Positions 1 to 35,226 of a stretch of DNA of 35,226 bases are shown one piece after another. The DNA comes from Candidatus Peribacteria bacterium RIFCSPHIGHO2_02_FULL_51_15 (lineage in GTDB: Bacteria > Patescibacteriota > Gracilibacteria > Peribacterales > Peribacteraceae): positions 1 to 35,226 of the forward strand of contig MFXU01000051.1 of assembly GCA_001788965.1 (NCBI GenBank). Reading direction: 5' to 3'. The first letter of the stretch is position 1, and each line of letters starts with the position of its first letter. The translations under genes and the position numbers were made by a program. The notes under the pieces are model-generated. The model did no database searches. It was not told the origin of the DNA and saw only the letters and a program-made list of their open reading frames with translations.

Positions 1-890
1 GCGAGGCTTTGTTTGCCGAGTATGAATTCACGGAAGCGGGAGAGCATGCGGGTCTTCATCGGAACGACTGTCAGGGCTGGAAGAGCTGCGGAAGGGGCGT
101 GTTTTTCTCCTCTTTCCTCAGCCAAAAGCCCGGCCCAGAGGGATTCGAAAGATGCGCGTTCCACCCTGGCCAGCTCGGGGTAGCGCAGGAAGCAGGCGGT
201 CTGATCGGTGAAATTTATACAGGCGATGGTCCCGTCGACGATCGTTTTTTCGAAATCGATCGGAGACTCGGACTCGTGGACGAGAAGCGTCTTGCGATAT
301 TCAAACGCGTCCTTAGACTGATATCTGCGGGCGAGCGTGGTATCCGGCGCGATGATCCGTTGGAAGATCTTGCGGTATTGGCGCTTTCTGAAGAGATCGA
401 CACGGAAAGCGCGGAGAGGATCTTCTTCGGCTTTGTAGAGGATCGGCGTGAAGGTGAGCAGCTCCTGCCCGGTCTCGAGAAGCTTCAGGTACGCCTGCTC
501 GATGCCGTCTGTCCCATGGAAATATTCCAGCTCGGGCTTGTGACGGTCCAGCTTCAATGAATTTACGAAAGATGAGAAATCCTGGTGACGGCGGTCGAGC
601 TGCTCATGGCGCTTCTTCATATCGCGCTCCATCCATTTGATGATCGTATCGAGCGAGTGGATGGAATATTTCGGCTGATCGTTCAGCATGTCCCGCTGCG
701 CTATCCCCTTGACCAAGAGTTTCTTCATCGCCTGATCGAGCACACCGGTAGACTTGCCGGTCTTGGTCGCGAGCCCCCGTAGCGTCATGGCATCCTCCTC
801 GACCAGCTTCTTTAGCAGCAGTATCTCGGTCCCCGAAAACCCGGCTTCTTTGAGCGCTGTCTCGATGCTGGTGGGAAGGATGGAATTCAT
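1..890 (-). CDS. TrmB-like HTH transcriptional regulator, 3' end beyond the window
   Basis: Hand translation from the ATG at 890-888 stays open to the window edge: MNSILPTSIETALKEAGFSGTEILLLKKLVEEDAMTLRGLATKTGKSTGVLDQAMKKLLVKG... The winged-HTH-like start followed by an effector-like region resembles TrmB proteins. Absent from the ORF track because no stop lies inside the window. Confidence 0.7.
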   Translation of the reverse strand, partial: MNSILPTSIETALKEAGFSGTEILLLKKLVEEDAMTLRGLATKTGKSTGVLDQAMKKLLVKGIAQRDMLNDQPKYSIHSLDTIIKWMERDMKKRHEQLDRRHQDFSSFVNSLKLDRHKPELEYFHGTDGIEQAYLKLLETGQELLTFTPILYKAEEDPLRAFRVDLFRKRQYRKIFQRIIAPDTTLARRYQSKDAFEYRKTLLVHESESPIDFEKTIVDGTIACINFTDQTACFLRYPELARVERASFESLWAGLLAEERGEKHAPSAALPALTVVPMKTRMLSRFREFILGKQSL

Positions 891-916
891 AATTATTATG
901 GAAATCTGCGAATATT

Positions 917-951
917 AAAAAAATCGCCCTTTCTTTGGGCGACGGTTTTTT
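917..951 (-). terminator. Intrinsic terminator, or attenuator upstream of the 1-890 gene
   Basis: Minus strand TCGCCC-AAAGAAA-GGGCGA followed by a run of T (TTTTTTTAA). Confidence 0.6.
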
Positions 952-1196
952 GCTCGGTCAGATCTGAAAAAATGATGAGAGGCCAAAGAGCGCAAATCAT
1001 ATTAAAAATCAGCATACTCTCCCTGCCGGTGAGAAAAACGTACGGCATAAAAGGAATAATAAGAAGTTAATTCTTATTCAGACAACCTCGTACTCTACAC
1101 TAGTATTTTCTTACGTCAATATCATTTTGATGGCTTACAGAAGCCAATCTTGATTTTATATTTTTACAACTAACTTACTCATATAATCTCGAACTC

Positions 1197-1220
1197 CGCG
1201 GCCGGGGACGGCCGCTGCTG
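1197..1220. repeat. Palindromic repeat, class 4 (CGCGGCC-n-GGCCGCTGCTG)
   Basis: Hairpin with conserved GCTGCT tail, also at 6907-6929, 6953-6977 (inverted) and 15027-15048. Confidence 0.55.
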
Positions 1221-1296
1221 TATCGATAAAAATTAATTGAAGAATCGAAATTATCAAAGCATTCGGTTATACACATCCATTTCCCCCTCTCATTCG

Positions 1297-1434
1297 CCCC
1301 CTCCCCCAACCCCTCCCCCGACGCGCGCGTTCGAGCTCGCGCGAATCGGGAGAGGGGAGGAAAACCATAAACAAATGTCTCCCTCTCCCGGCTGTCATGC
1401 CGCAGCATGACCCGGGGGAGGGTCGGGGTGGGGG
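1297..1434. repeat. Inverted C-rich/G-rich intergenic repeat
   Basis: CCCCCTCCCCCAACCCCTCCCCC (1297-1319) opposite GGGGGAGGGTCGGGGTGGGGG (1414-1434), with smaller palindromes between. Confidence 0.6.
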
Positions 1435-1465
1435 CTGCGCTTCCGCAAAATAAACACTTCGTGAT

Positions 1466-1597
1466 GTGGCATGGGCATCCTGCCCATGGGTGCACGTGGC
1501 GTCCCGCCCGTGCAAAAGCCCGGTGCAACTTTTCCGAATTCAATCGTTTCGCATGGGCGAGACGCCCATGCCCCCACGGCCGAGACGGCCGTGCCAC
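1466..1597. mobile_element. Non-autonomous RAYT-type double-hairpin element (class 1)
   Basis: GTGGCATGGGCATCCTGCCCATG ... CGGCCGAGACGGCCGTGCCAC; same end structure as the RAYT element at 16843-17597. Confidence 0.6.
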
Positions 1598-1615
1598 ATC
1601 GCGGCTGCGAATATT

Positions 1616-2611
1616 TCAGAGCTCCACCCTCCCCTCTTTTATAAGCCGCTTCAAATCCTTTTCAAAAGTAACCATCCCATCCTGTGCCCCGGTCTGCAGC
1701 ACGCTACCCAGCTCGGCCAGACGGTGTTCGCGGATGATGTTTGCCACGGCGGGTGTTTTTACCAGTATTTCCCGGTTGGCAATTCGGCCGCCGCCTTTTT
1801 TGGGATAGAGCCTCTGGGCCACCACGGCCTTCAGCGACAAAGACAGCTGGACACGCACCTGGGCCTGCTGATGCGGCGGGAAGACGTCGACGATCCGATC
1901 GATGGTTTGTGTGCTGTTCGGAGTGTGTAGCGTAGCCAGCATCAGGTGACCTGTTTCGGCGAGCGTCAAAGCCAGTGAGATACTTTCGAGATCGCGCATT
2001 TCGCCGACCATTACCACATCAGGATCCTGTCTCAAAACATGCTTCAACCCTTCGGGGAATGATGGGAAATCGGTCCCGAGTTCTCTTTGACGGACCAGCC
2101 CTTTTTCGGGAAGGAACCGGAACTCGATTGGGTCTTCCAGCGTGATGATATTCAGCGACTCGGTGTTCAGTAATTCCTGTACGATCGCGGCCAGGGACGT
2201 GGATTTTCCAGATCCTGTCGGTCCGGTAAAGAGTACGATGCCGTCTCTTTGACGGCAAAGATTCATGACTGCCCCGGGCATCTCCACATCGGCGAGAGTC
2301 GGAACTTTGTTCGGAATCAACCTGGCGGCAAAAGCCGGGGCGCCGGAAGCCATGTGACAATTTATCCTGAGCCGCGTGCCGTCTTCCAGCAGATAAGAAC
2401 AATCCAGATCGCCATCGGCCAAAAACCGCTTGTATTGGTTTTCATTCAGAAATTTATGGATCAGGGCGTTTACCTCGGACTCAGAAAGCGCCTGTTTGTC
2501 GATCGGAGTCAAAACACCGTCGATCCGGAGCACCGGCGGATAACCGGTTATCACATGGATATCGGAGGCTCGCTTTTGGGTGGCAGCCGTCCAGAGGTTC
2601 TGTTTGGGCAT
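1616..2611 (-). CDS. pilT: Twitching motility ATPase PilT
   Basis: MPKQNLWTAATQKRASDIHV...FTGPTGSGKSTSLAA (Walker A)...LEDPIEF...RQDPDVVMVGEMRD...LATLHTPN. Start placed at MPKQN, with TACAAT 6 nt upstream. Confidence 0.93.
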   Translation of the reverse strand: MPKQNLWTAATQKRASDIHVITGYPPVLRIDGVLTPIDKQALSESEVNALIHKFLNENQYKRFLADGDLDCSYLLEDGTRLRINCHMASGAPAFAARLIPNKVPTLADVEMPGAVMNLCRQRDGIVLFTGPTGSGKSTSLAAIVQELLNTESLNIITLEDPIEFRFLPEKGLVRQRELGTDFPSFPEGLKHVLRQDPDVVMVGEMRDLESISLALTLAETGHLMLATLHTPNSTQTIDRIVDVFPPHQQAQVRVQLSLSLKAVVAQRLYPKKGGGRIANREILVKTPAVANIIREHRLAELGSVLQTGAQDGMVTFEKDLKRLIKEGRVEL

Positions 2612-2660
2612 CGTATTATTGTAGCAGAAAAACAAGCTTTTTTATAGGTAATTTGACGAC

Positions 2661-2757
2661 TTGGAAAAGAAACCGAGGAGTCCGAAGAAACCGACGAAAC
2701 CGAAGAAAAGAAGTTATCCTCGGACTCTTCGGTTTCCTCGGTTTCTTCGGTTTCTTT
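2661..2757. repeat. Low-complexity purine/pyrimidine inverted repeat
   Basis: GAAACCGAGGAGTCCGAAGAAACCGACGAAACCGAAG opposite CTCGGACTCTTCGGTTTCCTCGGTTTCTTCGGTTTC. Confidence 0.7.
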
Positions 2758-2759
2758 TT

Positions 2760-3053
2760 TCAAACTTCTTTCGCCTTCCTTCCCATCTCCATCACCTGTT
2801 TGCAGACTTTTTCCAGCTGCGCTTCGTCGAGATCGAAGTCGAAACCTTCCTCCAGCCAGTTACTGAGTACCTGCGCCTCACGATCCTTGTCCGGCTCGTC
2901 TTCATCGAGCTGGGTGATGATCTGTTTGACCAAAAACGTCCTCCTGGAGAGCAATTCCACGATTTGTCGGTCGACTGCGTCTACCTGCCGGCGGAGATCG
3001 GATACTGATGGCATCGCTGGGCGATATACTCGCCACTGGGAGAGATTTTGCAA
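2760..3053 (-). CDS. Chorismate mutase type II domain protein
   Basis: SVSDLRRQVDAVDRQIVELLSRRTFLVKQI matches the AroQ-type N-terminal helix; the true start is probably the internal MPSVSD. Confidence 0.75.
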   Translation of the reverse strand: MQNLSQWRVYRPAMPSVSDLRRQVDAVDRQIVELLSRRTFLVKQIITQLDEDEPDKDREAQVLSNWLEEGFDFDLDEAQLEKVCKQVMEMGRKAKEV

Positions 3054-3154
3054 TTGACAGGGAAATTAAGAGTTGGAAATTGATAGTTTGTTAAATTAGA
3101 AACGAAGATAAAAGGTAAGGTAGGTAAGGTAGGTGTTAAATCAAACCTTGCTAA

Positions 3155-5284
<2,130 letters not shown>

Positions 5285-5291
5285 GCGGAGA

Positions 5292-5371
5292 GCGATGAGC
5301 GGTTAGCGGGTAGATTGGAAGTAATTCAATAAGCGCTTGCGACTCATCGCTACCCGCTAGCCGCTCATCGC
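5292..5371. repeat. Near-perfect inverted repeat downstream of ligA
   Basis: GCGATGAGCGGTTAGCGGGTAG (5292-5313) versus CTACCCGCTAGCCGCTCATCGC (5350-5371); 21/22 complementary. Confidence 0.75.
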
Positions 5372-5403
5372 TTATCAGTGCTCCTGTTGCATGCAAAATT
5401 CTG

Positions 5404-5540
5404 TTGACATGTAAAAACTCTTCCCTATTCTTTCCCCGTGAATTTTCCGCGCCCGCTCATCGTCCGTCGCCGCCCCGCTTCCAGCGAGGTGCAGGGCTGA
5501 TGCGCGAAAAATCGATCCCCCTGAAAACCTCTCTGGAAGC
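5404..5540 (+). promoter_or_regulatory. Promoter plus structured leader upstream of the N-acetylglutamate enzyme
   Basis: TTGACA (5404-5409), 16 nt, TATTCT (5426-5431); then GCTTCCAGCGAGGT (5477-5490) pairs 13/14 with ACCTCTCTGGAAGC (5527-5540), with CAGGG/CCCTG nested inside. Confidence 0.5.
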
Positions 5541-5567
5541 CAATCCGGAGTTTTTTATTTTGTACAC

Positions 5568-6887
5568 ATGCTCAATAAATTCGAAAAAACAGCGGCAGCC
5601 TACGACCAGCTCTATGAGGGCAAAGTAGTGCTGGTGAAAGTCAGCGGTGCCGAAATAAGCGGCGAAAATTTCCCCAAGCTGGTGGAAGACATCCGGTGGA
5701 TGATCGAAAAAAAGATCCGGGTGGTGCTGATCTTCGGCGGGGGGGACCAGATCACCAAAAAATTCAAGGAAGCTTCCGGCAAAGACCGGCCGAAGATAGA
5801 CGGCATCGGCGTAACGGATCCGGAAGTACTGACAAAAGGGGTAGTCCCCTCTTTCAATGAAATAAGAGCGCAACTGAAGGAAATCCTGCTTCCGGAAACG
5901 ATATTCATCGAGCCCAAAGCGATGATCTGTGAGATCCATCCGGATCCCCGCTACGGGCTGGTGGGGACACCTCAGGCAATCGAGCTTCCCGATGCTCCCT
6001 TATCGGCCGTCGGCTTCGTCGGCACCGCGGGACCGGACGAAGAATATCCGCAAGAACTTGAAACCGAAACCGGCGCGAGGAATTTAAACGTCAACGCCGA
6101 TGATGTTGCCGTGGCTTTGGTCAAACAATATTCCGCACTGATAAACGAGCTGATTTTCATCACCAAAGAAGGGGGAGTAAGAGACAAAGAATGGAATCTT
6201 TCTCCGCTTCTTACAGATAAACGGCTGGAACGAATCCTGAGCGGAGAAGACCCGGATATCCCCGTGGAAGGGGGAATGAAGAAAAAAGTGGAAGCGATAT
6301 TGAGCGTCCTGAAAAAAGTGGGAAAAATAGCTATAACCGATGCGAGAGGACTCAGGTCCGAGATCGAAAGGTGGAAAGGCACGGGTACTTTCTGCGCCGA
6401 TACGGATCAAATGCAATTCGAGGAAATGCAGCCGATCGAGGAACCGATTTTTGATGAAGTCTATGAGGAATTCGTGCAAGCCGGGATTTTCAGACAGCGG
6501 ACTCCGGAGGAAATCGCGGAACTGAAGCGGTATCACGTGATGCTCAGGGTGAAAAACTCGCCCCTTGGCGGGCTTTCACTTGTCCCAAAAGAAGGCGGCT
6601 GGCTGGAACTGTCGGCTCTCTGGGCCGGAACAGTGGGAAACGGTGTGGGGCAGATCCTCCTAGATTCAGCCCTTAAAAAAGGCCAGGGCCGGCTTTATGC
6701 GCTGGCGCTGGAATCGAGCGCCGAATCGATAAAAGCGTTCCAGGGAAACCCGGGGTTCAGATGTCTCGGAAAAATATCCGAGGCCAGGAAAAACCATTGT
6801 GAGGAGTTGCCGCCGCATCTCCGGGATAACCGGAAATACGATGTAACTGCGAGGGACCCGTACGTATTCGTCGGGGTTGCGGGTTGA
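5568..6887 (+). CDS. Amino-acid kinase + GNAT fusion, N-acetylglutamate synthase/kinase-like
   Basis: VVLVKVSGAEI...VVLIFGGGDQIT...NVNADDVAVALVKQ (NAGK-like), then a C-terminal GNAT-like region LRVKNSPLGGLSLVPKEGGWLELSALWAGTVGNGVGQILLDSAL. Confidence 0.8.
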   Translation: MLNKFEKTAAAYDQLYEGKVVLVKVSGAEISGENFPKLVEDIRWMIEKKIRVVLIFGGGDQITKKFKEASGKDRPKIDGIGVTDPEVLTKGVVPSFNEIRAQLKEILLPETIFIEPKAMICEIHPDPRYGLVGTPQAIELPDAPLSAVGFVGTAGPDEEYPQELETETGARNLNVNADDVAVALVKQYSALINELIFITKEGGVRDKEWNLSPLLTDKRLERILSGEDPDIPVEGGMKKKVEAILSVLKKVGKIAITDARGLRSEIERWKGTGTFCADTDQMQFEEMQPIEEPIFDEVYEEFVQAGIFRQRTPEEIAELKRYHVMLRVKNSPLGGLSLVPKEGGWLELSALWAGTVGNGVGQILLDSALKKGQGRLYALALESSAESIKAFQGNPGFRCLGKISEARKNHCEELPPHLRDNRKYDVTARDPYVFVGVAG

Positions 6888-7003
6888 GAATAGATGAACT
6901 CAAAACCGCGGCCTAAAAAAGCCGCTGCTTTATCAAAAAAATAAAATAGACCCAGCAGCGCCCTTTCAGGGCGCGGTGATGCAAGGCGACATTTTTCCCC
7001 GTA

Positions 7004-7942
7004 TCAAACCAAAAACCCCCTCTTCATATCCAGCTTCTGCGAAGAGACGATCTTTTTGTTTTCCATTAATTTCACTTCCCAGCTCAGATTAATCTTTACT
7101 TTCAATCTGGTATCCGAGACCAGCTTCAGCCGCAATTTTTGTCCCGGTTTTATCGGAACCGGTTCTAAAAGCGGCAGATAAATCTGTTCCCAATGCGTCG
7201 GCGGATCATGGGGACCGGTTGAGAGATTTATTCCCGGTACCAATTCGGCATTCCACCATAAAGCGAAACCGTAAACGTTGTAGAGACGCCCCGCCGGGGC
7301 GTCTCTACCATCGGATTCCCAAGTTACCGAGGCCTTCCTAACACTCGAGTTCTTCTTTTTAAAATCTATCTCATCCCATTTCTTCGCACTGATAATTTCT
7401 TCGGGACGGATTTTTTTGACGTATATGTTGTTAAGTGCGATTTCCCGGGCTTCCTTCATGTCCAGATCGTAACCCACATCGGCCATCACATCGATTTCTT
7501 TTTGTAAGCGATCCGAGATTACCGGTGCGACGAATTGTTCGATCCGGCCCGGGATTATGATTCCGCCTGGTTTCAGAAACCGCTTGGCGTCCTCAATGAT
7601 CTCGATGATGTTTTCCTCCAGTGCGTAATTTCCAAGTATCTCGGCGACCATCATGTCCGCCGGCCCGGCCTTCGTCACGTCCATCGAATGTTTGTTTATA
7701 AACGTGCAATTTTTGATTCCGTTACTCATGGCCAGTTTACGGCTGACACCGGATATATCACCGTAATCAATCAAAGTGCAATGCTTCGCTCCCATTCTGG
7801 AAGCCAAAAATGAAAGAAAGCCGGTGCCCGAACCGACATCGACGATTGTCGTCTTCCCGGATTGTACTGATTGTTTTAGGGCTCGATAGAAGGCTTCGTT
7901 GCGCACCTTGTCACCCAGTAATTTGCGTTGAAGCTCAATCAT
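7004..7942 (-). CDS. PRMT-like class I SAM-dependent methyltransferase
   Basis: TTIVDVGSGTGFLSFLASRMGAKHCTLID, ADMMVAEILGNYALEEN, and THWEQIYLPLLEPVPIKPGQKL resembling the PRMT THW loop. Start at MIELQRK; the upstream ORF extension is low-complexity DNA. Confidence 0.75.
   Translation of the reverse strand: MIELQRKLLGDKVRNEAFYRALKQSVQSGKTTIVDVGSGTGFLSFLASRMGAKHCTLIDYGDISGVSRKLAMSNGIKNCTFINKHSMDVTKAGPADMMVAEILGNYALEENIIEIIEDAKRFLKPGGIIIPGRIEQFVAPVISDRLQKEIDVMADVGYDLDMKEAREIALNNIYVKKIRPEEIISAKKWDEIDFKKKNSSVRKASVTWESDGRDAPAGRLYNVYGFALWWNAELVPGINLSTGPHDPPTHWEQIYLPLLEPVPIKPGQKLRLKLVSDTRLKVKINLSWEVKLMENKKIVSSQKLDMKRGFLV
7280..7308. repeat. Palindrome GTAGAGACG(n)CGTCTCTAC inside a CDS
   Basis: GTAGAGACGCCCC-GCC-GGGGCGTCTCTAC; same family as 33269-33297. 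Confidence 0.85.
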
Positions 7943-8093
7943 AAGAAAGTAAGGAAAGTAAGGAAAGTAAGGTAAGGGAGGTAAGGGAGGTAAGGGAGGT
8001 AAGGTAAGTGACAAAAAACATAATTTTACCTTCCTGACCTTCCTGACCTTCCTTACCTCCATTACCTTCCTTACTTTCCTTACTTTCCTTACC
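7942..8093. repeat. Tandem-unit inverted repeat (GTAAGGAAA / TTTCCTTAC)
   Basis: Left arm of repeated gtaaggaaa/gtaagggag units, right arm of complementary accttcctt/actttcctt units. Confidence 0.8.
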
Positions 8094-10336
8094 TAAATCA
8101 ACGGTTCTTCAAAAGTTTCTTCCTCCGGTATCTCATCCTTCTTCGGCGGCTCACTGGCCGCTTCGTCCCATTTTCGGAGGCTTTCCTCCACTTCTTCCTT
8201 CGGCCGGCAGTATTTTTTTCGCGACGTCTCAATGATTTCCCGCGTGTGATCTTCCCCGATCCGAGGCACGTCTACGGTCCGCCCGGAAAACGCCTCGCGG
8301 ATCTCGCCTTTGACCGACATCTTGGTATAGAACTCACGGACGCCGAGGTTGATGATGTCGCGTTCCTTGAAGATCGGCTCGTATTCTTTTTCCAGCACTC
8401 CGGCATCCTCGGCGCCGACCCGGAAGCTGATCATGGAGCCGACGTTGCCGAAGACCGTCTGGCGGATCTTGCTGCTCAGCTGGCCCATGTATTGGTGCGC
8501 GATAGTCAGGTTCAGGTGATATTTGCGTGCTTCGGACAGGATCTCGTAAAACGTGTCGGTGGCGAAGTTCTGGAATTCATCGACGTAGAAATAAAAATCG
8601 GTGCGTTCCTCCTCCAGCACGTTGGCCCGGCTCATGGCCGCCTGGTACATCTTCGTGATGATCATGGAACCAAGCAGTGACGAGTTTTCCTCTCCCAGAA
8701 GCCCTTTACTGACTTTCATCAGCAGGATTTTCTTATTGTCCATTATTTCGCGGATATCGAAACGCGTCACCGGCTGGCCGATGATGTTGCGGATCATGTT
8801 GGTCGCGACGAACTGGCCGACTTTATTTAGCAGCGGGGTGATGGCCTCGGCGTCGAATTTCTCGGACCAGGCGGCGAACTCCGAGACCCAGAAGCTCTTC
8901 ACCACGTTGTCCTGGATCCGCGCCACGATTTTCTGACGGTAGTTTTTGTCGGTGAGCATCTTGAGAATCGACATAACCGTCGTGTTCGGGCTGTCTAAGA
9001 GGGCCAGCGTCGTGTAGCGCAACACATGCTCCAGGCGGTAGGTCCAGTTGTCGCCGAAAAGCTTCTTGAAGATGTCGAGAAAACCGATGGTGAGCTGCAT
9101 CTTGTAGGCTTCCTCCACCTTCTCCAGCGGATTGAATGCGATCGGATTCTGGATATCTCCCGGATCGAATAAGACCACGTCGTTTACCCTGTTTGTCGGT
9201 ACGAACCGCAGGACATTATCCACCAGATCTCCGTGCGGATCGAGTACGGCTACTCCCCGACCCCGATTCAAATCCTCGTGAACCAAAAGCTCAAGCAGTT
9301 TGCTTTTGCCGGAGCCCGATTTTCCGACGACATACAGATGCCGCCGGCGGTCATCCAGCCTCACGCCGAAGCGGACGAAGTTGTTGTGGTAATTCGTGAC
9401 GCCGAAAACGCTGACATCGTCGCCCTCGCCCTCCCGCGGCAGGTCCTGCGGCGGAGCGGATTTTCGTGCCAGAACATGGACGATGTGCGACACGAAATCG
9501 GCATTCGGAAAATGGAACAGCGTCGCCACTTCCTTGCTGCTCTGGATAAATGCGGAAGCATGCGTCCGTTCACGGAAGCGCTTGAGAAAGGACGTCGAGT
9601 TTGTGACGCCCGTCGCCTTGAATCCGTTGATATCCGAATCGTTGAAATGATAAAAACTGTTTTTTATGGCTTCCAGCTTGCGGCTGCCTTCTTCGAAACT
9701 TCGCGTCACATAGGTGCACCTGATGGAAACCCGGAACGGTTTCATCTGATCCTTGGTTTTCGCGGCTTCCGCCCGGACCGTCTGGATCCCCTTCCGGCCT
9801 TCTTTCCTGAGCCGGTCTCGGATACTGAAGAACTTTTTCAGCGCCGCCAGCTTGTAACGGATATTTCGCAAAAAGTGGTAAAGGGCGCTGTCCGGATGCG
9901 GCTCGACGATTATCTGGACCCAGACCTGCTCGCCGCTTTCGATCTTCGAGATTACGGAGAAAAGCCGCGACATGCTGTCTTCTTCAAATCTTTCATAAGT
10001 TTTGATCGGATAAACGTCGCGCTCTTTCAGGATCAATTCACAGCCGGCAAAATTGTTGTGCTGCGGATTGAACCAGGCGGTGTAGTCGTTGGTCTCTTTT
10101 ATCTCGGCGTCCGGAAAGGTGGCGTAGATCATGCCCTCTATCGTCTCCTTGTATTTCTCGTCCATGACGGCATAAAAATACGTGTACTGCTCGTAGCCGA
10201 AATATTCGAACGAAAACCGCTCGCGGGTGATGGTATTGCGCAAGCTTTCCAGCAAATCCTGGAACCTGGATTCCATTTTTTTGTTCTCATCCGTCCCCTG
10301 GGGCACGATGATGTGGAGGTAGCGCAGATCGGCCAT
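8093..10336 (-). CDS. Type IV secretion/conjugation coupling ATPase (TraD/VirD4-like)
   Basis: HLYVVGKSGSGKSKLLELLVHEDLNRGRGVAVLDPHGDLVDNVLRF (Walker A), FYFYVDEFQNFATDTFYEILSEARKYHLNLTIAHQYMGQL (Walker B and motif III). Confidence 0.88.
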   Translation of the reverse strand: MADLRYLHIIVPQGTDENKKMESRFQDLLESLRNTITRERFSFEYFGYEQYTYFYAVMDEKYKETIEGMIYATFPDAEIKETNDYTAWFNPQHNNFAGCELILKERDVYPIKTYERFEEDSMSRLFSVISKIESGEQVWVQIIVEPHPDSALYHFLRNIRYKLAALKKFFSIRDRLRKEGRKGIQTVRAEAAKTKDQMKPFRVSIRCTYVTRSFEEGSRKLEAIKNSFYHFNDSDINGFKATGVTNSTSFLKRFRERTHASAFIQSSKEVATLFHFPNADFVSHIVHVLARKSAPPQDLPREGEGDDVSVFGVTNYHNNFVRFGVRLDDRRRHLYVVGKSGSGKSKLLELLVHEDLNRGRGVAVLDPHGDLVDNVLRFVPTNRVNDVVLFDPGDIQNPIAFNPLEKVEEAYKMQLTIGFLDIFKKLFGDNWTYRLEHVLRYTTLALLDSPNTTVMSILKMLTDKNYRQKIVARIQDNVVKSFWVSEFAAWSEKFDAEAITPLLNKVGQFVATNMIRNIIGQPVTRFDIREIMDNKKILLMKVSKGLLGEENSSLLGSMIITKMYQAAMSRANVLEEERTDFYFYVDEFQNFATDTFYEILSEARKYHLNLTIAHQYMGQLSSKIRQTVFGNVGSMISFRVGAEDAGVLEKEYEPIFKERDIINLGVREFYTKMSVKGEIREAFSGRTVDVPRIGEDHTREIIETSRKKYCRPKEEVEESLRKWDEAASEPPKKDEIPEEETFEEPLI

Positions 10337-10418
10337 TTCAAGGGCATATTCTTCAGGAAAATGGAGAATTTGTAAACATCAGAAAATGAATCAAATATTA
10401 TGAAAATAATAAAGCGTT

Positions 10419-10587
10419 GTGGCACGGCCGTCCCGGCCGTGGGGGCATGGGCGTCCCCGCCCATGCGAAAATTCGGGCGAATCAAAACCGAAGCTTTCGC
10501 ACGGGCTGGAAGCCCGTGCACCCATGGGCAAGCCCGTAAAGGCCGCGTGGCGGCCCACGTGCCGCTTTACGCGGATGCCCATGCCAC
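10419..10587. mobile_element. Non-autonomous RAYT-type double-hairpin element (class 1)
   Basis: GTGGCACGGCCGTCCCGGCCGTG...CATGGGCGTCCCCGCCCATGCG ... CCCATGCCAC. Confidence 0.6.
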
Positions 10588-10610
10588 ATCGCGATGGCCT
10601 TCTTTTTGAA

Positions 10611-10660
10611 TCAATAAACTTCCTTCAAATAACATTTCTCGCCCTTCGACAGGCTCAGGG
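10611..10660 (-). pseudogene. Remnant 3' tail of the Cys-rich family fused to a CCCTTCGACA(A/G)GCTCAGGG palindrome
   Basis: Minus-strand frame ...FALSLSKGEKCYLKEVY*; CCCTTCGACAGGCTCAGGG at 10642-10660. Confidence 0.65.
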
Positions 10661-10701
10661 CGAATCCTGTGCTCCGGTAAAAAGAGACAAAGGGCCTCAT
10701 C

Positions 10702-12387
10702 TTAGAATACGGTGTTAACATAACATGATTCGCAATAAACGATTTCGGGGCGATCGGGTGAATAGCTTGTGGCAATTGGCTTTTGGCATTTGGCACATTG
10801 TCTATCCCAGAGCTTGCGCGGATTCCGCAGAGCCATGCGGTCCAGATGGCGCTGGTCGAAGCAGCGGCGCGGCACCGGCAAGCCGAAATCGCGATAAAAT
10901 TTCAGCTCCGCTTTTTGGATCTTGAAAAGCTTCCCGGTCACTTCGCACTTCACCGCCCAATCCAGTATCTCATCGGGGGTTTGATCGATCGCATCCGGAA
11001 GCTGATCGCCGGAAATTATTTTTTCCGCCTGCGGCGATTCGTCTACCGCGTCCCGCCAATTCCAGCCTTTGGCTTTAACCTTAGATTCTTCAAGCGGGAA
11101 ATATTCCTGGGCCACCGTTTCGTTGTAGCCATAAGGGCTCAGGCGGTGCGGAAAAAATTCACCGAATTCACCTGATTTCTTCATGTGTTCGATTATTTTC
11201 GGAACCAGTGCTTCGTATTCCTGCTGCGAGTATTGCTTATTGAAAATGCAATACTGCTTGTGTTGAAGGCCGATGCAGCCGAAGAGATCCTTCGAGCCGT
11301 TTTCGCAGTAACGACAGTAAAGAATGTTTGAAACATCGTTGGTGCAGGATTCGGAAAACGCGACGTTGTAGAAATTGTTCCCGAGCAAGTGATTTTCGAG
11401 TCCCAGCTCGCCGGGAAGTGCCCAGCCGTAGCAGTCGTAGCAACTTTTGGCTTTATGAAACCAGACGCAGTAACGGCAGTCTTCGCTGTAGGTGATGTCG
11501 TAGGAATCTTTGACGTTCCGGCTGTAGGAGATGTGATCGCCGGTGCAATTTTCGCTCCCGAAGCCGGCCATATATTTGTGCGGCAGAGTCAGACGCAGCT
11601 GTTCCCGTTTATTTAGCGCTTCCCTCCGCATCGCGGGGTTTTTGATCAAGGCAAACTGTTTTTCGAATTCTTCCTTCGAAACCGGTAGGTTTAGAATGTG
11701 GTATTTCTTGTTCGCCAGATTCACGCAACCGATACAGTTTGAGCAACCCTGACAGCTATAAAGCAAAGCTGAATCAAAACAGTTTTTGCAGAATTCCGAG
11801 AAAAGAAGGTTATTTGATTCATAACAATCCACGCATTCGTAGCAGCTCTCGGAATCGAAAGTGAAAAAACAGTCCATGATCCGGTGGCTGCGGTGGATGA
11901 AGGTGGAGTAAAGACATTCTTCGTTGTCGTTGGAAGCGAAGATCAGATAACAGTCCTTGTTTCTGGCCGAGAGATTGGTGAAATCGCTGTTCTGGTTCTG
12001 AAACCGCAGATTCATCGAAGGCAAAGGCACCGCGTGATGCAGCTCGTCCCATTGGTCGAAAAAAATCCGGTTAAAATCGAAATCCCGGCCGAAGCTCATG
12101 GGATCCCACTTATCGGAATGCCAGATATCCTGCTCGTAAACCTTGAAAGGTTTGTCGGGGGAATAAATGGACAGAATCGTCTGGCCGGAAAAATCACACT
12201 TACGGCGGTAAAGCCTTTTCTCGTTTCGCCAGGCCAGCCGTCTCTGCCTCCGGCAATCGGGGCAGAGCGTCGGCGGCGGAATGGAATATTTTTTACCGCC
12301 GAATACCGGAGAAATCATCTCGTAAAATTTTTGGTCCTCCTTTGGAACCGTGAACGCCGATTTGCATTGAGTGCAAGTTTTTTGCAT
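10702..12387 (-). CDS. Cys-rich dual zinc-ribbon family protein, paralog P1
   Basis: MQKTCTQCKSAFTVPKEDQKFYEMISPVFGGKKYSIPPPTLCPDCRRQRRLAWRNEKRLYRRKCD...FGCIGLQHKQYCIFNKQYSQQEYEALVPKIIEHM...LRNPRKLWDRQCAKCQKPIATSYSPDRPEIVYCESCY. Confidence 0.95.
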   Translation of the reverse strand: MQKTCTQCKSAFTVPKEDQKFYEMISPVFGGKKYSIPPPTLCPDCRRQRRLAWRNEKRLYRRKCDFSGQTILSIYSPDKPFKVYEQDIWHSDKWDPMSFGRDFDFNRIFFDQWDELHHAVPLPSMNLRFQNQNSDFTNLSARNKDCYLIFASNDNEECLYSTFIHRSHRIMDCFFTFDSESCYECVDCYESNNLLFSEFCKNCFDSALLYSCQGCSNCIGCVNLANKKYHILNLPVSKEEFEKQFALIKNPAMRREALNKREQLRLTLPHKYMAGFGSENCTGDHISYSRNVKDSYDITYSEDCRYCVWFHKAKSCYDCYGWALPGELGLENHLLGNNFYNVAFSESCTNDVSNILYCRYCENGSKDLFGCIGLQHKQYCIFNKQYSQQEYEALVPKIIEHMKKSGEFGEFFPHRLSPYGYNETVAQEYFPLEESKVKAKGWNWRDAVDESPQAEKIISGDQLPDAIDQTPDEILDWAVKCEVTGKLFKIQKAELKFYRDFGLPVPRRCFDQRHLDRMALRNPRKLWDRQCAKCQKPIATSYSPDRPEIVYCESCYVNTVF

Positions 12388-12426
12388 AGGCAGGAAATAA
12401 TTTGAGAGAGCAAGGAGCCGGGTTAT

Positions 12427-12444
12427 TTATCCTCGCTCTCTCAT
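12427..12444 (-). CDS. Candidate leader minicistron MRERG* upstream of P1
   Basis: Minus strand TAGAAAGGAGGTGTGAAAC-ATG AGA GAG CGA GGA TAA: very strong Shine-Dalgarno at normal spacing from a 5-codon ORF that lies in a hairpin arm. Confidence 0.45.
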   Translation of the reverse strand: MRERG

Positions 12445-12525
12445 GTTTCACACCTCCTTTCTAGAAAGGTTGAAGATGCGGATTGCATGCCTTGCCAATT
12501 TAAAGCTTTTTATGATTAAATCAAT

Positions 12526-12569
12526 AGTTTCACATAAAACTTGTGAAACTGTGAATATGGCTTTATAAT
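12526..12569 (+). promoter_or_regulatory. Sigma70-type promoter with overlapping inverted-repeat operator for the TrmB gene
   Basis: AGTTTCACA (12526-12534) / TGTGAAACT (12542-12550) perfect 9-bp arms; TTGTGA (12541-12546), 17 nt, TATAAT (12564-12569). Confidence 0.7.
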
Positions 12570-12576
12570 GATGTCA

Positions 12577-13308
12577 ATGGCTTACACAGTCCTCGAGTCG
12601 TTTGGTCTATCGGCTGAGGAAGCCGGTCTCTATACCGAGCTTTTGCCGCTGGGTGACGTACCGGTAATCGATCTGATCAAGCTGACCCAAAAACATCCAC
12701 AAATCATTTATCGTCTGCTCGATTCCCTCTCCGCCAAAGGTCTGGTGCTGACTGAGATCAGGAAGCACCGGAAATACGTCCGGGCCGAGGACCCGGAAGT
12801 ATTCAAAAAATCACAGGAACAAAAACTGGAGGCGCTGAAGGCGCTCCTGCCCGAGCTGAAGGCCCTGCAAAACAAACCCAGGGAAGCCACGGTCCGGGTG
12901 GCCAGAGGCGAAGAAGCGGTAAGGAATCTGCGGCGCCGGGCATTTGACGAGCTGCCCGAGGGGGGCATGTTTTACATTCTCAGCGCTTCGGGCACGAGAT
13001 TTTACGAAATTATGGGAGGCACGCTGGATGGCATTGAGAAGCACCGGGTGAAACGGAAGATCCGGAAACGGCTGCTCGCCTTCGAGAGCCAAAGGAAGAT
13101 GCTCGAAAAAAACGAGAAATGGGATTTGATTGAGATCCGGTATTTGCCGGAAAGCAACTCCGTGCCTTCGAGCACGAATATCTTCGGGAATACGGTTGCG
13201 ATTCAGATTTGGCTTTCTGATCCCATTGTCATAATGATCGAAAGCCCGGAAGTGGCTCAGAGCTACAAGGATTATTTCGGGAGTTTGTGGAAAACTGCCA
13301 AGCAATAA
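12577..13308 (+). CDS. TrmB family transcriptional regulator
   Basis: MAYTVLESFGLSAEEAGLYTELLPLGDVPVIDLIKLTQKHPQIIYRLLDSLSAKGLV... HTH plus C-terminal effector domain. Start chosen at 12577 from promoter geometry; the ORF track start is 12568. Confidence 0.85.
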   Translation: MAYTVLESFGLSAEEAGLYTELLPLGDVPVIDLIKLTQKHPQIIYRLLDSLSAKGLVLTEIRKHRKYVRAEDPEVFKKSQEQKLEALKALLPELKALQNKPREATVRVARGEEAVRNLRRRAFDELPEGGMFYILSASGTRFYEIMGGTLDGIEKHRVKRKIRKRLLAFESQRKMLEKNEKWDLIEIRYLPESNSVPSSTNIFGNTVAIQIWLSDPIVIMIESPEVAQSYKDYFGSLWKTAKQ

Positions 13309-13314
13309 CATGAT

Positions 13315-13455
13315 GTGGCATGGGCATCCTGCCCATGGGGACACGGGCTTCGAGCCCGTGTGAAACACCGACGGAGGATAGTATCCGATAAATTCGGGAA
13401 CAAATTTCGCATGGGCGCGACGCCCATGCCACCACGGCCAAGATGGCCGTGCCAC
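13315..13455. mobile_element. Non-autonomous RAYT-type double-hairpin element (class 1)
   Basis: GTGGCATGGGCATCCTGCCCATGGGGACACGGGCTTCGAGCCCGTG ... GCATGGGCGCGACGCCCATGCCACCACGGCCAAGATGGCCGTGCCAC. Confidence 0.65.
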
Positions 13456-13459
13456 AGCT

Positions 13460-14320
13460 TCACTTAGCAAGCTCATCTTCAACTTTCTTTAGTCTCCTTA
13501 GTTGCTCTTTCAGGTTCCTGATTTCCTGCTTTTCCTCATTTTCCTGTTTCGGAACTACGGCTCCGGATCCGACTACCGAACCGGTACCCGACTGCGCTCC
13601 GGGTAAAGAAAGCATCATGGGCTGCGCGCTTTCCGCGCCGGTGGATTTCAAGTCTCTTTGGGCCTCCTCCGGTTCTTTGGGAACGGCAAACATAAGCGGT
13701 TCCGGCGTGTTTTCCCCTTCCGGGCTTACCCGGTCCGTCTCCGGTTCTTCACCGCCTTTTATGATTTTCGACAGATTTTCCGTTTCTTCCTTCACCCGTT
13801 CCTTGAGCTTGTGTTCCAATGCATTCCGTTTTCCCGAGGGCGGCAGAGTCTTCGCCGCACTGGCGGCCTGGCTCAGATCGTCGGTCATTTCGTCCAGAGA
13901 TTCAAAGTCCCAAACGCCTTTGTCCTTCATGGCTTTGGCTTCGTCGCTCCTCCGGTCCGAAAACTTCAGATAAGTTTCCGCTTGTTTCTCGGGAGTCACG
14001 GCGGTCTTCAGCTCTACGGTTTCGACGAAACGCTTGAGGAAATAAAGCTTGTTATCCCGGCCCACATACGGCGAGGCGTATGAATACGAGACCACCCCGG
14101 TCACGGCGATCAAAAAAGCGCACGTGGCACCGATCCAGATCCGGGTGAAGTGGAAAAATCTCGAGCGGGCGGATACCGGCTCGCCGTGAATCCATTGCCG
14201 GATGCGTAGCCGCATGATTTGCCGGAATTTTTTATCCGGATGCACCGTTTCGGTTCGCTGATCAAGCAAATCGTTGAGCAGTTTTTCATCGTTGGCCTGT
14301 GATTTCGGGTCGTAAATCAT
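13460..14320 (-). CDS. DUF5667-like membrane protein, putative anti-sigma partner
   Basis: Single TM helix (IWIGATCAFLIAVTGVVSYSYASPY) then YFLKRFVETVELKTAVTPEKQAETYLKFSDRRSDEAKAM; ATGA overlap with the upstream sigma gene. Confidence 0.7.
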   Translation of the reverse strand: MIYDPKSQANDEKLLNDLLDQRTETVHPDKKFRQIMRLRIRQWIHGEPVSARSRFFHFTRIWIGATCAFLIAVTGVVSYSYASPYVGRDNKLYFLKRFVETVELKTAVTPEKQAETYLKFSDRRSDEAKAMKDKGVWDFESLDEMTDDLSQAASAAKTLPPSGKRNALEHKLKERVKEETENLSKIIKGGEEPETDRVSPEGENTPEPLMFAVPKEPEEAQRDLKSTGAESAQPMMLSLPGAQSGTGSVVGSGAVVPKQENEEKQEIRNLKEQLRRLKKVEDELAK

Positions 14321-15012
14321 TTGTGGCGGTTAAGAATCTTTTTCCGAAGCATCCCCAGGGACCGGTGGATCATGACGTTTACATTATTTTCCGAGATATT
14401 CAGTATTTTCGCGATTTCCTGGTGCGGCAGATCGGAAGCAAGCTTGAGCGCCCAAAGCGTCTGATATTTTTCAGGTAAAGTCCGTATTTCTTCCCAAACT
14501 TCGGTTATCAGCATTTTCCGGTTCAAGCCCTGCAGATCGAAGTTTTCCGATGGTTCAAAACCGGTTTCGGAAAGCTCATCCAGGGAATCAACCGGCTTTA
14601 TCCGGCGGTAATGATCAATCAGGCAATTGTTGGCGATTTTGAATAGCCAGGCTGGAAAAGAAGTACTGTCGTCCCGGAAGTTTTTGAGACCCAGAAAGGC
14701 TTTCTCGAAAGTGAGCGAGGTCAGATCCTCGGAGTCTTCACGATGCCGGAGACGGAAGAAAAAATAGCGGTACACGGGCGTCAGGTATTTTTCGAAAAGT
14801 TGGGCGAATGAATCGGGATTTTCGCGGGCTTTGAGCGCCAGATCCAGATCGGATGATTCCGGTGTTCCGGATGAATCTGAAAAAGAACCGTCAGTATCAA
14901 AGAAAACGCTTAAAAGCCTCATCACCTTACAAAAAAAGCTGAAGAAAGCGGAAGGCGGTGATATTCCAACTGACACTGGCATCTGACTTGAGTTATAAAT
15001 CAGCATAAACAT
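14317..15012 (-). CDS. ECF-type RNA polymerase sigma factor
   Basis: LFEKYLTPVYRYFFFRLRHREDSEDLTSLTFEKAFLGL...WLFKIANNCLIDHYRR (sigma2) and LPEKYQTLWALKLASDLPHQEIAKILNISENNVNVMIHRSLGMLRKKI (sigma4). Start uncertain. Confidence 0.88.
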   Translation of the reverse strand: MFMLIYNSSQMPVSVGISPPSAFFSFFCKVMRLLSVFFDTDGSFSDSSGTPESSDLDLALKARENPDSFAQLFEKYLTPVYRYFFFRLRHREDSEDLTSLTFEKAFLGLKNFRDDSTSFPAWLFKIANNCLIDHYRRIKPVDSLDELSETGFEPSENFDLQGLNRKMLITEVWEEIRTLPEKYQTLWALKLASDLPHQEIAKILNISENNVNVMIHRSLGMLRKKILNRHK

Positions 15013-15129
15013 TACTCCTTACGACCCGCGGCCTGAAAGGCCGCTGCTGGGTAATATTTTTTTATTTGATCCAGGCCGGGCGTTCCCGCCCGGCACTGCC
15101 CGAAGGGCAGAAATTCGAAGAATCTATAT

Positions 15130-16815
15130 TCAATAGACTTCTTTCAAATAGCATTCCTCGCAAAAAACCCTCTCCTGCCGTTCCGGTGAATAGCTCGTCT
15201 CAATCGCTTGCCCGCATTTGTCACACTCCCGGTCCCAGAGCTTGCGGGGATTTCTGAGAGCCATACGCCGCCTGTGCCGCTCGTCCGGATGGAAATGCGG
15301 GACTGGAAGATCCATCCTCCGGTAAAAATCCAGCTCCTGTTTCACGATCCTGAAAGGCCGTTTCGTGGCTTCGCATTCGATCGCCCAGTTCAGGATATCG
15401 TCGGGGATTTCGTCGATATTCGCCTGCAAGTCTTTAGCCAGAATGATTTTGGAAACCTGAGGCGCTTCATCCGTTTCATCTTTCCATTTCCAACCCCTCT
15501 TCAAGACCTCCTCTTTCGTAAGCGGAAAAGCTTCCTCCGCGACAGTTTCATTGTAGGCAAAAAGTGAAAGCTGCACCGGTGGAAACTCACCCCATTCCCC
15601 AGATTTCCGCATTTGATCGATAAGTTTCGGAACAAGAGTCTCATATTCATCCCGGCTGTATTGCCTGTTCAAAATACAATACTTCTTATGGTGAAGATTC
15701 ACGCAGCCAAAACAATTTTCACAGAAATGGCAGTTGTAACAATAAAAAATATCCTTGTCCCCGTAACCCCAGTTACCGAAAAGGCAATGATATGACCCGA
15801 TGCCGTAATTGTTGCACTCATAAAGCAACTCGGCCGGCAAGCCAAAGAATGACACATCCATGCTTTCTTTTACGTCAGCGATAAATTGGCAGTGCGCGCA
15901 ATCCTGGGACTGACGGGTATTGAAACAGTCCCGACAATTTTGCGATTCATAAATGTAGTTGCCGGTGCAGTTTTCAGTCATCCGCTGATATGACCAGGGC
16001 ACCGGAATCTTTATCAGCAATTCTTCGAAAGATTTTTGGAGTGCAGCTTGCGCCTCAGGATTTGTCAGAAGATTTTTCAGCCGTTCTTCATATCCTTCTT
16101 TCGTGAGCCTTTCATTTAACCAGCAATACGAAGCGTTTCTCATGCCCACGCAGCCGACACAATTGGTGCAATTCAGGCAGTAAGCCAGATAGCGGCTCGT
16201 CTGGCAGTTCGCCGAGGTCCGGCAGTAGGTCAGATCGTAACCGCGGAAACATTCGTTGCATTCATAGCAGCGTTCACTCCGGCGTACGCTGGAACAGTCG
16301 ATGCATGACGTGGAGTTTTGGATCCAGTAACTGTAGAGACAGTCTTCATTGAAACTGCCGCAAAAAAGCATGTAACAATTTTTGTTGTAGGTCGCGTTGT
16401 GCGTGTACTCGCTGTTTTCGCTGTTTACGTTCAGCAGATTGATATGCGGTGTGACACCGATCAGGTGCTTTAGCTGATCGAAAAAAGGTCTGGAAAAATT
16501 AACCGGTTCTCCGAAATCCAAACCGTCCCAGCTTTCCGACCACCAGGCCGGATTTTCATAAACGATATTGGGTTTATCCGGAGAAAAAGCCGAAACCATT
16601 TGTTTTCCGGTTTTATCGCACTTTCTATGGTAAAGCTTGCGCTCATTTCGGAAGGCCAGCCGCCTCTGATACCTGCAATCCGGACATAATGTCGGGGGCG
16701 GGATCAATTCTTTTTTCCCGTTGAAAACCGGAGAAACGGATTCGTAAAATGCTAGGTCGCTGTCGGTTATTTCGAATTCAGTTCCACACCAGGGGTTTGC
16801 ACAAGTACGTATCAT
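15130..16815 (-). CDS. Cys-rich dual zinc-ribbon family protein, paralog P2
   Basis: MIRTCANPWCGTEFEITDSDLAFYESVSPVFNGKKELIPPPTLCPDC...CFGCVNLHHKKYCILNRQYSRDEYETLVPKLIDQM...CDKCGQAIETSYSPERQERVFCEECYLKEVY. Confidence 0.95.
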   Translation of the reverse strand: MIRTCANPWCGTEFEITDSDLAFYESVSPVFNGKKELIPPPTLCPDCRYQRRLAFRNERKLYHRKCDKTGKQMVSAFSPDKPNIVYENPAWWSESWDGLDFGEPVNFSRPFFDQLKHLIGVTPHINLLNVNSENSEYTHNATYNKNCYMLFCGSFNEDCLYSYWIQNSTSCIDCSSVRRSERCYECNECFRGYDLTYCRTSANCQTSRYLAYCLNCTNCVGCVGMRNASYCWLNERLTKEGYEERLKNLLTNPEAQAALQKSFEELLIKIPVPWSYQRMTENCTGNYIYESQNCRDCFNTRQSQDCAHCQFIADVKESMDVSFFGLPAELLYECNNYGIGSYHCLFGNWGYGDKDIFYCYNCHFCENCFGCVNLHHKKYCILNRQYSRDEYETLVPKLIDQMRKSGEWGEFPPVQLSLFAYNETVAEEAFPLTKEEVLKRGWKWKDETDEAPQVSKIILAKDLQANIDEIPDDILNWAIECEATKRPFRIVKQELDFYRRMDLPVPHFHPDERHRRRMALRNPRKLWDRECDKCGQAIETSYSPERQERVFCEECYLKEVY

Positions 16816-17531
16816 CAAATTCCGGAAGAATCTAAGAGTGTCGTGGCATGGCCGTCCCGGCCATGGGGACACGGGCTTTGAGCCCGTGCGAAAAAATGAT
16901 CTAAATTTTCTTTTTTCAATTGTTCCTCCGGTATTCGCCATCTCCATTCCCAGTTTTTTAGTCCCGCGAGTTCGGGATTGCTCCAAGTGTATTCGATACT
17001 GTAGTCCAGCTGCTCCTGTGACCGTATGAGCCTGTCAAAGTACTCGCTTTGCCAAAATTGGCCCCGTTTCCCAAGTAGTGCGTTGGACCTTTTGGCTGAG
17101 AATGATTTCCAGGAACAAACGATCGAGGAAAGTGTATGTTCGGAAAACGGCTGTACCACGACATGCACATGATTCGGCATCACGCACCATGCAAACAAGC
17201 GGTAACGCTGACCTTCGAAAAAACGCAAAGCTCCTGCGATTTCCTTTGCAATATTTTCCTGCTTCATCCAACAAGCCCCATGACCACCTCGCAGGAAACG
17301 GTCTACTGACTCCGAATGCAATTTCAGCAGTGCAAGTCTTTCCTGGTAGGTCAATTCACGTTTTTGCCTTTGAGCCATCATTATTATGTCTCTTCGTTCA
17401 TTTTCCCACTCCCTGATTTTTTCCTGTGGAACCGAGTCGCACAACCTGAAACGTAAACAATAGATTCCACCGAGTTTGCTCCAATGTGGCAGATAGGCAC
17501 CCCGCCGTTTCTGGACTATTGAGCTTTCCAT
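16815..17531 (-). CDS. REP-associated tyrosine transposase (RAYT, IS200/Y1 HUH-type)
   Basis: CVMPNHVHVVVQPF (HUH), GQFWQSEYFDRLIRSQEQLDYSIEYTWSNPELAGL (Tyr region). Internal start MESSIVQ preferred; the ORF track start is a GTG inside the terminal repeat. Confidence 0.85.
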   Translation of the reverse strand: MESSIVQKRRGAYLPHWSKLGGIYCLRFRLCDSVPQEKIREWENERRDIIMMAQRQKRELTYQERLALLKLHSESVDRFLRGGHGACWMKQENIAKEIAGALRFFEGQRYRLFAWCVMPNHVHVVVQPFSEHTLSSIVCSWKSFSAKRSNALLGKRGQFWQSEYFDRLIRSQEQLDYSIEYTWSNPELAGLKNWEWRWRIPEEQLKKENLDHFFARAQSPCPHGRDGHATTLLDSSGI

Positions 17532-17597
17532 TGTAAAGATTCTACAACACGCATGGCCGCAACGGCCATGTCCCCATGCCCGGGACGGGCATGCCAC
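16843..17597. mobile_element. RAYT element bounded by inverted double-hairpin repeats
   Basis: Left GTGGCATGGCCGTCCCGGCCATGGGGACACGGGCTTTGAGCCCGTGCG; right GCATGGCCGCAACGGCCATGTCCCCATGCCCGGGACGGGCATGCCAC. Confidence 0.75.
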
Positions 17598-17610
17598 GAC
17601 ATCTTGCCTT

Positions 17611-19299
17611 TCAATAAACCTCTTTCAAATAGCATTCCTCGCAATACACTCTTTCCGGCCGCTCCGGCGAATAGCTTGTGGCTATTGGCTTTTGGCAATT
17701 GGCACAATTCCTTTTCCAGAGCTTGCGCGGATTCCGAAGCGCCGTTCTCCTCCTGAAACGCTCATCTGGATGAAAATGCGGGACGGGAAGACCCATTCTC
17801 CGGTAAAAATCGAGCTCCTGTTTGATGATTTTGAAAGGACGTTTCGTCGCCGCACACTCTATCGCCCAGTTAAGAATATCGTCGGGAATATCGTCAAGCG
17901 AGTCTGGAAGCTGGGAAGCAGGAATAACCTTAGTCACTTTCTGCATTTCGTCGTATTGGTCTTTCCATTTCCACCCGCGCGCGGCTGCCTCCTCTTCCCT
18001 TAGCGGAAAGTACTCGTGCGCCACCGTCTCATTGTAGGCGAACGGCGAGAGTTCCATTGGAAAGAATTCGCCCCACTCGCCCGTCGAGCGCATATGAGTG
18101 ATGATTTTCGGCGCTAACCTCTCGTATTCCTCTTTCGAATACTGTTTGTTCAGGATGCAATATTCCGCATGTTTGAGACCTGCACAACCGAAACAATCCC
18201 GTGTGCCGTTGAATGGCAGAAGGCAGTAGAAAACATCATGAGTACCCTGAAAAGCAGCGAAGCTGAAATAAATATCGGTACTACGGCTATTGGAAATATT
18301 TTCGTAACAACGCTCCCCGTAATAAATAAAGTCCGCATCCCCGATATCACGGGAATATTCGACGCCCCACGAATATGAAACGGATTCAGACTGGTCCACG
18401 TCGAAAGATCTTGAAACGTCTCTCGAATTTGAGATGTAATCACCCAAAGCATTTTCGCTCTGCAGCATGAAGACTGCACGCACAGGGTGCCGTCGGCGCA
18501 GATCATCAAACCGTTCCTTTGCGCGCTCCAGTCCCCCGATCGTGGATAGCCGAAGCTCCGCCAGGCGCTTCCCGTATTCGTCCGGCGAAAGTTGTTCGTT
18601 GAAAAAACAATTGGAGGCATTGCGCAGATTCACGCAGCCGACGCAGTTTTTGCAACCAGTGCAGCAGTAGCACAGCTGAACATTGGTGCAATTGCGGCAA
18701 AGCTGCGAAAAAAAGCTTTCATAGCAACTCCAGCAATCGATGCACTCGTAACAGTATTGGCAATGATCGACGCCGTAACTGTCGATGCAGTACAAGCTGA
18801 ACAGCGGAAGATAACAGAAGTAAATATGCTCGCTATCGGCCACCCGCGCGGACATGTATGCATCCTTTGTATCGACGCAAAATGAATTGAAATCCGAGTT
18901 TACGCAATTGACCACGACGTTCGACAAAAACGGCGTTGACATCATGACCTCTTTGAGTTGGGGAAAAAAGGGACGCGAAAAATCCATTTCCCGTCCGCTT
19001 GAGCGAGGATCCCAGCCGTCTTGCCAGAAACATTCAGGGCAATAAACCGTCAGTCCGGAATCTGCTGAATAGACCGAAACAATTGTTTTGCCACAAAGGC
19101 CACAAGGCCGGTGATACAGGGAACGCTCATTCCGCCAGACGATGCGGCGTTGCTGGCGGCAATCGGGGCAGAGCGCCGGCGGAGGAATCGGTATTTTTCT
19201 CCCGCCGATTGTCGGAGAAAGCTTCTCAAGTAGGCCCAAGTCCCCGGCCGAGACCTCAAATGCCGATTTGCACCAGGCGCTTGCGCAGGGTTTATGCAT
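17611..19299 (-). CDS. Cys-rich dual zinc-ribbon family protein, paralog P3
   Basis: MHKPCASAWCKSAFEVSAGDLGLLEKLSPTIGGRKIPIPPPALCPDCRQQRR...CFGCAGLKHAEYCILNKQYSKEEYERLAPKIITHM...CANCQKPIATSYSPERPERVYCEECYLKEVY; TATAAT 7 nt upstream (19307-19312). Confidence 0.95.
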   Translation of the reverse strand: MHKPCASAWCKSAFEVSAGDLGLLEKLSPTIGGRKIPIPPPALCPDCRQQRRIVWRNERSLYHRPCGLCGKTIVSVYSADSGLTVYCPECFWQDGWDPRSSGREMDFSRPFFPQLKEVMMSTPFLSNVVVNCVNSDFNSFCVDTKDAYMSARVADSEHIYFCYLPLFSLYCIDSYGVDHCQYCYECIDCWSCYESFFSQLCRNCTNVQLCYCCTGCKNCVGCVNLRNASNCFFNEQLSPDEYGKRLAELRLSTIGGLERAKERFDDLRRRHPVRAVFMLQSENALGDYISNSRDVSRSFDVDQSESVSYSWGVEYSRDIGDADFIYYGERCYENISNSRSTDIYFSFAAFQGTHDVFYCLLPFNGTRDCFGCAGLKHAEYCILNKQYSKEEYERLAPKIITHMRSTGEWGEFFPMELSPFAYNETVAHEYFPLREEEAAARGWKWKDQYDEMQKVTKVIPASQLPDSLDDIPDDILNWAIECAATKRPFKIIKQELDFYRRMGLPVPHFHPDERFRRRTALRNPRKLWKRNCANCQKPIATSYSPERPERVYCEECYLKEVY

Positions 19300-19360
19300 C
19301 AGAAAGATTATACAACGATAAACGCGATTGTTTGTTTGCTTTGGCTGTTTTGTCGATTTT

Positions 19361-19492
19361 CAGGTCGGGCGGGAACGCCCCGACCTGATGCCAGGCGGGA
19401 ACGCCTGGCCTGGAAACACGTAAATATTTTTTAAAAATCTAATTTATTTGATATAGGCCGGGCGTTCCCGCCCGGCACTGCCCGAAGGGCAG
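19361..19492. repeat. Class 2 double-hairpin spacer element
   Basis: CAGGTCGGGCGGGAACGCCCCGACCTG...GCCAGGCGGGAACGCCTGGC ... GGCCGGGCGTTCCCGCCCGGCACTGCCCGAAGGGCAG. Confidence 0.75.
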
Positions 19493-19509
19493 AAATCAGA
19501 AAATTCATT

Positions 19510-19560
19510 TCAATAAATCTCTTTAAGGTAACACTCTTCGCCCATTCGACGAGCTCAGGG
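19510..19560 (-). pseudogene. Remnant 3' tail of the Cys-rich family fused to a CCC(A)TTCGACGAGCTCAGGG palindrome
   Basis: tcaataaatctctttaaggtaaca encodes CYLKEIY* on the minus strand; CCCATTCGACGAGCTCAGGG at 19541-19560. Confidence 0.6.
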
Positions 19561-19601
19561 TGAATCGTGTTGTTTCGGCAGAAAATGGATTGAGCTGATC
19601 T

Positions 19602-21302
19602 TCAGTACACTTCTTTCAGGTAACACGATTCACAAACCACTTTTTCCGGCCGCTCCGGCGAATAGCTTGTGGTTATTGGCTTTTGGCAATTGGCACAATT
19701 CCTTTTCCAGAGCTTTCGCGGATTCCGGAGAGCGCGGCGGGCCGCATGCCGGACTTCGAAATGCCAGCGCGGAACAGGGACTCTGAGGCGCCGGTACAGC
19801 TCCAGCTCGGCTTTCTGCAATCTGAAAGGTTTCCTGGTTTTTTCGCATCGGATTGCCCAGTTCAAAATATCATCGGGGATATCATCAATTGAATCAGGTA
19901 ACTGCGATGCCTCTATTACCCGAGTCACATTTAACGGCTCATCTACTTGATCGCGCCATTTCCAGCCCCTTTTCAGGACTTCTTCCCGGGGCAGTGGATA
20001 GTAATCCTGGGCCACGGTCTCGTTGTAGCCGAAGGCGGAAATTTCGGGAGGAAAGAAATCGCCCCATTCTCCGTCGGTTCTCATGCACTCAACGATTTTG
20101 TGAACGAGCTCCGAATATTCGGACTCACTATATTTCTTGTTCAAAATACAATGAGAGTTCTTTTTGATAGCCGTGCAACCGAAAAGATTGTTGACGCCGG
20201 TCATGCAAAAAATCGAAGAGATCACATTGCTGGCATTGAGTGCAGTGTAATAACACCCGATAAGATTTTGGGACCCCGCCCCGATATAAGCGCAGTTATA
20301 GGCCAGTGTCAGGCGGTCGCCCCAGGCATCGACATCCTGGCAATCCTGACCGCCCATCATACAGCCGGTGCAGAAGCGGCAATCCCGCATGCCGATGCAG
20401 TCGAAACAGTAGCTGGAATCTTTGCAGCTCAGGATATTGTCGCCAGTTGCGTTTTCGTTCATCACGCCGCGCAGGGCCTTCCCAGGATGTTTCAGAAAAT
20501 TTTCCAGCGCCAGTGCTTTGAGCTGCCGGACGCCTGAATGAGTATGGAGATTCATGGCCGCTTTGCGCTTCAAATAGTCTTCTTTAGAAAACGGCTCATT
20601 GAAAATGTAATACTCCTTCTGAACCAGATTCACGCAGCCGATACAGCTTTTGCAGGAAACGCAGTCGAGCAGAAAAACCGACTCGGAACAATTTTGGCAG
20701 AAACTTGAATACCTCAGATCGAAACAGTTCTGGCAATGGATGCATTCGTAGCAGAGCTCCGATTCAGTCAGGTAAAGAAAGTCGCAGCAATCCTTCATTT
20801 TTACGTAACACTCGCCATAGAAACAATCCTGTGCCTGCTCGCCGTCGAAGATGAAATAGCAGTTTTTCAGACGGTAACCGTCATGCGTGTAATCGCTGTT
20901 TATATCGTCTTTGAAACGAAAAGTCGACATCTTCGGTATCGCGGCATAGAGCTCGCCAAACTGCTCGAAAAAGGGCCGGTTTTGATCATAGGCACGGCCG
21001 AAAGAGAGCGGGTCCCAGTTGTCTCCCCACCAGCATTCGGGGCAATAGACGGCATGCGGACCGTCCGGCGTGTAGATGGAAATTATTGGACGCTTACAGA
21101 GATCACAGGAACGTTTGTATAGATTACGCTCGTTTCGTTGAGCCAGTCTCCGCTGCTGACGGCAGTCATAACAAAGCCGGGGCGGCGGAAGCGCAAGCTT
21201 TTTTTCACCGATTACCGGGGAAACTTTGTCGAGAAATTTTAGGTCGCTTTCGGTGACCTCGAAGGACGCTTGACACCATGTATTTGAGCAGAGTTTTCGC
21301 AT
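19602..21302 (-). CDS. Cys-rich dual zinc-ribbon family protein, paralog P4
   Basis: MRKLCSNTWCQASFEVTESDLKFLDKVSPVIGEKKLALPPPRLCYDCRQQRRL...CDLCKRPIISIYTPDGPHAVYCPECWW ... CANCQKPITTSYSPERPEKVVCESCYLKEVY; TATAAT at 21310-21315. Confidence 0.95.
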   Translation of the reverse strand: MRKLCSNTWCQASFEVTESDLKFLDKVSPVIGEKKLALPPPRLCYDCRQQRRLAQRNERNLYKRSCDLCKRPIISIYTPDGPHAVYCPECWWGDNWDPLSFGRAYDQNRPFFEQFGELYAAIPKMSTFRFKDDINSDYTHDGYRLKNCYFIFDGEQAQDCFYGECYVKMKDCCDFLYLTESELCYECIHCQNCFDLRYSSFCQNCSESVFLLDCVSCKSCIGCVNLVQKEYYIFNEPFSKEDYLKRKAAMNLHTHSGVRQLKALALENFLKHPGKALRGVMNENATGDNILSCKDSSYCFDCIGMRDCRFCTGCMMGGQDCQDVDAWGDRLTLAYNCAYIGAGSQNLIGCYYTALNASNVISSIFCMTGVNNLFGCTAIKKNSHCILNKKYSESEYSELVHKIVECMRTDGEWGDFFPPEISAFGYNETVAQDYYPLPREEVLKRGWKWRDQVDEPLNVTRVIEASQLPDSIDDIPDDILNWAIRCEKTRKPFRLQKAELELYRRLRVPVPRWHFEVRHAARRALRNPRKLWKRNCANCQKPITTSYSPERPEKVVCESCYLKEVY

Positions 21303-21365
21303 CAGAAGAATTATACACGATAAATGCGATTGGTTGTTTGCCTGGCTGGCCGGTTTGCCGATTTT

Positions 21366-21504
21366 CAGGTCGGGCAGGAATGCCCCGACCTGATGCCGGG
21401 CGGGAACGCCCGGCCTGGAACATGTATAAAAAATTTTTTATTTTTTCAAAATAATTTTATTCTTATAGGCCAGGTGTTCTCACCTGGCACTGCCCGAAGG
21501 GCAG
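21366..21504. repeat. Class 2 double-hairpin spacer element (139 bp)
   Basis: Same architecture as 19361-19492, near-identical to 23258-23534 apart from the insertion there. Confidence 0.75.
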
Positions 21505-21524
21505 AAATCAGAATAAATTATCTT

Positions 21525-23198
21525 TTAGTAAACTTCTTTCAAGTAACATTCCTCGCACAAGACTTTCTCCGGCCTCTCCGGGGAATAGCTGGTGGACATC
21601 GGCTTTCGGCATTCGGCGCAATTTCGATTCCATAACTTGCGGGGATTGCGGAGCGCTTTACGGATACGATGGCGCTCATCAGGATGTATGCGCGGTATCG
21701 GCAGACGCAATTTCCGGTAGAACTCCAGCTCCTTTTTGACGATGCGAAAAGGTCTCCCTGTAGAAACGCAATGAATCGCCCAATTTAAGATGTCATCGGG
21801 TATTTCATCGATGGAATCGGGCAGAGATTTCGCGTCGATTATTTTCGAGACTTCGGAGATGTTTTCATCCTCCTTCCATTTGTAGCCTTTTTCCAAGGCG
21901 ACTTTCTGGCTCAACGATGCCCAATCCTGTGCCATGGATTCGTTGTAGCCAAAAGGCGAGAGGTTTGTGGGAAAGAAGGAACCCCACTCGCCTGCCTGAT
22001 CGAGATCGCCGATGATTTCCGAAACCAGTTTTTCATAGGCCGGCTGCTCGTACTTTTTGTTGAGGATGCAGTTTCGCTGCCTTTTTAGCGACAGGCAACC
22101 GAAACAATCATTACATGAAAAACAGTATTGGGAATATCTGAGGCCGCTTCCGTCCCAGCATGCGTTGCAAGCCAGGCAGTCAAAAAGCCCGAGGCATCCG
22201 ATGGTCTGGTAGCAGCGTTCGCTGCGGTCGTACCCCATGTAATCCAAATCCATGGAGCTATATGTGCCGTCCAGCTGCAAACCGTAAGAACAGTCTTCGC
22301 TGTCCGAACAGTAATAGCAGGAACGCATGTTTTTGCAGTTGTTCAGAGTGTCACCTTCGCAATTTTCGCATTGGACATGATAAAGAGCGCGGACCGGAAA
22401 ACGGCGTGGCAGCTCGTCATTTTGGGCCCGCCGGGCGGCTTCCAGTCCCGAATATGTATCGAGTTTAAGCGAAGCCAAAATACGCTCGTATTCGTCCTTT
22501 GTTTTTTGCTCATTGAAAACGCAATGCCGTTTTTGCCTCAGGTTGCTGCAGAAAAGACAACTTGAGCAACCTTTCAGATCGCGGGAGAACAAACAATCGC
22601 GACAATCTTCGCAGTGATCCAAATAAATCGACCGGTAACAATTTTTGGAAAACATGCATTCATACAAGAGTTCGCTGCCGTAAATCCAAAGCGAATCTGT
22701 ACAATCCTTGTTTTTCGTCGAATATGCGCCGTATAAACAATCTTCCTCGTAATGACTGCCGGAAGTTTGGTAGCAATTTTTATTTGCGTAGGAATAATTG
22801 CAGTAGTCGCTGTTTTGCGACTGCTTGTTCATTATGGCGAGCCTGGGCACGCGTTCATACAACTTCGCCAATTGATCGAAGAAAGATGAATTCTCGTACT
22901 CGACCCCGAATGAAAGCGGATCCCATTTGTCACCGTAGAAACAAGCGGAACAGTAAACCGGAAAAGGCGCGGCCGATGAATACATCGATATCACGTTCCC
23001 ACCGCAAAGACCGCATATTCGTCTGTACAAATTGCGCTCGTTTCTATGCATGCAGCGCAGCTGAGACCGGCAATCGGGGCAGATGTCCGGAGGCAGAATG
23101 GTTTCGGTTTCATTTGAAATACTTTTATAAAAATCTAGATCGGATCGGGTGATCCCGAATGCTGCCTGGCACCAGAGATTGGAACAACGCTTTTGCAT
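21525..23198 (-). CDS. Cys-rich dual zinc-ribbon family protein, paralog P5
   Basis: Start at MQKRCSNLWCQAAFGITRSDLDFYKSIS...; CFGCLSLKRQRNCILNKKYEQPAYEKLVSEIIGDL; CAECRKPMSTSYSPERPEKVLCEECYLKEVY; TATAAT at 23206-23211. Confidence 0.95.
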   Translation of the reverse strand: MQKRCSNLWCQAAFGITRSDLDFYKSISNETETILPPDICPDCRSQLRCMHRNERNLYRRICGLCGGNVISMYSSAAPFPVYCSACFYGDKWDPLSFGVEYENSSFFDQLAKLYERVPRLAIMNKQSQNSDYCNYSYANKNCYQTSGSHYEEDCLYGAYSTKNKDCTDSLWIYGSELLYECMFSKNCYRSIYLDHCEDCRDCLFSRDLKGCSSCLFCSNLRQKRHCVFNEQKTKDEYERILASLKLDTYSGLEAARRAQNDELPRRFPVRALYHVQCENCEGDTLNNCKNMRSCYYCSDSEDCSYGLQLDGTYSSMDLDYMGYDRSERCYQTIGCLGLFDCLACNACWDGSGLRYSQYCFSCNDCFGCLSLKRQRNCILNKKYEQPAYEKLVSEIIGDLDQAGEWGSFFPTNLSPFGYNESMAQDWASLSQKVALEKGYKWKEDENISEVSKIIDAKSLPDSIDEIPDDILNWAIHCVSTGRPFRIVKKELEFYRKLRLPIPRIHPDERHRIRKALRNPRKLWNRNCAECRKPMSTSYSPERPEKVLCEECYLKEVY

Positions 23199-23257
23199 CA
23201 GGAAGATTATACAACGATTAGACAGGCTTTTTTTACCTGGTTGGTTTGTCGATTTTT

Positions 23258-23534
23258 CAGGTCGGGCAGGAATGCCCCGACCTGATGCCGGGCGGGAACG
23301 CCCGGCCTGGAACATGTATAAAAAATTTTTTATTTTTTTAAAATAATTTTATTCTTATACCACTTCGCGTTTAAAACGTTCTTAATCAGACGCGCTGGCG
23401 GTATGGAGTTCTTGGCTTGAGTAAACGCTACGCGGTACGAGATGATGCCGTTACGAATGACCGATTAGTTATGTTTTAAATGCAAAATGGTATTATAGGC
23501 CAGGTGTTCTCACCTGGCACTGCCCGAAGGGCAG
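23258..23534. repeat. Class 2 spacer element interrupted by a MITE-like insertion
   Basis: 277 bp; removing 138 bp (135-bp element plus 3-bp duplication) leaves 139 bp, equal to 21366-21504. Confidence 0.75.
23358..23492. mobile_element. MITE-like element, 135 bp, imperfect TIRs, TTA duplication
   Basis: TACCACTTCGCGTTTAAAAC... and, reverse-complemented right end, TACCATTTTGCATTTAAAAC...; flanked by TTA at 23355-23357 and 23493-23495. Confidence 0.7.
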
Positions 23535-23553
23535 AAATTCAAATATTTTATTT

Positions 23554-25206
23554 TTAGTAAACTTCCTTAAGGTAGCAATTTTCACACAAAATTCTCCCGT
23601 CGTATCCCTCCGTCCAGCTGGTCTCCGTTTCTTTGCCGCATTTCCCGCATCTCACTGTCCGCATCATACCGTCAAAAGGTATCAACCGGAAATTTTCCTG
23701 AAGACGGCGGGCGTAATAGGTGTACGGCAGCGGGATGCCCAAATCCCTTGAAAAAACAATGTCCGCATCCTGGATCTGGAAAGGATGGCCAGCCGCTTCG
23801 TCCCAGAAAACTTTTTCGGTAAGTTTTTCATTCGCTTCGGAGCTGTTGTCCGGAATTTCGCTTGAATCCAACGCATTCACCGGCCGCACAGGAATCCGCC
23901 CACTCAATCTGAAACCGAAACGCCCGGCCGTTTCTTTGTCCAGCGGCCAATAAAAACCGGAAATACTCTCATCATAAGGATTGGCCGCGAAATATCCGGG
24001 GAAGAATTTCCCGTATTCACCGGTAGACTGCATGTGATCGATGATTTTTATTTTCAGCTTCACGAATTCTTCGGGTGAATAAGGTTTGTTGAAGATTTGG
24101 TATTTTTTACCCACAAGCCCGCAGCAGCCGAAACAGTTTTCACACTGGAAACAGTGGGCGCAGTAATTTATGAACTTGCACTGAACGACGTTATAAGAAA
24201 AACGTACGTCATAACATTGGTCTTGAACCAAAGCAGACAAATATACAATTTCCGAGCTCATGGAGGTAAAACAATCAAGATTGTCTCTGACGTGCAAACC
24301 GGCGCGGATCAAGTGAATGCAATCTTCGGCATCATTCGTCACGAAAAAGCAGTCTTGACAGTTTTTACATTGGTAAAGATAGTTGCCAGAAACATTTTCG
24401 CATTGCTCGGTAAAGAGCGCCCTGTGCCAGGCTCGCTCGGTAAGCATTTTTTTAAATTCTTTTTTTGCTGAAAAATATACCGATCGCGACGACAATTTCC
24501 ATTCCTTAACTTTTTTTTCATATTCATTTTCAGTCAACTGCTGATTTTCGAAGCAAAATGATTTACTCCGAAGATTTGAACAAAACATGCAATGATTGCA
24601 ATTTCTGCAATCGTAGAGAAAAGCGCTCTCAGAGCATCTAAAAGCATTATATGCAAACATTACCCTGAAGCATTGCTGGCTATTAATGAGGTCGATGCAC
24701 AACTCACTGTCGAAAGAAAAAACGCAAAACTGACAATTTTTCAAGTCGAGTGTTCGGTAGCAATAACGTAGATCCTGACAATTCACACCCGAGTGGCACA
24801 GATAACAATTTTTGCTGTACCACCAGTCATCGGTGTATTCGCAATTTTCGTTTCCGGCGCCGATATTGTGAGAGATCGGCGATTTTCTGAAGAAATCCCA
24901 CATCTGCCCGAAAACCGGACGGCTGGGATCGAAATCCGCACCCGGCGGATCGGCATGCTTGATCCATTCGTCCTTGTGCCAGACCGGATAAGGGCAATCT
25001 TCGGAAAAAACCGAGATGATAGATTTGCCGGCTCGGTCGCATTTGCGTTTGAACAAGTTCCAGTGCTGCCAAAAAGCCCCGAGCTGCATGAAGCGGAAAA
25101 CCGGGTGATACTCCGGTTCGCCCTCGACCCCCAGTTTTTTCCGCAGAGCCATTTCTTCGGTGGAGACCTCGAACGGAAGATTTGTGAGGGGGCAGATTTT
25201 CTGCAT
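23554..25206 (-). CDS. Cys-rich dual zinc-ribbon family protein, divergent paralog P6
   Basis: MQKICPLTNLPFEVSTEEMALRKKLGVEGEPEYHPVFRFMQLGAFWQHWNLFKRKCDRAGKSIISVFSEDCPYPVWHKDEW...CFGCCGLVGKKYQIFNKPYSPEEFVKLKIKIIDHM...CGKCGKETETSWTEGYDGRILCENCYLKEVY. Confidence 0.92.
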   Translation of the reverse strand: MQKICPLTNLPFEVSTEEMALRKKLGVEGEPEYHPVFRFMQLGAFWQHWNLFKRKCDRAGKSIISVFSEDCPYPVWHKDEWIKHADPPGADFDPSRPVFGQMWDFFRKSPISHNIGAGNENCEYTDDWWYSKNCYLCHSGVNCQDLRYCYRTLDLKNCQFCVFSFDSELCIDLINSQQCFRVMFAYNAFRCSESAFLYDCRNCNHCMFCSNLRSKSFCFENQQLTENEYEKKVKEWKLSSRSVYFSAKKEFKKMLTERAWHRALFTEQCENVSGNYLYQCKNCQDCFFVTNDAEDCIHLIRAGLHVRDNLDCFTSMSSEIVYLSALVQDQCYDVRFSYNVVQCKFINYCAHCFQCENCFGCCGLVGKKYQIFNKPYSPEEFVKLKIKIIDHMQSTGEYGKFFPGYFAANPYDESISGFYWPLDKETAGRFGFRLSGRIPVRPVNALDSSEIPDNSSEANEKLTEKVFWDEAAGHPFQIQDADIVFSRDLGIPLPYTYYARRLQENFRLIPFDGMMRTVRCGKCGKETETSWTEGYDGRILCENCYLKEVY

Positions 25207-25233
25207 AAGATACAGTTTACACGACGAAAAATG

Positions 25234-25373
25234 TTAAATTGCTAAATTGTTAAATTGTTAAAAATACATTCTTAAAAACTTGCGCTCCGCTTGCTTGCCG
25301 GCCGTAGCCTTCAAAACGGATAGTAGAGTGGAAATTGGCGAAGGCTGGCGAACAATTTAGCAATATAGCAATC
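25234..25373. repeat. AT-rich inverted repeat (GCTAAATTGTTAAATTGTT family), copy 1
   Basis: TTAAATTGCTAAATTGTTAAATTGTTAA ... AACAATTTAGCAATATAGCAATC. Confidence 0.7.
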
Positions 25374-26235
25374 AAACCGTTCTCGGCACCGGGAAAAGCT
25401 TCTCGCGACGAAGATAAACGGCAACCAGTAAAATCATCCCGAAAACGATCAATCTGAGCGGACCCAGAGCACCGGAGGGAAAAGGCAGGAACCTGATGGC
25501 CTCCTTCAGAATCGTAAGCAAGATGCACGAAAGAGCGACTCCGGGTATGCCGCCCCCCATGCCGGCGACGATGAACATTATGTACATGATCATGAAATAA
25601 AACGTGAGGTCGCTCGGATGCACCAGCCCGATGTATTGCGGATAAAACAAATTGGCCAAAACCGAACCGACCGCGCTCAGTACAAAAACAGTCGTATAAA
25701 CCTTTTCACGACTGATTCCGAGACTCCGGGCGTGGGAGGGATTTTCGGCAAGCGCCGTAAGTCTCCGGCCGAGCGGTCCACGGTCGATCTTCCAGAGAAA
25801 AAATCCCCAGATCAACGCAACAGTCGAGGTAACCAGGGCGAAATAACGTGGATCTCCAAGCCCGGGTGCGCGGGGAATGTGAGCGATGCCCATGGCGCCG
25901 CCGGTCAGGTCGATCCAATTCAAAACAACCGCCAGCAACGCGAGGTGCAATGCGATAGTCAAAATGCCGAAGCTGTCAGAGTCCAGCCTGAAAGCCAGCC
26001 ATGAGAAAACGAGCGCAAGCAATATCGCAATGCCCAGACCGGCGATAAACCCGAGAAAATACCCACCGCCGTTCATAAGCACCAGAAAGATCCCATACGT
26101 CGAAACAAGAGAAGTGCCCATAATTCCGAAATGCAATATTTTTCCACGCCCGAGTATGAGCCCGTAGGGCAGCCCGTTCATCAGAACGACGGAAATGGAA
26201 ATAACCAGATGCAGGAAAAAATTCATATCAGGCAA
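25372..26235 (-). CDS. livM: Branched-chain amino acid ABC transporter permease LivM-like
   Basis: Multi-TM; ALAENPSHARSLGISREKVYTTVFVLSAVGSVLANLFYPQYIGLVHPSDLTFYFMIMYIMFIVAGMGGGIPGV. Confidence 0.88.
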   Translation of the reverse strand: MPDMNFFLHLVISISVVLMNGLPYGLILGRGKILHFGIMGTSLVSTYGIFLVLMNGGGYFLGFIAGLGIAILLALVFSWLAFRLDSDSFGILTIALHLALLAVVLNWIDLTGGAMGIAHIPRAPGLGDPRYFALVTSTVALIWGFFLWKIDRGPLGRRLTALAENPSHARSLGISREKVYTTVFVLSAVGSVLANLFYPQYIGLVHPSDLTFYFMIMYIMFIVAGMGGGIPGVALSCILLTILKEAIRFLPFPSGALGPLRLIVFGMILLVAVYLRREKLFPVPRTV

Positions 26236-27103
26236 AACGGGATGTCCGGCCGAAAAGGCCGGTCGGTTTTATAAGAAGCAAAACTATGATCAGCATCAAG
26301 GCCACGGAACCCTGGTATCCGGCCGGCAGGTAATATCCGAACCATTTGATGCCGACGGCCAGCTGTTCGATGGCGGCGATGAAATAAGACGCTATCACCG
26401 CTCCCCAGATGTTGCCCTTTCCGCCGGCGATGAGGGCGGCATAGGCTTTGATAGTTATGGTAAAGCCCAAAACCGGAGTCAGGTTCTGGTCTATGCCCAC
26501 ATAGATTCCGGCTATCGCCGCCAGCGTTCCGGAGATGATGAATACCAGGCGGTGCAGGAGGGCCGAAGAAATCCCCAGGCTTTCGGCTGCCTGACTGTGC
26601 GCGACAGTTGCCCGGATCCGGCGGCCAATGGAAGTGGAATGCAAGATCCAAGCGGTGGCCGAAAGCAAAACAACTGTAAAGATGATCAATTTGATCTGCT
26701 CCATCGAAATCACCGCTGAGCCTAAATGAACCATTTCTTTGGCGCGGATCAGTATGCTGCGCGTCTGCTCCTTGAAAATCAGCTGGATCAAACCGTCCAG
26801 GATCTGCGAAAGCGCGATGGTCGAGACGAGCGGCAGGAGCGGATGACGCTTATAAAATGGCCGGACGGCGATCTCGAACGATAGCCATGAAACCAGTGCG
26901 CCGCAGACGATCCCGCCCAATATGCCGACGGGCAGCGGAAGCCCCAAAGGCTGGACCAGCCACCAGGTGACATATCCGCCCACCAGCGCAAATTGTCCCA
27001 GAGCGAGATTGAAGACCCTCAGCACACCGTAAACCAGCGCCAGCCCCGTTGCCATGATCGCGGCGAAGGAGCCGGCAATCAACGTATTAACGAGAAGCTG
27101 CAT
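26228..27103 (-). CDS. livH: Branched-chain amino acid ABC transporter permease LivH-like
   Basis: GSFAAIMATGLALVYGVLRVFNLALGQFALVGGYVTWWLV and ATVAHSQAAESLGISSALLHRLVFIISGTLAAIAGIYVG; overlaps livM by 8 nt. Confidence 0.88.
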   Translation of the reverse strand: MQLLVNTLIAGSFAAIMATGLALVYGVLRVFNLALGQFALVGGYVTWWLVQPLGLPLPVGILGGIVCGALVSWLSFEIAVRPFYKRHPLLPLVSTIALSQILDGLIQLIFKEQTRSILIRAKEMVHLGSAVISMEQIKLIIFTVVLLSATAWILHSTSIGRRIRATVAHSQAAESLGISSALLHRLVFIISGTLAAIAGIYVGIDQNLTPVLGFTITIKAYAALIAGGKGNIWGAVIASYFIAAIEQLAVGIKWFGYYLPAGYQGSVALMLIIVLLLIKPTGLFGRTSRFA

Positions 27104-27134
27104 GTGAGTGAGAGTATACAGAAATTGTCAAACT

Positions 27135-27199
27135 GCTAAATTGTTAAATTGTTCGCAAGCGTGATGCGCGGTTGCCTGCCAGCAATTTAACAATTTAGC
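27135..27199. repeat. AT-rich inverted repeat, copy 2
   Basis: GCTAAATTGTTAAATTG (27135-27151) / CAATTTAACAATTTAGC (27183-27199), perfect 17-bp arms. Confidence 0.8.
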
Positions 27200-27229
27200 A
27201 ATGTTCCAGCTATTCCAAAACCCAGGAAA

Positions 27230-28354
27230 TCACTGCAGGGAGATTTCTATATCCTCAATTTCCACGATCTTCCCGTCCCGGAATTCCTTCAGCGCGTAAC
27301 CGATCCCCACTACGTCCCCGTTTTTGTCGAAGGATATCGTGCCTGCCGCGCCTGCGTAGTTCATGTTGTAAAGGGCGTCTCTCAGAGCTGCGCCGTCAAG
27401 AGTTGGAACCTGTTTCAGAGCTTCGGCCAGCACTCCGGCTGAGTCGTAGCCGAGGGTGGCGTAACTCAGGTTGGCCTTTGGCTCGCCGTATTTCGCGCGG
27501 AATTTCGCGGCGAAAGAGTCGGCTCCGCCTTCGCCCAGCTTGTTTGAAGTATTGATCACCCGCATGCCCTCCACTGCCTCAGGAGCCAGCTGACCCATCG
27601 TGGCCGAATCGGAAGTGTCGGAGCCGGCAAACGGCTGCTTGATTCCAAGTTCCCGGGCCTGCTTGACCATTTCCACGTTTGTCGCATCAGTTTGCCCGTT
27701 GATGAAAATCACATCGAAGTCTGTATCCTTCAGTCTTGTAAGAAGCGATCGGTAATCCTTGGTACCCTGGTCAACCAGCTCATCGAAGGCGAGGGAAGCG
27801 CCAGATCCCATAGTGTTTTTCACCGTGGTCCGAAGCCCCTGGCAAAAATCTGTGTTCTCGGTGATGATGCCTATCTTTTTGTAACCCTCGCGCTCGAAAT
27901 ATTTACTTAACTCTCGGCCTTTGTTCGCGTCGCTCGGAGACGCGCGGAAGACATAGTCTCCCGCGTCGGTGACCGCCGGAGCCGTCGAGATCGCCGAAAG
28001 CAATATCATCTTCGCGGGTTCGGTCACGCTGGCGGCAGCCAGAGTTTCGGACGAGCAGACCCCGCCGAGTATGGCGGCGACTTTGTCGATATTGACCAGT
28101 TTCTGCGCCGCGGAGGTGGCGTCAGAGCCATTGCATTTGGCGTCCTCGCTGACCAGCTCGATTTTTTTTCCGTTCACTCCTCCGGCGTCGTTTATTTCAT
28201 CTATCCTGAGACGAATAGCATTCAAGTTGTCCTGTCCGTAAGACTGCCCGTCACCGGTGAGCGGCCCGATGGTGCCGATTTTTATGACATCTTTGTTCGA
28301 TGCGCAGGCAGCGAAAAACAAAGCGCCCGACACGACAAATAATTTCTTATTCAT
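27230..28354 (-). CDS. livK: Branched-chain amino acid ABC transporter substrate-binding lipoprotein LivK-like
   Basis: Lipobox-like MNKKLFVVSGALFFAACASN; IKIGTIGPLTGDGQSYGQDNLNAIRLRIDEINDAGGVNGKKIELV. Confidence 0.92.
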   Translation of the reverse strand: MNKKLFVVSGALFFAACASNKDVIKIGTIGPLTGDGQSYGQDNLNAIRLRIDEINDAGGVNGKKIELVSEDAKCNGSDATSAAQKLVNIDKVAAILGGVCSSETLAAASVTEPAKMILLSAISTAPAVTDAGDYVFRASPSDANKGRELSKYFEREGYKKIGIITENTDFCQGLRTTVKNTMGSGASLAFDELVDQGTKDYRSLLTRLKDTDFDVIFINGQTDATNVEMVKQARELGIKQPFAGSDTSDSATMGQLAPEAVEGMRVINTSNKLGEGGADSFAAKFRAKYGEPKANLSYATLGYDSAGVLAEALKQVPTLDGAALRDALYNMNYAGAAGTISFDKNGDVVGIGYALKEFRDGKIVEIEDIEISLQ

Positions 28355-28484
28355 AAATAAGCGGGGAGATAAATAAAGCGCGATTCATTTTACTCATAAT
28401 AAGGATTAATAGAATTGACAGATGAAATTTTATTCATAAGAAAAAATCTGGCTTTAATAATCATTACTAGAGTTTTTGGGAACA

Positions 28485-28559
28485 TTGTTATATTGCTAAA
28501 TTGTTAAATTGTTGACGCAAATCCATGTGTCGCTTGCGAACAATTTAGCAATATAACAA
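28485..28559. repeat. AT-rich inverted repeat, copy 3
   Basis: TTGTTATATTGCTAAATTGTT (28485-28505) / AACAATTTAGCAATATAACAA (28539-28559), perfect 21-bp arms. Confidence 0.85.
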
Positions 28560-28607
28560 TTTAACAATTCCTCTGACATTGATTAAACGACCGCAGTTCA
28601 CCCGAAT

Positions 28608-29342
28608 TTAAGTAACCGGGTCCGCCCCGAAATAAATCTCTTTCAGCTTCGCATGCGAATGGATTTCTTCCGGTTTGCCTTCCAGGACTTTTTCGCCGAG
28701 ATCGAGAACGATCACCCGATCGCAAATCCTGCGGATGAAGGGCAAATCATGCTCGATAATCAGTATCGTCCGGCCTTCTTTTTTAAGTAACCGGATGAGG
28801 TCCGAGATCTGGCTGGTCATTTTCGGCGATACGCCGGCCGTAGGTTCATCGAGAAGCAACAATTCCTTGCGGGCGGCGAATGTGCGAGCCAGCTCCAAAA
28901 GGCGCATCTGCCCGCCTGAAAGGCTGCTCGCTTTCTTTTTTGCGCAATGGTCGAGGTCAACCAACTTCAGCGTTTCGTTGACCTTTTTTTTCAAATCGCC
29001 GAGCGCCGTCCGCTGCTCTTTCGGAAGCGACTCAAACGCTACCAGAACATTGTCAAAAAGGGTCATGTCGCGAAAAATGCCGAAGTTCTGGAAGACCCGG
29101 CCGATGCCGATGCGCGCCCGCAGGCTCGGGGGCATCGTTGAAATATTTTCTTCCCGGAAGAAAACGGATCCCGAAGTCGGTTTCAGGAAACCGGAAATCA
29201 CGTTGAAGAAAGTCGTTTTCCCGGAACCATTGGGCCCGATGAGCCCCACCACCTCGCCGGGCTCGACATCCAGATCGATACCATGGAGTATTTTCTGCGA
29301 CTCAATCGTGAGCGAGAGATTTTTGACGGAGAGGAGAGGCAT
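28608..29342 (-). CDS. livG: Branched-chain amino acid ABC transporter ATPase LivG-like
   Basis: VVGLIGPNGSGKTTFFNVISGFLKPTSG (Walker A), SSLSGGQMRLLELARTFAARKELLLLDEPTAGVSP (signature and Walker B). Confidence 0.92.
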   Translation of the reverse strand: MPLLSVKNLSLTIESQKILHGIDLDVEPGEVVGLIGPNGSGKTTFFNVISGFLKPTSGSVFFREENISTMPPSLRARIGIGRVFQNFGIFRDMTLFDNVLVAFESLPKEQRTALGDLKKKVNETLKLVDLDHCAKKKASSLSGGQMRLLELARTFAARKELLLLDEPTAGVSPKMTSQISDLIRLLKKEGRTILIIEHDLPFIRRICDRVIVLDLGEKVLEGKPEEIHSHAKLKEIYFGADPVT

Positions 29343-29437
29343 CGGGCCCATATTACCAGAATTAATAAGCGGTGATTCGTTCTCGGATCAATTCCAAAAC
29401 TACGGGAAATTTTTCAGATGTTTCACGACTCCTTGGT

Positions 29438-29667
29438 CGGGACACGATGTCCCGATTTGAAATAAAAGATCCCGCAGCCGGGGCATCGTGCCCCGGTGAG
29501 GCAATCGATCAATGTCTCCAATGGATCAAGCAATGCTGGAAATTTGACCGATATCCACAGCCAATCGAGCACGTCTTTGACGAAATTCTATGTTTTACGG
29601 CTTTGAGGAGCATCGTGCTCCGCCAGCGATCATTCATTTTCCCGGCTAAACTGGGACACGATGTCCC
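29438..29667. repeat. Cluster of class 3 palindromes (GGGACACGATGTCCC type)
   Basis: CGGGACACGATGTCCCG (29438), CCGGGGCATCGTGCCCCGG (29478), GGAGCATCGTGCTCC (29607), GGGACACGATGTCCC (29653). Confidence 0.75.
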
Positions 29668-29683
29668 GGCTGCGGGTAGCAAT

Positions 29684-31402
29684 TTAATAAATTTCTTTCA
29701 GGTAGCAATTTTCGCAATAAATCTTCTCTCCTCGGGAGCCTGAGGGCTCCTCGGAGCCTCGAACGGCCGGCCGCTCGGGGGAATATGTCGACTGCACCGC
29801 CTTGCCGCATTTCTGACACTTTCTTTCCCACATTTTTCGAGGATTCCTAAGACTTCGAACGGATTTCAGGGAACAGAAAAAACAATCAACCGAAAGCGGC
29901 AGATTCAACTGCCGGTAAAGCTTCAGCTCCTGAGGCAGGATCTTGTAATTTTTGCCACAGTCGCGGCAGCTTAAAATTTCTTTTGTAATCGAATCGGGGA
30001 CCTCTCCGATTTCATCCGGAAGCTCCGCCGTGGCTTTAAGCGTCTCTTTCGGATCCTCATCATGCCATTTGTATCCCCGCTTCAGTGCTTCTTCGCGGCT
30101 CAAGTGATAGTAATCGTGGGCAATGGTTTCGTTATAAGAAGCGTACGACATTTCGATGGGGAAAAACTCGCCCCATTCACCGGTTTTCTGCATGTGGCTG
30201 ATAATCTTTGCGGCCAGTTTTTCGTAGTCCTCCTTGGAATACTGCTGGTTGAAAACGCAATATTTTTTATTCCGGACACCGTGGCAGCCGAGCATGTTTT
30301 GGGATGAGCGGCAGTGCATCGAATAAAACTGGGACGAGGCGTTGCTCAAAACGTAAGCCGTGCCGATCAGTTCATTGGCGCCGTAACCGCAAACCGAACA
30401 CTCATAAAGCCGCTCACCCTCTCCGCACTCCTGGGTATCCATGCAGGTTTTGAGCGGCATGAAAGCCTGGAAACAGTAACGGCAATCCCAGAGCTCGGAG
30501 CAGTCGAAGCAGTAGTAGGAATCTTTCGATTGGGTTACGTAATCTCCGACGACATTCTCGTTTTGGACGCCGTGCACGTATTTCTGGGGATATTCCAGCT
30601 TTAGCTTCTGAAACCGCGCCTGGGCTGAGCTAAGGCGTGAAGCCGAAGTCATCAAATCCCGGATCCGGTCAAACTCCTCCCTGGTCGCTTGTTTGTTTTC
30701 GATCATGTATTCCTTGTTTCTGAGGTTTGAGGACATCAGGCAGTGCCGGCAGCCGACGCAGTTTTTCAGGAACATGCTGTCCGAGCAGTTCTCAGAGTCC
30801 TGGAGATATGCCGAGGCATAACAATTGAGGCAATCGATGCAGCCGATGCAAAGCTCGCTTTTCCTGACCCGGTAACACCCGCTGATATTGATCGAACCGT
30901 TTATGCTGTAGGAGTAATAACAGTCCCGGTTCTCGTCGGAGTCGAAAATCATGTAGCAGTTTTTGTTTTTTCCGGCGTTATTCGTGTACTCGCAGTTTTC
31001 ATCCAGGTTGTAAGCCGTGAAAAGCGCCGGCCAGGGGCAGACGTCCATCAGCTCTTTGAATTGCGGGAAGAAAGGCCGGTTGAAATCGAAATCGCGTCCA
31101 TACTGAAGCGGATCCCAGCTGTCTCCGAACCAGATATCCTGCTTGTAAACCTTGTAAGGACTTTCGGGCGGAAAAATGGCGACTATCGGCTCACCCGAGA
31201 AGCTGCAGGTTCGCTTATAAAGCGAGATGTGATTTACGTATGACGCCCGGCGCTGCTGCCGGCAGTCGACACACAAGGTCGGCGGCGGCAAAGAGATAAC
31301 CGTGTCACCGATTTTGGGGGATAGTTTTTCGAGAAACGACAGATCATCCTCCGAAACCGTAAATTTTTGTCCGCACCAGGGGTTTTGGCAGGTACGCTGC
31401 AT
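29684..31402 (-). CDS. Cys-rich dual zinc-ribbon family protein, paralog P7
   Basis: MQRTCQNPWCGQKFTVSEDDLSFLEKLSPKIGDTVISLPPPTLCVDC...GCHGVRNKKYCVFNQQYSKEDYEKLAAKIISHM...CQKCGKAVQSTYSPERPAVRGSEEPSGSRGEKIYCENCYLKEIY; TATAAT at 31410-31415. Confidence 0.95.
   Translation of the reverse strand: MQRTCQNPWCGQKFTVSEDDLSFLEKLSPKIGDTVISLPPPTLCVDCRQQRRASYVNHISLYKRTCSFSGEPIVAIFPPESPYKVYKQDIWFGDSWDPLQYGRDFDFNRPFFPQFKELMDVCPWPALFTAYNLDENCEYTNNAGKNKNCYMIFDSDENRDCYYSYSINGSINISGCYRVRKSELCIGCIDCLNCYASAYLQDSENCSDSMFLKNCVGCRHCLMSSNLRNKEYMIENKQATREEFDRIRDLMTSASRLSSAQARFQKLKLEYPQKYVHGVQNENVVGDYVTQSKDSYYCFDCSELWDCRYCFQAFMPLKTCMDTQECGEGERLYECSVCGYGANELIGTAYVLSNASSQFYSMHCRSSQNMLGCHGVRNKKYCVFNQQYSKEDYEKLAAKIISHMQKTGEWGEFFPIEMSYASYNETIAHDYYHLSREEALKRGYKWHDEDPKETLKATAELPDEIGEVPDSITKEILSCRDCGKNYKILPQELKLYRQLNLPLSVDCFFCSLKSVRSLRNPRKMWERKCQKCGKAVQSTYSPERPAVRGSEEPSGSRGEKIYCENCYLKEIY
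29731..29765. repeat. In-frame palindromic insertion in P7
   Basis: ctcgggagcctgagggctcctcggagcctcgaac, identical in P9 at 33437-33470; encodes part of AVRGSEEPSGSRGEK. Confidence 0.8.
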
Positions 31403-31479
31403 CGAGGGAATTATAGCCGTGAGAAGCGGGTAGCGGATAGCTAGCGATTAGCTAATAGTTGGAGCTAGCCGGCTAAACT

Positions 31480-33168
31480 TTAGTACACCTCCTTCAAATA
31501 ACATTCTTCACATACGACCTTTTCCGGTCTCTTTGGCGAATGGCTTGTGGCAATTGGCTTTTGGCAATTGGCACAGGTCATATTCCAAAGTTTTTTGGGA
31601 TTCCTGAGCGCAATCCGCCGCTTATGCCGCTCATCGGGGTGAATCCTGGGAGTCGGCAGATGCATTTTCCGATAAAAATCAAGTTCCTGACGGATGATTT
31701 TATAAGGCCGATCAGTTTTGTGGCAGCGGATTACCCAATTCAGCACGTCATCCGGCGTCTCATATATCGAATCGGGCAGCTCACTGGCATCAATCGTGTG
31801 AAAAGCTACAGGTGTTTCCTCCGTCTGATCGCGCCAACGCCAACCACGGCTCAAGACTTGATCTCTGGCAAGCGGAAAATAACCGGCCGCAACCGATTCG
31901 TTATAATCGAAAAGGGCTGTCCGGAAATGAAAAAATTCGCTCCACTCCCCGGTTTTTAGCATGTGCTCAATTATTTTTGGCACTAACTTCTCATAATCAT
32001 CCTCTGAATATTGACGGTTCAATATACAATGCCGCTTCTTTTTCAATCCGACACAGCCAAAACAGTCCGAACACGAATATATCAAATCACAGTAAATCAG
32101 ATTGCTATCCGTCGGTGAAAGCATGCCCTGACAAAAGAGCAGACTGTGGCCGGCTACCGACATCCCCTCGTAGGAAGATTCCAAATAAACGCACTGATCG
32201 ATGTCCATACTGCTTTTTACCTGCTCGTCCATCCGGCAGCAATACCTGAGATCCTCGGAGGAGTCTCCGTCAAAACAATGAAAACAGTTTTTCGAGTTAA
32301 TCAGATAATCACCGACACAATTCTCGCAATTTATATTGTGGTCGGCACGGCGCAAAACTTTTGACATCAAAGAATTGAAAGATTCCAGATTGGACTCCAT
32401 ATCTCCGTAGCCGCCGTTTGTCAGTTTCTTTTGGAATTCGTTCCATTGTTCTTCGCCTATCTCCCGGTTAAAGACGCAATATTTTTTATCGCGCAGGTTC
32501 GAGCAGAAGGCAATGGCCGTACAACGCTGACAATCAATCGAATAATAGGAATCATGACAATCCCGGCAATCAAGCAGATATAAACAGTTGTAGCACAAAA
32601 CACAATCAATCAACTCAAAAGCCAACTCGCAATTCCGGCAGTGAGCGCAATCAACCGCGTCACGGGTATGATAGGTCGCGTAGCAATAAAGCGCATTTTC
32701 GGCATACCCGACATCTACACACATATGGCAGTTTTTGCTATGCCAAACTTGATGGACGTAAGGACAATTTTCATTCTGGATTGCCACTAGGGCGAGCCTC
32801 GGAACTTTCTCCCGCAGGTCAGCGAACTGACGGAAAAAAGGGCGGCTGAAATCAAATTTAGAACCGAACTCCAAAGGATCCCACCCGTCGCCATACCAGG
32901 ACTCCGACTCATAAACCGGAAAAACCTTGTCCGGCGAATAAATCGAAATAATGTTTTTTCCCGAGAAATCGCATTTGCGCTTATACAAATGCATTTCGTT
33001 CCGGTTGACATAACGCCTTTGGGACCTGCAAGGCGGGCACAGCGTCGGAGGCGGAATCAATTCTTTTTTTTCTCCGAAAACCGGCGACACCTCTTCGTAA
33101 AATTTGAGATCGTCATCGGTTATCTCGAAGGATTTATTGCACCAAGCATTGGCGCAGGTTCGCTGCAT
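31480..33168 (-). CDS. Cys-rich dual zinc-ribbon family protein, paralog P8
   Basis: MQRTCANAWCNKSFEITDDDLKFYEEVSPVFGEKKELIPPPTLCPPCRSQRRYVNRNEMHLYKRKCD...CFGCVGLKKKRHCILNRQYSEDDYEKLVPKIIEHM...CANCQKPIATSHSPKRPEKVVCEECYLKEVY; TATAAT at 33176-33181. Confidence 0.95.
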   Translation of the reverse strand: MQRTCANAWCNKSFEITDDDLKFYEEVSPVFGEKKELIPPPTLCPPCRSQRRYVNRNEMHLYKRKCDFSGKNIISIYSPDKVFPVYESESWYGDGWDPLEFGSKFDFSRPFFRQFADLREKVPRLALVAIQNENCPYVHQVWHSKNCHMCVDVGYAENALYCYATYHTRDAVDCAHCRNCELAFELIDCVLCYNCLYLLDCRDCHDSYYSIDCQRCTAIAFCSNLRDKKYCVFNREIGEEQWNEFQKKLTNGGYGDMESNLESFNSLMSKVLRRADHNINCENCVGDYLINSKNCFHCFDGDSSEDLRYCCRMDEQVKSSMDIDQCVYLESSYEGMSVAGHSLLFCQGMLSPTDSNLIYCDLIYSCSDCFGCVGLKKKRHCILNRQYSEDDYEKLVPKIIEHMLKTGEWSEFFHFRTALFDYNESVAAGYFPLARDQVLSRGWRWRDQTEETPVAFHTIDASELPDSIYETPDDVLNWVIRCHKTDRPYKIIRQELDFYRKMHLPTPRIHPDERHKRRIALRNPKKLWNMTCANCQKPIATSHSPKRPEKVVCEECYLKEVY

Positions 33169-33190
33169 GGAAATTATTATATACCCCGCA

Positions 33191-33297
33191 ACACGGGCAT
33201 CGCGCCTGTGTGTCAGTTTCACGTGATCACCGGGACACGATGTCCCGGTTGCGGAATCGCGATGATCCGTAGAGACGTCCGATTCGGACGTCTCTAC
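33191..33297. repeat. Three different palindromes in tandem
   Basis: ACACGGGCATCGCGCCTGTGT (33191-33211), CGGGACACGATGTCCCG (33231-33247), GTAGAGACGTCC-GATTC-GGACGTCTCTAC (33269-33297). Confidence 0.8.
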
Positions 33298-33299
33298 AA

Positions 33300-33349
33300 T
33301 CAATAAACCTCTTTAAGGTAGCAATTTTCGCCCTTCGACAAGCTCAGGG
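33300..33349 (-). pseudogene. Remnant 3' tail of the Cys-rich family fused to a CCCTTCGACAAGCTCAGGG palindrome
   Basis: Minus frame R-F-T-L-S-L-S-K-G-E-N-C-Y-L-K-E-V-Y-stop; palindrome 33331-33349. Confidence 0.65.
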
Positions 33350-33390
33350 TGAATCGTGTTGTTTCGGCAGAAAATGGATTGAGCGGATCT

Positions 33391-34893
33391 TCAGTACACT
33401 TCTTTCAGGTAACACGATTCGCAATACACCTTCTCTCCTCGGGAGCCTGAGGGCTCCTCGGAGCCTCGAACGGCCGGCCTTTCGGGGGAATAAGTTGTGG
33501 CGATCGTTTTTTTGCAATTGGCACAATGCCTATCCCAAAGCTTTCTCGGGTTTCTCAAGTTCATTCTTTCCATATGCCGCTGATCGGGGCATTTCCGCGG
33601 AAGAGGAATTTTTCCTTCGCGATAAAACTTGATCTCCTGCGGAATCAGTTTGAACGGCTTACCGGTTTCTTGGCAGGTGAGGATCTGGTTGCAAATCGCA
33701 TCCGGAACTTCACTTATATTGTCGGACATCTTGAATGACGGACCTAGGTAGCTTTCCTTATTATTCTCGGCTTCATGCCAGGCCCATCCCCGTTTCAGGG
33801 TCTCGGATTTACCCAAAGGATCATGGTTCTGGGACAAAGATTCGTTGTAGGCGAAAACGCTTGTTTCCACCGGGAAAAATTCACCCCATTCTTGCCCCGC
33901 GAAGCTGCCGTCAGGCAAGCGAAGTGGGGTCACCCGCATGTGTTCGATGATTTTCAACACTAGTTTTTCATATTCATCCTTCAAGTATTGTTTGTTCAAA
34001 ATGCAGTATTCGTTTTTCTTGAGACCCGAACAGCCGAAACAATTTTTGCTCGGGAAAGAGTCATCGCAATAAGTCAGGTCGCTGCAATTGGTCCAGCAGA
34101 TATTGCAAAACCGCAGATTGAAAAGGTCGTAGCCGCAAGCCATGCATTCATAAGTTTGCTCCGCGTTTCCGCCCCAATACGAGTGATCCATGCAATTTTT
34201 GGCGTCATACAGGCACATCGAATATCGGACGTCCTCGCACCGGTCGCACTCGAAAGACATGTGGCAGTTTTTACAGTTTCGTAAGTAATCCCCGGAGCAA
34301 TTTTCCGCGTTCATACCGTGGTAAAACTTGGCGATCGGACCTGGGAGTACTTCTTCGACTTTGGTTTTGATTTTTTCGATCACGGCATGGCTGCCGGTAT
34401 CCACCTGCCGGATAAAATCCTCGTATTCCGCTTTGGTTTTTTGTTCGTTGAATATCACATACTTTTTGTTTATCAGATTGCTTCCGCTTTTTAAACGGCT
34501 GGCGCATTGGCAGTCTTCGCTGTTTTCCATCGGCAGCTGCTGCTGCAATGCAAGCCGCGGGGTTGCATTCCGGAGTTCGGTGAATTGTTCGAAAAAAGGC
34601 CGGTTGAAATCAAACGGGCGTCCGGTGCTCAGTGGATCATATTTGTCGCTCCACCACGCATCGATGGAATAGACGATCTGCGGTTTGTCCGGCGAAAAAG
34701 CGGAAATGATCTGTTTGCCGGTCAAATCGCATTTCCGGTAGTACAGAAATTGCTCATTTCGATGCGAAAACCGCCGGATCATCCGACAGAAATAACAGAG
34801 AGTCGGTACGGGCACCTGCATTTGATCCAAAAATTCTTTATCCTTCGGCAGGATTTCGAAAGACAGCGAACATTGGCGGCAAGTTTTTTGCAT
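33391..34893 (-). CDS. Cys-rich dual zinc-ribbon family protein, paralog P9
   Basis: MQKTCRQCSLSFEILPKDKEFLDQMQVPVPTLCYFCRMIRRFSHRNEQFLYYRKCDLTGKQIISAFSPDKPQIVY...CFGCSGLKKNEYCILNKQYLKDEYEKLVLKIIEHM...CANCKKTIATTYSPERP...YCESCYLKEVY. Shorter than the others. Confidence 0.93.
   Translation of the reverse strand: MQKTCRQCSLSFEILPKDKEFLDQMQVPVPTLCYFCRMIRRFSHRNEQFLYYRKCDLTGKQIISAFSPDKPQIVYSIDAWWSDKYDPLSTGRPFDFNRPFFEQFTELRNATPRLALQQQLPMENSEDCQCASRLKSGSNLINKKYVIFNEQKTKAEYEDFIRQVDTGSHAVIEKIKTKVEEVLPGPIAKFYHGMNAENCSGDYLRNCKNCHMSFECDRCEDVRYSMCLYDAKNCMDHSYWGGNAEQTYECMACGYDLFNLRFCNICWTNCSDLTYCDDSFPSKNCFGCSGLKKNEYCILNKQYLKDEYEKLVLKIIEHMRVTPLRLPDGSFAGQEWGEFFPVETSVFAYNESLSQNHDPLGKSETLKRGWAWHEAENNKESYLGPSFKMSDNISEVPDAICNQILTCQETGKPFKLIPQEIKFYREGKIPLPRKCPDQRHMERMNLRNPRKLWDRHCANCKKTIATTYSPERPAVRGSEEPSGSRGEKVYCESCYLKEVY
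33895..33929. repeat. In-frame palindromic insertion in P9
   Basis: CCCCGCGAAGCTGCCGTCAGGCAAGCGAAGTGGGG; encodes PLRLPDGSFAGQ where the paralogs read HM(x)KTGEWGEFF. Confidence 0.75.
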
Positions 34894-34902
34894 TAAAACA
34901 GA

Positions 34903-35115
34903 TTAAAAAACTAAGGATCCCAAGGGCGCATCGGAATCAGGCTTTAATAAAATAACCCGGCTCTTCTCGTCACTTACGCCCAGCGTTAAAACTTCAGAAA
35001 TGAATGGACCGATCTGCTTCGGCGGGAAATTTGTCACGCAGACCACGAGCCGCCCGATCAAATCCTGAATTGAATATAAATCCGTGACCTGGGCCGAGGA
35101 TTTTTTTTTTCCTAC
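34903..35115 (-). CDS. csaA: CsaA-like tRNA-binding (OB-fold) protein, C-terminal part
   Basis: Minus: [70 protein letters not shown]. Confidence 0.8.
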
Positions 35116-35226
35116 TCCGATTTCCAAAAAGTAGAGATGCGCGTCGGGAAAATACTCTCCTGCGAGCCTTTTCCAGAAGCACGAAAACCGGCTTACAAGC
35201 TGACGATAGATTTCGGGGAGTTCGGA
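35116..35226 (+). CDS. csaA: CsaA-like N-terminal part on the opposite strand
   Basis: Plus: [37 protein letters not shown], the canonical CsaA N-terminal half, inverted relative to its C-terminal half. Confidence 0.75.

Follow-up and report, generated by a model that had tools for sequence, protein, structure and literature searches.

What kind of protein is encoded nine times by a contig of Candidatus Peribacteria bacterium RIFCSPHIGHO2_02_FULL_51_15, and with what does it work? The window, that is, the whole stretch of 35,226 nucleotides that was analysed, contains the paralogs P1 to P9. P4, the protein studied here, has an intact ORF. Searches of its genome (1.18 Mb) gave 19 family matches, equal to about 17 genes or fragments. 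Pfam, NCBIfam and PHROGs have no model that covers the family, and the literature searched yielded no description of it. P4 had no PADLOC match to a known anti-phage defence system. The results presented below make the architecture A-B-B'-A' near certain and point to a neighbouring ATPase as the probable partner. Coordinates are given in Table 1.

Table 1. Features of the window; residue numbers refer to P4.
Feature	Position	Strand	Description
TrmB-type HTH regulator	3..890	-	second one of the window
PRMT-like gene	7004..8062	-	protein arginine methyltransferase-like
ATPase	8093..10336	-	soluble, VirD4/TraD/HerA-like, 747 aa; downstream of P1, conserved neighbour
P1	10702..12387	-	A-B-B'-A'
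TrmB-type HTH regulator	12568..13308	+	divergent to P1, recurrent neighbour
P2	15130..16815	-	paralog
Transposase	16815..17597	-	Y1/IS200-type (PF01797)
P3	17611..19299	-	paralog
P4	19602..21302	-	A-B-B'-A', 566 aa; protein of this study
P4 domain A'	19605..19859	-	residues 482-566; C-terminus YLKEVY
P4 unit B'	20088..20456	-	residues 283-405; second B copy with own cap
P4 unit B	20553..20900	-	residues 135-250; solenoid of 12-residue coils, cap a strand and helix of the NKxYCIxNxQxSKEEYE type
P4 domain A	21018..21302	-	residues 1-95; site 1 (C5/C10/C44/C47) and site 2 (C66/C69/C87/C90) intact
P5	21525..23198	-	paralog
P6	23554..25206	-	divergent paralog; N-terminal copy without either zinc site
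ABC transporter genes	25372..29351	-	branched-chain amino-acid type: permeases, binding protein, ATPase
P7	29684..31402	-	paralog; both zinc sites kept in the C-terminal copy
Insert in P7	29725..29767	-	in-frame, partly palindromic
P8	31480..33168	-	paralog
P9	33391..34893	-	paralog, 500 aa, without most of B
Insert in P9	33432..33474	-	same insert as in P7

The sequence-only reading had proposed that the two ends of each protein are copies of one zinc domain. Profiles of 242 sequences provided strong support. In hhalign, residues 1-100 of P4 matched residues 478-566 with a probability of 99.8, an E-value of 1.8e-27 and a score of 139.6; the alignment spans 78 columns with 32% identity. A match caused merely by shared cysteine-richness was ruled out. 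The best of 200 column-shuffled C profiles scored 21.2, the reversed C profile 16.5, and either end scored 11.5-15.9 against the middle region. Composition does not explain the match, since shuffles, reversed profile and the cysteine-rich middle all scored low. The predicted secondary structure agrees as well. An AlphaFold2 model of P4 based on a 122-sequence alignment (pLDDT 90.5, pTM 0.91) replaced an earlier model from nine paralogs, which was too weak (pLDDT 68). It places the secondary structure elements of both termini at aligned residues: helices at 18-27/497-506, 45-53/515-523 and 88-92/558-565 and strands at 62-65/532-535 and 72-75/542-545 (N/C). The proposal holds in general; with regard to 'each protein', P6 stands apart, as its N-terminal copy lacks both sites (CTHF and CA--).

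A and A' correspond to the Pfam pair zf_Tbcl (PF13451) and zf_Tbcl_2 (PF23477). The first half has the CxxC ... CxxCR treble clef of zf_Tbcl, with all four cysteines (site 1) in 222 of the 242 N copies; the best single window sequence is below the Pfam cut-off (19.5 versus 24 bits). The second half has the CxxC ... CxxC treble clef of zf_Tbcl_2, complete (site 2) in 237 of the 242 C copies. In the genome search, P2 was above the cut-off (29.1 versus 27 bits) and most other paralogs were below. A stand-alone protein elsewhere in the genome (locus L100, 1465-1797) has both domains above cut-off, and small proteins like it were found across Patescibacteria. Profiles of these proteins matched the N copy with an E-value of 8.5e-20 and the C copy with 4.8e-25. 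These Pfam and stand-alone matches identify A as a module with two four-cysteine sites. The stand-alone proteins have the same order of the two sites and match both ends of the family. They differ in being about 100 aa long, single copy and free of a solenoid, with both sites intact, whereas the A copies of the family are mostly below the Pfam cut-offs. The last zinc site has a weak likeness to a LIM domain (E 0.004 in Pfam; E 0.0038 to the avian cysteine-rich protein in the PDB), but this match is below cut-off, covers about 30 residues and leaves the first half of the domain unmatched.

The two copies have lost opposite sites. Site 2 of the N copy is intact in 69 of the 242 relatives and site 1 of the C copy in 31; all four sites are kept in only nine sequences. 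The claim that the last CxxC of the N copy has been lost in most paralogs was borne out, with site 2 absent in 6 of 9 window paralogs and in 173 of 242 relatives. The site was lost as a unit, because the 173 degraded cases retain none or one of the cysteines, never two or three. Within the window, N site 2 is kept in P3, P4 and P5 and C site 1 in P7, while P6 has lost both N sites. In A' of P4, site 1 is lost (C486/T489/H514/V517) and site 2 is intact (C536/C539/C557/C560). The strongest coupling in the covariation analysis of the protein was C69-C90. Decay of the zinc sites was thus reciprocal: what one copy lost, the other tended to retain. The earlier picture of a sandwich of domain A, repeats and domain A' is supported by profile match and predicted secondary structure. 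It was incomplete: each A copy has two zinc sites, these were lost reciprocally and the middle is a duplication, B-B'.

This duplication was found with hhalign. P4 residues 130-270 matched residues 275-420 with an E-value of 9.7e-34 and a score of 190.7, and shuffles scored at most 22. The order is therefore A-B-B'-A'. B and B' share one end cap with the consensus NLRxKxYCIxNxQxSKEEYE. Cysteines in B are spaced by multiples of three residues at about 2.3-3.7 times expectation, and at less than 0.25 times expectation at other distances, out to 40 residues. The cysteine phase consists to 90% of small or hydrophobic residues and to 48% of cysteine; the other two phases have 0-1% cysteine. Strong couplings at a distance of 12 residues occurred at 147-159, 195-207, 207-219, 213-225, 295-307 and 371-383. 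In B', the three-residue spacing extends over short distances only and is more irregular. Couplings that would indicate contacts of A with B' or of A' with B were few. From periodicity, couplings and model, B looks like a beta-solenoid of 12-residue coils with cysteines at every third, inward position. The AlphaFold2 pLDDT is near 70 in B, a value that does not apply to B'. Foldseek found no match at E <= 0.001 to PDB and viral structures, including none of the Tenebrio type described below; the weak PDB matches were mostly parallel beta-helices. The B region of P6 weakly matches the phage family phrog_15341 (E 8.4e-6).

The antifreeze protein of Tenebrio molitor is a beta-helix with a 12-residue coil and inward residues 2, 5, 8 and 11 (PMC8038014). 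B resembles it in the number of residues per coil, in the inward orientation of every third residue and in a core of cysteine, serine and alanine, as judged from cysteine spacing, couplings and phase composition; the likeness is weaker in B' and is one of geometry, not of kinship. The antifreeze protein differs in being secreted and disulfide-bonded; B has up to four cysteines per coil.

A cysteine content of about 7% overall and 15% in B could also suggest proteins for the storage and buffering of zinc or other metals, selected for cysteine as such. The pattern of substitution speaks for a different use. Single cysteines of B are often replaced by serine, leucine, valine or alanine at inward positions, as in core packing, and so they resemble residues of a core more than ligands of a metal. 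The zinc sites of A, by contrast, mostly persist or disappear as whole units. Neighbours for metal transport or metal response do not recur. Metal storage is thus improbable as the function.

Relatives are present in many Peribacteria and some other Patescibacteria, with 12-35 family matches in genomes of 0.8-1.4 Mb. The genes form head-to-tail arrays, which occupy the whole of contig C8 112793-144359 in genome G253 and two stretches of contig C1 in G136. No relative was detected in phage and plasmid collections. A recent, lineage-specific duplication within the window was rejected: each paralog is closer to a relative in another genome than to its own paralogs. The paralog set is old, since this applies to every member. 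In other Patescibacteria, separate A and B-B genes are adjacent, in the order ATPase, B-B, A at locus L139 and A, B-B, sigma-region-4/HARE protein, ATPase at L138; gene calls at distant loci came from a simple ORF finder. In a tree of A domains, N copies and C copies formed separate groups, and three unfused A domains (L139, L132 and L018 of the same genome as the window) grouped with the N copies with a support of 0.97; with about 90 columns and midpoint rooting, this tree is indicative only. Probably, the A-B-B'-A' protein was assembled from separate A and B-B genes. The A domain of L018 (1492-1746, minus strand, contig C48) is truncated or degraded, single and of the unfused type; it groups with A of L139, not with the stand-alone protein.

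Further features of the array concern expression and rearrangement. TATAAT is located exactly 13 nt 5' of the ATG in P3, P4, P5, P7 and P8. In the 60-nt upstream stretches of 232 family genes, 9 of 12 occurrences were at -13. This position suggests leaderless transcripts with one promoter per paralog. P7 and P9, which are about 43% identical, carry the same insert of roughly 42 nt at the identical position, where it separates the halves of the final zinc site in A'. This insert is also present in relatives at L067 (DNA) and L080 (protein). It may be due to gene conversion or be a palindromic element that is coding. Repeated GC-rich palindromic stretches near the transposase, which lies between P2 and P3, read as short spurious ORFs. 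The ABC transporter genes are located inside the array, between P6 and P7. The arginine methyltransferase-like gene has a PRMT oligomerisation domain (PF22528, E 9.5e-13) and is unexpected for a bacterium with a reduced genome.

The gene neighbourhood provided candidates for a partner. Among 369 non-family genes at 81 loci, only two neighbour families recurred widely. One comprises TrmB-type regulators, with 36 genes at 24 loci; the other is a VirD4/HerA-like ATPase (about 747 aa, 21 loci), whose gene in almost every case lies downstream in the same orientation. The third most frequent family reached 5 loci. The window ATPase matches PF02534 (E 1e-7) and PF10412 (E 1.2e-5), both above cut-off, and T4SS coupling proteins and HerA over the motor domain; PADLOC rated it weakly mad8/HerA-like. 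The neighbour ATPases resemble VirD4/TraD coupling proteins and HerA (PF02534, PF10412, PF01935) over the ATPase domain. Unlike T4SS coupling proteins, they are soluble, about 750 aa long and encoded away from T4SS channel genes. A hydrophobic segment for an N-terminal membrane anchor was absent in 20 of 21 ATPases, and no T4SS channel gene family recurs beside the arrays at the 81 loci.

The genome of the window encodes four such ATPases, and only the one in Table 1 adjoins the family. In 18 of 20 genomes, a family gene lies no more than 10 kb from the closest relative of this ATPase, and in 14 of 20 no more than 2 kb; of the other VirD4-like paralogs in these genomes, only 1 of 57 has a family gene inside the 10-kb limit. 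The Fisher p of 2e-14 is too optimistic, as the 20 genomes are related and not independent. In G046 the ATPase is away from family genes, and in G380 its gene lies at the end of a contig. Adjacency and fusion in five genomes outside Peribacteria are the stronger evidence. At L155, L156, L157 and L158, a single-B gene lies directly 3' of the ATPase, with a stop/start overlap at L157. At L159, ATPase and B are fused in one ORF of 629 aa, whose residues 28-440 share 40% identity with the L157 ATPase and whose residues 442-628 share 46% with the L157 B protein. The B of the fusion is of the single-B form and distantly similar to the B units of the window. Two BB loci, L140 and L185 (the latter in G253), are without such an ATPase beside them; these exceptions weaken a strict rule of ATPase-B linkage.

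Many paralogs beside one coupling-type ATPase might also be its cargo, that is, substrates delivered by a VirD4-like motor and marked by an invariant C-terminal tail. C-terminal signals are common in T4SS substrates, and the family proteins end exactly 6 residues past the last CxxC in 234 of 242 cases, most commonly with YLKEVY. In the AlphaFold2 model, this tail belongs to a helix of the folded zinc domain. The missing membrane segment and channel genes do not suit delivery either, and fusion of a single-copy B to the ATPase would be expected of a subunit more than of a cargo. Secretion substrates are therefore an unlikely reading.

Binding of nucleic acids deserves slightly more weight, though the odds are still well against it as the main function. 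The two basic zinc modules would bind DNA or RNA, the ATPase would translocate it and the solenoid would be mainly a spacer. Treble clefs and basic motifs such as RNxRxLYxR often bind nucleic acids, relatives of HerA and VirD4 move DNA, and a predicted UvrD-like helicase adjoins the unfused BB-A genes at L139. A mere spacer is difficult to reconcile with a solenoid that is duplicated and that is the ATPase-linked part of the protein. Nucleic acid binding is compatible with a role as partner or adaptor and does not exclude it.

The family gains a testable role because its genes adjoin that of an orphan motor protein, with which, in one genome, a piece of the family forms a single ORF. It is somewhat more likely than not (about 0.55) that the family provides the soluble VirD4/HerA-type ATPase with a set of several partners or adaptors. 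The analysis establishes the duplications, the pattern of zinc sites, the 12-residue periodicity and the linkage by operon and fusion; a physical complex, the adaptor role, regulation and substrate are what we infer. The proteins, with their order A-B-B'-A', would be soluble, rigid bodies. A and A' are diverged copies of a treble clef module with two zinc sites, the opposite site usually having decayed in each. B and B' are copies of what looks like a short beta-solenoid, in which every third position points inward and holds cysteine, serine, leucine or other small residues; the conserved strand and helix of the cap close it. The paralogs may serve as alternative partner or adaptor subunits of one ATPase. 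B, the ATPase-linked part, would contact the motor, and the solenoid surface would make paralog-specific contacts. The zinc ends may act as clamps on the body and, with the YLKEVY C-terminus, present a constant surface for docking. Which paralogs are expressed is probably determined by the TrmB-type regulators encoded next to the arrays.

A published survey of Patescibacteria counted 5,713 VirD4-like proteins, of which only 148 are near virB4, and left another function open (PMC12102498). The operon and fusion link provides a concrete candidate partner for the many VirD4-like ATPases that are away from T4SS genes (PMC12102498), or for one group of them. More tentatively, an orphan, membrane-free relative of the conjugation coupling ATPases may have given rise to a new machine in Patescibacteria. 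Its specificity would come from 10-30 interchangeable adaptors, zinc-capped and with a cysteine-lined solenoid, whose genes form tandem arrays controlled by TrmB-type regulators. That two copies of one domain in a single chain lost opposite zinc sites is a clear example of subfunctionalisation, open to tests by mutation. Although so far undescribed, the family accounts for a considerable part of certain very small genomes.
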